From Shewanella donghaensis (GTDB lineage Bacteria; Pseudomonadota; Gammaproteobacteria; Enterobacterales; Shewanellaceae): a stretch of DNA of 64,000 nt. Position 1 is the stretch's first letter, and each line of letters begins with the position of its first letter. The stretch spans positions 1,426,001 through 1,490,000 of the forward strand of contig NZ_CP041783.1 of assembly GCF_007567505.1 (NCBI RefSeq). Reading direction: 5' to 3'. Of this stretch, positions 1 to 64,000 are shown in pieces. A program made the position numbers and the translations under genes. Below the pieces are notes generated by a model, which made no database searches, was not told the origin of the DNA, and worked only from the letters and a program-made list of their open reading frames with translations.

Positions 1-257
1 CCTTTTCTTAAACCAGTTTTACCATCAGGGGTACGGCTGTCGTCATTACTATATGGCAGATGTTGGTAGCCCACGTCATCAGTTAATAGTGACAGATAAC
101 GTTCCAAGTCTTCTTTTGTGGCATTAGGCTTTTGCGTTCCTTTCCATGCATTAAAATAGGTTTTAATAAATTGATTATAATCAAACTCTACCTCTGTCGC
201 TGTAGTGTTAAATGACATAAAAACTGTTAAAAATACAACAGCCATGAATCCTTTCAT
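1..257 (-). CDS. Secreted NTF2/SnoaL-like protein (partial, 3' end outside window)
   Basis: The reading frame is open from an ATG at 257 to the window edge, giving about 85 residues. It starts with a short signal peptide (MKGFMAVVFLTVFMSFNTTA) and continues with a stretch of the form FxxYFNAWKGxxK...YLSLLTDDVGYQHLPYSNDD. That pattern, a helix followed by a strand describing a small secreted pocket protein, resembles the N-terminal part of NTF2/SnoaL-like domains. The function is unknown and the family call is tentative because the C-terminal half is missing. A bidirectional terminator at 363-387 separates it from the next upstream gene. Confidence 0.55.
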   Translation of the reverse strand, partial: MKGFMAVVFLTVFMSFNTTATEVEFDYNQFIKTYFNAWKGTQKPNATKEDLERYLSLLTDDVGYQHLPYSNDDSRTPDGKTGLRK

Positions 258-362
258 ATTGCTTACCATTAGTTATTTTTGGCTAAGTTATCTTCACAAC
301 ATACTCAACAAAATTTGACTGTGCAAATAGATTTTGGCTCATTACAAGAAATGACAAACAAA

Positions 363-387
363 AAAGCCTCAGAGTATCTGAGGCTTT
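363..387 (-). terminator. Intrinsic terminator downstream of the 425-781 gene
   Basis: A perfect 11-bp stem (AAAGCCTCAGA / TCTGAGGCTTT) with a 3-nt loop is flanked by an A run on one side and a T run on the other. Read leftward it ends in a run of six or more T. It lies 38 bp past the stop of the 118-residue gene. Confidence 0.8.
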
Positions 388-424
388 TATTATTTCCCAC
401 TTACCATCAAACTTAATAAAGCTG

Positions 425-781
425 TTAAAACACCATTGCATGATCAACTAAAAACCGGCCATCAAGGTAAACTAAAACAATTTCAGCAACATATTCACCT
501 TCAACGTTCGAGCAATATTGTTTCCAGATCACGGCTGCTGAGTCTGGTCGCCTTAGCACTGCAATAGGTTCGCGCTTTTCCCAATGGCCTTTTTCAGCTT
601 GATACTTTGCACACACCCACTCTAGATGCTCTTTGGTAACAATAGCTTTAGCTCTGTCAGTGAAGTCTTGAACATGTTTAGCATGGTCAATCTCTGTCGA
701 ACCTTGCATCAAATTATCCATTATGGGCGTGGCAATCTCTAAAATCTCTTGTTCTGACAGTACTTGAAAATCCATTTTCAA
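425..781 (-). CDS. Conserved-looking hypothetical protein, 118 aa
   Basis: I do not recognise this protein. It is 118 residues, has no signal peptide or membrane segment, and is acidic to neutral with a helical N-terminal half (ILEIATPIMDNLMQGSTEIDH) and a more beta-like C-terminal half ending YLDGRFLVDHAMVF. The start at 781 is supported by a purine-rich AGGAGT a few bases upstream (AAGGAGTTGAAAATG in the leftward direction). It stands alone between a terminator and the polyferredoxin gene, whose stop is about 60 bp upstream, so co-transcription with that gene is possible. Codon use is like its neighbours. Confidence 0.6.
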   Translation of the reverse strand: MKMDFQVLSEQEILEIATPIMDNLMQGSTEIDHAKHVQDFTDRAKAIVTKEHLEWVCAKYQAEKGHWEKREPIAVLRRPDSAAVIWKQYCSNVEGEYVAEIVLVYLDGRFLVDHAMVF

Positions 782-843
782 CTCCTTAAATGAGTAAACG
801 ACATTAACGATTTAGTGGGTATATACGCTAACAATAGCGATCA

Positions 844-2058
844 TTAATGACCAATTTGATTGAGATGATGAATCAATTGCATTTTTAATTCATCAGTGAC
901 TTCGCTATGCCAAAAACCTGCTACATAGGCAATTAAAGGCAACATAAACAGTAAGGCAAACAAAACAACTACAATGCCACGAGTCGATAGCGACCAGCCA
1001 TTACGCATTTTAAATCCTAAAGCCTCTTTCTTCGGACAAGCCGATACGCATCGCATACACGCTTGGCATTCATCAGAACGAATATCTTTTTGAACATGTA
1101 CTTCAATATTGGCAGGACAAGCACGAGTGCACTTATCGCAACTCATACCTTTTGATTCGATTAAACAATGTTGTTTATCGCGACGAATTTTAAAAGGACT
1201 TAGAAAACTAAGTAACCCTAGTCCTGCACCATATGGACATACATATCGACAAAAACCCTGTCTGCGCCATGCCGTTATAAAAATTAACACGCCAAACACC
1301 ATCATGGTAATCATTGAAGGTGAAAGGAAAAAATAGGCCATTTTAAAATCAGCAACTTTGTGGTAATTGCCATTTAGGTAGCCCGGAATACCTAAAGCTG
1401 ACATACCAAGAACAATATAAAGCAGCGCAGCGAGGATAAGGTATTTTAAAGACCGTAGTATCCAATCTAACCAAGCAGGTGGCATAAACTCACCCTTAAT
1501 AAAATGCTTTCTAATCTTATACAAGTATTCACAGCCTAAGCCAATTGGGCATGCCCAACCACAGAAAGCCCTTTTACAAAAAACACCCGTAAGTAAAACA
1601 GCTGCAAGCATCACTGCGGCAGCGGGATGACTTGGATCCCAAATACCTAGCATAACAATGGCTTTTAATTCAATACCTCCAGCAATAGGTAAAAACGCAT
1701 CACCCACATCGGGGCGCATTAGCCAAGGAGTAACACCTTGATGCAACATGATTGAATTTATCGCAAATTGTAAGCCAACCAATAGCATCGATAAGGTCAA
1801 TAAATGATGGATTGCTTGCCGAATAACATTAGGTCGCACATCCCCTTTCGCCGCTTCTGGTCGTACTTTATGGAAAATAGCCATAACAATTGCAGCTACG
1901 CCAATTGCCACAAAAAGTGGCCAATAGAGAGTAATACAAGCAGCACCAACGGCAACAATTACGGTTAATCCGGCTCCAATTTTTTTGCCACTATAAAAAA
2001 GCAAACTTATGCTATATGCCAGTGCAAGCATGATAGTCAGTGATTCAATTAAAGTCAT
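844..2058 (-). CDS. Membrane-bound polyferredoxin, NapH/YccM-like 4Fe-4S protein
   Basis: This 404-residue inner-membrane protein carries several transmembrane segments, two CxxxCP signatures in membrane-flanking loops (C166-C170 in FCGWACPIG and C270-C274 in CRYVCPYG), and a cytoplasmic pair of 4Fe-4S clusters near 307-341 (CDKCTRACP and CQACMRCVSACP). This is the arrangement of the NapH/NosR/YccM family, which moves electrons between the quinone pool and periplasmic or cytoplasmic redox partners. No nitrate, nitrous oxide or TMAO reductase gene lies beside it, so the partner cannot be read from context. The N-terminal 100 residues are unusually hydrophobic before the first cluster motif. 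Confidence 0.8.
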   Translation of the reverse strand: MTLIESLTIMLALAYSISLLFYSGKKIGAGLTVIVAVGAACITLYWPLFVAIGVAAIVMAIFHKVRPEAAKGDVRPNVIRQAIHHLLTLSMLLVGLQFAINSIMLHQGVTPWLMRPDVGDAFLPIAGGIELKAIVMLGIWDPSHPAAAVMLAAVLLTGVFCKRAFCGWACPIGLGCEYLYKIRKHFIKGEFMPPAWLDWILRSLKYLILAALLYIVLGMSALGIPGYLNGNYHKVADFKMAYFFLSPSMITMMVFGVLIFITAWRRQGFCRYVCPYGAGLGLLSFLSPFKIRRDKQHCLIESKGMSCDKCTRACPANIEVHVQKDIRSDECQACMRCVSACPKKEALGFKMRNGWSLSTRGIVVVLFALLFMLPLIAYVAGFWHSEVTDELKMQLIHHLNQIGH

Positions 2059-2321
2059 ACTAGGTTCTTAATCTGAATGGATAGTGACATTCTGAGTGTA
2101 TGTTTTAATTGAAGTTCTGAGCACAGAAATGAAATGTGATCAAAAGCACTTAACGGCTACATTTTTACTTACAAAAACTGCCAAACATCACTAACCCAAA
2201 GATACAAACAAAGATTAAAAGTAAAAAAATCTGTACTAATACCCATAGAGCAGTTAATAATATTATATTAGCTGTCGATGAAAGACGGTTTATTTACCAT
2301 TAAATTTATCATGGAGGATAG

Positions 2322-3746
2322 ATGGAAATTAATAGATTAAAAGTGGCATTATCAATGGCACTGGTATTACCTTTAACAGCTTCAGCATCTGAAGACCTAC
2401 CACAAATACTTAGCTATATACCTAATTGTCCTCCTACTATAATTAAAAAAGTAGATAACAATGATGTTATTGAGGCAAATCAAATATTTTCTGAAAAAGA
2501 AATAGAAACGTTATCAGCTCAAGTTATACAAAATAAAGCTTTAAGCAGAGGTTTGCTGAGGCTCACTGAAAATGCAAAAACACTCAATGCTGATGCGGTT
2601 ATCATCAATAATTTACATACATCTCATATAGATAGATATGTAAGAGTATATGATGAAGTTGTACGACCTTTTGTGAGAGAAGTAAATCAGGTTCATATTC
2701 GTACATCTGTAGATTACATAAAGCTTTGTGACAATGATAAAACCTTAAGTTCAAATCGAACTCCGTATAATAATAAAGGCGCACAAATTGTCCAAAGCGA
2801 CGTTGTAATATCAGTTGATATGCAAACAAACGAAAATATACTTATTGAAGCTGATAATTATGAAATACCTTCTCCCATCATTACTCCATCTAGTGCTTAT
2901 GGAATTAGCATACAAGACTCAGAGTCATCATTAGATAGTTTAGGTCCAGCGAGCGCACAACTATTGTTATCTGATGGTTCTAAAGCTTTCGCATATGGAA
3001 GAAATTTATGGTTTTTTGTCAAAAAAGGCAAGATTGATAAGATTACTCATAATGTCAATATGTTGAATAGTCATGGTAAAAACATGATCGTTTATAGTGA
3101 GAACTTTGATAGTAACAGTTGGGTGATTCAAGAAGATATTAGATATCGAGAAAATCTAACAAGAGTAAGTCTTATTTTTCCTGAAAAAGAAAAACATGGT
3201 GACTATTATAAAGTTAATAACGAGTCTAATTTGTATTTAAAGTTTGAGACATATAATAGTTCGTACCAAGAAGAACCAGAAGATTTATTAAATGGATTTG
3301 TTGTCACATCAGATAATAACCTTAAACCAAATACAAATATCGCATTTTCTCAACTTGATAAATTTGATTTAAAAAGTATGTTCAATCCTAATAAATCTAG
3401 CCAATATTCTGTAGTTAATGACCAAATATTTAATAAAATTTTATTAAATGATGACGGAGAGTGGGCTATAGCAAGTAATAATTTACTCTTTAATATTGAA
3501 GGTAACAATATAACTAAAATAAGACTGACAGAGTCATTACTTGAAGAACAGTCAGAACAACAATTTTTAGCTATTTTAAATAAATATAACATCCCCACCA
3601 ACAAGGCTGATTTCATTAAGCGTTATCCCAATATTGAAGATAATTTTGAAACATTGGTCTTAAATAGTTCAGATTACTCAATGGAAGCAAACTTTGCTTC
3701 TTACGATGATGACGCACAGTTAATCGAATTAACCATAGACTATTAA
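2322..3746 (+). CDS. Secreted protein of unknown function, 474 aa
   Basis: I do not recognise this protein. A signal peptide (MEINRLKVALSMALVLPLTASA) precedes about 450 residues rich in Asn, Ser, Asp and Lys with no cysteine pairs or membrane segments. Residues 55-110 (KALSRGLLRLTENAKTLNAD...) are helical and recall small domains that follow signal peptides in envelope proteins; the rest looks like beta-rich repeats. GAGGATAG sits 5 bp before the ATG, so the start is well supported. The gene is markedly more AT-rich than its neighbours and is followed by 640 bp containing only a broken ORF, which suggests an accessory gene acquired by transfer. Confidence 0.65.
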   Translation: MEINRLKVALSMALVLPLTASASEDLPQILSYIPNCPPTIIKKVDNNDVIEANQIFSEKEIETLSAQVIQNKALSRGLLRLTENAKTLNADAVIINNLHTSHIDRYVRVYDEVVRPFVREVNQVHIRTSVDYIKLCDNDKTLSSNRTPYNNKGAQIVQSDVVISVDMQTNENILIEADNYEIPSPIITPSSAYGISIQDSESSLDSLGPASAQLLLSDGSKAFAYGRNLWFFVKKGKIDKITHNVNMLNSHGKNMIVYSENFDSNSWVIQEDIRYRENLTRVSLIFPEKEKHGDYYKVNNESNLYLKFETYNSSYQEEPEDLLNGFVVTSDNNLKPNTNIAFSQLDKFDLKSMFNPNKSSQYSVVNDQIFNKILLNDDGEWAIASNNLLFNIEGNNITKIRLTESLLEEQSEQQFLAILNKYNIPTNKADFIKRYPNIEDNFETLVLNSSDYSMEANFASYDDDAQLIELTIDY

Positions 3747-3976
3747 TCAAGCACACGGCCGTTAGCCTTTATAGGGTCTCGGCCTAATATCATTATAAAA
3801 AACAAGCTATCTAAAGTAATCCTCAACCAATTTTTAACTCCCATATTGTTAAATATTATCCGTAGCTATACATTTTTCTCTATCAAAGCTTTAACTTTTA
3901 TTCAGTTGATTAATTTTAGATCTTACCTCTGAATATCTCACTATTTGTTTCTCTGTTAGATATCATCTTTAACTTT

Positions 3977-4282
3977 TTAATAAAAAATATCATCACAGTA
4001 CTCGCTAACGTTATCCCACGGACGTAATTCATTAGTAGATAGAGTTAGTGATACAAAATAAAGGCCATCTGAAAGCATTAACTTAGTAACTATAATTAAC
4101 GTTATTTCAAACTTAAACTTAGTAAACTCAATGTATGAATGCTCTAGTTAGATACCAAATGTAACTATTTTTTCGAGTTCTTCTACACTATCAATAGTAT
4201 TGTAATTATAAAAAACTTCTATGATTACTTGCTCTTGCGAAAAAACTTTCAATAAGTTATTACCTACCGATTTAACAATTAC
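3977..4282 (-). pseudogene. Broken ORF with one in-frame stop, family unknown
   Basis: On the minus strand one frame stays open over 102 codons except for a single TAA at 4148-4150. Before the stop it reads VIVKSVGNNLLKVF...SVEELEKIVTFGI, and after it LEHSYIEFTKFKFEI...TNELRPWDNVSEYCDDIFY, ending at a TAA (3977-3979). Composition on both sides is protein-like, with charged and hydrophobic residues alternating. There is no credible start codon with a ribosome site. I infer a decayed small gene, possibly of the toxin-immunity size class, but cannot name the family. Two short independent ORFs would be an alternative reading. Confidence 0.4.
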
Positions 4283-4384
4283 TCAAAACGCAAATTGTTA
4301 ACAATATACAATTTCTAGCGTTGTGCGTTATAGTGTCTACAAAGTATGGAAGCAATGACAAAATCAGATGTCTAAGGAATCACA

Positions 4385-5449
4385 TTGACGTTCAACAGTA
4401 TTACACCAAGCCCTAAAACTAATATCGACCCACATGGATTAATTATTGGACAAGGAGATTTTCAATATCGTGTCAACAGTCATTGGGGGCGACTAGATGC
4501 AGAACAATACCCTATAGAGAACTGTCACGGACTTGATATCGACTCCAAAGGCAATATTTATATGATAAGCGATCATGGCAGTAATAATATTATTGTGTAC
4601 AACCCTGACGGTAAGCTAATCGATATTTGGGGCGGACAATTTCCTGGCGGCCATGCCATTAAAATCATTAACGAGAATGGTGAAGATTTTATTTACCTTG
4701 TTGATTGCGGATGGATAGTCGATAGACATTGGGATGGAATAAGTCGTGATAATAAAATGCTTGCCGCTCATTCAGGTTTCATCGCTAAGCTCACGATAGA
4801 TGGGCGTTTACTATTTACTATTGGCCATCCTCAAGTCGTTGATGCTTATCAAACTAGTCAACCATTTAGGCCAACAGACATTGCGATAGCTAAAAATGGT
4901 GACCTATATATTACCGATGGTTATGGCTCTGATTTTGTATTGCAGTATGACAGACAAGGACGTTACATTCGTCACTGGGGCGGGCATGACAATGCTAATC
5001 CACATCTTAATCTGGCTAATACCCATGGGATCGGCATTGATTATCTTAATGACACTCCCCAACTCATTATTAGTTCTCGTGCTGATAACGCCCTTAAACG
5101 CTATTCATTAGATGGACAATTCCTATCAAGCATAGAGACACCCGGAGCATATATTGGCGGCCCTATCTTTCATGGCCAGCATTACTTCGCCCCTGTTTGT
5201 TGGTCGCATATTGAAGGCAATAACGCCGATGATTCTGGATTCATCAGTGTGTTTGATAAGCATGACAATGTGGTTGCAAATTTGGGTGGCGAAGCACCGA
5301 TTTATATCGAAGGACAATTACAAACCATGACGACCACTTGGAATGTGTTTAACCATTGTCACGGCTTATGTATTGATGACGATGGCAATATTTATTTAGG
5401 TCAATGGAATGCTAACCAAAGTTACCCTTTCAAACTTGAGAAAATATAG
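4385..5449 (+). CDS. NHL-repeat beta-propeller protein
   Basis: This 354-residue protein has several NHL blades: HGLDIDSKGNIYMISDHGSNNI near 49-70, PTDIAIAKNGDLYITDGYGSDFV near 163-185, THGIGIDYLN near 213-222 and HGLCIDDDGNIYLGQWNAN near 325-343. The set fits a six-bladed propeller like that of peptidylamidoglycolate lyase and related lactone-type hydrolases, but the enzyme activity is not established. There is no signal peptide, so it is probably cytoplasmic. The start is a TTG at 4385, chosen because AAGGAATCACA precedes it at the right distance and no ATG lies nearby. It stands alone. Confidence 0.75.
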   Translation: MTFNSITPSPKTNIDPHGLIIGQGDFQYRVNSHWGRLDAEQYPIENCHGLDIDSKGNIYMISDHGSNNIIVYNPDGKLIDIWGGQFPGGHAIKIINENGEDFIYLVDCGWIVDRHWDGISRDNKMLAAHSGFIAKLTIDGRLLFTIGHPQVVDAYQTSQPFRPTDIAIAKNGDLYITDGYGSDFVLQYDRQGRYIRHWGGHDNANPHLNLANTHGIGIDYLNDTPQLIISSRADNALKRYSLDGQFLSSIETPGAYIGGPIFHGQHYFAPVCWSHIEGNNADDSGFISVFDKHDNVVANLGGEAPIYIEGQLQTMTTTWNVFNHCHGLCIDDDGNIYLGQWNANQSYPFKLEKI

Positions 5450-5692
5450 CTTGGAATAGAATGTTAGTTGCATTGCAAACATGAGACTTTTGTCTTTAAC
5501 ATGGCTGAGGGGTAAAGATTGGAACCCTACATTAAGGTGCTAAAAACCTGTTATTCAACATCATGAAATTATAAAGAGCAAAAAGCCCGTTAGTTTCAGT
5601 CACCAGCTTTTCAAATATGGCGGTGAGATCGCGTACATCGGAAATAGGAGCCCTTGGGTTCAAATGCACTTGAATCAAATAACTAAACGAAA

Positions 5693-5720
5693 AAAGGCTC
5701 ATCATTTCTGATGAGCCTTT
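5693..5720 (-). terminator. Intrinsic terminator of tRNA-Ser
   Basis: A perfect 12-bp stem (AAAGGCTCATCA / TGATGAGCCTTT) with a 4-nt loop. In the leftward direction it ends in a T run and lies 12 bp past the 3' end of tRNA-Ser. Confidence 0.8.
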
Positions 5721-5731
5721 CGTCTTAAATA

Positions 5732-5822
5732 TGGCGGAGAGATAGGGATTTGAACCCTAGACGGGCTATAAACCCGTGCCGGTTTTCAAGACCGGTGCAT
5801 TCGACCACTCTGCCATCTCTCC
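5732..5822 (-). tRNA. tRNA-Ser (anticodon TGA)
   Basis: The 91-nt minus-strand sequence starts GGAGAGATGGCAGAGTGGTC and ends in CTCTCCGCCA with an encoded CCA. The 7-bp acceptor stem (GGAGAGA / TCTCTCC) pairs fully. The anticodon loop CTTGAAA holds TGA, and the long variable arm (CACGGGTTTATAGCCCGT region) is typical of class II serine tRNAs. It reads UCA and related UCN codons. Confidence 0.95.
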
Positions 5823-5833
5823 GAACGCCGCAA

Positions 5834-5862
5834 ATAATATAAGTATCAGGACTGATTGTAAA
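5834..5862 (-). promoter_or_regulatory. Sigma-70 promoter of tRNA-Ser
   Basis: Read leftward, TTTACA (5857-5862) and TATTAT (5834-5839) are separated by exactly 17 bp. They lie 12 bp before the mature 5' end of the tRNA, with a GC-rich GCGGCG discriminator, as usual for stable-RNA promoters. Confidence 0.65.
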
Positions 5863-6169
5863 CCTGAATTTATAAAAACTTATTCAAATGGTCACCAATT
5901 AGTCTTTTATTATTATTTTTCGTCTTTTAATCATAAAAATGAGTTCAAACATTAAGAACTCACCAAATAAAATACTGAATCGGGCGTTTAAAGCTTGCTT
6001 ACAAAAGATGATATTTTGTACAACCTTGATGGTGAAGTCTCAAAAGTTTCAATATTGTACAAATATATAGAATAAAATCGTGAGTTTATACTGTGCAACC
6101 AAGAACATTTCAATGATATGACAACAATATATGCTAAAATCGCGTTAACTATTTCTGATAATTGTAGCT
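5863..6169. other. Non-coding stretch upstream of lonH with two TTGTACAA palindromes
   Basis: About 300 bp without a gene. The one clear pattern is a pair of identical 8-bp palindromes TTGTACAA at 6016-6023 and 6055-6062, centres 39 bp apart (close to four helical turns), 108-150 bp before the lonH start. They may be an operator for a dimeric regulator. Confidence 0.35.
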
Positions 6170-7909
6170 ATGACCACAACTTTAATTTCAACACCAAAAC
6201 TTGCACCTCAGTTTACGTTACCGCAATCATTGCCTTCTTTAGCTTACTCAAGCCATTTATTATTAGGCCAGGAACGCTGTGTTGATGCATTTAATTTAAT
6301 GACCAAATTGTCGCATCAACACTTATTTGTTGCTGACTTTGCAGGTATCGACCGTGAGCTGTTTATTAAAGCGCTAGTGAGTCAAGCTGAAACGCCCTCA
6401 GATACATTTTTAGTCGCGACAAAAAGCCAAGATGAGAACCACAATTTTAATTTCCGCTGGCAAACAGAACTGCCATCAGAAAATGTCGGCACCATCGCGC
6501 ATCAAAAGAAGCTTTATACCTATTTAAGCGGTTCTATTCGTCGTGCTGATTTAATTGGCAAGATGCACAAAACTGACAAAACAAGTCAATATAAAGCCGG
6601 TATTTTGGCATCAAATCATTTTGTGTTTATCGATGTGAGCTCTTTGTGGAAACGTGAAGGCCTTTGGGAATTTGTCATGCAAATTCTTGAAGATAAGCAA
6701 TACAGAATTAATAACGATATTGCCCCGATACCACTTAACTGCAAGATTGTACTTATTGGATCTGCCAACTCGTTTACTCACCTCAGATCTGAAGACAGAG
6801 TTTTCTATAAATGTTTCCCTTTACTTGCTGAACTAAATTCAGAAATAGATTTAACAAAATATAGTGAGAAGCAGTATCTACAGTGGTTAGTTAGCTTAGC
6901 TGATGCTCATGATATTACATTAGAGCTTTCAAGCTTAATGCCGCTATTTTGGTACAGCGCTAAGCTCACTGAGCATCAACAGCGTTTAAGCCTATCTATG
7001 GTGCAGATATCACAAGTGCTGACTCAAGCGAGTGCTTATTCAGACAGTACTTCATTAAGTGCAAGCGCTATTGCAAAGTCAATTAATCAAGCCAAAATTC
7101 GCCATAATAGTTCTGAAATTTATTCAGCCCAAAATTTCGATGATAACTTCATTAATTTGCAAACTAGCGGTAAGGTTATTGGTCAGATAAATGGCTTAAC
7201 TGTGATCGATACCGATGATGCAAGCTATGGCGAACCGGCCAGAATTACTACATCAGTCCATTATGGTGATGGTGAAGTCATCGATATAGAAAGAAAATCT
7301 GAATTAGGCGGTAACATCCATACCAAAGGAATGATGATTCTTTCTGCATCCTTATATCGCATATTTGGTCGTGATGTCCCGCTACATTTAAATGCCAATA
7401 TCGTATTTGAACAATCCTATCAAGAGATTGATGGTGATAGTGCATCTTTAGCTGAATATTGTTGCCTGATGTCTGCTATTGCAGAGCAACCTATTAATCA
7501 AGCATTTGCGATTACAGGCGCTCTAGATCAATTCGGGGCAGTTCAAGCTATTGGTGGCGTTAATGAGAAAATTGAAGGCTTTTTTAATCTTTGTAAAAGA
7601 CGAGGCCTAACTGGTGAACATACCGTCATCATTCCAAAGGCAAATGTATTACAACTAAATCTTGAGCCAGAAGTGATTGAAGCCGTTGATAAAGGACTAT
7701 TTCATATACATGCTATCGATCATATGGATCAAGCTATTGAGCTACTGATGAACGATAATGCGGGTGAACGCGATACAGACAACGATTTCCCTGAAGAATC
7801 CATCTATGGCAAGGTACAACGTCGTCTTGAAAAAATGGCTGGACATGACGATGATGAGATCGAGTTAAACTTTTTACAAAAATTATTGATGAAATTGAAA
7901 ATAATTTAG
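6170..7909 (+). CDS. lonH: Lon-like S16 protease LonH (YcbZ)
   Basis: The 579-residue protein matches the enterobacterial LonH/YcbZ length and position directly upstream of fabA. The C-terminal S16 protease domain (about 330-560) has a Ser in DGDSAS (S424) and a Lys in GGVNEKIEG (K467), the Lon-type Ser-Lys dyad. The N-terminal region occupies the place of an AAA module, but no Walker A motif (GxxGxGK[ST]) is visible; the equivalent stretch reads FVADFAGIDRELFIKAL. It may therefore not hydrolyse ATP. The role is probably cytoplasmic proteolysis of unfolded or specific targets; substrates are unknown. The ATG lacks a strong ribosome site. Confidence 0.85.
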   Translation: MTTTLISTPKLAPQFTLPQSLPSLAYSSHLLLGQERCVDAFNLMTKLSHQHLFVADFAGIDRELFIKALVSQAETPSDTFLVATKSQDENHNFNFRWQTELPSENVGTIAHQKKLYTYLSGSIRRADLIGKMHKTDKTSQYKAGILASNHFVFIDVSSLWKREGLWEFVMQILEDKQYRINNDIAPIPLNCKIVLIGSANSFTHLRSEDRVFYKCFPLLAELNSEIDLTKYSEKQYLQWLVSLADAHDITLELSSLMPLFWYSAKLTEHQQRLSLSMVQISQVLTQASAYSDSTSLSASAIAKSINQAKIRHNSSEIYSAQNFDDNFINLQTSGKVIGQINGLTVIDTDDASYGEPARITTSVHYGDGEVIDIERKSELGGNIHTKGMMILSASLYRIFGRDVPLHLNANIVFEQSYQEIDGDSASLAEYCCLMSAIAEQPINQAFAITGALDQFGAVQAIGGVNEKIEGFFNLCKRRGLTGEHTVIIPKANVLQLNLEPEVIEAVDKGLFHIHAIDHMDQAIELLMNDNAGERDTDNDFPEESIYGKVQRRLEKMAGHDDDEIELNFLQKLLMKLKII

Positions 7910-7924
7910 TGATCGGAGTTGTTT

Positions 7925-7942
7925 AGCTTACACGTGTTCGCT
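7925..7942. promoter_or_regulatory. FabR-like operator upstream of fabA
   Basis: The near-palindrome AGCTTACACGTGTTCGCT differs at one position per arm from the symmetric AGCGTACACGTGTACGCT, which is the form of the FabR site before fabA and fabB in gammaproteobacteria. It lies 41 bp before the fabA ATG. Binding would tie transcription to the unsaturated acyl-chain pool. The assignment is from memory of the motif. Confidence 0.65.
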
Positions 7943-7982
7943 ATCTTGTCAGCCTATCCGTAAATAAGTGGTAATGATTTAA

Positions 7983-8498
7983 ATGAAAAGAGCTAACAGT
8001 TTCACTAAAGAAGAACTGATCGCATGTGGTAATGGCAACCTTTTTGAGCCTAATTCTCCTCGCTTGCCTGTCGATAATATGTTGATGATTGATCGTATTA
8101 CAGAAATCAATTCTGATGGCGGAGCATTCGGTAAAGGTGAAATCGTAGCAGAACTGGATATCACACCTGACTTATGGTTTTTTGACTGTCACTTTAACGG
8201 TGACCCTGTCATGCCAGGTTGTTTAGGCTTAGATGCAATGTGGCAGTTAGTCGGTTTCTATCTTGGTTGGGAAGGAGCTGAAGGCAAAGGGCGAGCTTTG
8301 GGCGTTGGTGAAGTGAAATTCACGGGTCAAGTATTACCAGAAGCGAAAAAAGTCACTTATAAACTGACCTTGAAGCGTAAAATACATCGTAAACTTGTTA
8401 TGGGTATTGCTGACGCAACGATGGAAGTTGATGGCAGAGAAATATATTCTGCTACAGATTTAAAAGTGGGTATATTTAAAGATACTTCAACTTTTTAA
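7983..8498 (+). CDS. fabA: 3-hydroxyacyl-ACP dehydratase/isomerase FabA
   Basis: FabA dehydrates 3-hydroxydecanoyl-ACP and isomerises trans-2- to cis-3-decenoyl-ACP, the branch point for unsaturated fatty acids. The 171-residue length equals the family norm. The active-site residues are H70 in [14 protein letters not shown] and D84 in [11 protein letters not shown], the same numbering as the E. coli enzyme. It is a cytoplasmic hot-dog-fold homodimer. A FabR-like palindrome lies just upstream, and a strong hairpin follows the stop. The order lonH-fabA-rmf is the same as in enteric bacteria. Its product route also feeds acyl chains that OleA may use downstream in this window, although that link is inference. 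Confidence 0.97.
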
Positions 8499-8576
8499 GT
8501 TAATAATCACACCTATGGTTCAATGCCTATTAACACTTAGCTTAATAGGTTTCCCATATACCATTATTTGCTTTAT

Positions 8577-8603
8577 TTGCCCTCAACAGCATTCTGAGGG
8601 CAA
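8577..8603. terminator. Bidirectional terminator between fabA and rmf
   Basis: TTGCCCTCA and TGAGGGCAA form a perfect 9-bp stem around a 9-nt loop, flanked by AT-rich sequence on both sides. It sits between convergent genes and probably serves both. Confidence 0.7.
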
Positions 8604-8629
8604 TTATTATATTTATAAGATCCTTTCAT

Positions 8630-8806
8630 TTATTTATTAAATAAACCAGTTAAACGCCCGTCTACGCCTTCTCGCCAACCACCTAACCACTGAGATTTAG
8701 AATCCAAAGTCCCATAAGGGCAAAGCTCTTTCGATCGCCCCGCAATACCTGCCTGAAATCCTTTAGAAAATGCTCTATCTAATCTATCTCTTTTTTGTCT
8801 TTTCAT
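8630..8806 (-). CDS. rmf: Ribosome modulation factor Rmf
   Basis: Rmf binds 70S ribosomes in stationary phase and promotes their pairing into inactive 100S dimers. The 58-residue product carries the family signature MKRQKRDRLDRAFSKGFQAG, then SKELCPYGTLDSKSQWLGGW. It is small, basic and highly conserved. I chose the ATG at 8806 because GAGGA lies 7 bp upstream of it; the upstream in-frame GTG at 8812 is only 1 bp from that site. It converges on fabA across a shared terminator. Expression in other species rises on slow growth through ppGpp; no such site was identified here. Confidence 0.95.
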   Translation of the reverse strand: MKRQKRDRLDRAFSKGFQAGIAGRSKELCPYGTLDSKSQWLGGWREGVDGRLTGLFNK

Positions 8807-8945
8807 TAACACATCCTCATTTTGTTAATCAAGAAGCTCTCGCCTCAACATAAGGAATAGGCGATCTTTTATACAAGATCAACCTTGAAATATGACAAAA
8901 TTATGCGTTTCCCATTAAGATATTGAGATTGAAAGCAAAAAAAAA

Positions 8946-8963
8946 TCGAGGAATAATCCTCGA
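8946..8963 (-). terminator. Terminator of the rlmKL-uup-DUF3466 run
   Basis: TCGAGG and CCTCGA enclose AATAAT, with a long A tract before and a T tract after on the plus strand. Read leftward it ends in eight T. It lies 23 bp past the stop of the DUF3466 gene. Confidence 0.75.
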
Positions 8964-8985
8964 CTTTTTATTCAAAAAATGCTGT

Positions 8986-10935
8986 TTATTTCATTCTTCG
9001 ACGACGTAACCAAAGTAGCGGCAAAGCAAACATCCAAGCTAAGCTGGCAGCACCCTGTCGAACATAAGGCTCATCTTCAACTTCATCGCTTTCTGTACAA
9101 GCTTCTTCGTTACCTGAAACAGGCTTCATTGCCACCATGCGCGGTAAATACGATGTGACAGGCTCGCCATTACCATTAAGCTCAAATAAAGGCAGACCAT
9201 TTTCGCCTAAAATTAAGTTTCCTGAACTATCAAATTGATATAATGGCTTACGAATAAAAGCTGTTCCAACGATGGTGCCTTCTTCGTTAATGCCATTAGC
9301 TTCAACGACATATATTTCACTATCGTAAGTTAACGACTCACCGGTACCATCAATGATGGTCACCTTACTTCTTCGCAATTTACCTTCATCGTCTTCCTCG
9401 TAACCTTTAGAAGCACACGTTAAAGTGTTATTAATATTCACAAAGTCATCATCATTGATGTTATAGAGGAAACCCGCTTTAGGTCTTGGTTTATCTTTAT
9501 CGAAAGTCACTTCAATGTTGCCAACGACTTGGCCTGCATTATTAATGGCTTTTGGGTAGCTACTTAGCTCAGAAAGACCCTCACCTTGAAAATCACTTGG
9601 CACTACGATTTCAGCACTGGGATTATTAATATCGTAAAGGAATAGTTTGGTTCTTAAATAACCGCTGACATATTTATACAAGCTACCAATGACAATACCG
9701 TTATCATTTATATCGCGGGCAATAGAACTATAAACCGTGTCGCTAAATATATCAGTATCAATCCACTGATATTCATACTCGCCACTGGCATTTTTTACCC
9801 AATAAGCCGCATCTTGATACAAATCATCTGTCTTTCCATTACGGTAAACATGTGAACGACCTACTACAACATCATTATTGTTAATACCTAAACCTTGAGC
9901 AGTAAACAATAAAGTAGAATCTTCGTCCGGCGTTAATCCAAGTTCAAGCTCGGTAACATTCTCTGAAGGAATGGTATTGTCATTGTCAATCTGCCAAACA
10001 TGCGCGCGGGTCTGATATTGAATATTACGTCGACCGTTTGACGGGTATTGATCTGCTTGTACACAAATTTCAACTGGTGCAGGCGCATCCTCATCAGCTT
10101 CTAAATCAGCATCTATGCAGTTATCAACACGATCTGAGCTGAACTCAAGAATTTCGGTACTGGCATAACCTACAACAAGGTTATTATCATTAATTGCAGC
10201 CGCTGCTGACCAGCCACCTAGCTCAACTTCAAAACCATCATCTTCGCGAATATATGTTTCGTAGGATGGGGCAAGTTCAATTTCTGCACCATCAGGCGTC
10301 ACAGCTACACCACGTAATTCAAAATCACGGTAGTACCAGAACTCTTGCTCTTCATCGCTACCAGCATAATCGATGGTTTTTTCAGGCGCTGTATATGACC
10401 CCACTTTGTAGTTACTAGAATTGATACCATAGAAGAAGGTTTCGACTGAATTAACAATTAACTCGCCTTCATCATCGACATCTGTTGGTGCGGTAGTGCC
10501 ATTCATACTAAAAAAGTTTGGCTCCCATGCAGAAACAGGATCGTTCTCTTCAGCAGTAAAACTAAAATTGTTCGCTATAATTGGCAAAAATACTGAATAA
10601 ATAATTTGTTCTTCAGGTGCTATACCATCTTCAACATCAATAACGCCATCATCTTCATCGTCTTCACCATCGACAGAGAGTTTCTTTTTCCCCTTAGAAA
10701 CACCGACCATTTCATCAGTCGCGTTAACCGCCAAAGCATAACCACTTCGAGTACCATCAACTGTGCCTTTTAGGTCAATTTCAACACAACTGATTTCAGC
10801 AGAGGGAACACAGTTCTCATTTAGGGTACTTTCAAGGTTTACAATTTCATATACTGGAGCTGCATGAACACTTCCTAAAGCGCCAATCACACTCAAGGCA
10901 ACGACAGATAATGCCTTATCAAACTTCGACTTCAT
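8986..10935 (-). CDS. DUF3466 family exported protein
   Basis: This 649-residue protein has a signal peptide (MKSKFDKALSVVALSVIGAL...HA) and a strongly acidic mature part. It contains repeats of the type xINDNNLVVGYA, GINNNDVVVGRS, DINDNGIVIGSL, AINNAGQVVGN and GINEEGTIVGTA, which are the HAF/DUF3466 beta-propeller-like repeats. The C-terminus has a hydrophobic segment followed by RRRR (LAWMFALPLLWLRRRRMK), a sorting-tail layout like GlyGly-CTERM proteins, though the Gly-Gly itself is not obvious. I infer a surface or periplasmic protein anchored at its C-terminus. It is the last gene of the leftward run, 25 bp after uup. Confidence 0.8.
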   Translation of the reverse strand: MKSKFDKALSVVALSVIGALGSVHAAPVYEIVNLESTLNENCVPSAEISCVEIDLKGTVDGTRSGYALAVNATDEMVGVSKGKKKLSVDGEDDEDDGVIDVEDGIAPEEQIIYSVFLPIIANNFSFTAEENDPVSAWEPNFFSMNGTTAPTDVDDEGELIVNSVETFFYGINSSNYKVGSYTAPEKTIDYAGSDEEQEFWYYRDFELRGVAVTPDGAEIELAPSYETYIREDDGFEVELGGWSAAAAINDNNLVVGYASTEILEFSSDRVDNCIDADLEADEDAPAPVEICVQADQYPSNGRRNIQYQTRAHVWQIDNDNTIPSENVTELELGLTPDEDSTLLFTAQGLGINNNDVVVGRSHVYRNGKTDDLYQDAAYWVKNASGEYEYQWIDTDIFSDTVYSSIARDINDNGIVIGSLYKYVSGYLRTKLFLYDINNPSAEIVVPSDFQGEGLSELSSYPKAINNAGQVVGNIEVTFDKDKPRPKAGFLYNINDDDFVNINNTLTCASKGYEEDDEGKLRRSKVTIIDGTGESLTYDSEIYVVEANGINEEGTIVGTAFIRKPLYQFDSSGNLILGENGLPLFELNGNGEPVTSYLPRMVAMKPVSGNEEACTESDEVEDEPYVRQGAASLAWMFALPLLWLRRRRMK

Positions 10936-10960
10936 TCTAATTCCTATTATTATTATAGAC

Positions 10961-12898
10961 TTACTTCAACGACTCGAGTTCTTCCCAACGTTCAAAGCAA
11001 GTGTCTAATTCCTGTTCTTTTGTCGCCAGTGTTTTAAGCACTGAATTGACACTATCTTGTGGTTGGCTATAAAAATCAGCACTGCCCACTTGGTTTTGTA
11101 ATGCTTCAACTTCTTGTTCTAACTTTTCCATTTTACTCGGTAATTGCTCGAGTTCATGTTGCAGTTTGAACGACAATTTTTTAGGTGCAGCTTTTTGTGC
11201 TGTTGTAGCTGATTTATTTTGCTTTACAGGCTTTGTTTCAATTAACTCAGTTGGTTGGACAACAGATGTTGCTGCTTGTTCCTCAGAATAAAATTTAGCT
11301 CCCTGAGCTACGGCATCATTGTAACCCCCGACATATTCATGCCAATTACCATTACCAGCAAACCACCAGCTACTTGTCACGGTATTATCAATAAATTCTC
11401 TGTCATGACTGACAATTAACAATGTACCCTTAAAATCAGTTAATAATGACTCTAACAATTCTAAGGTCTCAATATCAAGGTCATTGGTAGGTTCATCGAG
11501 AATAATTAAGTTTGCAGGTCGCAAAAGTAAACGAGCTAATAACAATCGGTTCTTTTCACCACCTGATAACGCCTTAACAGGTGTACGCGCGCGCATTGGT
11601 GAAAATAAGAAGTCTTGTAAATAACTGAGAATATGACGGTCTTGTCCGTTAATCGTGACTGTTTTTTTACCGTCACCTACGTTTTCTTCTACTGTTTTTT
11701 CTGGATCTAACGCTTCGCGATATTGGTCAAAGTATGCAACTTCAAGTTTGGTACCAACTTTAACTTCACCTGATTGAGGTGTCAGTTTTTCAATCAGTAA
11801 CTTAATAAGTGTTGATTTACCACAACCATTTGGACCAATTAACGCAATTCTGTCACCACGTATTACCGTAGAGCTGAAGTTTTTAACCAAGTCTTTATCA
11901 GGTAGATTGTAATTAAGGTTATTAATATCGAATACTAACTTGCCAGAACGATCGGTATCGCTAACATTCATCTTGGCATTGCCTTGACGATTTAGTCGAT
12001 CGCTACGTTCACTTCTTAACGCCTTAAGGGCTCTAACCCGGCCTTCATTACGGGTACGTCGTGCTTTTACACCTTGGCGAATCCAAGTTTCTTCTTCAGC
12101 AAGCTTTTTATCAAAGTGAGCATTCTGTTCAGCTTCCACACGAAGCCATTCTTGCTTACCTTCTAAATAAGCATGGTAGTTGCCAGGCCAAGATGTCACT
12201 ACACCACGGTCTAAATCAACAATTCGTGTTGCCATACGATGAATAAAGCCACGGTCATGACTGACAAACACAATGGCGCCTTTAAAGTTTAATAAAAACT
12301 CTTCAAGCCATTCAATGGTATCAATATCGAGGTGGTTAGTGGGTTCATCAAGCAGTAATAAATCAGGTTGACTGACAAGTGCTCTCGCTAGTGCAACTTT
12401 ACGCTGCCAACCGCCAGATAACTCATTAAGAGGTTTATCAGGATCAAGCCCTAATAACTCACAGTTTTGAATGATTCTTGAATCCAAATGCCAGCCGTTA
12501 TTATGATCTAACGACTCTTGTAAATTCTGCATTTGATTGAGCATCTTGTTCATTTCATCAGGTTCAGCAGTAGCAACGTCATGTGAAAGTTTATGATAAC
12601 GCTCTAACATTTCACCAATCTCTTTTAAGGCTAAAGAGATATATTTATAAACAGTGCCCGTTTCAGCTTTTGGTGGATCTTGTTGTAAACGACTCACGGT
12701 GACATCAGATGCGATATTAAATTCGCCATCATCAAGTAAAACATCACCTGAAAGCACTTTCATTAAACTTGATTTACCTGCACCATTTCGGCCAACGATA
12801 CAAACTCGTTCACCAGGCAAAATAGTAAAATCAGAATTTTTCAATAATGGGGTATAGCCATAGGCTAAAGAGCCATTATTAATACGAACTAAACTCAA
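10961..12898 (-). CDS. uup: ABC-F ATPase Uup
   Basis: Uup is a soluble two-domain ABC-F ATPase that acts on ribosomes and affects transposon excision and branched DNA intermediates. In 645 residues it has Walker A GRNGAGKSS (36-44) and GPNGCGKST (second copy), signatures LSGGWQRKVALARAL and LSGGEKNRLLLARLL, and Walker [12 protein letters not shown] and LILDEPTNDLD. The last 85 residues form the coiled-coil DNA-binding domain expected of Uup rather than EttA or YbiT. No membrane segment is present. The start overlaps the stop of the glutaredoxin-like gene by 4 bp, so translation is likely coupled. Confidence 0.95.
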   Translation of the reverse strand: MSLVRINNGSLAYGYTPLLKNSDFTILPGERVCIVGRNGAGKSSLMKVLSGDVLLDDGEFNIASDVTVSRLQQDPPKAETGTVYKYISLALKEIGEMLERYHKLSHDVATAEPDEMNKMLNQMQNLQESLDHNNGWHLDSRIIQNCELLGLDPDKPLNELSGGWQRKVALARALVSQPDLLLLDEPTNHLDIDTIEWLEEFLLNFKGAIVFVSHDRGFIHRMATRIVDLDRGVVTSWPGNYHAYLEGKQEWLRVEAEQNAHFDKKLAEEETWIRQGVKARRTRNEGRVRALKALRSERSDRLNRQGNAKMNVSDTDRSGKLVFDINNLNYNLPDKDLVKNFSSTVIRGDRIALIGPNGCGKSTLIKLLIEKLTPQSGEVKVGTKLEVAYFDQYREALDPEKTVEENVGDGKKTVTINGQDRHILSYLQDFLFSPMRARTPVKALSGGEKNRLLLARLLLRPANLIILDEPTNDLDIETLELLESLLTDFKGTLLIVSHDREFIDNTVTSSWWFAGNGNWHEYVGGYNDAVAQGAKFYSEEQAATSVVQPTELIETKPVKQNKSATTAQKAAPKKLSFKLQHELEQLPSKMEKLEQEVEALQNQVGSADFYSQPQDSVNSVLKTLATKEQELDTCFERWEELESLK

Positions 12899-13146
12899 AC
12901 GACGCTCCTAATAAAATCATTTAACTGTGGCTCATTAAAAGGCCAAAACAGTTCTTTTTCACCCATAACTAACACCGGGATTGAAACACCATAACGCTCA
13001 GCGAGACTTTCATCATCACAAATATCAATATGTTGGTAATCAATACCTAATTGCTCAACTAACGATTGAGCAATATCACACAGATGACAACCATCTGTGT
13101 GATAAAGAATAATACCCGGGTTTGTTATATCTGTATTAACGTGCAT
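12895..13146 (-). CDS. Glutaredoxin-like protein (GlrX family)
   Basis: An 83-residue thioredoxin-fold protein with a redox motif CHLC in YHTDGCHLCDIAQSLVEQL near residue 20-24 and the cis-proline segment SIPVLVMG near 53-60. It is cytoplasmic with no signal peptide. Genes of this type sit between rlmKL and uup in related bacteria, and here its stop overlaps the uup start by 4 bp while rlmKL ends 17 bp upstream. Function in the cell is not established; disulfide exchange or glutathione use is the family expectation. Confidence 0.85.
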   Translation of the reverse strand: MHVNTDITNPGIILYHTDGCHLCDIAQSLVEQLGIDYQHIDICDDESLAERYGVSIPVLVMGEKELFWPFNEPQLNDFIRSVV

Positions 13147-13162
13147 ATGTCTTAGCTACGCT

Positions 13163-15310
13163 TTATTTCGCATAAGGCGACTTAGCATGAGTCAATAACC
13201 ACGTGTTATGGATGTGTGGATTACGTTTATAATCCAATGGAAGGGTTTGGCTATCGATATTGGTAATATCCATTTTATATTGACTTAACAAGTCGATATC
13301 CATTTTAAATTTACGCTTATTGTTAGAGAAAATAATTTCTCCACTTGGGCTAAGTATTTTAATCAAATCGACTAGCATTGCGGCATGATCGCGTTGAACA
13401 TCCCAGCTGTCTTCCATTCTTTTTGAATTTGAGAAAGTAGGAGGATCAATAAAGATAAGGTCAAACTTCTCTTCACAATCTTTTACCCACTGAATACAGT
13501 TTGCTTGTATGAACTCATACTGATTACCAGATAAGTTATTCAACTCAAAATTCTCTTTTGCCCATGTAATATAGGTTTTTGACATATCGACGGTAGTGAC
13601 TGATTTAGCCCCACCTAACGCAGCATGAACAGAAGCAGAGCCAGTATATGAAAATAAGTTAAGTACGCGCTTACCTGATGATTTTTCACCAACTAGTTTA
13701 CGCGTCAAACGATGATCCAAGAATAAACCAGTATCAAGATAGCCCGTTAAGTTTAACTTAAACTTAGCACCATATTCTTGAGTGATAACTTCTAGCTTCT
13801 GTTGATCAATTTTTTGATACTGACTGGCACCCTTTTGCTTTTCACGTGTTTTCAACGTCACGCGATCAGGGTCCATATTTAATGCAGCAGGTAATGATAG
13901 TAATACATCACTTAAACGGCGTTTAGTTACTGCTTCAGGAATGGTCGCTGGCGCGGAGTACTCTTGAATAACAACATAATCAACGTACTTATCGACTGCG
14001 ACATTGTATTCAGGTAAATCCGCATCATAAATTCGGTAACTATCAACACCTTCTTTTTTAGCCCACTTTGTTAATTGCTTCATATTCTTTTTAATACGAT
14101 TAGCAAAGGCTGGAGAGATATCAGCAATATCGACGCCTTCAGGCAGCACAGGCATTTCACGGCGAGTGCTTTTAGCATGTAGGGTATAAAGGTTAAATCC
14201 ACACTCTAAAGCACCATTAAACATCTTCATTTGTTTATCGGCTTTTAGCTTTAATGCAGACAATAATTCAATATCACTACACAACATGGCAATTTTCCAA
14301 CCGCCAAAGTCTTTTTTGAATTTATCGCCCAACTGATAATACAGTTTTAGTAATTCGGTAATACTGCCTAAACGCTCACCATAAGGCGGGTTTGACACTA
14401 AAAAGCCATCAGTTACTGGAGGAGTTACATCTAAGGCATCAGAGACGGTAAATTCGATTAAATCAGCGACACCGGCATTTTCAGCATTACGTTTTGCTAA
14501 CGCAACTAAATGTCCGTCAATGTCAGATCCATAAAACTTAATCCCGCAGCGAGTTTTACCGAGACTTGCACGCGCTTTAGCTTCATTTAAAACATCTTGC
14601 CACATATTGTGGTCATGCTGATGCCAAGATTCAAAACCAAAACGAGCACGTTTAAGACCTGGCGCAATATCAGCAGCCATTAATGCCGCTTCAATAACAA
14701 CGGTACCACTACCACAAAATGGATCTAATAACGTAATAGGGTTTGCTTGCCAACCACTTCTTACCAGCATGTTTGCCGCTAAGTTTTCTTTAAGTGGCGC
14801 TTCACCCGTAGTGGAACGGTAGCCACGTTGATGTAAAGAAGCACCAGAGAAATTGATTGAAAGTGTTAACTGATTATTACGGTAATGCGCATCAATTCTA
14901 AATTCAGCATTGACGCGTCCAACATCAGGTCTATCCAGACCATCATCACGGAAACGATCCACGACAGCATCTTTTGTTTTCAATGCACCGAACTGGGTAT
15001 TATTGATAAAGCCACCAGTACCATGGAAATCGATACTAAATGTACTATTATTTGAGAAGTGAGACGGCCAATCAATACTATAAGCTGCGTTATAAAGTTG
15101 CTCGGCAGATTCACAAGCCCCTTTATAGATAACCACAACAATGCGGCTAGCAAGTCGGGTCCACAATGTAATTCGATAGGCAAGCTCTAAAGGCGCAGAA
15201 AAATACACACCAGCGACGCTTTCCTTAACATCAGTAGCACCAAACTCTTTTAGCTCATTGGATAAGCTATATTCAAACCCCTTAGGGGCAGCAGCAAAAA
15301 AATTTAACAT
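13163..15310 (-). CDS. rlmL: Bifunctional 23S rRNA methyltransferase RlmKL
   Basis: The protein installs m2G2445 and m7G2069 in 23S rRNA during 50S assembly. At 715 residues it matches the fused RlmL-RlmK family. An N-terminal THUMP region (about 45-155) is followed by the RlmL methyltransferase with DPFCGSGT near 193 and the catalytic [10 protein letters not shown] near 308. A second Rossmann methyltransferase has [18 protein letters not shown] near 550 and [12 protein letters not shown] near 627. It heads the leftward run rlmKL-glutaredoxin-uup-DUF3466. The upstream 300 bp hold only its promoter region and that of the tRNA array. Confidence 0.96.
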
Positions 15311-15563
15311 GGATAGACAGTCATCAACTCACAGATATAATTAAGGCAGCATTATATACCTAAACCGATATTAGGTGTGAAATTGTCTGCTAAATGCCAC
15401 ATTTTATACAATAGTTAGCTTTTATAAGACCTGTTCAGCTAATAAATTTTCATTTTTGTTTTAATACAACAGCTGTAAATACACGGTTTGCCGCATAAAT
15501 ACGCGATTTAAGGACATTGATGCTCAGTAAGTCAGCAAGCAGTAATAAAGTTGTCATTATGAC
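15311..15563. other. Divergent intergenic region between rlmKL and the tRNA array
   Basis: About 250 bp with no ORF that resembles a gene. It must carry the rlmKL promoter (leftward) and ends at the tRNA-array promoter (rightward). I see no further structure. Confidence 0.4.
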
Positions 15564-15592
15564 TTGCCAAGAACAAGATTGGCCGTTATAGT
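15564..15592 (+). promoter_or_regulatory. Stable-RNA promoter of the tRNA-fMet array
   Basis: TTGCCA (15564-15569) and TATAGT (15587-15592) are spaced by 17 bp and followed by a GC-rich discriminator CTGCCCCGC. A start near 15599 gives about a 12-nt leader before the first tRNA. Strong -10/-35 elements plus a GC-rich discriminator are the mark of promoters under ppGpp/DksA stringent control. Confidence 0.8.
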
Positions 15593-15610
15593 CTGCCCCG
15601 CTTAAACGGA

Positions 15611-15687
<77 letters not shown>

Positions 15688-15737
15688 TTTAACCATGGTT
15701 TCTAAAGAGAAGTTTAAGCAGTTAGTTTTTATTCGGA

Positions 15738-15814
<77 letters not shown>

Positions 15815-15842
15815 ATAAAAATAACAAACTATTAAGTACGGA

Positions 15843-15919
<77 letters not shown>

Positions 15920-15947
15920 CTTAACTTAATAGAACTATATAATCGGA

Positions 15948-16024
<77 letters not shown>

Positions 16025-16070
16025 ATTATAGTTATAGTAAATGTGCCACAGTAAAAGTCATAAAATCGGA

Positions 16071-16147
<77 letters not shown>

Positions 16148-16186
16148 ATTCTTACAATGATGAGTAACTAAAATATTTAAATCGGA

Positions 16187-16263
<77 letters not shown>

Positions 16264-16400
16264 ATTTAAAATATCATTACCCTCTAAGTTTTACCTCTCT
16301 TATAAATACACTTAAAACCTTAAATTTATACAAATTCAACCCTAGAAAGTTTTATAAAGTAGCTATAACAATATAATCGACTCTAGCAACTGCATTTCGA

Positions 16401-17570
16401 TTACATTGCTTGTTCGATGTCTATTATCAAATCTTCTACGTTCTCTAAACCAACAGAAATTCGCAGTAAATTATCCGTTATCCCAGCTTCAGCTCTCGCT
16501 TCTGGTGTATATGGTGAATGCGTCATTGATGCCGGGTGTTGAATCAACGATTCTGCATCACCTAAGCTCACCGCAATAGTAAACAGCTTTAATTTGTTCA
16601 CAAAATTAATGGCATCTTGTTTAGAACCCACTAATTCAAATGCGATAACCCCACCTGCTCGTTGCATTTGTTTGCCGATAAATGAAAAACCTTGATGGCT
16701 CTCAAGGCCAGGATAAAAAACGTTATTAACACGCTTGTGTAAATTGAGGTAGTCCGCAATTTTTTCAGCATTATCGCAATGCCTCGTTAGCCTAACATCT
16801 AAGGTCTTGAGTCCTCTGAGTATTAACCAAGCATCATGGGGCGAAATTACCCCGCCAAAGTCTTTAAGAATTTCATATTTTAATTGATGTATATGCTCTT
16901 CGCTCCCACAAACGATACCTGCAATAACATCACCATGACCATTCAAATATTTAGTCGCACTGTGAATAACCATATCGATACCTAATGACAATGGCTGTTG
17001 TAATAAAGGCGTCATGAAGGTGTTATCAACAATGCTGATGAGATTATTTCTTTTTGCTATTTCAGCTAATGCAGTTAAATCATAAACCTGTAGATGTGGG
17101 TTCACAGGAGTCTCACAGAAAACTAATTTGGTATTAGGTTGAATTGCAGCTTCAATGGCTAAGGGGTCTGAAAAATCGACAAATGTCGAATCCACACCAA
17201 AGCGTTTTAGTTGGGTACTTAACAATGCATATGTACATCCATATACCGCATTTGATGCGATCAAGTGATCACCCATTTTTAGATGTGTCATTAAAGCAGA
17301 TGAAACAGCAGCCATTCCAGAAGCACAAGCTGCAGCAGCTTCAGAACCTTCTAACAGCGCCATTTTTCGTTCTAACTCATCGGTAGTTGGGTTACCAAGT
17401 CGTGTATAGATATAACCTTTTTCATCTCCAGCAAAGCGAGCTCCCCCCTGCTCTGCATTATCAAAAACAAACGTTGCGCTTTGATATAGTGGTGTAACTA
17501 ACGCACCATAGGCTTCCTTTATATGACCACCATGTATGGCTAAAGTGGCCGATTTCCATTGTTCATGCAT
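16401..17570 (-). CDS. megL: Methionine gamma-lyase (PLP-dependent)
   Basis: The enzyme splits L-methionine into methanethiol, 2-oxobutyrate and ammonia. The 389-residue protein belongs to the Cys/Met metabolism PLP family: the PLP lysine is K207 in SATKYLNGHGDV, with D182 in SIVDNTF and Y55-R57 in YIYTRLGNPT. Y110-G-C112 in AVYGCTYALL matches the Tyr-Gly-Cys of true methionine gamma-lyases, where this Cys marks gamma-lyase rather than cystathionine gamma-synthase activity. It is cytoplasmic and tetrameric in the family. AGGA precedes the ATG. A 7-bp inverted repeat (CCCACAA 17583-17589 with TTGTGGG 17617-17623) upstream could be an operator. Confidence 0.88.
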   Translation of the reverse strand: MHEQWKSATLAIHGGHIKEAYGALVTPLYQSATFVFDNAEQGGARFAGDEKGYIYTRLGNPTTDELERKMALLEGSEAAAACASGMAAVSSALMTHLKMGDHLIASNAVYGCTYALLSTQLKRFGVDSTFVDFSDPLAIEAAIQPNTKLVFCETPVNPHLQVYDLTALAEIAKRNNLISIVDNTFMTPLLQQPLSLGIDMVIHSATKYLNGHGDVIAGIVCGSEEHIHQLKYEILKDFGGVISPHDAWLILRGLKTLDVRLTRHCDNAEKIADYLNLHKRVNNVFYPGLESHQGFSFIGKQMQRAGGVIAFELVGSKQDAINFVNKLKLFTIAVSLGDAESLIQHPASMTHSPYTPEARAEAGITDNLLRISVGLENVEDLIIDIEQAM

Positions 17571-17688
17571 CCTGCTCCCGTGCCCACAATATTAATTAGA
17601 ATGTTATTTTCATTGCTTGTGGGTAAGGATTTAAGATACAGAGATGATGTATTTAGCCAATAGTCAAAACGATATTTGTTTAAGTACA

Positions 17689-17712
17689 ACTTGTAACGCT
17701 ACTGTTACAAGT
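17689..17712. terminator. Perfect inverted repeat after the 17730-18275 gene
   Basis: ACTTGTAAC and GTTACAAGT form a perfect 9-bp stem with a 6-nt loop 18 bp beyond the stop of the leftward lipocalin-like gene. It lacks a T run, so it may be a terminator of low efficiency, an mRNA-end stabiliser or an operator between this gene and megL. Confidence 0.4.
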
Positions 17713-17729
17713 CAAACTGTAACTCGTAA

Positions 17730-18275
17730 TTACTCTATTCTTTTCCATACTTCAACTTCTTTCAATTTTCCTAAATCAAACCTTTTACTGTGCCAGTGCT
17801 CTTCAATTATTTCAAAATTAAAACGAAAGGACTCTTCAGAGCCAACATTAAAAGAGTTTAGGTGTGGATATTCAATATATTGTTTTGACTCAATAATATA
17901 AGTACCGCTTGCAGCAGCCCAAAATGACTTAACACCATCTTTTATTTGCATGGTCGTGAAGCTAAAGTGAGATTTTGAAATGACTTTTATCGCCACTAAA
18001 TTAAGATCCTTATAATCTACCCACTGCTCTTGCTCGTTCAAATAACGCCCTGCAATTAATTCCCAGCTGCCCATTAGCTCACTACTGTCACCAGCCTCAT
18101 TCAATTCCACCGAAGTTAAAAGAACATTGTCCACGTTTAGAGTTGGCACTTCTTTGTGCGCTAAATCAGCCGCTTCAGTATTGGCACTTAATACACAGAC
18201 ACTTATCAATAATGTGAAGTACAGTATTAAAGGAATGTTGAAATAGTGACTTGTTGTTAAATAGCTCTGTCTCAT
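17730..18275 (-). CDS. Lipocalin-like exported protein, 181 aa
   Basis: The N-terminus has a long signal sequence (hydrophobic FNIPLILYFTLLISVCVLSA, residues 13-31). The mature part contains GSWELIAGRY near 69-78, then alternating strands HFSFTTMQI, FWAAASGTYIIESKQYIEYP and a final EVEVWKRIE. That arrangement resembles small lipocalin-like beta-barrels (the DUF4488 type), which bind small hydrophobic ligands, but the ligand is unknown. The protein is probably periplasmic. It stands alone, upstream of megL in the same orientation with about 160 bp between. Confidence 0.55.
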   Translation of the reverse strand: MRQSYLTTSHYFNIPLILYFTLLISVCVLSANTEAADLAHKEVPTLNVDNVLLTSVELNEAGDSSELMGSWELIAGRYLNEQEQWVDYKDLNLVAIKVISKSHFSFTTMQIKDGVKSFWAAASGTYIIESKQYIEYPHLNSFNVGSEESFRFNFEIIEEHWHSKRFDLGKLKEVEVWKRIE

Positions 18276-18385
18276 TAAAAATCTTCTTTAGGCATACCAA
18301 GGTACCATCATAGTGATATATTTAGTGGGGTATAGCCGACTTTGGTATATGAATGTTTCGTACGTTATTTATAAGTGAAGTAAAG

Positions 18386-18931
18386 ATGACTGAAAAAGAA
18401 AAAATGCTTGCTGGTCTGCCTTATCAGGCATGGGATGATGAACTTGTAATACTTAGAGAAAATGCCAAGTTACTTTGTCATCAATTTAATCATCTCGCGC
18501 CAAATGAAACAGCCAAGCGTCATACTATCTTGTCTAATTTGCTCAATATTAAAGGTCAGTTTCACATAGAAGCTAACTTTTTTTGCGATTATGGTGAGAA
18601 TATCTATGTCGGAGATAATTTCTATTCAAACCATAACCTAGTCATTCTAGATGTTTGCCAAGTCAGTTTTGGCAATAACGTTATGTTAGGCCCAAACGTC
18701 ATGATTGCCACCGCCTCTCACCCACTGGATCCTGTAGCGCGAAGGGCCACTGAATTTGGTAAACCTATCTCAATAGGCAACGATGTTTGGATTGGCGGAA
18801 ATGTCTCTGTGTTGGCAGGGGTTTCTATCGGAGATAATAGCGTCATTGGCGCAGGTAGTGTGGTAACAAAAGATATTACCGGCAATGGTGTTTACGCCGG
18901 TAATCCTTGCAAATTCATCAAATCAATTTAG
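18386..18931 (+). CDS. Maltose/galactoside O-acetyltransferase family protein
   Basis: A left-handed beta-helix acetyltransferase of 181 residues. It carries the maa-type N-terminal helix (MTEKEKMLAGLPYQAWDDEL) and hexapeptide repeats with the catalytic-His region MIATASHPLDP, then SIGNDVWIGGNVSVLAGVSI and NSVIGAGSVVTKDI. It should acetylate the 6-hydroxyl of glucosyl or similar sugars using acetyl-CoA in the cytoplasm. I chose the ATG at 18386 over an upstream in-frame ATG at 18353, since family proteins start at MTEKEKM and GAAGTAAAG precedes it. Its 3' end overlaps the convergent oleD 3' end by 9 bp. Confidence 0.85.
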   Translation: MTEKEKMLAGLPYQAWDDELVILRENAKLLCHQFNHLAPNETAKRHTILSNLLNIKGQFHIEANFFCDYGENIYVGDNFYSNHNLVILDVCQVSFGNNVMLGPNVMIATASHPLDPVARRATEFGKPISIGNDVWIGGNVSVLAGVSIGDNSVIGAGSVVTKDITGNGVYAGNPCKFIKSI

Positions 18932-20008
18932 GGAGGCTTTTAATCGTTTCATGCCTTCTTCAATACTCACCAAAGCTTCGTAACCAAAGTCATTTTTCGC
19001 AGCGCTAATATCAAAGTAATGGCAAGTTGACAATTGCCTTGCCACAAACCTTGTCATAATAGGTTCTTGTTGCTTACCTAAGATGAAGTATAGCGTTTCT
19101 AATACAACGCCAGCAGTATAGGCAATACCTGCAGGAACTCGCTTCGACACAGGTTTAATATCAACACAGGCTAAAATGTTATTGAGCATAGCTGCCATCG
19201 TAATGGGTTCATCATTACTTAAAAAATACGCTTTACCAGCGCAATTTTTCTGTTTCGATAAATCGAGGGCGGCTAGAATATGAGCATAAGCCGCATTATC
19301 CACATAGATGGTATCAACCAGTTTATCTTCTTTGCCAACGAGCTTTAACTTGCCAACCTTAGCCCGTTCAATCACTCGTGGAACCAAATGTGGATCTTCA
19401 GGCCCCCAAATCAAATGAGGCCTTAATGCTGTAGTCTTTAATTGATCGCTATTACTTTCTAGCACCATTTTTTCAGCTATGGCTTTTGAATGACCATAAA
19501 AGTTTAAAAACTTAGCGGCATAAGGTGCAGATTCATCAATACCTGCTTCGTCTTCGCCAGCAAACGTGACACTGGGTGTACTGGTATAAACTAATCGTTT
19601 GATGCCTATTGCCTTACAAGCTCTAACGATATTAGCGGTGCCGTTCACATTGGGGGAAAAGTAGCTGTCTCTATCCCCCCAAACGCCAGCTTTTGAGGCT
19701 ACATGAAATACAAGATCGCAATCCTGCATAGCAGCAAACAAAACATCATAGTCGCTAATATCACCTTGATACATGGACACACCCATTGCGGTTAACGCTG
19801 GGTACTCTCCACGAGCAAAACCATTAACTTCTATTCCTGCGGCGCGTAAACGTGTGCAAATAGCCTTGCCTAGAAAACCGCCTGCGCCGGTGATAAATAC
19901 TTTATTTACCGTACTTTTCAAGGCTAGTAATGCTGATTGCTCAGGAGATAACAATGATGCCAAATCAATATTAACAATTTTATTTACTGGTGCTTGACCC
20001 ATAGTCAC
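18923..20008 (-). CDS. oleD: OleD, NAD(P)H-dependent 2-alkyl-3-ketoacid reductase
   Basis: OleD reduces the 2-alkyl-3-keto acid made by OleA to a 2-alkyl-3-hydroxy acid. It is an extended SDR: Rossmann motif ITGAGGFLGKAI, catalytic Tyr-Lys in NFYGHSKAIAEK and a preceding Ser/Thr in YTSTPSV. I chose the GTG at 20008, two bases past the oleC stop with GGAAGGA six bases before it; an ATG at 20002 is the alternative. The longest ORF from 20038 would overlap oleC by 28 bp. It is the last gene of the ole cluster and is partner to OleBC in the multienzyme assembly known from Xanthomonas. Confidence 0.92.
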   Translation of the reverse strand: MTMGQAPVNKIVNIDLASLLSPEQSALLALKSTVNKVFITGAGGFLGKAICTRLRAAGIEVNGFARGEYPALTAMGVSMYQGDISDYDVLFAAMQDCDLVFHVASKAGVWGDRDSYFSPNVNGTANIVRACKAIGIKRLVYTSTPSVTFAGEDEAGIDESAPYAAKFLNFYGHSKAIAEKMVLESNSDQLKTTALRPHLIWGPEDPHLVPRVIERAKVGKLKLVGKEDKLVDTIYVDNAAYAHILAALDLSKQKNCAGKAYFLSNDEPITMAAMLNNILACVDIKPVSKRVPAGIAYTAGVVLETLYFILGKQQEPIMTRFVARQLSTCHYFDISAAKNDFGYEALVSIEEGMKRLKASLN

Positions 20009-20010
20009 AA

Positions 20011-21729
20011 CTATTCCTTCCACTGCTTTTGAGCCCAAACGGCTAATTTTTCTCTAAAAATCTTGGCATTATGGCGTACATCCACAGGGAAATCGGGATG
20101 AATAAGAAAACGAGAGATCCCTGTCGTATGCTCATACCCTTCTGCCATAGCCAATAATTCATGATACAAAGTCTTACTGGTTGAACAAACAATGCTCTTA
20201 TCTAACTCAACGCATAACAGTGGTTCAATGTTGCCATTAATTTCAATATTAACCAGCGCAGAGCGCTTTACTTGCTTATGAGTATTAAAAACTCGCTCAC
20301 ATGGAATCGAGAAATACCTTTTAGCAAGCTTACCTTTTAAAGTCTGATCAACACGATGTGCTTTACGACCGCACATCCATAATTGGCCAATGTCATCAAC
20401 ATAGCCTACATCGCCCATTCGGTGTCTTGTATCCCCACCATCATCAATTTTAGCGATTTTTGTCGCACTATCTCGTTGGTAATATTCGCGGCTAACCATT
20501 GGGCCTTTTACAACGATTTCACCTATTTGACCAACAGGTAAAATATTCACATCAGTCCAATCGGTAATAACTGACTCAGTAATCTCAATAATACTGATAT
20601 CTACACCATTGATGGCATGACCCACGCAAATGCCTTTACCTTCATCTGTTGCTACAGTGGTATTAAATAGCGCACTGCTAGGTATCTTACTGATGGGCAG
20701 AGACTCTGTTGCGCCGTATGAGTTAAGCACTTCCACGCCATCAACTAACATTTTACTGAAGCGTTTAATCGATGAGATAGTCGCTGGAGCGCCTGCAGAA
20801 ATAACCCGCTGTACACTAGATAGCTTAAATTGTTGACGACCTTCACTTGCGGCATCAGCCGCTTGCCCTAAACGCTCTAAGAGCGCTGGATTGACAAACA
20901 TATTGGTGCACTGGTATTTCTCAATAGCGGCAAATAAATAATCAGGGTTTGCAGTTATTGGTTTACTTGCATCCATTGCTGGCACTATGGATGCCATACC
21001 TAATGCAGGACCAAATAGCGAAAATAACGGGAATGTCGCTAAATCTCTTTCACCCGGTTTAATACCATAATCATGTTTTAATGCGCTAATTTGAGCTTCA
21101 AACATAGCATGAGAATACACCACCCCTTTGGGTGTACCCGTGCTGCCACTGGTAAATAAAATAGCCGCCATTTGATCATCGTCAAGCGTGACCATTGGGT
21201 ACGCTTTTGATTGAGTATGAGTTAAATTGCTTTGAGGTAATTCATCAACACTGATTGCGCCAGATAACCAACGCTGAACCTTGTTACCACCCACATTCAA
21301 ACATTGCTTAACTGAAGATTTACCCCAGCCTAAGATTCTTCGAGCGATATGCGCTTTAGGTATACCAATAAACACATCAGGTTGCGATTCTTCAAAGCAC
21401 TGTTTTAAATTCTTAACACCCATTCCTGGATCAACCAGAATAGGAATGACTCCCGCTTTAAACAACGCAAAGGTCAGCACAAAAAAATCGATACTTGGCG
21501 TTACCATTAATACCGCTTTCATGCCCGCTTTGAGGCCAAAAGCATTTAAGCGAAATGCGATATCATCAGATTGTTGGTTCAAGGTACCAAAATCAAGCTC
21601 TTGATATTTTAAGGTATTGGTCGATTGATTCGCTGATGTTGCAGTTTGGACAGCAACAGCTAATTGAGATGGGAAGTGAATTGCAGCATCTTGTAAGTGC
21701 CGACAGAGATTAGCGGTTTTTAATGTCAT
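20011..21729 (-). CDS. oleC: OleC, beta-lactone synthetase
   Basis: OleC converts the 2-alkyl-3-hydroxy acid to a cis-beta-lactone with ATP. It belongs to the acyl-adenylate (ANL) family: the P-loop [18 protein letters not shown], the AGAPAT motif SAGAPATIS, the YGATES motif [10 protein letters not shown], and the hinge [21 protein letters not shown] start it at the ATG 21729 ([13 protein letters not shown]), giving 572 residues; the longest frame begins with a TTG at 21783 without a ribosome site. Adenylate formation followed by lactone closure is family knowledge. oleC and oleD are separated by only two bases, so they are surely co-translated. Confidence 0.92.
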
Positions 21730-21821
21730 AAGCCCGATGTCATTGGTTATAATTTGGGCGCGAAACAGATGTTTAGCGCCCAAGGTATAAAAACTAGCTT
21801 TGTTAGTCTTTAGCGTTATGC

Positions 21822-22700
21822 CTAAAGCTCGTCAGCCATAAAATTCTGAATCAACCCGATGACATCTTCGCTAGCATCTTCAAGAATATAATGACCACAG
21901 TCTTCAAATTCGGTTACTTGCGCATGGGGCATATATTGTCGCCACTTTGCTAAAAAGTGTTTATCGAACACGAAATCTTGAAGTCCCCAACAAATCAGCG
22001 TCGGTACTTCAGAGAACTTCGACAAGCTATCAGCTATATCTGATACCAGCTCATAGTTACGATCTTCAGGCTTTAAAGGGATATCCTGAACAAAACGTAA
22101 CGTTGAGATACGATTTTTCCAGTTATTAAACGGTGCGACATACGCTTCGCGTACTTCTTTAGACATAGGTTTACGTTTAACACCCACATAAGAAGCGATT
22201 GATGAGAATGCATTAAAACCTCTCACCAAAAAAGTCCCTAAAATCGTTTCACGACAAACCCATAATGCCCACGGGAATGGTTTAGACTCTGGTAGATGAA
22301 AAGCCGCAGTATTTAAAAACACTAAGCGCTTAATACGCTCAGGGTAACGAGCCGCAAAGCCCATACCAATCATTCCGCCCCAATCATGCACAACCAGGGT
22401 AATGTTTTCTTTTACATCTAAATGTTCGAGTAACGCTTCGAGATCATCGATGCGGTTTTCTAAAGTGTAATCATACTGAGGATCATCCGGCTTATCTGAT
22501 AAACCACAACCGATATGATCAGGAACAATACACTGATTCGTCGAACTTAATGCGCCGACCAAGTTACGATAATAATAACTCCAACTAGGATTGCCGTGAA
22601 CCATAACAACTGGTTCACCCTTACCTTCATTAATATAGTGAAGTTTATTACCGTTACGGTCTAAATAATGGCTGTCAAAAGGCAACAGATTCTCTAACAT
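21822..22700 (-). CDS. oleB: OleB, beta-lactone decarboxylase (alpha/beta hydrolase)
   Basis: OleB releases CO2 from the beta-lactone to give the final internal olefin. It is a haloalkane-dehalogenase-type alpha/beta hydrolase: oxyanion region [16 protein letters not shown], nucleophile Asp in [13 protein letters not shown], and catalytic His in [10 protein letters not shown]. The ATG at 22700 (MLENLLPF) is preferred over that at 22712, as GGGAAG lies 4 bp before it. Nucleophile Asp rather than Ser fits the OleB branch. It is a separate ORF here, whereas OleB and OleC are fused in actinobacteria. It lies between oleA and oleC with gaps of about 50 and 90 bp. Confidence 0.92.
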
Positions 22701-22748
22701 GATGCTTCCCATAATTTTATAATACTTATTAAATAACCAACGACGCGA

Positions 22749-23798
22749 CTACCACTTGATGCCGAGCATCATACAGTTCAATCCGCTGCCTATTCCTAGA
22801 AAGCTCACTTGATCGCCTAATTTCAAAAAGCCTTGGTCATGTGCCATAGCGGCAGTAACTGGCAATGAAACAGTGCCCATGTTGCCCAAGGTTTCATAGG
22901 TTGGAAATTCTTTTTCATGGGGGATATTAAGCGCATTTAACACTTGTTTGCGGTTTGACGCGCCCACTTGGTGACAAATCACTTTATCAACTTGATCCAC
23001 TACCCACTCACGCTGTGTAAGAAAGTGCTCCCAAGTATGCTTAGCAAGGTCGACACCTTCTTTAAGCAAGGTGACTGCATCCGTTCTCATGAACTCACGA
23101 TACAATTTCTGACTGGTTTCTTGCAAGCCCCACTGACATAACTCGTGATGCTCAGGAGCTGATAAGTGACTCGCACCTAAAAGCTGATGATTACGAGTAT
23201 TCTTCAGCGGTAAACTACCATCAGTTAAGATAACCGCAACAGCACCAGAGCCGCCCGTTAACGTTGCCAATGATTGAGCAAAATTCTGCATGGTTGGATC
23301 AGAAAGCATATTGTCGATAGTCACTTCAACAATGTCGCGAGCCGATTCGCAAGACACCACCATCCCAGCTTTAATTTGACCAAGCTCAATACGGTTAGCA
23401 ATATCTAAAATACCAGAAAGCACACCTAAGCAGGCGTTACTGATATCGTATATAGCAGTGTCTTTCGAGACACCTAACTCAGCAGCAACGCGACAAGCTG
23501 TTGCAGGCTCATGTTGGTCACGGCAAACGCCTGTGTAAACAACTGCGCCTAAATCACTGACACTAATGCCAGTTTCAGCAACGGCTTTACGAGCTGCACA
23601 TATTGCACCGTCAGATAAGCGATAACCTTTTGGCCACCAACGACGCTCTTTGATACCGGTTAAAGCGGCTAATTGCCCCATTGGAATACGAAACTTTTGG
23701 TAAAGTGGCGCAAGGCGAGATTCTAGGTCTAGACTAGACACCACTTGGGGTGCTAATTCATAGGCCATACTATTAATAAAAACGCGGGAATATTTCAT
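22749..23798 (-). CDS. oleA: OleA, non-decarboxylating acyl-CoA Claisen condensing enzyme
   Basis: OleA joins two acyl-CoA chains head to head to a 2-alkyl-3-ketoacyl intermediate, the first step to long-chain olefins. It is a thiolase-fold KASIII-type enzyme of 349 residues: C123 in YDISNACLGVLSG is the acyl-carrying nucleophile, His lies in VICHQVGASNRK, and E97 in QHEPATAC is where OleA proteins carry a catalytic Glu. The N-terminal GIKERRWWPKGYRLSD is typical for OleA rather than FabH. In Shewanella the usual product is a C31 polyunsaturated hydrocarbon (established for that genus). The first gene of oleABCD; its start is at the ATG 23798. Confidence 0.95.
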   Translation of the reverse strand: MKYSRVFINSMAYELAPQVVSSLDLESRLAPLYQKFRIPMGQLAALTGIKERRWWPKGYRLSDGAICAARKAVAETGISVSDLGAVVYTGVCRDQHEPATACRVAAELGVSKDTAIYDISNACLGVLSGILDIANRIELGQIKAGMVVSCESARDIVEVTIDNMLSDPTMQNFAQSLATLTGGSGAVAVILTDGSLPLKNTRNHQLLGASHLSAPEHHELCQWGLQETSQKLYREFMRTDAVTLLKEGVDLAKHTWEHFLTQREWVVDQVDKVICHQVGASNRKQVLNALNIPHEKEFPTYETLGNMGTVSLPVTAAMAHDQGFLKLGDQVSFLGIGSGLNCMMLGIKW

Positions 23799-24050
23799 GA
23801 AACCGTATCAATCGCTCACTTTAATGCCGCTCAACGCAGCCGAATTTATTGGTATTTGCTAATAACCCGCCATTTGAACAAGAAAAGCCCAAATATTCAA
23901 TATAAAACCACGATAAGTAGTATATAAATCTACGCCAGCCACAGATTACTTCATTTTTGTTTACTGTATCATGCAGCAGGCTAATCACAGTGCTTTAAAA
24001 TAAAAACCATTTAACAGTACCTTAGAGAGCTGTTCGAACAGAATAAATTT

Positions 24051-25373
24051 CTAAGTGATTTTTTTAGCTTGAATTAGCCTATTTCTCGGTGTGATATCGT
24101 TTGCACAAAATTCAATCATCGAAACTTGGTAACCTTGTTGTTCTAAAAAGCATACTCTATCCAGCAATAACCATTGTTCGATTGCACGTCTAAAAAGATG
24201 TGCGACAAGATCAATTCGTTGTGTCAGTCTCTGTCTTGCAGCGCCTTTGACGCGATATGTTTCAAAATCCGTCATTGTTGATGTATCAACCTGCTTTTGT
24301 TTCCCCGCCCAATGACAAAAATCAGTAAATGATCCCGACAACTGACTGCGTTTGATACTGGGAATAGGCAAATATTGATCATTTCCAGTGATATCACGTT
24401 GCATGCTATCAAAACCTAAACGCCAAGCAATTTCCTGATGTCTTAAAGTCTGTAGTTTTTCACTAGCAATAACACTTTGCTGCAAAGGAAGTTGCAAGTC
24501 GTGTCGCGACAATTTCAGCCCGCTAGCTAATGCCGCTGCAGATAAGGGCTGATAAAACTCTGCTTGTATAAGGTGATAACAACACGGCGAAAAAGAAATA
24601 GCTTGGGTTTTAGCCTCTGTCGCTAATTCAAGTAACTTGATATGCAGGTCACCGCAAGCATGTAGTGCTATAGCATGTTGCTCTGCATTAAGCGGATTTG
24701 AACCGAGCCTACTTACAGATAAATTGAACACATCGACACAATAAAATTGTTGTGAAAGCTGCCATTTATCAGCAAAGCTTTGACCTTGCTCACACAAGTT
24801 TTGTTGCCACTCTAAGCTAATAACATCTGCTTGGTGACTTTTAGCTATATAGCGTCCAAGGTGCCCTTTGCCTGCACACCACTCAACAATCGGCTTTCCT
24901 GTGGAAATATTGGCTGCAAAAGCCGTAATTTGTTGCCACTTACGCCCTTTAATATGGGCACTGAAATGCGCAAGTTCTGACTCTGATAGGCCCTCATGTA
25001 GCAAACCCGTCTGAGAATCAATTGGCTGACACTGTAATTTATCATCAAAGACAGACTGAGTGACCGTATTTGATGTCTGTGCGAGTATGAGTTCAAGGTT
25101 ATCAATGACAATGCCTGATTGCGCCAAATCCTCAATCAAAGCAGGCAGTAAAGTAACAATCAGCAATTGTTGTTCAACATCAATGTTGTCAATGTCGCTA
25201 TCATTTATTGCCCAGACTTTGTCCGCTAAAATTGGAAACTGTTCAATCCAAGGCAAAGTTTGACAATCAAAAGCTTTAACCTGCCACAGACATTTTAGCC
25301 TGAGTAAACACTCACTAATTTGTGTCAGTTGCAGGCTATTAGCATTGTGATGAATAGCGATATCTGAACGCAT
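24051..25373 (-). CDS. SAM-dependent methyltransferase, RRNAD1/METTL25-like
   Basis: A 440-residue protein with a central class I methyltransferase domain: glycine-rich motif VEWCAGKGHLGRYIAK, then ALHACGDLHIKLLELA and the characteristic FSPCCYHLI (a PCC-type motif seen in the Methyltransf_32 group and Trm13-like enzymes). The C-terminal third is helical and positively charged. The substrate is unknown, RNA being the family guess. I chose the ATG at 25373 because AAGGGA lies 5 bp before it, although the frame opens at 25391. It lies upstream of lipoprotein 25460-26725 on the same strand with different direction of transcription from ole by only 250 bp. Confidence 0.7.
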   Translation of the reverse strand: MRSDIAIHHNANSLQLTQISECLLRLKCLWQVKAFDCQTLPWIEQFPILADKVWAINDSDIDNIDVEQQLLIVTLLPALIEDLAQSGIVIDNLELILAQTSNTVTQSVFDDKLQCQPIDSQTGLLHEGLSESELAHFSAHIKGRKWQQITAFAANISTGKPIVEWCAGKGHLGRYIAKSHQADVISLEWQQNLCEQGQSFADKWQLSQQFYCVDVFNLSVSRLGSNPLNAEQHAIALHACGDLHIKLLELATEAKTQAISFSPCCYHLIQAEFYQPLSAAALASGLKLSRHDLQLPLQQSVIASEKLQTLRHQEIAWRLGFDSMQRDITGNDQYLPIPSIKRSQLSGSFTDFCHWAGKQKQVDTSTMTDFETYRVKGAARQRLTQRIDLVAHLFRRAIEQWLLLDRVCFLEQQGYQVSMIEFCANDITPRNRLIQAKKIT

Positions 25374-25459
25374 TATGTCCCTTTTACTCATAACGTTAAC
25401 TGATAATATTTACTCACTACATGACTGACAAGATTCACTTAAAACCTTAGCGTTCAATA

Positions 25460-26725
25460 TTAACGAATATCATTTGCTTGAGCTTTAACTTGTTTAGTCA
25501 CGTTCATGCGTCTTCCTAGCCATACACCAATGGCTAACGGCGCGAAAAATACCGCGATTAAGAACAAAATGAAATACACAATGACACTTTTAATTAATTC
25601 AATAATTTGAGCAAACACCAGTTCGACTGTTTTTTCAGTCAAAGCATCTAAATCTTGTATCGCTGCAGCACGCTCAGTTGCCACCATTTTTGCTAACGCT
25701 TTTCGTTCACTGACGATAATTAATGCTAAGGACTCACGCTCTTTTGATAATTGCATTAGCTTATCATCAGTCATATCACTGAGCTGATCTAATAGCGGGC
25801 TAAGTTCTTGTGTCATATCACTGGCTAACACGGTCATCATTTCCGGTGTTTGTTGCATTAATTCTTGGAACTTAATGGTAGTTTCGCTGATATTGTTGAG
25901 TGCTGACTGCACATCTGCAGCACTGACATCGGCATGTAACGTATAAAGTTGTGCTTTCCAACCCAGAATTTTTGGCATTTGTTCTGTGGTCATCGCCATT
26001 CTATCAGATATGTCGCTCATCACTTCTGGCATAGAACCAAATGTAGTAATAGCTTCAAATTCTGATATTTTACTGAAAGTAAGCCATGCATTAAAAGCTG
26101 ATACACGGGTAAAAGTAATATCTTTAATCGGATTTTTAGCGACATATTGCGCCACAAACGCTTGGTTATGCTTAAAGCTATTAGCATCAACAAAACCTTT
26201 TACAGTCGTCTCAAATTGAAGCGCGAGTGTTGAACTTGCTTCAATAGCAAGATGTTGCTGGTCAGAAAATAACTCAGCCCCTGAACCTTGCTCATAAAAC
26301 TGTTTCATTTGCTCGGTAAACACCCAAGTATCTAGCATTGCAGCAACCGGTGATGCTTGAAATATCGACCGCTGTAAATTCTGTTCCGCGTATATTTTCC
26401 ACATAATACTATTAGCTTTGACGTTTACATCGTCAGAATTTGCAGCGATTTGATCGGCGCTTGCTTCAACTTGAGCATAAAAGCTGTAACTAAATTCGCG
26501 GCTAAACATTCGCATGTTTATTTGCTCTTTTGGCAAAGGTTCGACACCACTTTCGAGTTTAACCTCCAACAATGAGCAAGCGGTTAAACTCAGTCCCATA
26601 ATACCGATGCACAAAGCACTCACGACTTTGCTGAAAACGACTCTTTTATTCAAAGATTTGATTTCACGACTCAAATCAATAAAATTAATAATACTTTTAG
26701 TAACTAAAACAAACCATGATTTCAT
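25460..26725 (-). CDS. Membrane-anchored lipoprotein-like protein with coiled coil, 421 aa
   Basis: I do not recognise the family. From the ATG at 26725 (GGAGATTACC upstream) the protein begins with a basic N-terminus and a hydrophobic run ending in LSLTACSLLE, which looks like a lipobox, although it sits about 50 residues in. The middle (about 90-330) is helical with many Ala, Gln and Glu, including MAMTTEQMPKILGWKAQ and SKERESLALIIVSERKALAKMVATERAAA, a coiled coil. A C-terminal membrane segment (VIVYFILFLIAVFFAPLAIGVWLGRRM) precedes a short tail. The mix of a coiled coil and a C-terminal anchor suggests a tether or envelope signalling role. The longest ORF begins at 26812 but has no ribosome site. 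Confidence 0.6.
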   Translation of the reverse strand: MKSWFVLVTKSIINFIDLSREIKSLNKRVVFSKVVSALCIGIMGLSLTACSLLEVKLESGVEPLPKEQINMRMFSREFSYSFYAQVEASADQIAANSDDVNVKANSIMWKIYAEQNLQRSIFQASPVAAMLDTWVFTEQMKQFYEQGSGAELFSDQQHLAIEASSTLALQFETTVKGFVDANSFKHNQAFVAQYVAKNPIKDITFTRVSAFNAWLTFSKISEFEAITTFGSMPEVMSDISDRMAMTTEQMPKILGWKAQLYTLHADVSAADVQSALNNISETTIKFQELMQQTPEMMTVLASDMTQELSPLLDQLSDMTDDKLMQLSKERESLALIIVSERKALAKMVATERAAAIQDLDALTEKTVELVFAQIIELIKSVIVYFILFLIAVFFAPLAIGVWLGRRMNVTKQVKAQANDIR

Positions 26726-26955
26726 GGTAATCTCCACGCCATAACGACACAATAAAGCAGCATTCACACTACTTACTCGTAGCAAAACGCCAACTAAAAA
26801 ACGACAGCACACTCAAAATAATCACGTCAAAAACAAACAAATAACCTAATTAATTCAGTTAGGTACACTTGAATTCAGACTAGATTTTATTGGTTAACTT
26901 GTCTATATGGGTCAATAGAAATTAGCTGACAATATTTACAGAAAAAGGATTAACA

Positions 26956-27189
26956 ATGCACTCTCCTTGCGTAGCAAAATGCGGACTAAATGAAGATGAT
27001 TACTGCATGGGATGTTTTAGGCACATCAACGAAATTGTTGGCTGGGGTCAAGCAAGCGAAGAAAGAAAACAAAGTATTTGGCAGCAACTTCCTGAACGTA
27101 AGCAAAGTATGGCCGGCGGTGATAACAATCAAATAATAAGCCGTGATAAATGGCTCAAAGCTGAGGCAGAAATTAAAGCTGCAGAATAA
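26956..27189 (+). CDS. DUF1289 family small cysteine-rich protein
   Basis: A 77-residue protein beginning MHSPCVAKCGLNEDDYCMGCFRH, with the four cysteines C5, C9, C17 and C20 spaced as in the DUF1289 family, and followed by a helical stretch with tryptophans. Such a pattern suggests metal or iron-sulfur binding, but no function is established. AAAGGATTAACA stands before the ATG. It stands alone, followed by a hairpin at 27219-27238. Confidence 0.85.
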   Translation: MHSPCVAKCGLNEDDYCMGCFRHINEIVGWGQASEERKQSIWQQLPERKQSMAGGDNNQIISRDKWLKAEAEIKAAE

Positions 27190-27218
27190 TAACTTAAGCG
27201 AGATAGGCGGTAATAAAA

Positions 27219-27238
27219 AAAGCCCATAAATGAGCTTT
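27219..27238 (+). terminator. Weak intrinsic terminator after DUF1289 gene
   Basis: AAAGCCCAT and ATGAGCTTT pair over 9 bp with one mismatch, followed by a U-rich stretch (GTTGTTTTCGTTTTG). Confidence 0.5.
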
Positions 27239-27303
27239 GTTGTTTTCGTTTTGTTTTTCGATTCGGTTATCTTCCGAGGGAGTAACGATAACGTTTCGAA
27301 AAA

Positions 27304-27660
27304 TTACTTTTTCATCATCGATTTCAAATCAGCAAAAGGATTGTAAGTCGCCGTTTCTTGCTTGTTTTCAGTAGTATTGCCATATTGAATTAACTCTTCA
27401 AATCGAGAATGCTCATTGTCATGGCAGTACAAGCATAATAACTCCCAATTAGAGCCGTCTGATGGGTTATGATCATGGTTATGATTCACATGATGCACCG
27501 TCAATTCAGACAAGTTTTTATGCGTGAATTCACGTGTACAACGGCCACAAATCCAAGGGTATAGCTTTAGTGCTTGTTCACGATAGCCCTTTTCACGAGT
27601 CGCTTTATAGTCTCTCGCTTCGGCTAACACTTTATCTAACTTACTTTGCGTACCTGACAT
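27304..27660 (-). CDS. yajD: HNH nuclease family protein YajD
   Basis: A 118-residue HNH protein whose layout matches E. coli YajD. The N-terminal helix (KLDKVLAEARDYKATREKGYREQAL) is followed by the zinc-ribbon-HNH core: CGRC near 38-41, HHVNHNHDHNPSDGSNWELLCLYCHDNEH with HxH, N and CxxCH. The family has a predicted but little studied nuclease activity. Cytoplasmic, single gene. GGAAAAACG precedes the ATG at 27660. Confidence 0.88.
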   Translation of the reverse strand: MSGTQSKLDKVLAEARDYKATREKGYREQALKLYPWICGRCTREFTHKNLSELTVHHVNHNHDHNPSDGSNWELLCLYCHDNEHSRFEELIQYGNTTENKQETATYNPFADLKSMMKK

Positions 27661-27692
27661 CGTTTTTCCATTTAATTTTCATTAAAATATTA

Positions 27693-27723
27693 CCCCAAGG
27701 ATAATCTCAGTTATCACTTGGGG
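27693..27723 (-). terminator. Terminator of the BCCT transporter gene
   Basis: CCCCAAG-GATAA and TTATC-CTTGGGG form a 12-bp stem with one bulged base, 39 bp beyond the stop of the leftward transporter gene, followed by TAATATTTT. Confidence 0.6.
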
Positions 27724-27761
27724 CAATGTTTTCTATCATATTATCAACACTAATTACTGAG

Positions 27762-29741
27762 TTAGTCGTTGAAATCCGTCACCAGCTCAGAATTAGATAA
27801 ATGCTGATAATGTAAGTAACGCTCATATTGATTGACAATATCCGCAATAATTTGCTCTTGAGTGTAACCCATCACATCATAATGCTGACCACCATGCTCC
27901 AAGAATACCTCAACACGATAGTAGTCTTGTTCAGGTTCATAACCTTCAACATCAACACCATTCATGGTAAATGCACGAATACGTAGACCATAAGCAAACT
28001 GTAGCGTCTCATTATTACCAATAAGCAAACGGACCCGTTCATCATCTTGAGTAATCACAGCCGGCGTATCCTTGCCGAGAAATAATTGCCTGACCTCTTC
28101 TAAACCTGGCTTTGCAATCATATCTAGGAACTTTTGTGCATCTTCTTGGCTCGGTTGTGACACCAATACATCAATGCGGTCTTTCCAGCTCATGTTCGCT
28201 TGAGCAAATTGCACACTAGTATTATGTTGCTGAACGCTTTCTAGCTTCAAACGGTCATCTTGTAATGCCTTATATAAGCCTAAACACATTAACAACATAA
28301 CAATCATAATCGGCATCGCGCTAGCAATTGCAGCGGTTTGAAGGGCTTGTAATCCACCCGCTAACAGTAAAACGCTCGCTACAATACCTTGCAACACAGC
28401 CCAGAAAATACGTTGCCATACTGGTGCTTGTTCATCGCCACCAGAGGTCAAATTATCAATAACTAACGAACCAGAATCTGATGAGGTAACAAAAAATGTA
28501 ACCACTAGAAAAATAGCAATGATTGATAACACGGTAGAAAAAGGCAAGTGTTCGAAGAACTTAAACAGCGCCACCGAAACATCGTTAGATACCGCCTCAG
28601 ACAGATAAGTCGCCCCATGATTTCTGATCATATCAATAGCGCTATTACCAAAAACTGTCATCCATAAGAAGGTGATCCCCGTTGGGAAAAATAATACCCC
28701 AACTAAGAACTCACGAATCGTACGACCGCGACTAACGCGCGCAATAAAGGTGCCGACAAATGGGGACCATGAGATCCACCAGCCCCAGTAAAGCAATGTC
28801 CAACCGCCAAGCCAATCATCTTTTTGTTCATAGGCATATAAGTTAAATGTCATACCCACAATATCACTTAAGTAACCACCAGTATTTTGAACGAATGCTT
28901 GCAGTAAAAGCACCGTTGGTCCTAAAAACAATACTGCCAGTAACAGAAGTAATGCTAAAGCAAGGTTCAGCTCACTTAAACGTTTAACCCCCCTATCTAA
29001 ACCTGCAAAAACCGAGATAGTCGCAATCCCCGTTATCACCATAATAATGACAATTTGAACGGTTATGTTATTAGGTAAATCTTCGAATAAGTAACTCAAG
29101 CCCGAGTTAACTTGCAGCACCCCAAAACCTAATGACGTGGCAACCCCAAACATGGTGCCAAGCACAGCAAATGTATCTACTGCATGGCCGATAGGGCCAT
29201 AAATACGTTCGCCAATTAATGGATACAAAGCAGAACGCGGCAACAATGGTAATTTATGACGATATGAGAAATACGCTAAGCTTAATGCTACAACAGCATA
29301 GATAGCCCAGATGTGAATTCCATAATGATAAAAGGTAATATTCATAGCATCTTTTGCTGCTTGAATCGTCTCAGGTGTAGCATCTGGCGGAGCCAAATAA
29401 TGCATCACTGGCTCTGCAACCCCGAAGAACATCAACCCTATGCCCATCCCTGCCGAGAACAACATAGCAATCCAGCTTTTATAACTGTAATCAGGCACTG
29501 AGTGATCAGGGCCTAATTTGATATCGCCAAAGCGGCTGACCATCACAAATATAATAAAGATTAAAAAGACTGCGACACCAAGAATATACAACCAGCCAGC
29601 TTTGACCTCTAGCCAGCTTTGAATCGATTTAAAAAATTGACTGGCTTCACCTGGCCATACAGCACAGATAAACACCATAAGGAAAATTAACAGCACTGAA
29701 GGGAAGAAAACCGGAGGATTAATACTCGATTTCTTTGACAT
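27762..29741 (-). CDS. BCCT family transporter (BetT/choline type)
   Basis: A sodium- or proton-coupled symporter for betaine, carnitine or choline-type compounds in the inner membrane. From the ATG at 29741 it has 659 residues with twelve predicted membrane segments, the family core GMGIGLMFFGVAEPVMH and the segment TLLYWGWWISWSPFVGTFIARVSRGRTIREFL, whose tryptophan-rich part lines the substrate box. A long C-terminal cytoplasmic tail (about 500-659), with DYYRVEVFLEHGGQHYDVMGYT, resembles that of BetT-type choline transporters and could sense osmolarity. The frame is open to an upstream ATG at 29771 without a ribosome site. It is probably monocistronic. Confidence 0.88.
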   Translation of the reverse strand: MSKKSSINPPVFFPSVLLIFLMVFICAVWPGEASQFFKSIQSWLEVKAGWLYILGVAVFLIFIIFVMVSRFGDIKLGPDHSVPDYSYKSWIAMLFSAGMGIGLMFFGVAEPVMHYLAPPDATPETIQAAKDAMNITFYHYGIHIWAIYAVVALSLAYFSYRHKLPLLPRSALYPLIGERIYGPIGHAVDTFAVLGTMFGVATSLGFGVLQVNSGLSYLFEDLPNNITVQIVIIMVITGIATISVFAGLDRGVKRLSELNLALALLLLLAVLFLGPTVLLLQAFVQNTGGYLSDIVGMTFNLYAYEQKDDWLGGWTLLYWGWWISWSPFVGTFIARVSRGRTIREFLVGVLFFPTGITFLWMTVFGNSAIDMIRNHGATYLSEAVSNDVSVALFKFFEHLPFSTVLSIIAIFLVVTFFVTSSDSGSLVIDNLTSGGDEQAPVWQRIFWAVLQGIVASVLLLAGGLQALQTAAIASAMPIMIVMLLMCLGLYKALQDDRLKLESVQQHNTSVQFAQANMSWKDRIDVLVSQPSQEDAQKFLDMIAKPGLEEVRQLFLGKDTPAVITQDDERVRLLIGNNETLQFAYGLRIRAFTMNGVDVEGYEPEQDYYRVEVFLEHGGQHYDVMGYTQEQIIADIVNQYERYLHYQHLSNSELVTDFND

Positions 29742-29865
29742 GATTGAGACCTGTAAAAGTGATAATGACATTGGTTACATGAGTTAATGACTCAGTAACC
29801 CTCTTTTGCCTATTGTTTTAAAGCATACAACAAATATTTAAGTGTGTACTTTAGGGGGTAAATTA

Positions 29866-30468
29866 TTACTTAGCTTCTGTTGTAACGGCTTTCGAATTAG
29901 AAATCGAGATGCCCGCAGTCAAATTAAATCGCATAGCATCTTCAAATGACCAATCGACTTCAATGAGATCTTCGCGCTTAACTAAACTTGTTACACCCGC
30001 CATTTGATAACTCAACTGAAACAACACTGGCACCCAATCACCTTCAGGCAGTGCATCAGCGAGAGGTTGTGGCGCATGTTGATTCATAATAAAGCCAACG
30101 ACATAGCCGCCATTAGCTTGCTTAATTAATACTGTTTTTTGATTTTTAGGTTTGCCATCCCGCTTCATTAAACCGGCAATATCTCGAATACTGCCATAAA
30201 CTGATTTAAACAGCGGGAATTTCATAAGTTGGCTTTCTACCCAACCATAAAACCACGCAAAAGGGCTAAATGAGAACAATAATCCAGAGATAAATACCAA
30301 TACCGCCACTAATATAAATCCTGCGCCAACAAACGCATTATCTAAACTAGCGATATCCAATAGTAGATGACCTAAACCATCTAACGATATAAATAATGAC
30401 CAAAATAACCAGAGACTTAGCACCATAGGGAGTAAGTTAGTTAGACCACGAGACAAGGTATTTTTCAT
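29866..30468 (-). CDS. DUF502 family membrane protein
   Basis: A 200-residue protein with two membrane segments near 11-30 and 45-70, and a cytoplasmic or periplasmic C-terminal domain with FPLFKSVYGSIRDIAGLM, typical of the DUF502 family. Function is unknown. It lies between the BCCT and MOT1-type transporter genes on the same strand with separate intergenic gaps of about 95 and 160 bp, so is probably separately transcribed. Confidence 0.8.
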   Translation of the reverse strand: MKNTLSRGLTNLLPMVLSLWLFWSLFISLDGLGHLLLDIASLDNAFVGAGFILVAVLVFISGLLFSFSPFAWFYGWVESQLMKFPLFKSVYGSIRDIAGLMKRDGKPKNQKTVLIKQANGGYVVGFIMNQHAPQPLADALPEGDWVPVLFQLSYQMAGVTSLVKREDLIEVDWSFEDAMRFNLTAGISISNSKAVTTEAK

Positions 30469-30630
30469 TCAGCAATCACAGAATTTGAGTAAGCGGCAAA
30501 TGTTAACACAGTTTAATAAAGATACTTATTAGCCTTTACCATAAATCAGTAGTCGCTAAATAACATTTGTGAACAAGCTCACATTCGATATGAGTGTTTC
30601 AACAGAATAAAGCTTTAAATAATGTCAGCA

Positions 30631-31776
30631 TTATTTTACCACTCGGTTGTAGCGACTCAATTGCTGCCGACCAAACTCGAGAATAACGCCAATAGCTAAT
30701 CCAGCGGCAGTATTGATCACTAAGCAGGTAAAAGCCGTCGTAACAATCACGAAAATACAAAAGGGTTTACCATCAAGAAAGCGTTTTGACCAAGCAAGCT
30801 GAGTCCCCGCTATGGCCAATAAACTGCCCAAAACTGCTAACGGTATTAACGAAAGCACTGTCGCTATTCCCTGCCCCCAAAACGCAGCAATCAATAAGCA
30901 AGTCACCCCAAATATTGTTGGAGCTAACCAGGTTCTCGCGCCAAAGTGATGTTGCACTGCTAAACCACCAGCCCCATGGCACATTGCAGCCCCGCCAAAA
31001 GGAGCAAGCAGCAAGTTTGCCCAACCAGAACTAATAGCAAAGTTCTTCGGTTCAAAACGCGCGTTATCCTTAGGGAACTTATCTTTAGCCATCGCAGATA
31101 TAGCAATAACCGCATTGGTTAACGTCAGCGCTAACTGTGGTAACACTAATAATACCGCTGCAGAAGTCCATTCATCATAACGAGGCCAATTTAATTGCCA
31201 AGTTGATGCCGCACTAAAATCAAAACTCGGCGCACTATTACTGATTAATTGCCAAGCAATACCAACACCAATAACGATTGGCATGATGAGGTATTGCATC
31301 GGAAAGAATCGGCTTACTAACAGTGCAGTAAAAGCTAATAAACCTAATAGCCACGTTTCGCTCATCATTTGCCCACCGAGCCACATTAGCTGAATACCGA
31401 TAGCCAATTGAATACCAATACTGATAGCAGGCGATAGTTGTTTTGCCATCCATTGAATAATACCTGAATACGCCAATATCAATAAGGTAAGCCCCATTAA
31501 CATCGCAGATGCTTGCAACATCCCAGGGGTCAGCCCTTCAGCAATAACTAATGCGCTAATGACCTTCATTGGCTGAACTGGTATGGGGCGTCGATAATAA
31601 AAGGCAGTGAAAAGTGAAAAAAAGCCAAAACCTAAAAATATGCCCTGAGGGGAAAATTGGTTTAATGCGATGAGCCCTAGAACTAAAGGAAGAAAAGTAC
31701 CGAGGTCAGCAAACGCACCGCTGAACTCACCTGAAAATTTATTAATACTGTTAAGTCCGTTTGTCTTACATCTCAT
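30631..31776 (-). CDS. Putative sulfate/molybdate transporter, MOT1-like
   Basis: A 381-residue protein with about ten membrane segments. The N-terminal FSGAFADLGTFLPLVLGL, the RRPIPVQPMKVISALVIAEGLTPG segment and GWANLLLAPFGGAAMCHGAGGLAVQHHFGAR are the signature blocks of the MOT1/SulP-related family of molybdate transporters. It would import molybdate or sulfate across the inner membrane. No molybdenum cofactor gene is beside it, so the substrate is inferred from family alone. The ATG at 31776 is followed by an unusual short polar N-terminus. Confidence 0.75.
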   Translation of the reverse strand: MRCKTNGLNSINKFSGEFSGAFADLGTFLPLVLGLIALNQFSPQGIFLGFGFFSLFTAFYYRRPIPVQPMKVISALVIAEGLTPGMLQASAMLMGLTLLILAYSGIIQWMAKQLSPAISIGIQLAIGIQLMWLGGQMMSETWLLGLLAFTALLVSRFFPMQYLIMPIVIGVGIAWQLISNSAPSFDFSAASTWQLNWPRYDEWTSAAVLLVLPQLALTLTNAVIAISAMAKDKFPKDNARFEPKNFAISSGWANLLLAPFGGAAMCHGAGGLAVQHHFGARTWLAPTIFGVTCLLIAAFWGQGIATVLSLIPLAVLGSLLAIAGTQLAWSKRFLDGKPFCIFVIVTTAFTCLVINTAAGLAIGVILEFGRQQLSRYNRVVK

Positions 31777-32137
31777 ATATCTTGCCGCGAGGAATCAGTA
31801 TTCATATCAAGCAATTAAAGTGCCAACGCGATTTCTGTGAGCGAGTTCAAACTAGGATAGGGGTTTTAATCAATTTAGGTTTAAATCAAGACAGATTGTC
31901 TGGTACATTTTGACCCAAGTGGTCATTTTATCCATAAAAAATGTAATTAATGCTTTTTAAAAGCTTTATTAAACGCAATAAAAAAGCCTCAACAATGAGG
32001 CTTTACATAAGAGAGCTTAAACAGATTCTCTATTAAGGTTTAAGTCGCACCTGGAATAAGATTCGAATTGCGCCTAAATAAGATTCTAGTAGCAAAAAAC
32101 GATAAATAATCTCACTCGTTGAACACTGCAATAACGC
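31777..32137. other. Gap between MOT1-type gene and phoU
   Basis: Besides the phoU terminator, the stretch holds two copies of AATAAGATTC in the 32050-32090 area and no ORF resembling a gene. It also holds the MOT1-type gene's promoter. Confidence 0.4.
31983..32004 (-). terminator. Terminator of the pst-phoU operon
   Basis: AAAGCCTC and GAGGCTTT form an 8-bp stem with a 6-nt loop. Read leftward a T6 run follows. It lies 134 bp past phoU. Confidence 0.7.
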
Positions 32138-32848
32138 TTACATATTCAGATCTTTTTCCATATCTTCATATGAAGTATGACGTACATCTTTGCCTTTAAC
32201 GAAGTAGATAATGTATTCACAAATATTTTTACAACGGTCGCCTACACGTTCAACAGCACGAGCGGCCCAAAGTACATCTAGCACACCAGGAATTGAGCGA
32301 GGGTCTTCCATCATATAGGTCATTAACTGACGAATAATACCTTCATACTCTTTATCTAATTTGGCATCCTCTTTATGAAGCGCAAGGGCATTATCCGCAT
32401 CCATACGTGCTAATGCATCCAATGTGGCATGCAGAGTACGAGTGGCGTGACGCCCCATGTTTTCAATGCTTACTAATAAGGGTTGCTGGTTGTTTACACG
32501 CTTATCCAACGCTGCTTTAGCGATACGCACACAGGCATCACCAATACGTTCTAAATCAGTAATGGTTTTAGTAATCGTAATGATTAAACGTAAGTCACTT
32601 GCCGCAGGTTGGCGCTTAGCAATGATTCGAGTACATTCTTCATCAATTGACACTTCCATGCCATTAACACGGTGATCGCCATCAATCACTTTTTGAGCAA
32701 GTTCGGCATCTAAAGAAGCCAATGCATCCAGTGATTGTTCAAGTTGACGCTCAACTAACCCACCCATTGCCAATACACGGTTACGGATATCTTCTAACTC
32801 AGCATTAAACTGACCAGAAATATGCTTACTTAACGTTTTATTTTCCAT
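32138..32848 (-). CDS. phoU: Phosphate signalling regulator PhoU
   Basis: PhoU links Pst transporter state to the PhoR sensor kinase, holding the Pho regulon off when phosphate is ample. The 236-residue all-helical protein has two repeats of the PhoU domain, each with the E/DxxxD metal-binding helix: [18 protein letters not shown] with [20 protein letters not shown], and [22 protein letters not shown] with [21 protein letters not shown]. Last gene of pstC-pstA-pstB-phoU, 84 bp after pstB. Cytoplasmic, dimeric in the family. Confidence 0.96.
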
Positions 32849-32932
32849 TACTTGTTACCTTAATTATCTAAGACAAAACCATCTAATACTGTTCGCTAAC
32901 ATTTCACTATTGATAATGAATTAACCCGAGGG

Positions 32933-33751
32933 TTAACCATAGCGTCCAGTGATGTAATCTTCAGTTTTACGCTTTTTAGGCGTAGTAAAGATGGTATTGG
33001 TATCAGCATATTCTATTAATTCGCCCATATACATAAAGGCGGTTTGATCTGAAACCCGCGCAGCTTGTTGCATGTTATGGGTAACAATAACCACGGTATA
33101 TTTCGATTTCAGATCAGTGATGAGCTCTTCAATTGTTAACGTTGAAATCGGATCCAACGCTGATGTTGGTTCATCAAGTAATAATACTTCAGGCTCAATG
33201 GCAATCGCACGGGCAATAACCAAACGTTGCTGCTGGCCACCAGATAAGCCAAAAGCATTATCATGTAAACGATCTTTCACCTCATCCCAAATTGCAGCGC
33301 CGCGTAACGATTGCTCTGCTGCTTCATCGAGTTCACGGCGGTTACTAATCCCTTGAAGGCGAAGGCCATAAACCACATTCTCATAAATTGATTTTGGGAA
33401 TGGATTTGGGCGTTGGAACACCATACCGACATTACGACGTAATTGCGCTACATCGACTTTTTTGTCATAAATATTTTGACCATTCAGTAAAATCTCACCT
33501 TCAATTTTACAGGTTTCAACTAGGTCGTTCATACGATTAATACAGCGCAACAAGGTAGACTTACCACAACCACTGGGTCCAATAAATGCTGTAACTTGTT
33601 TCTTTGGAATTTTCATCCCGACATTAAATAATGCCTGCTTGTCACCATAACGTAAATCGAGGTTACGAATTTCCAGCGCGGTATCTTGTGGTGATAAGTT
33701 TTCCAAATCAATAATGTCAGACTTAGTTGCGCGTTGATCAATTGAAATCAT
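32933..33751 (-). CDS. pstB: Phosphate ABC transporter ATPase PstB
   Basis: PstB powers high-affinity phosphate uptake. The 272-residue ATPase carries Walker [10 protein letters not shown] near 57-65, the Q-loop VFQRPNPFP, signature [16 protein letters not shown], Walker [12 protein letters not shown] and the switch [13 protein letters not shown]. It pairs with the PstC-PstA channel encoded just upstream. AAGGAAAATAG precedes the ATG. No oddities in sequence. Confidence 0.97.
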
Positions 33752-33779
33752 TTTTCTATTTTCCTTAAGATATCGCTAA

Positions 33780-35438
33780 TTAATGTTCTAGCGAACGGAA
33801 TTTTTCACGTAAGTGATTACGCACACTGATAGCCGTTAAGTTAAGTGTCACAATCACTGATACTAATAAGAATGAAGTGGCGTAAACCAAGGGTCTCGCA
33901 GCTTCTACGTTAGGGCTTTGAAAGCCTACATCATATATATGGAACCCAAGATGCATGAATTTACGCTCTAAATGCACAAACGGGAAGTTCATATCAATCG
34001 GCAATGTAGGGGCTAATTTTACCACACCCACTAGCATCAAGGGTGCAACTTCACCTGCCGCTCGTGCCACCGCAAGAATAAGTCCCGTCATAATTGCAGG
34101 GCTCGCCATTGGGATAACAATACGCCATAAGGTTTCGAATTTGGTTGCCCCTAAGGCTAAGCTGCCTTGACGCACAGTACTTGGAATACGGCTCAAGCCT
34201 TCTTCAGTGGATACTATGACTACGGGTAACGTTAAGATAGCCAATGTCAGTGCAGACCAAATAACACCTGGTGAACCAAATGTCGGGGCCGGTAATGCTT
34301 CAGGATAAAATAGCTGATCTAACGAGCCACCTAACATATAAACAAAGAAGCCTAAGCCGAACACACCATAAACAATTGATGGTACACCCGCTAAGTTAAT
34401 TACCGCGATACGGATCATCTTAGTAATCGGGCCTTTTTTCGCATATTCATGTAGGTATATCGCTGCAATAACACCAAATGGTGTCACGATAACCGCCATT
34501 AACATCACCATAAAAACAGTACCGAATATAGCAGGGAATACACCACCTTCGGTATTGGCTTCCCTTGGGTCATTACTGACAAAACGGCCTATACCCACAA
34601 ACCAATGTGCGACTTTATCTAGTGTATTCATGCGATTTACGTAGCTAACATCTAATACTGTATCCAGTTTTAATGTCACATCTTTGCCGCGCATGTCTCT
34701 TACGATAACGGAATCACGTGCCGCTTTATCACGTAAGGCAAATAAATCTTTTTCCATCACTAAGTAGTCTTGATTTAACTGCTCAGCTTGAGCATCTAAA
34801 TCAGCTTTAATGGCCGGAGTCAGTTTTCCATCAAGCTCAAACTTACGCTCTTTTAGTCTTAGGCGTTCTAATGCATAGTTAACTGAACCAATCTCAGACT
34901 TTTGCAATGCTAACGCTTCGTCAGCAATATCAACCGCACGTTGAATATGATCTTCAAGTGATGTTTCAATTGCAGCACCTTCGATGTTTAAGCGCTCACC
35001 ATCTTCAATAACGGTGACAGGGTACCCATAAAAGTTACCATTTTTAGTTCGCTCTAACATGGCTATGTCTGTTGGTTTTTCACGACTAACAATATCAGTC
35101 CCAAGTATCCAACGAAAATCTAAACCGACAAACTCGCGGTTACCTGTTTTCACTAAGTAACGCGTTATAAATTCACCGGGATGCTCCTTGAACTCATGAC
35201 CTGCTGAAATCAAACGCTCTGTTGGCACTTCTTCACGGTCATAGATTTCACCGATAAGGGTAGATTTAACCCCGTTATTGTCTTCTAGTTGCCATTGATA
35301 AATATCAGCAGGCCAAAAGTAGCTCAGGCCACGCCATGCTATCAATAGCAACAAACCCAGTACTGCAATCAAACATATACTGACAGCACCACCAGTCATC
35401 CAAATCCATGGAGAACCTGATTTAAACCACTTACCCAT
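33780..35438 (-). CDS. pstA: Phosphate ABC transporter permease PstA (long form)
   Basis: PstA forms half of the phosphate channel in the inner membrane. Its 552 residues are nearly twice the roughly 300 of the enterobacterial form. The N-terminal membrane segment (near 14-35) is followed by a periplasmic region of about 250 residues with a coiled coil around 160-240 (QKSEIGSVNYALERLRLKER..), and then by the five-to-six-segment permease domain with SALTLAILTLPVVIVSTEEGLSRIP, the EAA-type loop contacting PstB. Long forms like this occur in Shewanella and Vibrio. GAGAGG stands 8 bp before the ATG. Confidence 0.93.
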   Translation of the reverse strand: MGKWFKSGSPWIWMTGGAVSICLIAVLGLLLLIAWRGLSYFWPADIYQWQLEDNNGVKSTLIGEIYDREEVPTERLISAGHEFKEHPGEFITRYLVKTGNREFVGLDFRWILGTDIVSREKPTDIAMLERTKNGNFYGYPVTVIEDGERLNIEGAAIETSLEDHIQRAVDIADEALALQKSEIGSVNYALERLRLKERKFELDGKLTPAIKADLDAQAEQLNQDYLVMEKDLFALRDKAARDSVIVRDMRGKDVTLKLDTVLDVSYVNRMNTLDKVAHWFVGIGRFVSNDPREANTEGGVFPAIFGTVFMVMLMAVIVTPFGVIAAIYLHEYAKKGPITKMIRIAVINLAGVPSIVYGVFGLGFFVYMLGGSLDQLFYPEALPAPTFGSPGVIWSALTLAILTLPVVIVSTEEGLSRIPSTVRQGSLALGATKFETLWRIVIPMASPAIMTGLILAVARAAGEVAPLMLVGVVKLAPTLPIDMNFPFVHLERKFMHLGFHIYDVGFQSPNVEAARPLVYATSFLLVSVIVTLNLTAISVRNHLREKFRSLEH

Positions 35439-35496
35439 TGCACAAACCTCTCAAGGCGATTGGCGAAATATTAATTATTGTTATCATCTTCATTCC

Positions 35497-37752
35497 TTAA
35501 AGTGAGCTGTAACGTTCACGTAGACGTTGACGTACCACTTCAGCAATGGTGTTAAAGATAAAGGTAAATACAAACAGTACGAATGCCGCTAGGAATAGCA
35601 CTCGGTAATGTGAACTACCAATGGCAGATTCAGGCATCTCGACGGCAATGTTTGCAGCAAGAGTACGCATACCTTCGAAGACGCTCCACTCAAGGATTGC
35701 AGTGTTACCTGTTGCCATTAATACAATCATGGTTTCACCCACCGCGCGGCCTAAACCCATCATGATGGCAGAGAAAATACCTGGACTTGCAGTAAGTAGT
35801 ACGACTCGAGTCAATGTCTGCCAGTTCGTTGCACCCAGTGCCAATGAACCGTTTGATAGGTGACGCGGCACAGAGAAAATCGCATCTTCAGCAATAGAGA
35901 AAATCGTTGGAATAACGGCAAAACCCATCGCAATACCTACAACAAAGGCATTTCGTTGGTCAAAGGTTATCCCTAGGTCATTGGTAATAAATTGACGGGT
36001 ATTACCATCAAATAACGCCACTTCAATAGCAGGACTGACAGCAAATGAGAACCAACCAACAAATAGAATCACTGGGATTAGCATGATTTCTTGATAGGTT
36101 TCAGGTAAACGCTGTTTCCATTTAGCCGGTAATTTACTCCAACTGAATGCGCTTACTAAGATACTGGTAGGCAGTAACATTAATAATACTAGAATGCCCG
36201 GTAAGTGCTCTTCAATGAGCGGCGCTAACCATAAACCTGCTAGGAAGCCCAAAATAACGGTAGGCAACGCTTCCATTATTTCAATGGTCGGTTTAACGAC
36301 ATTACGCACTTTGGGTGCCATAAAGTAAGCGGTATATATCGCTCCTGCTATAGCGAGTGGCACAGCAAATAACATCGCATAGAAAGCTGCTTTCATGGTG
36401 CCAAAGGCCAGCGGCATTAAGCTTAATTTAGCTTCAAAATCATCCGAACCCGATGTTGATTGCCAAACATACTGCGGCTCAGGGTAGCCTTCATACCAAA
36501 CCTTTTCCCACATTGCGCTCCAAGATACTTCTGGATGAGAATTATCAACCGCGAATATATTGAGTTTATTATTGGCTTCGACAATGAGTGCATTTGAACG
36601 AGGGCTAAAAGCCAGTGCACCTGGGTTTGCAATATCAAATGTGTCAGTAAATAAATTACGTTGGCTGGTAGTGTAAAGCAGCGACAGTTCACCTTCTGGA
36701 CTGACTACCGCAAAGCTTTTACGGTAAAATTCAGTAGCAATTGAGCTAACAGATGAATCATTCTCAAAATGTCTGATCTTTTGATACAAGCGACCGCTGC
36801 GGCTACTTACTTGGAAGTATTGGTCAATCAAACCATTGTCGTAACTAATTAAGATTGAACTAGCGCCTGCAAGTAAGGTCACTTTAGCCACTTCTGACTT
36901 ACCATTTTTAACATCAATAACTTGTAGTAATTCAGGTTCGTCAGTGTCTCGAATATTGTAAACAAAGACTTTATCTGATGTGGGTAAAATTAATTGACGA
37001 TGATCGGGAGTCATTAACGCGGTAAAGGCATTATCTGGCGCATCGTTAATAACCGTTAAGTCTGAATACCATTCAATCTCTTCCGTCATCATGTTTTCTT
37101 CGCCTTCAAGGCGACTAAGTTTCCACAAGCCATTGTCATTTTGAAAAGCAAAACCAACACGATTATCGATATAGTCAAAAACAAGATTATTAAGCGCTTG
37201 GCCTTCGTCGACCATTATCGGAGTTTCACCTAATGGGTAGCGTAACCTAGGCGTAATGGTGCGTTTGTTATCCGGATAAGTCACCCCAAAATCAACACCC
37301 ACAATCAGGGCTTCACCTGTGCTTAAGCCCAAAGCAAAACGTTGTTCATTGGGTTTAGATCTAGCGCTGCTAACAACGGTTGCTCCATGAGGAAGCTCAG
37401 GTTTAAAACTACTAATTAACTGACGGCCGGCAATTGAATAAAAATCAACTTGCCCATCAACCAATACCCGATAAGCAATTTCGTTTTGCTCGTCAGCGCC
37501 GACCATCAAGGTTGCGATATCAGTATTTTGATAACTAATAGCGGCAACAGGCTCAACATCGGCACCGTCAAAAATAGGTTTGATGACGTATAATAAATAG
37601 AAGAAAATCAATAGCAAAGCGACAAAAACCATGGTTCCACCCACAGTCACTGAGACTTCTGCTACTTTATCCATAATTGCTCTGCGGCGCGTCCTTTTGC
37701 TTGCTAGCAAACTCTTTGCCTCAGAACCAGGCTGACTTACCTGACTTTCCAT
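35497..37752 (-). CDS. pstC: Phosphate ABC transporter permease PstC (long form)
   Basis: The second channel subunit is 751 residues, against about 320 in E. coli. After a cytoplasmic N-terminus with KRTRRRA and one membrane segment (near 36-56), some 400 residues lie outside; they contain short strand-rich repeats such as QNEIAYRVLVDGQVDFYS, RFALGLSTGEALIVG and FTALMTPDHRQLILPTSDKV, a WD40/beta-propeller-like pattern. The permease core follows from about 440 (PLAFGTMKAAFYAMLFAVPLAIAG) with the EAA loop SNGSLALGATNWQTL. I infer that the outer propeller binds the missing PstS or another partner. AGAGG precedes the ATG. First gene of the operon. Confidence 0.92.
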   Translation of the reverse strand: MESQVSQPGSEAKSLLASKRTRRRAIMDKVAEVSVTVGGTMVFVALLLIFFYLLYVIKPIFDGADVEPVAAISYQNTDIATLMVGADEQNEIAYRVLVDGQVDFYSIAGRQLISSFKPELPHGATVVSSARSKPNEQRFALGLSTGEALIVGVDFGVTYPDNKRTITPRLRYPLGETPIMVDEGQALNNLVFDYIDNRVGFAFQNDNGLWKLSRLEGEENMMTEEIEWYSDLTVINDAPDNAFTALMTPDHRQLILPTSDKVFVYNIRDTDEPELLQVIDVKNGKSEVAKVTLLAGASSILISYDNGLIDQYFQVSSRSGRLYQKIRHFENDSSVSSIATEFYRKSFAVVSPEGELSLLYTTSQRNLFTDTFDIANPGALAFSPRSNALIVEANNKLNIFAVDNSHPEVSWSAMWEKVWYEGYPEPQYVWQSTSGSDDFEAKLSLMPLAFGTMKAAFYAMLFAVPLAIAGAIYTAYFMAPKVRNVVKPTIEIMEALPTVILGFLAGLWLAPLIEEHLPGILVLLMLLPTSILVSAFSWSKLPAKWKQRLPETYQEIMLIPVILFVGWFSFAVSPAIEVALFDGNTRQFITNDLGITFDQRNAFVVGIAMGFAVIPTIFSIAEDAIFSVPRHLSNGSLALGATNWQTLTRVVLLTASPGIFSAIMMGLGRAVGETMIVLMATGNTAILEWSVFEGMRTLAANIAVEMPESAIGSSHYRVLFLAAFVLFVFTFIFNTIAEVVRQRLRERYSSL

Positions 37753-37954
37753 TTAGAACCTCTATAATTAATCGTCAGCGAAATTTCGCTATGATTGTTT
37801 TATTCGCTGTGTTACTAACTAAACAACACTGTGTTACTAGAAATAGTGACTAAAATTAGTTACTACTACTTTTTATGTTAAAGCTAATCGATAAAACAGC
37901 AGTTTAGCGGGTGTTTATGACATGTAGATGCCATATTTTATTGAGCTGAATTAT

Positions 37955-37972
37955 ATGACGTAAATATGACAG
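37955..37972 (-). promoter_or_regulatory. PHO box upstream of pstC
   Basis: Read leftward, CTGTCATATTTACGTCAT matches the two-heptamer PhoB site (CTGTCAT, four AT bases, near-CTGTCAT). It lies 203 bp before pstC, and another ATGTCAT half site follows at 37917-37923. Transcription of pstCAB-phoU under phosphate starvation is expected. The site is also 47 bp from the divergent gcvR-like start. Confidence 0.75.
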
Positions 37973-38018
37973 TAGTGTTACAGCAGATTTATTTGTTAAA
38001 CATTTGGGAGTTACCATT

Positions 38019-38525
38019 ATGCTTCGTTATCTTATAACCCTTCAAGCCCCTGATAGAAAAGGATTAGTTGAACAGATTGCAAATGTTATAAGTCGTCACA
38101 ATGGCAACTGGTTAGATTCAGAAATGCGTCATATCGACGGTGTATTTGCTGCAATATTACAACTGGAAATTTCAGCCTTGAAATGGGAAGAGTTACTCGA
38201 TGCACTAGAGTGTATTGATGGACTTGCCTGTACCTACAATAAGACCAGTCATACCGCTAGACCTATAAAACGTTTGAGCTTCAATTTAGTCGCTTATGAC
38301 CGCGAAGGTTTAGTGCTCGAAATTTCAAACAAAATTAATGCTCTTGGTATTAATATCGAGCACTTTAGTAGCCAACAAGAAACTGCAAGCCATACGGGTA
38401 TCGCACTATTTAGAGCAACTATGGGATTAGGCTTAACTGATCCTTCCCAAGAAGAGCAACTTACCGAATCTTTATATGAGTTAGGTGACGACGTGGTATT
38501 GGATAAGCTCAGTAAAAGCGCTTAA
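38019..38525 (+). CDS. Glycine cleavage repressor-like ACT protein (GcvR family)
   Basis: The 168-residue protein has two ACT domains: MLRYLITLQAPDRKGLVEQI near 1-20 and RLSFNLVAYDREGLVLEIS near 84-102, each starting with the beta-strand and DR(K/E)GLV helix of amino acid-binding ACT units. This is the GcvR architecture, in which GcvR binds GcvA and represses the glycine cleavage operon in response to glycine. I use the ATG at 38019, since GGGAG stands 8 bp upstream; the TTG at 38004 overlaps that site. No glycine cleavage genes are close, so the target is unproved. Confidence 0.85.
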   Translation: MLRYLITLQAPDRKGLVEQIANVISRHNGNWLDSEMRHIDGVFAAILQLEISALKWEELLDALECIDGLACTYNKTSHTARPIKRLSFNLVAYDREGLVLEISNKINALGINIEHFSSQQETASHTGIALFRATMGLGLTDPSQEEQLTESLYELGDDVVLDKLSKSA

Positions 38526-38545
38526 GTCCCTACTTTTCAACATTA

Positions 38546-38574
38546 GGTAAGCCAATCTATCCTATCGGCTTACC
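38546..38574 (+). terminator. Hairpin after the gcvR-like gene
   Basis: GGTAAGCC and GGCTTACC form a perfect 8-bp stem with a 13-nt loop, 20 bp after the stop. The T run after it is short, so it is a modest terminator call. Confidence 0.5.
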
Positions 38575-38712
38575 TTCAATCCCCGGTAACCTCTTTCATA
38601 TTAATAACAAGTCATGCTAAAGCCAATCTAAAAAAGCGGTTAAAATTAATAGCACTCATCTGTTAGACTTGTTTACATATTAAAGAATAATACTAAACAT
38701 AAGAGTAATTCG

Positions 38713-39531
38713 ATGCTTGGCACCCTATCAAAAATGCGCACACACCTTAATGAACAAGATGAAGTGCAGTACGAAATGCCTGTTGGTGATAAAAGCGTTG
38801 CGCTCAATTCGTTAATTGGCAAAACTCTGACGATGACCCATACAGGTAATATCTTCTGCAGTAACTGCGGTAAAAAGACCAAGAAAAGTTACTCTCAAGG
38901 CCATTGCTTTCCTTGTATGCAAAAACTCGCCAGCTGCGATTTATGCATAATGAAACCAGAAATTTGCCATTTTGATCAAGGCACATGCCGTGAACCAGAA
39001 TGGGCACAAACTCATTGCTTCGTACCCCACTATGTTTACCTTTCAAATACTTCAGGCATTAAAGTCGGTATTACCCGTTACACCCAAATCCCGACACGGT
39101 GGATTGACCAAGGTGCAACTCAAGGCTTACCCATTTTTAAAGTATCAACACGTCAACTTTCAGGTTTAGTTGAAGTTGAATTTGCTAAACTCATCAATGA
39201 TAAAACTAACTGGCAAGCTATGCTAAAAGGTAATGCTGAAGATGTTGATTTAGTCGAGATGGCACAACAACTCATCCCAGAAGTAGAGCAAAAACTGCTA
39301 GAACTACAAAAAGATAACCCAGACTTTGTTATCGAGAGGTTAGATAGTGCTATTCAAAGCATACACTTCCCAATGACTGAGTTTCCTAAAAAAGTTAAGT
39401 CGCATAACTTTGATAAAACACCTGAAGTCACTGGGGTTTTACAAGGTATCAAAGGCCAATACTTAATCTTTGACACTGGTGTGATTAACATCAGAAAATT
39501 TTCATCTTACGAAGTGGAAGTAGCTGAATAA
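38713..39531 (+). CDS. DUF2797 family zinc-ribbon protein
   Basis: A 272-residue protein with three cysteine clusters near residues 55-96 (FCSNCGKKTKKSYSQGHCFPC, CDLC and CREPEWAQTHC), which form a metal-binding domain. It is followed by HYVYLSNTSGIKVGITRY...RWIDQGA, a GIY-YIG-like fold block that lacks a clear catalytic set. The C-terminal helices (VEMAQQLIPEVEQKLLEL) are followed by a small barrel with GVLQGIKGQYLIFD. This is the DUF2797 architecture. Function unknown; nucleic-acid binding is possible. AAGAGTAATTCG precedes the ATG. Confidence 0.82.
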   Translation: MLGTLSKMRTHLNEQDEVQYEMPVGDKSVALNSLIGKTLTMTHTGNIFCSNCGKKTKKSYSQGHCFPCMQKLASCDLCIMKPEICHFDQGTCREPEWAQTHCFVPHYVYLSNTSGIKVGITRYTQIPTRWIDQGATQGLPIFKVSTRQLSGLVEVEFAKLINDKTNWQAMLKGNAEDVDLVEMAQQLIPEVEQKLLELQKDNPDFVIERLDSAIQSIHFPMTEFPKKVKSHNFDKTPEVTGVLQGIKGQYLIFDTGVINIRKFSSYEVEVAE

Positions 39532-39574
39532 GCAAACAATTAATTAATTGTAAACCCATAAAAAATACCATTAA

Positions 39575-39606
39575 AAAAGCCGTTAACATCACTGTTAACG
39601 GCTTTT
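39575..39606. terminator. Bidirectional terminator between convergent genes
   Basis: A perfect 14-bp stem (AAAAGCCGTTAACA / TGTTAACGGCTTTT) with a TCAC loop lies between the DUF2797 gene and the leftward DUF4136 lipoprotein gene, and serves both. Confidence 0.85.
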
Positions 39607-39620
39607 TATCATTCTATATT

Positions 39621-40193
39621 TTACATGCTGTGATTAGGCACAGCATGTAACATTCTGGTGGTTAAAATATCAAAACGTTGTTCACGATCGTCAATCTTTT
39701 TACCCGTATCAGTAAACCCCTGAGCTAACACACGCCATATGGGATCTTGGCGAAGAGGCGTAAACAGCGCAACGAGAACAGAGCCCTTTTCATATTCATC
39801 ATCAACACCATTTGTCGATAAACCCGCAACTAAGCCGGCTTTTTCCATAATTTCTTTATCGCTCATTTCAGATTCTAACGCCATACCAAATCCCACCAGA
39901 ATACTCGGCGACTCGCTGACATAGGCATAGCCTTTTTGCTGCATGATTTTAGTAATTGACTGACGCATGTGGCGAACCAACTCTTCATCATTAAGTTTAT
40001 TCGCAGTATGAACGCTAAACATTGTAGGATGCCAACCAAAGGTTTTGGCCGCTGGCGGGATAAAACCTAAATCACCGGTAGTCACCATAGTCATTCGACT
40101 CGGTGCTGGTGAATTAACGGTCTCATAAGTAGTGCAACCCGCTAACAAAACGATGAATAAACTCATCCATAAACACAGCTGTTTCTTTATCAT
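39621..40193 (-). CDS. DUF4136 family lipoprotein
   Basis: The 190-residue protein has a lipoprotein signal peptide with lipobox LLAGC (Cys20). The mature domain matches DUF4136, as in KTFGWHPTM, LNDEELVRHMRQSITKIMQQKGYAYVSESPSILVGFGMALESEMSD and QDPIWRVLAQGF. After the Cys comes Thr-Thr-Tyr, so it is probably sorted to the outer membrane. Role unknown. It stands alone, converging on the DUF2797 gene over a shared terminator. Confidence 0.82.
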   Translation of the reverse strand: MIKKQLCLWMSLFIVLLAGCTTYETVNSPAPSRMTMVTTGDLGFIPPAAKTFGWHPTMFSVHTANKLNDEELVRHMRQSITKIMQQKGYAYVSESPSILVGFGMALESEMSDKEIMEKAGLVAGLSTNGVDDEYEKGSVLVALFTPLRQDPIWRVLAQGFTDTGKKIDDREQRFDILTTRMLHAVPNHSM

Positions 40194-40498
40194 TTAAGCG
40201 TTAATCCTCTATTTAACAAACTCTCAAACATACTAGAGATCATGTTATGAGCTCTTCATATTGATTAAGGTATCATATGAAGCCTAACCTAACCTGACTC
40301 AAATTCAATAACAACATAATAAACGCACAACCAACCACAAACAACAACCACCTTAATATGTAATATGACCGAAACAACTGACAAACAATCGTATCTTGGC
40401 CAATATATCAAACATCAATTTTACTAGGTTACTATGAATATTAAGGCTAAAATGCCACTTCAAAATCATCACTATTGCATCAAAATACCTGACGAAAT
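40194..40498. other. Intergenic region upstream of LysE-type gene
   Basis: Just over 300 AT-rich bp separating divergent genes. I found no repeat, hairpin or ORF that stands out. Confidence 0.3.
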
Positions 40499-41098
40499 AT
40501 GGAATTAATTTTAACAATAGCCTTATTTGCTTTCTCTGCAGGTATTACACCTGGCCCGAATAATATTATGCTGATGACTTCAGGAGTGAATTTTGGCGTC
40601 AAGCGAACCCTTCCTCATTTACTCGGCATATCCTTAGGCTTTCCGACAATGATTTTAGCGATAGGACTTGGGTTAAGCGGCTTATTTCAAGCCTTTCCAA
40701 TTGCCCATCAAATCATTAAAATTGTCGGTATTGCTTACCTGCTTTATCTATCTTGGATAATCGCCAATAGTAATAGTAACCTTGAAGGTAAGAAAACCAG
40801 TAAGCCTTTTAGCTTTCTACAAGCAGCGGCTTTTCAATGGGTGAACCCTAAAGGCTGGATTATCGCTATTGGTACTATCGCGACGTTCACCAATATTGAG
40901 CAACCATTAACGCCGCAAATTCTGACCATCGCAATGGTGTTTTTATGTATTGCACTGCCTTGTGGCTCGGTATGGCTTAGCTTTGGGATTGCACTTAAAA
41001 GAGTGCTTAAAAATCAGCGACAACAGAGAATATTTAATATTTCAATGGCAGTATTATTAGTCCTGTCGATTATTCCAATGGTCATTCCCAATAATTAA
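40499..41098 (+). CDS. LysE/RhtB family amino-acid exporter
   Basis: A 199-residue inner-membrane protein with six predicted segments. The N-terminal FAFSAGITPGPNNIMLMTSGVNFGVKRTLPHLLGI is the LysE/RhtB signature (GPNN after a GxxPGP-type turn), and the mid-protein FQWVNPKGWIIAIGTIATF is typical for the family. It should export an amino acid or homoserine-like compound; the substrate cannot be told. It precedes the DUF1415 gene by 18 bp, so the two may be one transcript. Confidence 0.85.
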   Translation: MELILTIALFAFSAGITPGPNNIMLMTSGVNFGVKRTLPHLLGISLGFPTMILAIGLGLSGLFQAFPIAHQIIKIVGIAYLLYLSWIIANSNSNLEGKKTSKPFSFLQAAAFQWVNPKGWIIAIGTIATFTNIEQPLTPQILTIAMVFLCIALPCGSVWLSFGIALKRVLKNQRQQRIFNISMAVLLVLSIIPMVIPNN

Positions 41099-41116
41099 TA
41101 ACATCATAGGTTTTAT

Positions 41117-41665
41117 ATGTCTGATATAAATGAAGTTGAATTAGAGACTGCTAACTGGGTGTCTAAAGTGATCATGAAATACAATATCTGTCCGTTTGCA
41201 CGCCGTGAAATAGAAAAGAATAGCATTCGTTATTTCACCTGTGAGCAAACTAAAATGAAACTGGTCATCAAAGACTTTTTGAACGAATGCCGTTTTTTAG
41301 ATGATAATCCGCAAGCTGAAACTACCCTGTTTATATTGCCACGCGGTTTTGAAGGGTTTTATAGTTATCTTGATTTTGTCGATTTGGCCAATGACAAACT
41401 GCTTGAGAATGATTATGAAGGGATTTATCAACTAGCCAGTTTTCACCCTGATTACTGTTTCGATGGAGAGTCGCAAGATAGCGCTGCAAACTATACCAAT
41501 AGAGCTCCCTACCCAACGGTGCATATTATCCGTGAAGCCAGCATGGAAGCCGCTTTAGCTGAATATAATGAGCCAGAATCGATACCAGAGCGTAATATAG
41601 CCTTCGCAGAAAAGAAAGGCACTGCCTTTTTTGAAGCCTTATTAAAGCAGTGCAAACAGGGTTAG
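41117..41665 (+). CDS. DUF1415 family protein
   Basis: The 182-residue cytoplasmic protein has the family blocks WVSKVIMKYNICPFARREIEK (residues 14-34), TTLFILPRGFEGFYSYLDFVDLAN and YQLASFHPDYCFDGESQDSAANYTNRAPYPTVHIIREASME. C26 and the second Cys in PDYCF are conserved-looking, perhaps redox or metal linked. Function unknown. Located 18 bp after the LysE-type exporter gene, and ending 15 bp from the convergent outer-membrane gene with no terminator between. Confidence 0.85.
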   Translation: MSDINEVELETANWVSKVIMKYNICPFARREIEKNSIRYFTCEQTKMKLVIKDFLNECRFLDDNPQAETTLFILPRGFEGFYSYLDFVDLANDKLLENDYEGIYQLASFHPDYCFDGESQDSAANYTNRAPYPTVHIIREASMEAALAEYNEPESIPERNIAFAEKKGTAFFEALLKQCKQG

Positions 41666-41680
41666 CACTGCTATGTATAC

Positions 41681-42934
41681 CTAAAAGGCCTCATTAACAT
41701 TAAAGTAAAAGCCTGAGTCTCCATCACCCAAAGCGAAATCGAGACGAAGGTTCACTTTAGGCTTTACTTCGAAACGATAACCGACACCAACATTGGGCAG
41801 TAAATTGGATGATATTAAATCATTAAAATCTTCAGATATTACCCCTGCACCGACCCAGTATACCATGCCATGCCTACCGCTTATATGTTGACGATATTCA
41901 GCCTGAGCCAGTAACATCTGCTTATCACGGTATCGGCCAGTGGTATAACCTCTTAATGAATCACCACCACCTATTTTTGATAGTTGATCCCATGGTACAT
42001 CTCCATGGGTAAAGCGTCCCCTGATTTGCCAGGCAAAAATATCATCTTCAGAGACTTTATAGTAGGTGCTATATAAGGCGTTATAGGCCTCAAAATCGGT
42101 TTTACTGCCTAAGTCTTTTCGATATACGCCTACTTCTATCTGGGCAATTCTGCCAGTTTGCGGGTTTAATACGTTGTCACGGGTATCAAAATTTAATAGT
42201 AAATTAATGCCTACACTGTGTGAGCTATCGAATAAAGGATCTACTGAAACGGCGGCATCTAATATATCGACATCACTGGCTTCTGCATAATGAGCATCAA
42301 AACCAACTCCGACAAAACTGTTTGTCGATATCCGTTGGTGAAACATGGGGTTTATTCCATAAGTTCGGCTGCTCAATTCAACACGATTGTTGTCATTATG
42401 ATTATTGTCATATCCAATGCCATAATAAACATCTGGAACGTCAAAAAACTCAGCTGAAATAAATAACCGCTGATTATCGTCATTAAAAAATGTTTTACTT
42501 TCAACTGCAGCGCCTAGCGCACCATTGATTGATGCGAGTCCATTAATCACCAATGATGATAATTGACTCACTTTGTCTTCAGGGTCCACCTGATATAAAC
42601 CTACGGCAGACACGCCGACGCCCAAACTCATTTCAGGATTATAAAAAGGGCCAGGAAGAATACTAAAATCGATTAATTTATCTGGGTCAAACTCACCATC
42701 TGCACCAATTTTCTTTAAAAAATCTTCAAACCATCCTTCAGATCCTTGATCATCAGCTATGGTTTCGATTTGATCCGGTGCAACCGATTCATGCTCATCT
42801 TGGTTTGCCGTTATTGGTGCGTTATTATCGAAATTAGATTCAGAAAGAACATCAGCAACTGCATAGTTGATGCTAAATAAGCTAACACTAATAGCAATTA
42901 GCAGACTTGAAACAGAGTGGTTAGTTATTTTCAT
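41681..42934 (-). CDS. BamA/TamA (Omp85)-like outer membrane protein
   Basis: A 417-residue outer-membrane barrel lacking recognisable POTRA domains. A signal peptide (MKITNHSVSSLLIAISVSLF..) and an acidic linker to about 85 are followed by a beta-barrel: FYNPEMSLGVGVSAVGLYQV near 93-112, NLLLNFDTRDNVLNPQTGRIAQIEVGVY, and the C-terminal KIGGGDSLRGYTTGRYRD and DFALGDGDSGFYFNVNEAF. LRGY is the hallmark of Omp85 barrels. This resembles short bacterial surface antigen (D15) proteins. I use the ATG at 42934, which overlaps the DUF4056 gene stop by 14 bp. Last gene of the envelope module. Confidence 0.78.
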   Translation of the reverse strand: MKITNHSVSSLLIAISVSLFSINYAVADVLSESNFDNNAPITANQDEHESVAPDQIETIADDQGSEGWFEDFLKKIGADGEFDPDKLIDFSILPGPFYNPEMSLGVGVSAVGLYQVDPEDKVSQLSSLVINGLASINGALGAAVESKTFFNDDNQRLFISAEFFDVPDVYYGIGYDNNHNDNNRVELSSRTYGINPMFHQRISTNSFVGVGFDAHYAEASDVDILDAAVSVDPLFDSSHSVGINLLLNFDTRDNVLNPQTGRIAQIEVGVYRKDLGSKTDFEAYNALYSTYYKVSEDDIFAWQIRGRFTHGDVPWDQLSKIGGGDSLRGYTTGRYRDKQMLLAQAEYRQHISGRHGMVYWVGAGVISEDFNDLISSNLLPNVGVGYRFEVKPKVNLRLDFALGDGDSGFYFNVNEAF

Positions 42935-44336
42935 TAAGCAGCGCACCTATTGCAGGTTGTTTCATTCCTGAATCCAACATTGCAGACTCACCCAATAACT
43001 CAGCAGTTTGCAGTTCATCGTCTTCACTGTTGTCTGGTAAATCTGCAAGTAGTACTTGTTGATGGGTTAGATGAGGATTATCAGCTAAATGTTGTTCCAG
43101 TAACACGTAATCCTCACGTTCATCGTATTTGGCAATGTCGACAAACTGTAAATGAGTAATGCCATCAAGCCACAACTCCTCTGGTACGTGACTAAATGAG
43201 CCAGCAAACTTTTTATCCACGCTAATGTGCTGCACTGCAACTTCATCAAAATTAATGCCAAAAAGCTCAACTGCTAATGATAAGTTTTGTGGTGATGTAG
43301 GCTCTTCGTAAATCGATGCAAGCTTATCCCACTCTGAACTCGCTTGAGCTTGTTCTTTACTGACTAAATGAGGCGATTGCTTATTTCCTAACTTATAATG
43401 ACGTTTAAGTAATACAAATTTATTCGGCAGCGGTTCATTTGAATCCCACCAATCAGCATCTATCGCTCTAAAGAGTGCATTGGTTTGCTCTTTAGATAAA
43501 GGCTCTAGCCAGGTCAATGTGGCGGCTAACCAGCCAGTCATATGATAGTCATATTGCTTCTTAGTCATGGCTAAATTATTGGTCAATATTGCTAGGGCTA
43601 TTTTTGCCCCTAACATATTGGAATATAAATCTTCTACCGAGTAAGCCGATACCGCTTCGGTCCACAAAGCAAAACTACGATAGCCATGCCACTGAGATAT
43701 CTCATGGGCTTCTGCCATTGAGAATGCTAATCGCGCAGCCATGGCCGCGGCTAACTCCCAACGATCATCTGCTGATAATTCGCTTACATCAAATGCCGTC
43801 ATTTCAATGCTTCTTTGACCAATTTCAAGTGGTAACTTGATAGAATGTGCCTGACCCAATTTGGGTAGAATTTGATAAAATAAGGCAATGGCATTATCTG
43901 CAGTATCTCGCACATGGGCTAAATCAATAAATCCGCCTTTACGGGTATAGAGCATGCCATTGTTTTCCATGCTTTTACCACTATCTGGTGATGATTTCTC
44001 ATAACTAAATGTTCCAGCGTCAAAAGCATGGGCACCAATATCTTCAAGTTCGACAGTATTAGCGTGACGATAAAAAGGAATGGGCAATAACCCCATGGCC
44101 ACTTTTTGGTCAAAACCAAAAGCACAACAAGGTCGAACACTCGCAGGCATCGATAAAGCAGCATCAGGCAAGATAATATCTCTGATTAAAGCATTATCAG
44201 GAATATCATCTAATGCGGCACTCACAGCAATATCAGAGGGTAATGCGCGTACTTGCCATTCATTACTAGAGCACCCACCCAAAGTCATGGTTAAACCTAA
44301 AAATAATAGTCCTACCAATATATTGACGATCTTCAT
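42921..44336 (-). CDS. DUF4056 family lipoprotein
   Basis: The 471-residue protein has a lipoprotein signal peptide with lipobox LGGCSS (Cys22). The middle, with RKGGFIDLAHVRDTADN and AAAMAARLAFSMAEAHEISQWHG near residues 130-220, carries a helix with HEISQWHG that recalls a metal-binding HExxxH pattern (H-E-I-S-Q-W-H). This is typical for DUF4056 and suggests a zinc-dependent hydrolase on the periplasmic or outer-membrane face, but no activity is known. Its start overlaps the hydrolase lipoprotein stop by 4 bp and its stop overlaps the Omp85-like start by 14 bp, so expression is coupled. Confidence 0.8.
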   Translation of the reverse strand: MKIVNILVGLLFLGLTMTLGGCSSNEWQVRALPSDIAVSAALDDIPDNALIRDIILPDAALSMPASVRPCCAFGFDQKVAMGLLPIPFYRHANTVELEDIGAHAFDAGTFSYEKSSPDSGKSMENNGMLYTRKGGFIDLAHVRDTADNAIALFYQILPKLGQAHSIKLPLEIGQRSIEMTAFDVSELSADDRWELAAAMAARLAFSMAEAHEISQWHGYRSFALWTEAVSAYSVEDLYSNMLGAKIALAILTNNLAMTKKQYDYHMTGWLAATLTWLEPLSKEQTNALFRAIDADWWDSNEPLPNKFVLLKRHYKLGNKQSPHLVSKEQAQASSEWDKLASIYEEPTSPQNLSLAVELFGINFDEVAVQHISVDKKFAGSFSHVPEELWLDGITHLQFVDIAKYDEREDYVLLEQHLADNPHLTHQQVLLADLPDNSEDDELQTAELLGESAMLDSGMKQPAIGALLNENN

Positions 44337-45250
44337 TGAATAAATGTCCTTATTTCATTAGTTATTTTCTCAGGAAAGTCATTACTTAACCCATGGGCAC
44401 CATCAGGAATAACGATGATAGGTGCATTCAAAAACTCAGCAAAGCGTTGGCCATTATCTAGCAAAAAAACCTGATCGTTAGCTCCCCAAATAAGCAATGA
44501 AGGCGGAAGCGGATGTTCAAAACCTGCAGCAATAAGTTGATCTCGGTATGCCGGTAATGTGGTAATGAGTGATTCTTTTTCAGGGTGATAACTGTCGAAG
44601 TATTGATGGTAAACCTGTGTATCAATAAAAGATGGCATCCAAGGAAAGCTCACAAAGGTATTTTCCAATAACAATCTCACTTCGGAACCATTTTTAGGGA
44701 CAAACACATCTTTTGCTTCATCGGCGCCGAAGCGTCGACTCATCGCCAGCATATCCTCATCAGAGAAAATAATTCCTGGGCTCGCCAGCATAACCGCTTT
44801 ATTCACCTTGGGTTCATTGATCATTAAATCGAAGGTAACAAAGCCCCCAAAAGAGATACCGACGACATTCACGCTATTGAGCTCTAAAGAACTAATCAGC
44901 TGCTGTATGGCTTGAGTCTCGGAGCTAATAGTTGCTGGAGCATCATTAAATGAATCACCAAACCATAATAAATCAGGCACGATAACATGATAATCTGCAC
45001 TCAAATCTTTCATGATTTCGTACCAACTTGTCATGCCTGTGCCACCAAAGCCATGCAAAAGAAAAATCACTGGAGCCCTAGTATCACCACCCTGCCAATA
45101 ATGCAGTTCGCCGCCTTCTTCTAACGCTAATGTATGACGCTCAAAACCTGTATTCGTTAAGCTAGATTGTTGATATTGATCAATCATATTAACAGTGCCA
45201 CAACCTGTTAAAAGCAATATAAGAAAAATTACAGCGACAGTTTTCATCAT
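44333..45250 (-). CDS. Alpha/beta-hydrolase lipoprotein
   Basis: The 305-residue protein has a short lipoprotein signal peptide with lipobox LLTGCGT (Cys17). The fold is alpha/beta hydrolase: oxyanion turn FLLHGFGGTGMTSW near 65-78, nucleophile Ser in VVGISFGGFVTFD near 130-143, an Asp likely in SLLIWGANDQVF and His in PDGAHGLSND near 285. A lipid-anchored hydrolase facing the periplasm or outer-membrane inner leaflet is the reading; the substrate could be a lipid or ester. It shares one base with the previous stop (TAATG) and overlaps the DUF4056 gene by 4 bp. Confidence 0.82.
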   Translation of the reverse strand: MMKTVAVIFLILLLTGCGTVNMIDQYQQSSLTNTGFERHTLALEEGGELHYWQGGDTRAPVIFLLHGFGGTGMTSWYEIMKDLSADYHVIVPDLLWFGDSFNDAPATISSETQAIQQLISSLELNSVNVVGISFGGFVTFDLMINEPKVNKAVMLASPGIIFSDEDMLAMSRRFGADEAKDVFVPKNGSEVRLLLENTFVSFPWMPSFIDTQVYHQYFDSYHPEKESLITTLPAYRDQLIAAGFEHPLPPSLLIWGANDQVFLLDNGQRFAEFLNAPIIVIPDGAHGLSNDFPEKITNEIRTFIQ

Positions 45251-46110
45251 TAGAATCTATATCCTATCCCAGCCATAAAGCTTGATCGCGTGCCAAAACC
45301 GCCTTCAATCAGTAAATCAAAGCCTTTTCCTAGCGCAATCTGACCGCCAAACAAACCATTCCACTTATCTTCTAAATGCTGGTTTACTTCAAACTTGCCA
45401 TCACCTAAAGGGATACCAATATCAGATAAATAGCCACTAAAGGTTTGCTCTACGTTTTGGTACATAGCACCAACCCATATTTGGGTATCATGACCATAAA
45501 ACTTTGTGCGATAACCGACCCTTGGTGAGACCACAATTGAACTAATTTCGCCATCAAGAATATCAAGGTCGGTATTGGTATAATTTACGTCAAGTAATGC
45601 GAACCAGTTGCCGATACCACCCACAATTGTGCCGCCAGCGCCATAAGTGGTGCCTTTAAAATTTAACTCAAAATCGAATGGGTCAGATACCAGTGGAGGC
45701 TGAAAAGGCCTATCAAATTCAATTTGTACATTGGCGATACTGCTTCCTTTTGTTTGACCGATAACGCCATATAAATTTAAAAAAGGTAGTACCCACATAT
45801 CTGCACGTAAAGTTATCGTTTCTGAGTCTTGAAAAGCTTCACTACCTTTAATTGAAACATTATCGTCAATGATATCTCCTAAACCGGAAAAACTCACACT
45901 ATCAACGATTAAGGGTTGTTCCATCGACATGTAATTGATTGTGAAACCGTAAGGTTTAGGCAGTTCATGCCCCAAATCAATGGCTTCTTGTGCCCATATA
46001 GGAAATGCACGCTCATATTTTGGGGTGACTTCTATTGTTTCTTCTGCAACAGCAAATGCACTTAAAAAACCGCTAGAAAGCAGTAATACAACGAAAGAAA
46101 TACGTAACAT
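45250..46110 (-). CDS. Outer-membrane beta-barrel protein, first gene of envelope module
   Basis: A 286-residue protein with a signal peptide (MLRISFVVLLLSSGFLSAFA) and a pattern of amphipathic strands: ITLRADMWVLPFLNLYGVIGQTKG, GTTYGAGGTIVGGIGNWFALLDVNYTNTDL and VSPRVGYRTKFYGHDTQIWVGAMYQNVEQ. It ends ..FMAGIGYRF, with a C-terminal Phe as required for insertion by BamA. The barrel has about ten to twelve strands. I know of no named relative. Promoter should lie in the preceding 335 bp, and the gene heads the run OMP-hydrolase-DUF4056-Omp85. Confidence 0.72.
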   Translation of the reverse strand: MLRISFVVLLLSSGFLSAFAVAEETIEVTPKYERAFPIWAQEAIDLGHELPKPYGFTINYMSMEQPLIVDSVSFSGLGDIIDDNVSIKGSEAFQDSETITLRADMWVLPFLNLYGVIGQTKGSSIANVQIEFDRPFQPPLVSDPFDFELNFKGTTYGAGGTIVGGIGNWFALLDVNYTNTDLDILDGEISSIVVSPRVGYRTKFYGHDTQIWVGAMYQNVEQTFSGYLSDIGIPLGDGKFEVNQHLEDKWNGLFGGQIALGKGFDLLIEGGFGTRSSFMAGIGYRF

Positions 46111-46445
46111 AAAATCAGGAACCTCAATAGATACTCTTCAAATCATATATTTAACATCATAATTTAATCATAGTCTTAAATATATAATTTGAATGTAAAA
46201 CGAACAGCAAAATTTTGTAAGCGGCGAATCATAGAGAGGAAAGCTGAAGATAGTATTAAAAAAGTCGCCTAACCGTTGATTAACAGCAAGAATACTTTAA
46301 CATGCAATTAATTTAATTGTTTATTATCTTGACGATTAACACATATTGTTGCCTAAATAACACAAGATAGCATTTAAACAACAAATCAATGAGTTATCAA
46401 CTTGGTCAAAGAATAAAAACAACAGATGTAACAGCTATGTTTTAA
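46111..46445. other. Promoter-side gap before the envelope module
   Basis: AT-rich, 335 bp, without an ORF or strong hairpin. It must contain the envelope module promoter and the end of the small membrane protein's transcript. Confidence 0.3.
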
Positions 46446-46847
46446 CTACCCAAAAGTACAGCTTAATATAGTGTTTTCAGAAAGAGTCAGAGTCACTCTT
46501 TTATTGAACTCAAAGTTAGTGATATAACCGCAAGCCCCTTTAATTACTGCGCCACTATCAAGTGATATTTCATATAGATATTGGCCATCAAACTGCGCCA
46601 AATCATAATGAATAGTATTAGTCGCTCCCTCAGTTATTACACCAAAATCCAAACGGCTATGGGGGAGTGCTATATAGGAAGACTCAATGATATGACTAGA
46701 TTGGTTACTGATCGTTAAACTGGGGCTGATAAAAAAATAACAGTAATACAAAAGCAATATGATGCTACAAAGTAACAGAGTCACTTTGGCAACGAGTTGT
46801 CCCCAACGTGTGCCTATTTCAAATTGATTACTCTTAGAAAAAAACAT
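46446..46847 (-). CDS. Small membrane protein of unknown function, 133 aa
   Basis: I do not recognise it. Residues about 16-42 form one hydrophobic segment (VAKVTLLLCSIILLLYYCYFFI), preceded by a short basic N-terminus. The rest, outside, is a small beta-rich domain with two cysteines (CGYI near 110 and the final CTFG) that could pair. The ATG at 46847 comes immediately after the methyltransferase stop (TAAATG) with AAGG 6 bp before it, so translation is coupled to that gene. Confidence 0.55.
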   Translation of the reverse strand: MFFSKSNQFEIGTRWGQLVAKVTLLLCSIILLLYYCYFFISPSLTISNQSSHIIESSYIALPHSRLDFGVITEGATNTIHYDLAQFDGQYLYEISLDSGAVIKGACGYITNFEFNKRVTLTLSENTILSCTFG

Positions 46848-47753
46848 TTATGCCTTAGTCCCTGTAATTGTAAAAACCATTGGAATAGACTGCCCTTTCA
46901 CTATTGAATGAAACTGGTTTGGTGCTTTTTCTTGTAAATTTTCGAAGCAATTATACGGACTGAAAGGATACTCATTAACACGGTCAATGCGAATTCCAGC
47001 TTTAATCAAGGCATTTATGACATCACTTAACGCATGAGGCCAAGTCACCATTGTTTGTTCATTAGCAGCTTCTTGAGGCTTCTGTTTAGACTCCTCTGTG
47101 ATAGACGCATCACTTGTATTCACATCACTAAGATTTGAGCCCGTACTATTTGAACCAGTACTATCTGAGCCAGTTGTAATTGTTGGCTCAGTGTAACTGC
47201 CTTCAACAACTACATCCGGCTCTTCTTTGTGAAAATAAGAGTAGCCATCAAGTACATCTTGTACCGGGTGAAATTCTGCCATATAAAAGCAGCCACCAGG
47301 CTTTAAATTCTGCGCAATGATCTCAGCCCAGCGATTGAGATCCGGTAACCAACAAATAGCGCCATAAGAAGTGAATACAATATCAAATAAGTGAGTATTC
47401 TTTTGCTCGAGTGACGGTAATGATTGAGTACCAAACTCATAAATATCCGCACAAATAAACTCAGCCGCTAAATCACATTGAATGGCCAATTCTTTGGCTT
47501 TAGTAATGGCTACATTGGATAAATCAACACCGGTAACAATGGCACCTTTACGGGCCCAAGATAACGTATCGAGACCGAAATGGCATTGCAAATGTAGTAA
47601 GGATTTACCACTCACCTCAGTTAGCTCCGCGGATTCGATTTCTGTTAGTGAAGACTTACCAGCTAAAAAACTATCTACATCATAGAATGATGAATCAAAA
47701 TGCACTTTTGCTCTTTCATTCCAAGCCTGTTTATTTATCGAGAGGTAATCCAT
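46848..47753 (-). CDS. Class I SAM-dependent methyltransferase with low-complexity insert
   Basis: A 301-residue methyltransferase: residues 50-85 carry LLHLQCHFGLDTLSWARKGA and TGVDLSN, the SAM-binding glycine-poor version common in small bacterial enzymes, and FDIVFTSYGAICWLPDLNRWAEII near 123-146 is the post-I acid loop. Residues about 191-234 are a Ser-Gly-Asn-Thr rich insert whose DNA (47137-47181) holds three 15-bp repeat units. The C-terminal WPHALSDVINALIKAGIRID is typical for this family, so the insert interrupts one domain. Substrate unknown; followed directly by the small membrane protein. Confidence 0.78.
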   Translation of the reverse strand: MDYLSINKQAWNERAKVHFDSSFYDVDSFLAGKSSLTEIESAELTEVSGKSLLHLQCHFGLDTLSWARKGAIVTGVDLSNVAITKAKELAIQCDLAAEFICADIYEFGTQSLPSLEQKNTHLFDIVFTSYGAICWLPDLNRWAEIIAQNLKPGGCFYMAEFHPVQDVLDGYSYFHKEEPDVVVEGSYTEPTITTGSDSTGSNSTGSNLSDVNTSDASITEESKQKPQEAANEQTMVTWPHALSDVINALIKAGIRIDRVNEYPFSPYNCFENLQEKAPNQFHSIVKGQSIPMVFTITGTKA

Positions 47754-47915
47754 AATTTCACCTAATTACAGTGGCAGTAAGCGACAAGTTATCTTGCAGT
47801 AACATCGTTTTAAGCGATGTTATTAATAAAATTTTTACTCATCAAATCAAGACTAGATCGAAATTAGATGAGTTAAGGTCTAATGGTAAACTAGATAATC
47901 ATAGTTTGCTAATGT

Positions 47916-47940
47916 AAAAAAACCGACTATCAATAGTCGG
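47916..47940 (-). terminator. Terminator of the chemoreceptor gene
   Basis: CCGACTAT and ATAGTCGG pair perfectly around a short turn. Read leftward, seven T follow. It is 54 bp past the chemoreceptor stop. Confidence 0.8.
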
Positions 47941-47993
47941 CTTGTTTGATTACATTTTAAAGCTCTTAATTAAATAATAAGGCTTGAAAAAGC

Positions 47994-49985
47994 TTATTGG
48001 CTTAAAGTGAACTTTTGTACCTGCTCAGACATAGAACCTGCATCTTCTAAAAGCGTTTCATTCAGTTGACTAAGAGAAGTCGCAATATCGTGAGTTTGGC
48101 TATAAATCTCACTAATTTGCATGGCGTTTCGATTAACCTCTTCAGCTACTGCAGCTTGCTCATGTGTTGCTGAAGCAATTTGTTGATTCATGCTATCAAT
48201 AATATCAATATGCTCAACGATTTGATTTAATTCTTGCCCTGCAAGTTCAACCTCGTTAACACTTTCTTCAGCACTGACCATGCCACGCTGCATTGTCTTA
48301 ACCGCAAGGTGAGCTCCCGTTTTTAAGCGCTCTGTCATGCGTTTAATATCATCGGTTGATGATTGAGTTCTTTGTGCCAAGGTTCTGACTTCATCTGCTA
48401 CAACAGCAAAACCACGACCTTGTTCACCAGCCCTTGCCGCTTCAATGGCTGCGTTTAATGCCAGTAAATTTGTTTGCTCAGAAATAGCACTAATGACTTC
48501 TAGGATCGTAGCGATAGAATGTACATCTTGATCTAAGGTTTCTAACGCTGTCGAGGCTTCACCAATTTCTTTAGCCAGTAATTTAATTGAATCAGCTGTT
48601 TTAGACACCCCAGCATTACCAATATTGGCTTCTTTATTCGCTGAAGATGATGCATCTGATGCTTGCACTGCATTCGCAGCGATCTGCGTTACAGTGGCAC
48701 TCATCTCAGTCATTGCAGATGCAACTTGCTCAGCTTCAGAGTGCCCTTTTTCAACATCATGTTTCATACTGCTGGCATGGCCATTTACCTGCTCAACGAC
48801 ACTAACCAGCTGAGAGGCATTTTTCCTGACTTGTATAATCACACTCTCAAAGTCCGACATCATCGAGTTAAAAGCGATAGCAAGTTCACCAAATTCATCC
48901 GTTGAATCATGATTAATACGCGTACTCAAATCAAAGTTCTTACCAGCATGATTAACTCGGTTAAACAAATGATGCAAACTCTGATTCAAGTATTTAGAAA
49001 CAGATAGACTCAACCAAATCAATAATACTAATGCGCTCGATAAAGCGATTAATGAACTCCACATATATTGAGTAGCTTCATCCAGTTTAACTTGGGTTAA
49101 TTGGATTAACTCTTCAGCTAGATACTTCTCAAAATGGGTTAATACATTGATTCTGTTTGTGGAAATTTGAAACCACTCTTCAGGATTTTGATTGCTGATA
49201 TCATTAACCACTTGGCTGAAAGCCACTTGCCTTAATGTCTCAACTGCATTAACTTCACGAGAACGACTGTCTTGTTCAAAGCGTGCAGCAGCATCCGGTA
49301 TTGCTAAAGCAGTGAAGCGCTCTCCATAAGTATTTTGTTCAGCAACTAAGGTCACAAATTTTGTAAAAGCTCCTGCTTTAAAACCTTGCTGACCAAAAGT
49401 AGTACTTAAAACCGCACGTTCTATACCTGCACGTTCTTTTAACTGCAGAAAGGCCCCAAACGCAGCCAATTTTAACGACAATTCACTGCTGGTACTTTGC
49501 ATGGCAGTTTCATCCACCACCGAAAGTAATGCAGTATTTAATCCTGTATAAAATTTAACTTCTTCTGCAACTGAAACACTCAAGCTATCGACAGATCGAC
49601 GCATGCTTTGTAATTGCTGCAGCTGGTTATTAATATTTCTTAGGGTTGAACTAATTTGTATTGGAAATTCACCGATATCAGGAATGTTTGAAAACGTTGA
49701 AATCTGTCTGTCTGTCATCAGTCTTTGCTGAGGAAGAAGTGAAGCAAAAGACTGACCTTGAGAACCTAAAAATCCAGCACTCATGCCCCGCTCTTTTTGT
49801 AGTTCATGAACTAGTGCACTATTAATAACTGCCAGCTCGCTTAATGACAAAACGGTTTCAAGTTCAGATTTTGTTTCGTATTTATTATGAACAAACATGC
49901 CACCATATATAATACAAATAATCAGTGGTGGGATAATGAGTAAAAGAAGTTTGTGCTTGGTTTTAAGATCGGTAATCCATTTCAT
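47994..49985 (-). CDS. Methyl-accepting chemotaxis protein with NIT sensor domain
   Basis: A 663-residue transmembrane chemoreceptor. One membrane segment (about 12-30) and a second (about 310-335) flank a periplasmic NIT (nitrate/nitrite-sensing type) domain with [19 protein letters not shown] near 57-75. A HAMP domain follows ([22 protein letters not shown]...[11 protein letters not shown]). The signalling tip near 505-545 reads [21 protein letters not shown] and [14 protein letters not shown], the CheA/CheW contact. It would tune flagellar motion to nitrate, nitrite or a related compound; the ligand is inferred. There is no C-terminal pentapeptide for CheR. Confidence 0.9.
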
Positions 49986-50125
49986 TATATCTGTTACCTT
50001 TTAGAGTAAATGCTCCATGCAATTTAACACAGTAATTAACGATACTGTATTCAACTATAGCGACCTGTTTCAATTTATTACATATTACTAATTCAAAATA
50101 GTAGAATTATTCTACTAAGACAAAA

Positions 50126-50153
50126 AAAACCTGTAAATCACTTTACAGGTTTT
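50126..50153 (-). terminator. Terminator of ybiT
   Basis: A perfect 12-bp stem (AAAACCTGTAAA / TTTACAGGTTTT) with a TCAC loop and a T8 tail in the leftward direction. It starts 28 bp after the ybiT stop. Confidence 0.85.
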
Positions 50154-50181
50154 CGGCTAATCAGATAATAACTTTAGTTAT

Positions 50182-51774
50182 TTATGCTTCAACACCCTTA
50201 CTAGCAAGGAATTCATCGTAAGTGCCTTTAAAGTCATTAATGCCTTCACTGGTAACTTCAAGAATTCTGTTTGCCAGTGATGATACAAATGCACGGTCAT
50301 GAGAAACGAATAATAACGTACCTTCGTACATTTCTAAGGCATTATTTAATGATTCGATTGATTCCATATCCATGTGGTTAGTTGGCTCATCCAGTAGCAA
50401 GATATTAGGCTTTTGCATAATAAGCTTACCAAAGTACATACGACCTTTTTCACCACCAGATAGAACAGTAACTGACTTCTTAATATCGTCAGAACCAAAC
50501 AACATACGGCCTAAAATACCACGTACTGATTGATCATCATCTTCAGGTTTACGCCATTGACTCATCCATTCAAACAATGTCATATCATTAGAGAAATCAG
50601 ATTCGTGATCCTGAGCGTAATAACCAATGTTATGGTTTTCAGACCATTGAATCGTACCTTCATCTTGCGGTAAATCATGAACTAAAGTACGTAACAATGT
50701 GGTTTTACCCACGCCATTTTGGCCCAAAATAGCAATGCGTTCGCCCACTTCAACCATCAAGTTCAATTTGCTAAATAGCGGCTGATCAAAGCCTTTGGCT
50801 AAATTTTCAGTGACTAACGCGTTACGGAATAATTTCTTTTCTTGCTCAAAACGAATAAACGGATTAACACGACTAGAAGGCTTGATGTCATCTAATTTAA
50901 TTTTTTCAATACGTTTAGCACGAGAAGTTGCTTGCTTTGCTTTTGATGCGTTTGCTGAGAAACGCGCAACGAAACCTTGAAGCTCTACAATTTGTGCTTT
51001 TTTCTTGGCATTATCTATTTGCATGCGTTCACGAGATTGCTGCGCTGCCGTCATGTATTCATCATAGTTACCAGGGAAGATTTTCAGTTCACCGTAATCC
51101 AAATCAGCCATGTGAGTACATACTGAGTTTAGGAAATATCTATCATGAGAAATGATGATCATAGTGCTGTTACGTTGGTTCAACATTTCTTGTAACCAGC
51201 GAATGGTATCGATGTCCAAGTTGTTGGTTGGTTCGTCGAGTAACAATAGATCAGGGTCTGAGAATAACGCTTGTGCAAGTAGTACACGTAGCTTGAAACC
51301 TGGGGCAATTTCGCTCATTAAACCGAAATGCTGGTCAACACCAATACCCACACCCATTAATAAGTCGCCAGCACGAGATTCAGCGGTATAACCGTCCATC
51401 TCAGCAAATTCCATTTCAAGCTCTGAGACTTTAATACCATCTTCTTCGCTCATTTCTGGCAAAGAATATATGCGTTCACGCTCTTGTTTCACTTCCCATA
51501 ATTCTCTATGACCCATGATCACGGTATCAATCACTGAGAAAGCTTCATAAGCAAATTGATCCTGATTCAATTTACCCATACGTTCATTAGGATCTAATGA
51601 CACGTTACCGCCTGATGGCTCTAAATCACCAGCAAGGATTTTCATGAAAGTGGATTTACCACAGCCATTGGCACCAATAAGACCGTAGACGTTGCCGCCA
51701 CCGAATTTAACTGAGATATTTTCAAACAGTGGCTTAGCGCCAAACTGCATGGTGATGTTAGCTGTAGTAATCAA
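50182..51774 (-). CDS. ybiT: ABC-F ATPase YbiT
   Basis: YbiT is a ribosome-associated ABC-F ATPase. From the TTG at 51774 it has 530 residues, the same as E. coli YbiT, and starts [20 protein letters not shown], aligning with the enteric MLVSSNVTMQFG. ATPase 1: GANGCGKST near 38-46, [11 protein letters not shown]. ATPase 2: [33 protein letters not shown]. The inter-domain P-site tRNA interaction arm is near 220-300 ([16 protein letters not shown]). The longest frame begins at a TTG at 51837, but would add 21 residues not found in relatives. Its leader is unusual (three hairpins and an upstream ORF overlapping the start). Confidence 0.95.
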
Positions 51775-51830
51775 AGTGAGATTCCAAAATTTAAGTAATA
51801 TAAAAGCAAAAAACCAGTGCTGATTGTCAT
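51771..51830 (-). CDS. Putative leader ORF of ybiT, 19 codons
   Basis: On the minus strand an ATG at 51830 opens [19 protein letters not shown], ending in TGA at 51771-51773. That stop overlaps the ybiT TTG (51772-51774) as TTGA. The peptide is hydrophobic. Its start lies in the loop of the terminator-like hairpin, and its coding sequence covers the hairpin's 3' arm. No clear ribosome site precedes the ATG, which weakens the call. It could couple translation to ybiT and disrupt the hairpin. Confidence 0.4.
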
Positions 51831-51885
51831 GGCACAAGATACTGAGTCTTCAGTATAGTGGCTGTTCGCAAAATGCACTGGTTTT
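51810..51885 (-). promoter_or_regulatory. Attenuator-like stem-loop in the ybiT leader
   Basis: Read leftward, AAAACCAGTGC (51875-51885) pairs with GCACTGGTTTT (51810-51820) over 11 bp, followed by more T (GGTTTTTTGCTTTT). The loop holds a second perfect hairpin, ATACTGA-AGAC-TCAGTAT (51839-51856). The whole lies between promoter and start codon. It could be a terminator used for attenuation, or less likely the end of the 52089-52328 transcript. Confidence 0.55.
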
Positions 51886-51886
51886 A

Positions 51887-51914
51887 GATCACGCTCAAAC
51901 AGGTAAGCATGATC
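51887..51914 (-). promoter_or_regulatory. First hairpin of the ybiT leader
   Basis: GATCATGC and GCGTGATC form an 8-bp stem (one G-U pair) with a 12-nt loop at the 5' end of the leader, directly before the terminator-like hairpin. Confidence 0.5.
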
Positions 51915-51932
51915 ATCATAATTAGGCGCGAT

Positions 51933-51960
51933 ACTATAGCATTTCAGCTTATTTTTTCAA
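51933..51960 (-). promoter_or_regulatory. Sigma-70 promoter of ybiT
   Basis: Read leftward, TTGAAA (51955-51960) and TATAGT (51933-51938) are spaced by 16 bp. The start of transcription would be near 51926, giving a leader of about 150 nt. Confidence 0.6.
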
Positions 51961-52088
51961 CTTAAGATCAATTGAAATAACAGATAAATGCTCGAATACT
52001 GGATGAAGGTTTTACGCCAAATTCAGAAAAGAGTCTGGGGCAAAAATAATGTGGCAACTTTTAGGTTAACTTGAGCGTTAAAATAGCG

Positions 52089-52328
52089 TTATTTTTTCCA
52101 CTTAAATTTATTTACAAACCAATTTATGGTGGCAATCTGTTGTGTTTGGGTTAGCCCAAAATATACGCATATCCAAGGGGATATTAGGAAGTACCATGGC
52201 ATAGTTATACCCATATCATCATTTACTTGAAGGTAGACAAAGCCAAAGTAGATCACGGCGATGCCAATGACACCCACCGCTAGCATGGTCATTCTCATTG
52301 CTTTTTCTAACCGTTCCATCGTAAACAT
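52089..52328 (-). CDS. Small two-segment membrane protein, 79 aa
   Basis: I do not recognise the family. The protein starts MFTMERLEKAMRM and has two hydrophobic stretches, about residues 13-32 (MTMLAVGVIGIAVIYFGFVY) and 43-58 (MPWYFLISPWICVYFG). A short amphipathic segment with two tryptophans and a basic tail (NWFVNKFKWKK) follow. AGAGAAACAGGC precedes the ATG. It lies between ybiT and the valine operon on the same strand, outside both transcripts judging from the promoter and terminator found. Confidence 0.55.
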   Translation of the reverse strand: MFTMERLEKAMRMTMLAVGVIGIAVIYFGFVYLQVNDDMGITMPWYFLISPWICVYFGLTQTQQIATINWFVNKFKWKK

Positions 52329-52398
52329 GCCTGTTTCTCTTATTGTTATTTATTGGGGCTATAAAGTGGTATTTTAACCATTTTTTCACTATAAAAAA

Positions 52399-52417
52399 AG
52401 CCAGCGTTAAGCTGGCT
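52399..52417 (-). terminator. Terminator of the valine-degradation operon
   Basis: AGCCAGC and GCTGGCT enclose GTTAA. In the leftward direction seven T follow. It lies 55 bp past the SDR stop. Confidence 0.8.
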
Positions 52418-52471
52418 GATATTAGCGAACTCAATGACTGAGCTCACTAATTCTGTCATATTGAATGACTA

Positions 52472-53230
52472 TTACATACTCAAGCCGCCATCGATTTCAA
52501 TAACACGACCATTAACATAGTCATTCTCAACGATAAATTTAACGGTTGATGCAATTTCTTCAGCTTGGCCTAAACGGCCAACAGGCACCATTTTCTCAAG
52601 ACGCTCTAACGCTTCAGGTTTCATTGCTGCGGTCATGTCCGTCGCAATAACGCCAGGTGCAACTGCAGCACTGCGAATATTGTAACGTGCTAACTCTTTT
52701 GCCCAGCCAACACTCATAGCAGCAACACCGGCTTTAGAAGCTGAATAGTTAGACTGACCCATGTTACCGGCTTTGGCGATACTCGAGATATTAATAATCA
52801 CCCCTGGTTGCGCCGTTTCTATCATTACCGCTGCCGCTTCACGGCCACATAAGAAGGTACCAGTAAGATTGACGTTAATAACAGATTGGAATTGATCCAG
52901 TGACATACGGTCAGTGACCTTGCCTTCTTTGGCTTTAACCATCAGGCCGTCACGTAAAATACCAGCATTGTTAATTAACACATTAACATGACCAAAATCT
53001 TCGCGAATAAAATTAAAACCAGCAACCACGTCTTCTTCATCGGTGATATCTAGGGCATAACCTTGCACTTCAGTGGTTGCGCCTAAATCAGCGCAAGCAC
53101 GTTCTAATTTTTCTTGGTCAACATCGATAAGCGCTAATTTTGCACCTTGCTCAGCAAAACTTTGCGCCATAGCTAAACCTAAACCGCCTGCACCGCCAGT
53201 AATGACTACCACTTTATCTTTAATTTCCAT
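52472..53230 (-). CDS. SDR family 3-hydroxyacyl-CoA dehydrogenase/reductase
   Basis: A 252-residue classical SDR: TGGAGGLGLAMAQSFAEQG (residues 11-29), NNAG in LINNAGILRDG, active Ser in NISSIAKAGN and catalytic Tyr-Lys in NYSASKAGVAAM. It would oxidise or reduce a 3-hydroxyacyl- or 2-methyl-3-hydroxyacyl-CoA, as the last gene of the valine set would suggest. It follows mmsB by 85 bp with a hairpin between, and ends the operon at a strong terminator. Confidence 0.85.
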   Translation of the reverse strand: MEIKDKVVVITGGAGGLGLAMAQSFAEQGAKLALIDVDQEKLERACADLGATTEVQGYALDITDEEDVVAGFNFIREDFGHVNVLINNAGILRDGLMVKAKEGKVTDRMSLDQFQSVINVNLTGTFLCGREAAAVMIETAQPGVIINISSIAKAGNMGQSNYSASKAGVAAMSVGWAKELARYNIRSAAVAPGVIATDMTAAMKPEALERLEKMVPVGRLGQAEEIASTVKFIVENDYVNGRVIEIDGGLSM

Positions 53231-53279
53231 TTACTGGATCCTTTCTATATTCGTTATTGTTAAGCAGTGTTGAATAGAA

Positions 53280-53305
53280 AAAGCTGATTAAATTTAATCA
53301 GCTTT
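53280..53305 (-). terminator. Internal terminator between mmsB and the SDR gene
   Basis: AAAGCTGATTAAA and TTTAATCAGCTTT form a perfect 26-bp palindrome with a T5 tail in the leftward direction, 11 bp after the mmsB stop. Confidence 0.65.
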
Positions 53306-53315
53306 CAAACACACA

Positions 53316-54224
53316 CTATTTATTTTCGTTTGCTTTGGCAAATTGCTCAAAAATACTTGAAAAATCTCGGCGGCCATTGCCTTGCCTTGCATGATTAACA
53401 TACATGCTGCGGGCTAATGCGCCCATTGGCGTACTTGAGTTAGAAGCCACTGAGGCTTGTTGAGACAAACCTAAGTCCTTCACCATCAAATCAACCATAA
53501 ACCCACCCTGATAATCATTTGAAGAAGGCACATTGTCCATTACATCAGGACATGGGTTATATTTTTCAAGCGTCCAGTTACCACCGCTGCTGACTTTCAT
53601 GATATCAGATAACACTTTAGGGTCTAAACCATTATCAATACCTAACTGCAAAGACTCACTCGTGCCGACCATTAATACAGATAACAGCATATTATTACAA
53701 ATCTTCGCGATTTGGCCTGCCCCTGCTGCGCCAGCATGGAATATATTAGCCCCCATTACGGTCAAAACGGTTTGCGCTTTATCATAAGCATTATCACTAC
53801 CACCACAAATAAATGTGAGTGTGCCAGCGGCTGCGCCTGCTGTGCCACCAGAAACTGGGGCATCCATAAACTCAATCCCTTTCGATGCAGCATGCGCACC
53901 AACAGTCTGAGCCGTTCCAGCATCAATGGTTGAACAATCTATTAATATCGCATCTTTTGACACGACATCAAGCAAGCCTTTGTTGTCGCCATCACCAATA
54001 TACAAACTGTGTACATGTTTACCCGCTGGTAGCATGGTAATCACATAATCAGCAGCTGCGGCTGCGCCGCAAGCTGTTTTGGCGCTTAATGCACCTTGTT
54101 TAGTTAATGCTTCAACCGCTGTTGGTACTAAATCAAATACCGTGACTGTCATGCCTGCTTTAATTAAATTGACCGCCATTGGGCCGCCCATATTACCTAA
54201 ACCAATAAATGCTACAGTTGCCAT
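53316..54224 (-). CDS. mmsB: 3-hydroxyisobutyrate dehydrogenase MmsB
   Basis: The enzyme oxidises 3-hydroxyisobutyrate to methylmalonate semialdehyde with NAD in valine breakdown. The 302-residue protein has the N-terminal NAD fold FIGLGNMGGPMAVNLIKAG (residues 5-23), the substrate motif DAPVSGGTAGAAAGTLTFICGG (near 115-136) and the catalytic Lys in GAGQIAKICNNMLL (K170 region). AAGGA lies just before the ATG. Upstream of it is the 15-bp repeat array. Confidence 0.95.
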   Translation of the reverse strand: MATVAFIGLGNMGGPMAVNLIKAGMTVTVFDLVPTAVEALTKQGALSAKTACGAAAAADYVITMLPAGKHVHSLYIGDGDNKGLLDVVSKDAILIDCSTIDAGTAQTVGAHAASKGIEFMDAPVSGGTAGAAAGTLTFICGGSDNAYDKAQTVLTVMGANIFHAGAAGAGQIAKICNNMLLSVLMVGTSESLQLGIDNGLDPKVLSDIMKVSSGGNWTLEKYNPCPDVMDNVPSSNDYQGGFMVDLMVKDLGLSQQASVASNSSTPMGALARSMYVNHARQGNGRRDFSSIFEQFAKANENK

Positions 54225-54236
54225 GATAAGTTCCTT

Positions 54237-54326
54237 TTAGATGTCTTTTAATTAGATGGCTTTTAACTCGATGCCGTTTAACTAGATGCCGTTTAACTAG
54301 ATATCTTTTATTTAGATGCCTTTTAA
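54237..54326 (-). repeat. Six 15-bp tandem repeats spanning the hydrolase stop codon
   Basis: Six units of 15 bp lie end to end. The first unit (54312-54326) encodes the last residues Leu-Lys-Gly-Ile and the stop of the hydrolase (TTAAAAGGCATCTAA). The five downstream units (54237-54311) keep the pattern (e.g. TTAAACGGCATCTAG), and four of them keep an in-frame stop while one has GAG. So the array extends the 3' untranslated space by copying the stop. Confidence 0.85.
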
Positions 54327-55427
54327 CGGATGGTCATCAGCTTGCCAAGGTGATGTTAATAACTGAGTAACGGCTTCTGCTGTAACATCGCTAGCATGAT
54401 TAAAGCGCCATTGTGGATTTCGGTCTTTATCAATTAGCAGCGCACGAACCCCTTCACAGAAATCACCGTACGAGCAACAATTGACGCTCACACCCAATTC
54501 CCACTTAAAACATTCAGCCAGTGTTTTACTGGTGCCCAGATTGGCTTGAGCAAAGATTAAGAACCAACTGAGAGTACTGCCTTTTAACGCCGTTTTTTGA
54601 GCGCGTTTGAGCCATTCGAGTTCGGTATCTAAACTGGTTAATTGATGATGTACTTCTTCTATTTCACCTGACATTAATTGGTCTATTTGCGGCTGATATT
54701 GCGCCAATGGGCTTTCACCGAACGTCGCTGTGGTATTTTCTTGCATGGTATTTAATACCACACTCAACTGCTGATGATTTAATGCCGCATCATCGCTCCA
54801 ACTCACTTCTGCAAGTGCATCAAATAAAGGTTCTTTGTCTTCGCTTGCTAAAAAGTGATTACCCACGCCAACATGAAAAGCGTCTGCAGCATTCATGTTA
54901 TATGCGGTTAATCCCAGGAATAAGCCTAATTTACCCGGCATACGATTTAAGAAGTAACTGCCGCCAACATCAGGATACAAGCCAATGGTGATTTCTGGCA
55001 TCGCAATACAACTTCTTTCAGTCAACACTCTATGGCTTCCACCCGCCATAAGACCTAAACCACCGCCCATAACAATACCATCGCCCCAAACAAGCACGGG
55101 TTTTATGTATTCATGTAACAAGTAATCGAGTTGATATTCTTGACTGAAAAAATCACAGGCTTCTGAGGTCATCGTTTGCGGGTTAGCAATTGATGCTTCA
55201 TAAATAGCCCTTACATCACCACCGGCACAAAACGCTTTTTCACCTGCACCATCGAGTACAACAAAAGCAATATCATCATTACGTTGCCAAGCGATGAGCT
55301 GTTTAGTCATGGCTTGCACCATGCCAATATTTAGCGCATTTAATGCTTTTTCAATGTTGAGCGTGATAACGCCGATTGATTTACCAGACAGTGTGCCTAA
55401 TGTTTGAAATATGACATCTTGACTCAT
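54312..55427 (-). CDS. 3-hydroxyisobutyryl-CoA hydrolase
   Basis: The enzyme hydrolyses 3-hydroxyisobutyryl-CoA to free acid, the step that sets valine catabolism apart from beta-oxidation. The 371-residue crotonase-fold protein has GEKAFCAGGDVRAIYE (near 57-72), the HIBCH signature GGGLGLMAGGSHRVLTE and MPEITIGLYPDVGGSYFLNRM with the catalytic Glu. I start it at the ATG 55427, which shares its A with the preceding stop (TAATG) and has GGAAG upstream; the ATG at 55442 would overlap the enoyl-CoA hydratase gene by 16 bp. Confidence 0.92.
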   Translation of the reverse strand: MSQDVIFQTLGTLSGKSIGVITLNIEKALNALNIGMVQAMTKQLIAWQRNDDIAFVVLDGAGEKAFCAGGDVRAIYEASIANPQTMTSEACDFFSQEYQLDYLLHEYIKPVLVWGDGIVMGGGLGLMAGGSHRVLTERSCIAMPEITIGLYPDVGGSYFLNRMPGKLGLFLGLTAYNMNAADAFHVGVGNHFLASEDKEPLFDALAEVSWSDDAALNHQQLSVVLNTMQENTTATFGESPLAQYQPQIDQLMSGEIEEVHHQLTSLDTELEWLKRAQKTALKGSTLSWFLIFAQANLGTSKTLAECFKWELGVSVNCCSYGDFCEGVRALLIDKDRNPQWRFNHASDVTAEAVTQLLTSPWQADDHPLKGI

Positions 55428-56257
55428 TAGCAATTCTTCCAAGTAGCAGTACGTTTACCCAAAAAGGCATTGACGCCTTCAGCTTGATCTTCTGTATCAA
55501 ATAATCCCACAAATAATTCGCGCTCTAATGGCAGTGCTTGGCTGCGCGGCATGGTTCGCCCCGCTTGTATTAACGTTTTACAAACCGCAATACTACTAGG
55601 TGATTGACGAGCCACTTTAGCTGCTAATACCACTGCAGCATCCAAGGACTGACCTTGCTCAACCACTTCTTCAACTAAGCCTATTTGCTCAGCTTTAGCC
55701 GCAGTTAAGCGCTCGCCACATAAAATCATTCGCTTAGCCCAGCCTTCACCGACTAATGCGGTTAAATTTTGAGTACCACCAGCACAAGGTAATAAACCGA
55801 CTGTTGCTTCAGGCAACGCCATTTGAGCTTGCTCTTCTGCAATACGAAGGTCGCAGGCTAGTGCCACTTCTAACCCACCACCCATGGCATAACCATTGAT
55901 AGCGGCTATTGATACACCGCGAAACTGACTTAACGCTTCAAATGCTTCACCAAAATACTTGGCCATGTTACTGGCATTACCTTTATCGCCATCAGCAAAC
56001 AATTTTAAATCAGCTCCTGCTGAAAAAAACTTCTCACCTTGGCCGGTTATCACTAGCGCATAAATATTTTTATCATCGCTTAAACGTAATACTATGTGCT
56101 TAAGCAGTTGTAAACTATCTGCAGTCCATGTATTTGCAGGTGGATTATTCAACGTAAGAATTGCAGTATTGCCCGTTATCGTTTCAATAATCGCTGGCAT
56201 AACACTGGTATTATTTGAATGTGCTTCTGTTTTCGATGTAGATGGTTTTGACATCAT
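55427..56257 (-). CDS. Enoyl-CoA hydratase
   Basis: The enzyme hydrates methacrylyl-CoA to 3-hydroxyisobutyryl-CoA. The 276-residue crotonase protein has GEKFFSAGADLKLFAD (near 71-86) and AAINGYAMGGGLEVALACDLRIAEE with a following ALPEATVGLLPCAGGTQNL; the E in VALACDLR/LPEATVG region gives the two catalytic Glu. The N-terminal tail of about 20 residues is polar and variable. AGGAAAGA precedes the ATG. It is coupled by TAATG to the hydrolase gene. Confidence 0.92.
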   Translation of the reverse strand: MMSKPSTSKTEAHSNNTSVMPAIIETITGNTAILTLNNPPANTWTADSLQLLKHIVLRLSDDKNIYALVITGQGEKFFSAGADLKLFADGDKGNASNMAKYFGEAFEALSQFRGVSIAAINGYAMGGGLEVALACDLRIAEEQAQMALPEATVGLLPCAGGTQNLTALVGEGWAKRMILCGERLTAAKAEQIGLVEEVVEQGQSLDAAVVLAAKVARQSPSSIAVCKTLIQAGRTMPRSQALPLERELFVGLFDTEDQAEGVNAFLGKRTATWKNC

Positions 56258-56311
56258 TCTTTCCTAAATAAATTCACGACAATTAACAGGCTCTTATAAC
56301 TGGCTTTATCA

Positions 56312-57469
56312 TTACAAAATGGCGTGAGAATTCTCATCCAGTAAACGACGAGCAATAATTAATCGCATAATTTCATTGGTGCCTTCAAGAATTTGATGAA
56401 CACGCACGTCTCTGAAATGACGCTCTAAGGGATACTCGCGAATATAGCCATAACCGCCATGAATTTGCAGGGCGTTATCACAAACTTGAAAACCAATATC
56501 AGTAGCAAAACGTTTTGCCATCGCGCAATAAGCTGTGGCTTCAGGATCTTTTGAATCTAATTTAAATGCAGCCAAGCGCACTAGTTGCCTTGCAGCGACT
56601 AGCTCAGTTGCCATATCAGCTAACTTAAATTGTAAGCCTTGAAATGCAGCAATGGGCTTACCAAATTGCTTGCGCTCATTCATGTATTCAGTGGCGCGGG
56701 TTAACGCAGCTTGCGCAGTACCGATAGAACACGTGGCGATATTAATACGACCACCATCTAGACCTTTCATGGCAAAGGTGAAACCTTGACCTTCTTCGCC
56801 GAGCAAATTAGCCACTGGAACACGTACATTTTCAAACGCAATTGAACGTGTTGGCTGAGCATTCCAGCCCATTTTATCTTCCGCTTTTCCGTAACTCACG
56901 CCAACTGCATCTGCTGGAATAGCAATAGCTGATATTCCCTTAGCCCCGGCTTCACCAGTGCGACACATCACCACTAACAGTTCTGTTTCGCCAGCGCCAG
57001 AGATAAAGACTTTTGAACCATTTATAACGTAATCATCACCATCACGAACCGCTTTGGTAGAAAGTGATGCCGCATCACTGCCTGAGCCAGGTTCAGTTAA
57101 GCAATATGAAGCTAATAATTGCCCTGTTGTTAACCCTTCAGACCATTGCTGACGTAATGATTCACTTCCCCATGTCGTTACCATCCATGTGGCCATATTA
57201 TGAATGGTCAACATCGCAGTCGTCGCGGTACAGCCTTGTGACAATTCTTCAAAAATAATCGAAGAATCTAACCGGCTTAGCCCTAAACCACCTTCTGATT
57301 CTGGAGAATACAAAGAGCAAAATCCCAGCTCGCCAGCTTTGTGTAACACGTCTTTTGGGAAATGGTGTTCTTCATCCCACTTAGCTGCAAATGGTGCTAG
57401 CTCATCAGCGGCAAATTGGCGTGCTAACTCTGCAAATTGGCGTTGATCTTCATTTAAATTAAAGTCCAT
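56312..57469 (-). CDS. Acyl-CoA dehydrogenase (isobutyryl-CoA type)
   Basis: The 385-residue flavoprotein should oxidise isobutyryl-CoA to methacrylyl-CoA. It carries FAD- and substrate-binding blocks YCLTEPGSGSDAASL (near 120-134), FISGAGE and MGWNAQPTRSIAFENVRVP, and the catalytic Glu in HQILEGTNEIMRLIIARR near 366. Operon position before enoyl-CoA hydratase and HIBYL-CoA hydrolase favours the isobutyryl substrate. ETF would take the electrons. It is separated from mmsA by about 190 bp that hold a terminator, so it begins its own transcription unit or relies on read-through. Confidence 0.92.
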   Translation of the reverse strand: MDFNLNEDQRQFAELARQFAADELAPFAAKWDEEHHFPKDVLHKAGELGFCSLYSPESEGGLGLSRLDSSIIFEELSQGCTATTAMLTIHNMATWMVTTWGSESLRQQWSEGLTTGQLLASYCLTEPGSGSDAASLSTKAVRDGDDYVINGSKVFISGAGETELLVVMCRTGEAGAKGISAIAIPADAVGVSYGKAEDKMGWNAQPTRSIAFENVRVPVANLLGEEGQGFTFAMKGLDGGRINIATCSIGTAQAALTRATEYMNERKQFGKPIAAFQGLQFKLADMATELVAARQLVRLAAFKLDSKDPEATAYCAMAKRFATDIGFQVCDNALQIHGGYGYIREYPLERHFRDVRVHQILEGTNEIMRLIIARRLLDENSHAIL

Positions 57470-57626
57470 GATTTAAGTCCTTTGTTACTATGACTCTAGG
57501 GTCATTTTTGATACCTAAACAACCCTATCATTTTTTATAAGAGCTATTTTGCTCAGTAGATAGTGGCTATTTGGCGAGGCTTGTTGTTTGCTTTATTTAT
57601 GTACTAGCTAGATGTATCAGCTAAAT

Positions 57627-57656
57627 AAATGGCCTTCTCCCATAAGAAGGCCATTT
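57627..57656 (-). terminator. Terminator downstream of mmsA
   Basis: AAATGGCCTTCT and AGAAGGCCATTT form a perfect 12-bp stem with a 6-nt loop four bp beyond the mmsA stop; the T tail (ATTTATTT) is moderate. Confidence 0.7.
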
Positions 57657-57659
57657 GAA

Positions 57660-59153
57660 TTACTTAAGATCAATACTCATGTTTGGACCGCTAACCACTT
57701 CATCAGCAAACCAGCGCGAAGTAACCGTTTTAGTTTCAGTGTAAAAACGCACAGCTTGCTTACCGTAAGCGTGTTGATCACCATAGAAACTGCCTTTCCA
57801 ACCTGTGAATGAGAAGAATGGTAATGGCACAGGAATTGGCACGTTAATACCTACTTGGCCGACTTCTATGTGGTGTTGGTATTTACGCGCTGCGCCGCCA
57901 GAAGCAGTAAAGATTGAGGTACCATTGCCGTATGGGCTGTTGTTAACTAACTCGATAGCTTCATCAAGGTTTTCAGCTTCCATACAACATAATACTGGCC
58001 CAAAAATTTCTTCTTGGTAAATGCTCATATCAGTGGTGACTTTGTTAAACATGGTTGGGCCAATCCAGTTACCTGACTCGTAACCTTCAACAGTGCAGTC
58101 GCTACCATCTAATAAACATTCAGCGCCTTCTTCTTTACCTTGGGCAATAAGCTTGAGTACCCGCTCTTTTGCTGCAGGACTTATAACAGGGCCGTATGCG
58201 GCATTTTCATCATTCCACAAACCAGGGCGCACTTTTGCAAGCGCTTCTTTAAGCTCTGGGATCCATTCTTTAGCTGCACCAACAAATACTGCGACTGAAA
58301 TCGCCATACAACGTTGTCCTGCTGCGCCAACTGATGCACCAACCATATTGTTGATAACCTGCTGCTTATTCGCATCAGGCATGATCACGCAATGGTTTTT
58401 TGCGCCAGCGAAAGCTTGCACACGCTTTAAGTTATCAGTACCTGTTTTGTAAATGTATTGCCCAACTCCCACTGAACCTACAAATGAAATTGCTTTAATC
58501 GCTGGGTCTGTCAATAACACATCTACAGCGGTTTTATCGCCATGAACCAATTGTAATACACCTTTTGGTGCACCTGCTTCTACAAACAACTCGACCAAAC
58601 GCTGTGGCGTCATTGGATCTTGTTCTGAAGGCTTTAAAATAAAAGTATTACCGCAAGCAATTGATAATGGGAACATCCATAACGGGATCATTGCAGGGAA
58701 GTTAAACGGCGTAATACCCGCACACACACCTAATGGTTGCGTGAAGCTACAGGTATCAATATTACGGGCAACATTCTCAACGGTCTCACCCATTAACATT
58801 GATGCGATGTTACAAGCATGTTCAGCAACTTCGATACCACGCCAAACATCGCCTTTTGCATCTTCAAAGGTTTTACCCGTTTCTTGAGCAAGAATAGTGG
58901 CGATTTCATCATGATGTTCTTTTAGAAGATGCTGGTAACGCAACATAACGCGGGCACGTTCAGAAACAGGGACTTCTTTCCACGTTTTAAATGCTTCTTT
59001 AGCACTGTAAATAGCTTGATTAACTTCATCAACAGTCGCAGCATTAATATTAGCAATAACACTGTTATTAGCAGGGTTAGTCACGTCGATATTTTGTGTA
59101 CCTGTGCCTTCGGTGAATTCACCGGCGATATAATGTTTAACTTGTATGGTCAT
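57660..59153 (-). CDS. mmsA: Methylmalonate-semialdehyde dehydrogenase, CoA-acylating (MmsA)
   Basis: MmsA turns methylmalonate semialdehyde into propionyl-CoA, CO2 and NADH. At 497 residues it matches the family. It has the NAD-binding [15 protein letters not shown] and [14 protein letters not shown], and the catalytic Cys in [16 protein letters not shown] near 283, which stands where the CoA-acylating group keeps its Cys. The C-terminal [22 protein letters not shown] is a family block. AGGAAATAAA precedes the ATG. The gene is downstream of the thiolase by 230 bp on the same strand. Confidence 0.95.
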
Positions 59154-59381
59154 TTTATTTCCTAAATCCTTTTACAGATTAATGTTGAGCCCCAAAGCTC
59201 TTGAGTTATATAAACACGCGCAGACATTGTTATTATTGGCCTCACTTTAAAGTGATTATTCGCCGACGCCTTTGTGCGTGCTTATGTGTTCTTTAAAAGC
59301 GGTTTCATTGTTAGAATTTTCTACTCTGAAATCAGCTATTAAAGAACACGTCTTGTTAAATCTTAATAAATTACAGCAGTG

Positions 59382-60584
59382 TTAAACTTCAATCGCCATC
59401 GCAGTCGCTTCACCGCCACCAATACATAATGACGCCACACCTTTTGCAGTACCTTTAGCCAAGCCTTTCGCTTTTAAAGCGTGAATAAGCGTAACGAGAA
59501 CTCGTGCACCAGAACAACCTATTGGATGACCTAAAGCACATGCGCCGCCATAGATGTTTACTTTATTGGCATCAAGTTGAAGCACTTGAATCGCTAACAT
59601 AGTTACCATGGCAAACGCTTCATTGATTTCGAACAAATCAACATCAGACTTGGCCCAATTCACTTTATCAAATAACTTGTTCATCGCGCCCACTGGCGCA
59701 GTGGTAAACATTGAAGGTTCTTGAGCATGAGTGGTATGCCCCTTAATTGTCGCCATAACCTCTAATCCAAGTGACTCAGCCTTTTCGCGTGTCATTAGCA
59801 TGAGTGCTGCAGCGCCATCAGAAATAGAGCTTGAGTTAGCTGCGGTGATGGTGCCATCTTTAGTAAAGGCTGGACGTAATGTAGGAATTTTCTCGGGACG
59901 GGCATTACCAGGCTGCTCATCGGTATCAACGGTGACATCCCCACGGCGGTTAGCAATGGTCACAGGCACAATTTCAGCTTTAAAAGCACCCGAATCAATG
60001 GCCTTGTTGGCTTTTTCAAGTGAGCTTAAGGCAAAATTATCCATCTGTTCACGAGTTAAGCCGTAATCATCAGCGGTTTTCTGCGCGAAAGTCCCCATTG
60101 CGCCGCCAGTGTAGGCATCTTCTAATCCATCAAGGAACATATGATCTAATACTTTACCGTGGCCCATTCTCATGCCGCCGCGTGCTTTATCCAATAAGTA
60201 AGGCGCTTGGCTCATACTTTCCATACCACCAGCGACCACAATGTCACTGCTACCGGCTTTGATTGCATCATGGGCAAGCATCACTGTTTTCATGCCTGAA
60301 CCACACACTTTGTTGACGGTTGTCGCGCCCACACTCAAAGGTAAATCAGCACCGAGTGTCGCTTGTCTTGCTGGCGCTTGACCCAAACCCGCTGGTAATA
60401 CACAACCCATGAATACTTCATCAATTAAGTCGGTATTGATTTGAGTTTGATTAACTAAACCCTTAATCGCATTAGCAGCAAGTGTTGGCGACGGTACAGC
60501 CGACAACGCGCCTTGAAATCCACCCATTGGTGTACGTTTCGCGGCAACAATAACAATATCTTGAGGTGATTGGTCGGTACTCAT
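59382..60584 (-). CDS. Acetyl-CoA C-acyltransferase (thiolase)
   Basis: A 400-residue degradative or biosynthetic thiolase that cleaves or forms beta-ketoacyl-CoA. The first Cys is in TVNKVCGSGMKTVML (near C92), the catalytic His in GGACALGHPIGCSGARVL and the second Cys in VASLCIGGGEATAMAIE. The presence beside the valine genes points to short acyl or 2-methyl-acetoacetyl-CoA in isoleucine degradation, but acetoacetyl-CoA use cannot be excluded. GGAG stands before the ATG. A LiuR-like palindrome lies 94 bp upstream, consistent with its leading the operon. Confidence 0.93.
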   Translation of the reverse strand: MSTDQSPQDIVIVAAKRTPMGGFQGALSAVPSPTLAANAIKGLVNQTQINTDLIDEVFMGCVLPAGLGQAPARQATLGADLPLSVGATTVNKVCGSGMKTVMLAHDAIKAGSSDIVVAGGMESMSQAPYLLDKARGGMRMGHGKVLDHMFLDGLEDAYTGGAMGTFAQKTADDYGLTREQMDNFALSSLEKANKAIDSGAFKAEIVPVTIANRRGDVTVDTDEQPGNARPEKIPTLRPAFTKDGTITAANSSSISDGAAALMLMTREKAESLGLEVMATIKGHTTHAQEPSMFTTAPVGAMNKLFDKVNWAKSDVDLFEINEAFAMVTMLAIQVLQLDANKVNIYGGACALGHPIGCSGARVLVTLIHALKAKGLAKGTAKGVASLCIGGGEATAMAIEV

Positions 60585-60893
60585 AACTTCTCCAGCATGG
60601 ACTGTTCATAGGTAAGCAGACAAAATCAACAAAAATGTGATCTAGTTCAACTATAAAATAATATCTACACTCTGACGTTTACGCTAACGTAAAGCAAGTG
60701 AATTGTATCTGATAGTCTTCGTTGATCTTTTAACTGCTGTCATTGAAGATTTACATCTAATGTAAGAGATTGAATTAAATGAATTAGAAACTAATATTTT
60801 GTGGAAGGATGTAGAGCTTTTCAACACTTTTAGCGATGATTACTCTGATCTTAACAAAGTATTCATGCAAAAAAATTCACCAGTAAATCTAGG
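60585..60893. other. Intergenic region between thiolase operon and GGDEF gene
   Basis: About 310 bp containing the LiuR-like site and a promoter area of the thiolase; the half next to the GGDEF gene shows nothing clear and no strong terminator for it. Confidence 0.4.
60678..60693. promoter_or_regulatory. LiuR-like operator for branched-chain degradation
   Basis: TTTACGCTAACGTAAA is a near palindrome (TTTACG-CTAA-CGTAAA) of the type bound by the MerR-family regulator LiuR in Shewanella and relatives, which controls leucine, valine and fatty acid use. The position upstream of a valine operon supports it. The regulator gene is not in the window. Confidence 0.6.
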
Positions 60894-62891
60894 TTATATT
60901 GAAACAACCTGATTACGACCGTTATTTTTGGCTTTATATAATGCGTTATCGGCTTTTTGAACTAATTGGTCGAGTGATGATGAATCAGAATCAATAACAG
61001 CAACGCCAAGGCTGATAGTAAATTGGATGTTTACGTCATCGAATTGAAATGTTTGCTGTTCGATGCTTTCTCGTAATCGCTCTGCTATGTCTAAAGCTGT
61101 GTCTAAATCTGTTTTGGGCAAGATGACTAAAAACTCCTCGCCCCCAATCCGGCCTAGAATGTCACTTTTCTTGACCCAGTTTTTTGCTTTACGTGCAGTA
61201 TATTTAATCGCTAAATCACCGATACTATGGCCATAAGTATCATTAATTCGCTTAAATTTATCAATATCAAAAATAATCACCGCACATGATTGGTTTTTCT
61301 TTTTAGCAGCAGCAAAAATAATATCCCCTTGCTCCATGGTATAACGTCGATTAGCAATGCCTGTTAAGTAATCAGTTTGTGAGCGGCGCTTGAAAAAGCG
61401 CCGAGATTGAATCAAAAAGGCGGTAATCACTAACAGCACTGCAATGATAAGACTGGTGACAATTAAACTCAGTTTTGAAATTCGTTGCTTATCTGTTTCT
61501 GATTTAAGATTTAAGATATTGATTGATAATTGGTTTTCTAATATTTGAATTTCATATTCAGACACTTTTGCGCTATGTTCCAGTGAAGAGTAAATGACGT
61601 CTTTATCCATTGCTGAAGCATAGGTTTCACGCTCGTGATTAACACTCGATAAAAGTACATTAAAGCTTTCAAGATAATCTTGTGTTGAAAATTTCTCTAA
61701 CGCTAATATTGATGTTTTCAAAAATGGTGAACTAGATTCAAACGCTGCTGAATGCAGAAATTGACTCGCTGCTTCAAATGCCAATTCTGTTTGCTGTTGT
61801 TGCATATAGCTTAACGCTAAAAAGCCATAAGCAGTGCCCACAAAAAACTTTTCATTGGTGGTATTTTGTAACCTTGTCGCTGCAGTTAAATGATCAATTG
61901 CTACATCATATTTCTGTTGGAAGAAATTGACTTTACCTGCATTAAACTCCGCAAAAAACATAAAATCTTTAAAGTTAGGATTTTGTTTCGCCAACTCAAA
62001 TAATATTGAAATATGCACTTGCGCAGCATCCCAATCGGACATGTTTGCCGATGAACCGGCCATATTATGCTGCATGTTAAACATGTCTTTGATGTCGTTG
62101 ACTGTTCCCCATAACTTATAAGCTTCATTAAAATATTCATAGGCATATTTATGTAGACCATTTGAACGATAAATAGCGCCTGTTGAGTTATATATCATGG
62201 CTAACTTATTGGGCGTAAAATCATTATGTTTTGCAATAATTAGCGCCTCTTCTAAGCGCTGTAACCCTTTTTCAAACACATTGGTATCCGCGTAGCAAAA
62301 AGCACTTTGTGTCAGCGCTTTTGCTAGCACTTTGGGCGAGTCGATTTGACGAGCTAAATCAAGCGCGATATCTCTGTCAGGACAGTATTGGCTGGTATCA
62401 TTCGACTGTAGATATTTGATAAATGAGCGTTCAATATAGCTGATCACTAAGATGTCAGAAATGGGCTCTGTTTCAGCAATATTGATTGCTTCGGTATAGG
62501 ATAAAATGGCTTTATTGAGCTGATCTAATGCTTCTTGTTCAATGGCAATTAAATTCCATAACTCAGCTTGTTCTAGTTTACTCAACCTTGCTAATAACTG
62601 CTGCTGTTGTAAATAATCAAGCTTGTCTTGTGCGTGATCAAACTGTTTGAGATCGAGCTTTATCTTTCCAATTAATGGCTTATATGAGTCTGTGTTTTTT
62701 ACAGCCTCACTTTTTACAGCCATATTTTTTATAGCCACTGAATTTATAGCCACATCTTGTACAACTAAATTAGGAAGCGGTTCAACCATATCTGCATTGG
62801 CAAAAGATACGATAGAGTATAAGGTGCATATCATCAGAAAATTAATAAACAATAATCTAAAAGCATTATTGCAACAGTGACTTACTGACAT
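60894..62891 (-). CDS. Diguanylate cyclase with TPR-rich periplasmic sensor
   Basis: The 665-residue protein has a signal/anchor segment (near 14-34), a periplasmic region of about 400 residues with TPR repeats (e.g. AELWNLIAIEQEALDQLNKAIL and GLHKYAYEYFNEAYKLWG), a membrane segment near 475-495 (LIVTSLIIAVLLVITAFLIQ) and a C-terminal GGDEF domain. The latter has TDYLTGIANRR near 510 and GRIGGEEFLVILP, an intact GGEEF active site, so it should make cyclic di-GMP. There is no inhibitory RxxD visible five residues before GGEEF. I use the ATG at 62891; a TTG at 62894 is the alternative. After the signal, four five-residue repeats (62695-62769). Confidence 0.9.
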   Translation of the reverse strand: MSVSHCCNNAFRLLFINFLMICTLYSIVSFANADMVEPLPNLVVQDVAINSVAIKNMAVKSEAVKNTDSYKPLIGKIKLDLKQFDHAQDKLDYLQQQQLLARLSKLEQAELWNLIAIEQEALDQLNKAILSYTEAINIAETEPISDILVISYIERSFIKYLQSNDTSQYCPDRDIALDLARQIDSPKVLAKALTQSAFCYADTNVFEKGLQRLEEALIIAKHNDFTPNKLAMIYNSTGAIYRSNGLHKYAYEYFNEAYKLWGTVNDIKDMFNMQHNMAGSSANMSDWDAAQVHISILFELAKQNPNFKDFMFFAEFNAGKVNFFQQKYDVAIDHLTAATRLQNTTNEKFFVGTAYGFLALSYMQQQQTELAFEAASQFLHSAAFESSSPFLKTSILALEKFSTQDYLESFNVLLSSVNHERETYASAMDKDVIYSSLEHSAKVSEYEIQILENQLSINILNLKSETDKQRISKLSLIVTSLIIAVLLVITAFLIQSRRFFKRRSQTDYLTGIANRRYTMEQGDIIFAAAKKKNQSCAVIIFDIDKFKRINDTYGHSIGDLAIKYTARKAKNWVKKSDILGRIGGEEFLVILPKTDLDTALDIAERLRESIEQQTFQFDDVNIQFTISLGVAVIDSDSSSLDQLVQKADNALYKAKNNGRNQVVSI
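62695..62769 (-). repeat. 15-bp tandem repeat encoding five-residue units in the GGDEF protein
   Basis: Five diverged 15-bp units (for example TTTTTTATAGCCACT on the plus strand) encode VAINS-VAIKN-MAVKS-EAVKN in the short linker after the signal segment. The translation keeps the frame. Confidence 0.75.
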
Positions 62892-63114
62892 CAACTTTTA
62901 CCCTAAGTGTGAAAAACAGAAATAAAATCAACATATCACCAACATGCAAACAAAGATACGAGAATCAAGAAAAGGCGCTAATTTCGCTTACAGCATAGCC
63001 GTTTACCTTGGTTTTCCGCTTAGGCTTGGCTAAAATTGAATAATCCATAATGACACTTTACTAAGCTAGTTAAGTCATCGTTGTGGTAATCTAATCTTCT
63101 GAATTTACTAATGA

Positions 63115-63140
63115 AAAAGCGCTGAAAAATCAGCGCTTTT
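63115..63140 (-). terminator. Orphan terminator
   Basis: AAAAGCGCTGA and TCAGCGCTTTT pair over 11 bp with a loop of four A. Read leftward it ends in T5. No full gene precedes it in either direction; the short ORF at 63206-63301 is the only candidate. Confidence 0.7.
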
Positions 63141-63205
63141 AACGAGTGACCTTATAAATACCCTTACTATGAACATACAAGGTTAATCATAATGGTAAAA
63201 CTGAA

Positions 63206-63301
63206 TTACTTTTGAATCATCACCACACCAACACTGCGATCATCACTTTGATTAACCAGTCTAATAGTTAAGCCAAACACTTCAGACAAATCAATAAACA
63301 T
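63206..63301 (-). pseudogene. Possible C-terminal gene remnant, 31 codons
   Basis: The minus strand reads MFIDLSEVFGLTIRLVN followed by QSDDRSVGVVMIQK and a stop. The composition is protein-like, and the frame runs to a strong terminator at 63115-63140. There is no ribosome site and the upstream bases close the frame with a stop. I read it as the 3' end of a lost gene, retained with its terminator. Evidence is thin. Confidence 0.3.
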
Positions 63302-63379
63302 TTTTCCGGTCTTTCAATACTTGATGAAATAAAAAACCTTAATATCAATGGGTATTATTATTAATTAAAACTAAACAAA

Positions 63380-63410
63380 AAGAGCCACCTAGTAATACTA
63401 AATGACTCTT
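63380..63410 (-). terminator. Terminator of metA
   Basis: AAGAGTCATTTAGTA and TACTAGGTGGCTCTT pair in RNA with several G-U pairs, followed by TTTTTGTTTA in the leftward direction, 133 bp after the metA stop. Confidence 0.55.
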
Positions 63411-63542
63411 AAAAGATCTCAAAAGTATGATTCAAATAATTATCTTAAATTTACATTTTGGAAGTAACCAGTAAGATTTTATTGGCTCAAGTTACTAAAT
63501 AGCTATTAGCTAGAGGTTCGCTAGAGATTACCCTCATAAAAC

Positions 63543-64000
63543 CTATTTATCAGACTCCCACGGCGTCATAGCGCTCATATCAGATAAATCATAAGGCGTT
63601 AGCTGATAAACATAATAATTTAACCAGTTACTTACCAATAAGCTGCCATGACTATGCCAGCGCACTATCGCATCTTGCTCAGGATCGTCATTGCGATAAT
63701 AATTTTTAGGAATGTCAGGATTACAATCTTGGGCTAAGTCTCGTTGGTATTCATCATTTAACGTCGACTTTTGATATTCTGGATGGCCCATGACAAACAA
63801 GTTTCGACTATTTCGGCTTAATACAATATAGGCACCAGCTTCATCAGATTCAGCCAAGACTTCTAAATCAGGATGTTGTTTTATCGCTTCAATATCCATT
63901 TCTGCAAACCGTGAATGCGGTGCATAAAATTCATCATCAAACCCCCGCAATAACGGATGCGGAGTCAAAGAGCGACTATGCTTAAACACCCCTGAACGTT
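63543..64000 (-). CDS. metA: Homoserine O-succinyltransferase MetA (5' part outside window)
   Basis: The C-terminal about 150 residues of MetA. The enzyme acylates homoserine with succinyl-CoA, the first step to methionine. The window carries [37 protein letters not shown], the catalytic His-Glu FVMGHPEYQ near the middle and [19 protein letters not shown], which match the enteric MetA C-terminus well. The frame continues open to the window edge (63990-64000), so the 5' two thirds, including the Cys nucleophile, are absent. Methionine gamma-lyase lies 46 kb away; linkage is not implied. Confidence 0.93.

Follow-up and report, generated by a model that had tools for sequence, protein, structure and literature searches.

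A mobile gene block joining two outer-membrane barrels to a Lipocone-family DUF4056 protein: a candidate lipid-processing module

Four adjacent genes at positions 41681-46110 of the window (the whole 64,000-nucleotide stretch of Shewanella donghaensis DNA analysed here) contain a three-gene core that encodes a predicted outer-membrane barrel (barrelA), an Omp85-like barrel without POTRA domains, and a DUF4056 protein. With a probability of about 50%, we read the locus as a self-contained module for lipid processing at the outer membrane that moves horizontally; with it the cell could probably trim lipids of its outer membrane or remodel them. The removal and rebuilding of phospholipids in the outer membrane are only partly understood (OmpLA, Mla, PlpD), and this co-inherited set, which couples a Lipocone protein to two outer-membrane barrels, provides a function hypothesis for DUF4056, barrelA, and the POTRA-less Omp85 protein.

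All four open reading frames are complete and share one strand (Table 1). Successive genes overlap by 1 bp (barrelA and the alpha/beta-hydrolase gene abh), 4 bp (abh and DUF4056), and 14 bp (DUF4056 and the Omp85-like gene), the last holding with the ATG at 42934 and growing to 26 bp with the upstream GTG at 42946. The intact genes and their overlaps bear out the single translational unit proposed by an earlier, sequence-only reading of this DNA. Its proposal that all four products are exported is confirmed as well: barrelA has a signal peptide, the hydrolase and DUF4056 have lipoboxes, and both barrels end in Phe (GIGYRF in barrelA, VNEAF in the Omp85-like protein). When the regions ahead of the operon were compared across six Shewanella sequences for a common promoter motif, nothing sufficiently conserved emerged.

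Table 1. Positions of the four genes and of their diagnostic residues in the window
Feature	Position	Strand	Description
barrelA	45250..46110	(-)	286 aa; signal peptide; predicted barrel of ~10 strands; first gene of the operon
abh	44333..45250	(-)	305 aa lipoprotein; alpha/beta hydrolase; optional accessory gene
abh predicted catalytic Ser133, GIS-F/Y-GG nucleophile elbow	44852..44854	(-)	invariant in 13 homologues
abh triad partner Asp259	44474..44476	(-)	invariant in 13 homologues
abh triad partner His286	44393..44395	(-)	invariant in 13 homologues
DUF4056 lipoprotein	42921..44336	(-)	471 aa; Lipocone (CapCone-DUF4056) domain, residues 60-325
Lipocone H2 His141	43914..43916	(-)	Gly135 at -6, Ile137-Asp138; G, D, H invariant in 37
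Lipocone H3 His211-Glu212, 'HEISQW' segment	43701..43706	(-)	invariant in 37
Lipocone H4 S230-x-x-S233-x-x-D236, then S239-N240, G243	43629..43649	(-)	S, S, D, S, N, G invariant in 37
Omp85-superfamily barrel, noNterm type, without POTRA	41681..42934	(-)	417 aa; C-terminal NEAF
Omp85 signature R-G-Y, residues 328-330	41945..41953	(-)	across 31 orthologues, R328 and Y330 never vary and G329 hardly does

Linkage is part of the evidence for a functional unit. BarrelA adjoins DUF4056 in 41/46 DUF4056 loci and the POTRA-less Omp85 barrel is adjacent in 39/46, with 88 of 93 junctions at 20 bp or less and a median gap of -1 bp. Among 395 genomes surveyed, barrelA is present in all 45 that carry DUF4056, and DUF4056 in all 41 that carry an Omp85 orthologue (genome-level Fisher p for co-occurrence with DUF4056, 2e-57 for barrelA and 1e-51 for Omp85; at genus level, 17/17 versus 0/98). 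This adjacency is far above chance, and the families do form a conserved block across genomes. In three genomes DUF4056 and barrelA are unlinked, yet both are kept.

The core of the block is three genes: barrelA, the Omp85-like gene, and DUF4056. The hydrolase is optional, which rules out an obligate unit of four genes; the four-gene module originally described thus survives as a three-gene core with an exchangeable hydrolase and not as a fixed four-gene device. Gene order is permuted between loci and the flanks differ. The block is spread over Shewanella, Vibrio-like, and enteric genomes and is found on conjugative plasmids, including in E. coli. Pairwise identities of the module genes correlate with one another (r = 0.90-0.94), and in one Shewanella copy (G569) the nearest relative of all three genes is from Photobacterium. 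The block transfers between families as a single unit with its linkage retained.

The window DUF4056 protein matches profile PF13265 at 2.6e-106, scoring 355 bits where the cut-off is 23.6. DUF4056 had been described as having no assigned function; in fact, the main text of a 2025 study by Burroughs, Nicastro and Aravind (PMC12419801) assigns it, as CapCone-DUF4056, to the Lipocone superfamily, with an HHpred link of p = 2.5e-5, and predicts that Lipocone enzymes act on lipid head-group phosphoesters. All published CapCone motifs are kept across 37 DUF4056 proteins, including the H2 signature (a Gly six residues upstream of the His and an xD starting four upstream) and the H4 signature (S/GxxSxx-Asp, with an aromatic before the Ser, a small-Asn pair at +4, and a Gly cap); position 232, either Y or F, is the one variable H3/H4 motif position. 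The suggestion that the HEISQWHG segment forms a metalloprotease-type site falls away, because the HExxH zinc motif is absent (Gln215, invariant in the 37 proteins, occupies the position of the second His) and because Glu212 is the Lipocone H3 active-site position, with His141 and Asp236 as its partners elsewhere in the chain.

The helices at residues 139-160, 189-216, and 234-254 of an AlphaFold2 model agree with H2, H3, and H4, in a model of low confidence built from only four sequences (pLDDT 33). A PDB profile search with DUF4056 found no relative, and hhalign against three YfiM/DUF2279 Lipocone proteins gave no signal, with few sequences and a template Neff of 1.6. We take DUF4056, with its catalytic residues intact, as a predicted Lipocone enzyme of lipid head groups. 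The description of DUF4056 as a lipoprotein holds in the window (lipobox TLGGC, Cys22), its clade, and a few others, whereas most other homologues carry a plain signal peptide.

The Omp85-like protein matches Omp85 (PF01103) at 3.5e-13 and, unlike canonical BamA, TamA, and TpsB, has no Pfam match to a POTRA domain. Its best PDB profile match is the 9ccg barrel (6.4e-12); a literature search found no paper on the identity of that structure. BarrelA of the window matched no Pfam family, although 16 of 32 homologues match OMP_b-brl, and a PDB profile search found no relative. A fold search with its AlphaFold2 model (pLDDT 75, pTM 0.68) returned generic barrels only, headed among natural structures by omptins, which have 10 strands (Z 15, 4% identity), a match that we take as barrel topology only and not as a sign of protease function. 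The family has no name. A weak match to a SYLF/Ysc84 domain fused to barrelA paralogues was seen in one of three cases only and is given no weight here.

The product of abh matches Abhydrolase_1 at 1.7e-17, and its lipobox (LLLTGC, Cys17) is invariant, together with the triad, in 13/13 homologues. We know of no barrel operon that contains PlaF, the nearest solved relative of abh. The best PDB profile match, 6i8w (4e-26), is this Pseudomonas aeruginosa enzyme, a serine hydrolase with a membrane tether that acts in remodelling the cell's own phospholipids (PMC9132575); the match is at superfamily level only, with many non-lipase hydrolases further down the list. Judged by sequence, abh shares with PlaF-type enzymes a serine-hydrolase triad, an alpha/beta-hydrolase fold, and a membrane anchor. 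A patatin lipoprotein replaces it in some lineages, after DUF4056 in two loci and after barrelA in one, and one genus has six genomes in which abh is located away from the block. The hydrolase is therefore an exchangeable accessory, with the lipase type swapped between lineages. Most homologous loci outside the clade of the window have neither a linked lipase nor a lipobox, from which it follows that acyl cleavage is dispensable for the module.

The boldest version of this reading, which we regard as possible and hold well below an even chance, is a mobile outer-membrane enzyme complex in which the two barrels supply lipids to a Lipocone that removes or exchanges phosphate head groups, while an enzyme that consumes the product plugs in as an interchangeable part. 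In the mechanism that we propose for the lipid-processing module, barrelA and the Omp85-type barrel would together make up a platform in the outer membrane where the bilayer is opened or thinned locally and from which lipid passes to the Lipocone pocket of DUF4056, an enzyme that would face the periplasm and is tethered in the window by its lipid anchor. His141, Glu212, and Asp236 may then attack the phosphoester at the head group of a glycolipid or phospholipid; either a diacylglycerol-like product would remain, or an acceptor would take over the head group. The accessory enzyme would handle the acyl part, PlaF-like in the window and a patatin lipoprotein in other lineages, and a diacylglycerol kinase could be the accessory where DUF4056 precedes dgkA. 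The physical complex, its outer-membrane site, the substrate, and the order of steps are what we infer.

The genes around the block bear both on this proposal and on its closest rival. In two Vibrio-like genomes dgkA begins 3-4 bp after DUF4056, the only cases of direct linkage, and in two other loci eptA-dgkA neighbours the block. DgkA works at the inner membrane and so sits awkwardly with an outer-membrane reaction, and the eptA-dgkA neighbourhood may be incidental. On an E. coli plasmid (L121), barrelA-DUF4056 follows genes for a polysaccharide deacetylase, a GT4 glycosyltransferase, and DUF535/virK, an LPS-modification context, and in Proteus (L124) an MBOAT acyltransferase gene comes next. 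The L121 and L124 neighbours also count towards a reading in which DUF4056 acts on undecaprenyl-phosphate- or lipid A-linked sugars and releases or transfers the glycan, the resulting product is exported or inserted through the barrels, and the lipases are auxiliary. DgkA-family kinases can recycle lipid alcohols, which we count on the same side. So counts the cleavage of lipid II by TelC, of the same Lipocone clade (PMC12419801, main text). However, no recurrent glycosyltransferase, flippase, or polymerase was seen among the neighbours apart from L121, and acyl lipids are what the PlaF-like enzyme and the patatins suggest; we consider this reading doubtful, though worth keeping in view.

Surface export, in which the POTRA-less barrel would move DUF4056, the hydrolase, or both to the surface like the translocators of type V or two-partner secretion, is unlikely. 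Members of the Omp85 superfamily translocate or insert proteins, and a transporter with its cargo would explain the close coupling to two enzymes that are themselves exported, but the protein lacks a POTRA domain for cargo recognition and is kept in loci that have neither lipase and in loci whose DUF4056 carries no lipid anchor. Moreover, barrelA-Omp85 pairs occur without either enzyme in four loci, and the lipase of PlpD, a protein once regarded as an exporter, stays in the periplasm (PMC11116518). Of the two functions first offered for the locus, lipid processing thus gains from the Lipocone assignment, the PlaF-like and patatin enzymes, and the dgkA, eptA, and LPS neighbours, whereas export is without positive evidence.

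We find it very unlikely that DUF4056 is a type VI secretion or polymorphic toxin, even though related CapCone families form toxin tips (PMC12419801, main text), a DUF4056 reading frame in Salmonella SPI-6 has been proposed as a candidate T6SS effector (PMC11669294), and the Rahnella copy lies near tss genes. The protein has its own signal peptide or lipobox and no Pfam delivery domain, and it lacks an accompanying immunity gene of the small, variable kind; its conservation is uniform from family to family, its partners are fixed, its neighbours are outer-membrane barrels, and there is no PADLOC family match. No DUF4056 was found in viral contigs, and a phage collection held two Salmonella records only. 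The block offers an alternative reading for the Salmonella SPI-6 gene. A structural envelope-stress module, in which the barrels and lipoproteins would adjust how the outer membrane is assembled or responds osmotically and enzymatic residues are minor, is suggested by the MscS-type channel and second Omp85-like gene within the operon in one group of three loci, but seems barely plausible given the invariant catalytic residues of DUF4056 and the hydrolase and the exchange, rather than simple loss, of the lipase in several lineages.

If such an enzyme complex exists, the block would be a new route, carried on plasmids, by which outer-membrane lipids are turned over or their head groups remodelled, and would give a POTRA-less Omp85 protein its first defined role. 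The block also brings the predicted Lipocone chemistry within reach of tests in a harmless laboratory strain. By analogy, our best reading would be a modular device resembling PlpD plus a Lipocone. PlpD, in which patatin and Omp85 barrel are fused, has been published as an enzyme of outer-membrane phospholipid homeostasis, and PlpD/FplA (type Vd) likewise couple a phospholipase to an Omp85-family barrel for periplasmic action on outer-membrane phospholipids (PMC11116518). PlpD, however, is one polypeptide with POTRA and without a Lipocone or second barrel, whereas the block does not join patatin, POTRA, and Omp85 in one chain: lipase, Omp85 barrel, and Lipocone each have a gene of their own, and a patatin occurs only in some relatives. 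Omp85 barrels without POTRA or any other N-terminal domain are known as the noNterm class (Heinz and Lithgow 2014, PMC4104836), which is defined by architecture, with function only suggested, whereas the window protein has fixed partner genes.

The window DUF4056 is a CapCone-DUF4056 by sequence and bears the published residue signature; for this family the Lipocone paper (PMC12419801) gives only motifs and clade in its main text, and a module of barrelA, Omp85, and lipase or dgkA was not found there. The same text describes YfiM-Griddle and YfiM-DUF2279 operons (OMP barrels, patatin, PAP2), which also combine a Lipocone with OMP barrels and lipid hydrolases and share with the window block a predicted head-group chemistry at the outer membrane. 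The YfiM Lipocones belong to another clade, whereas the domain in DUF4056 is of the soluble CapCone clade and occurs in this family as a soluble or a lipid-anchored protein, and its partner barrels are barrelA and a POTRA-less Omp85.

The block is most likely an outer-membrane lipid-processing module. The four genes proposed by the sequence-only reading were correctly placed, are intact on the minus strand and overlap by the claimed 1, 4 and 14 bp, and since the nearest upstream gene lies 335 bp away and the nearest downstream gene is convergent, they look like a single operon. The claimed export also holds, with an apparent export signal at each start, a lipobox on two products and the C-terminal Phe of outer-membrane barrels on the other two. 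Pfam names three products (hydrolase, DUF4056 and an Omp85 barrel lacking POTRA domains, as had been read) and finds no family for the window's first product, barrelA; a generic OMP_b-brl model is weakly matched by half of its homologues. By protein match, the closest genomes are Shewanella.

Features of the block and of compared loci, with their positions
Feature	Locus	Positions	Strand
barrelA, predicted ~10-strand barrel	Window	45250-46110	-
Alpha/beta hydrolase lipoprotein	Window	44333-45250	-
DUF4056	Window	42921-44336	-
Omp85 barrel	Window	41681-42934	-
DUF4056 block, Salmonella houtenae	L126	3543-6984	
Cassette of E. coli plasmid pRHB24-C10_2	L121	1355-6999	
Decayed block, Shewanella G560	L091	6622-7894	
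MscS-type channel gene	L123	7123-8775	
MscS-type channel gene	L059	1925-3577	
MBOAT region, Proteus mirabilis	L124	8243-12048	
Second-class Omp85 pair, own genome	L111 (G000:C1:3003563-3018699)	6998-8152 and 6091-6957	
Long barrelA paralogue, own genome	L098 (G000:C1:1385060-1399899)	6998-8455	

Conservation of the block, which we followed in forty DUF4056 neighbourhoods of the order's genomes, supplemented by loci from plasmids and other annotated records (46 loci, near-duplicates removed), bears out the idea of a module: barrelA is contiguous with DUF4056 in 41/46 loci, Omp85 in 39/46 and the hydrolase in 13/46, and 88 of 93 gene junctions measure 20 bp or less (63 overlap). The commonest order is barrelA-omp85-duf (24 loci), followed by the window's barrelA-abh-duf-omp85 (10), barrelA-duf-omp85 (3), barrelA-abh-duf (2), barrelA-omp85-abh-duf (1) and others, and the flanking genes vary from family to family. 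Across 395 genomes of the order, 45 have DUF4056 (>300 bits); these 45 are among the 47 with barrelA (>300 bits) and themselves include all 41 with the Omp85 orthologue (>470 bits) (Fisher p = 2e-57 for barrelA and 1e-51 for Omp85); at genus level, co-occurrence is 17/17 versus 0/98. Three genomes (G243, G723, G600) have a dispersed block and retain both DUF4056 and barrelA. Decay is seen in Shewanella G560, at the window's chromosomal site, where an internal deletion fuses the hydrolase start to the Omp85 end, DUF4056 is lost and barrelA alone is intact, and in Shewanella subflava, where a short Omp85 remnant follows DUF4056.

DUF4056, previously noted as unassigned, has a published assignment, CapCone-DUF4056 of the Lipocone superfamily (PMC12419801, 2025). 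Lipocones are four-helix domains whose pocket is formed by a His in H2, a Glu in H3 and an Asp in H4; two of them, PTDSS1/2 and TelC, act on the phosphate linkages in lipid head groups (PMC12419801). Checked residue by residue, the signature matches in 37 DUF4056 proteins: Gly135, Asp138, His141, Glu212, Ser230, Ser233, Asp236, Ser239, Asn240 and Gly243 are invariant, and Tyr or Phe always precedes Ser233. The HEISQWHG segment, suspected of binding metal, thus holds the H3 Glu; an HExxH reading is rejected, the second-His position being an invariant Gln in all 37. Such a match of residues is not in itself independent proof of the Lipocone fold; the structure prediction has pLDDT 33, and three YfiM proteins gave no match when profiles were compared directly.

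Modelling (pLDDT 75) predicts a barrel with about ten strands for barrelA, and its structure matches concern topology only; in the Omp85 protein the RGY motif is retained. Distant barrelA paralogues are likewise paired with Omp85-like barrels (L101, L104, L108) and in L093 barrelA and Omp85 occur without DUF4056, so the barrels may be the oldest pair of the module. Separately, a longer barrelA paralogue in the window's own genome has an additional N-terminal lipoprotein domain and is divergent from tamA-like and tamB-like genes (by sequence impression); a similar one in L107 weakly matches Ysc84/SYLF. POTRA-less Omp85 proteins of a second class, which score 335-400 bits against the window family (L111, L114, L115, L116, L117), are partnered by a 230-290 aa secreted protein containing '..YSIYLSGLHTGTMDRTEIWQGQ..' with no Pfam match, the genes often overlapping or a few bp apart; the pair makes a further conserved two-gene unit of the outer membrane, one that lacks DUF4056.

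The module is mobile. In the DUF4056 tree, the copy of Shewanella G569 groups with Photobacterium and that of Shewanella G290 falls among Vibrio-like genomes, so labelled from gene content rather than a name; the remaining core genes concur, with r between 0.90 and 0.94 for their pairwise identities. Intact core blocks are plasmid-borne in E. coli (IncF plasmids; 4/5,426 genomes, all on plasmids), in Serratia (a conjugative plasmid) and in Rahnella (a megaplasmid), and also occur in records of Proteus and Salmonella houtenae. A DUF4056 ORF of S. Kentucky has been proposed as a T6SS effector (PMC11669294); because the S. houtenae gene lies within a chromosomal barrelA-Omp85-DUF4056 block, that ORF may instead be a piece of the envelope module.

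The catalytic triad of the window hydrolase (Ser133/Asp259/His286) and its lipobox are invariant, and the protein's best match in a profile search of solved structures, ahead of many other hydrolases, is 6i8w, the PlaF phospholipase A (PMC9132575). Its gene is unlinked, elsewhere in the genome, in six genomes of one genus, two further members of which have the hydrolase and lack DUF4056. A patatin lipoprotein directly follows DUF4056 in L046 and Photobacterium L125, and its gene overlaps barrelA by 4 bp in L094. Elsewhere dgkA lies 3-4 bp downstream of DUF4056 (L058, L077), or the block adjoins an eptA-like gene (named from sequence impression), dgkA and a two-component pair (L057, L068). In one enteric group an MscS-type channel, encoded upstream or downstream, and a second Omp85-like gene join the module. 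In Proteus mirabilis, ~1.2 kb beyond the module come an MBOAT acyltransferase gene and two others. Channel excepted, most nameable accessories have lipids or LPS as targets.

In this lipid-processing reading, whose location, complex and substrate we infer, the barrels would be the platform, DUF4056 the head-group enzyme, by a Lipocone chemistry that is itself a published prediction (PMC12419801), and a lipase or kinase would use up the product. The main rival, action on LPS or lipid-linked sugars, can point to L121, where polysaccharide deacetylase, GT4 glycosyltransferase and DUF535/virK genes precede barrelA and DUF4056. A Shigella plasmid LPS locus shares the deacetylase-GT4-DUF535/virK order and has msbB2 at the position of barrelA and DUF4056, which suggests a swap within an LPS-modifying cassette. 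Surface export, the other kind of device first envisaged, and a toxin are less likely readings. The member families are already known; their combination, strict co-occurrence, exchangeable lipases and plasmid spread were not found in openly readable papers, supplements aside, in line with the earlier remark that no published system is known to have this composition. The Omp85 protein resembles the noNterm class in being POTRA-less (PMC4104836), and the closest working analogue of the lipid-processing module is PlpD, a patatin-Omp85 barrel fusion whose periplasmic action is on the phospholipids of the outer membrane (PMC11116518).
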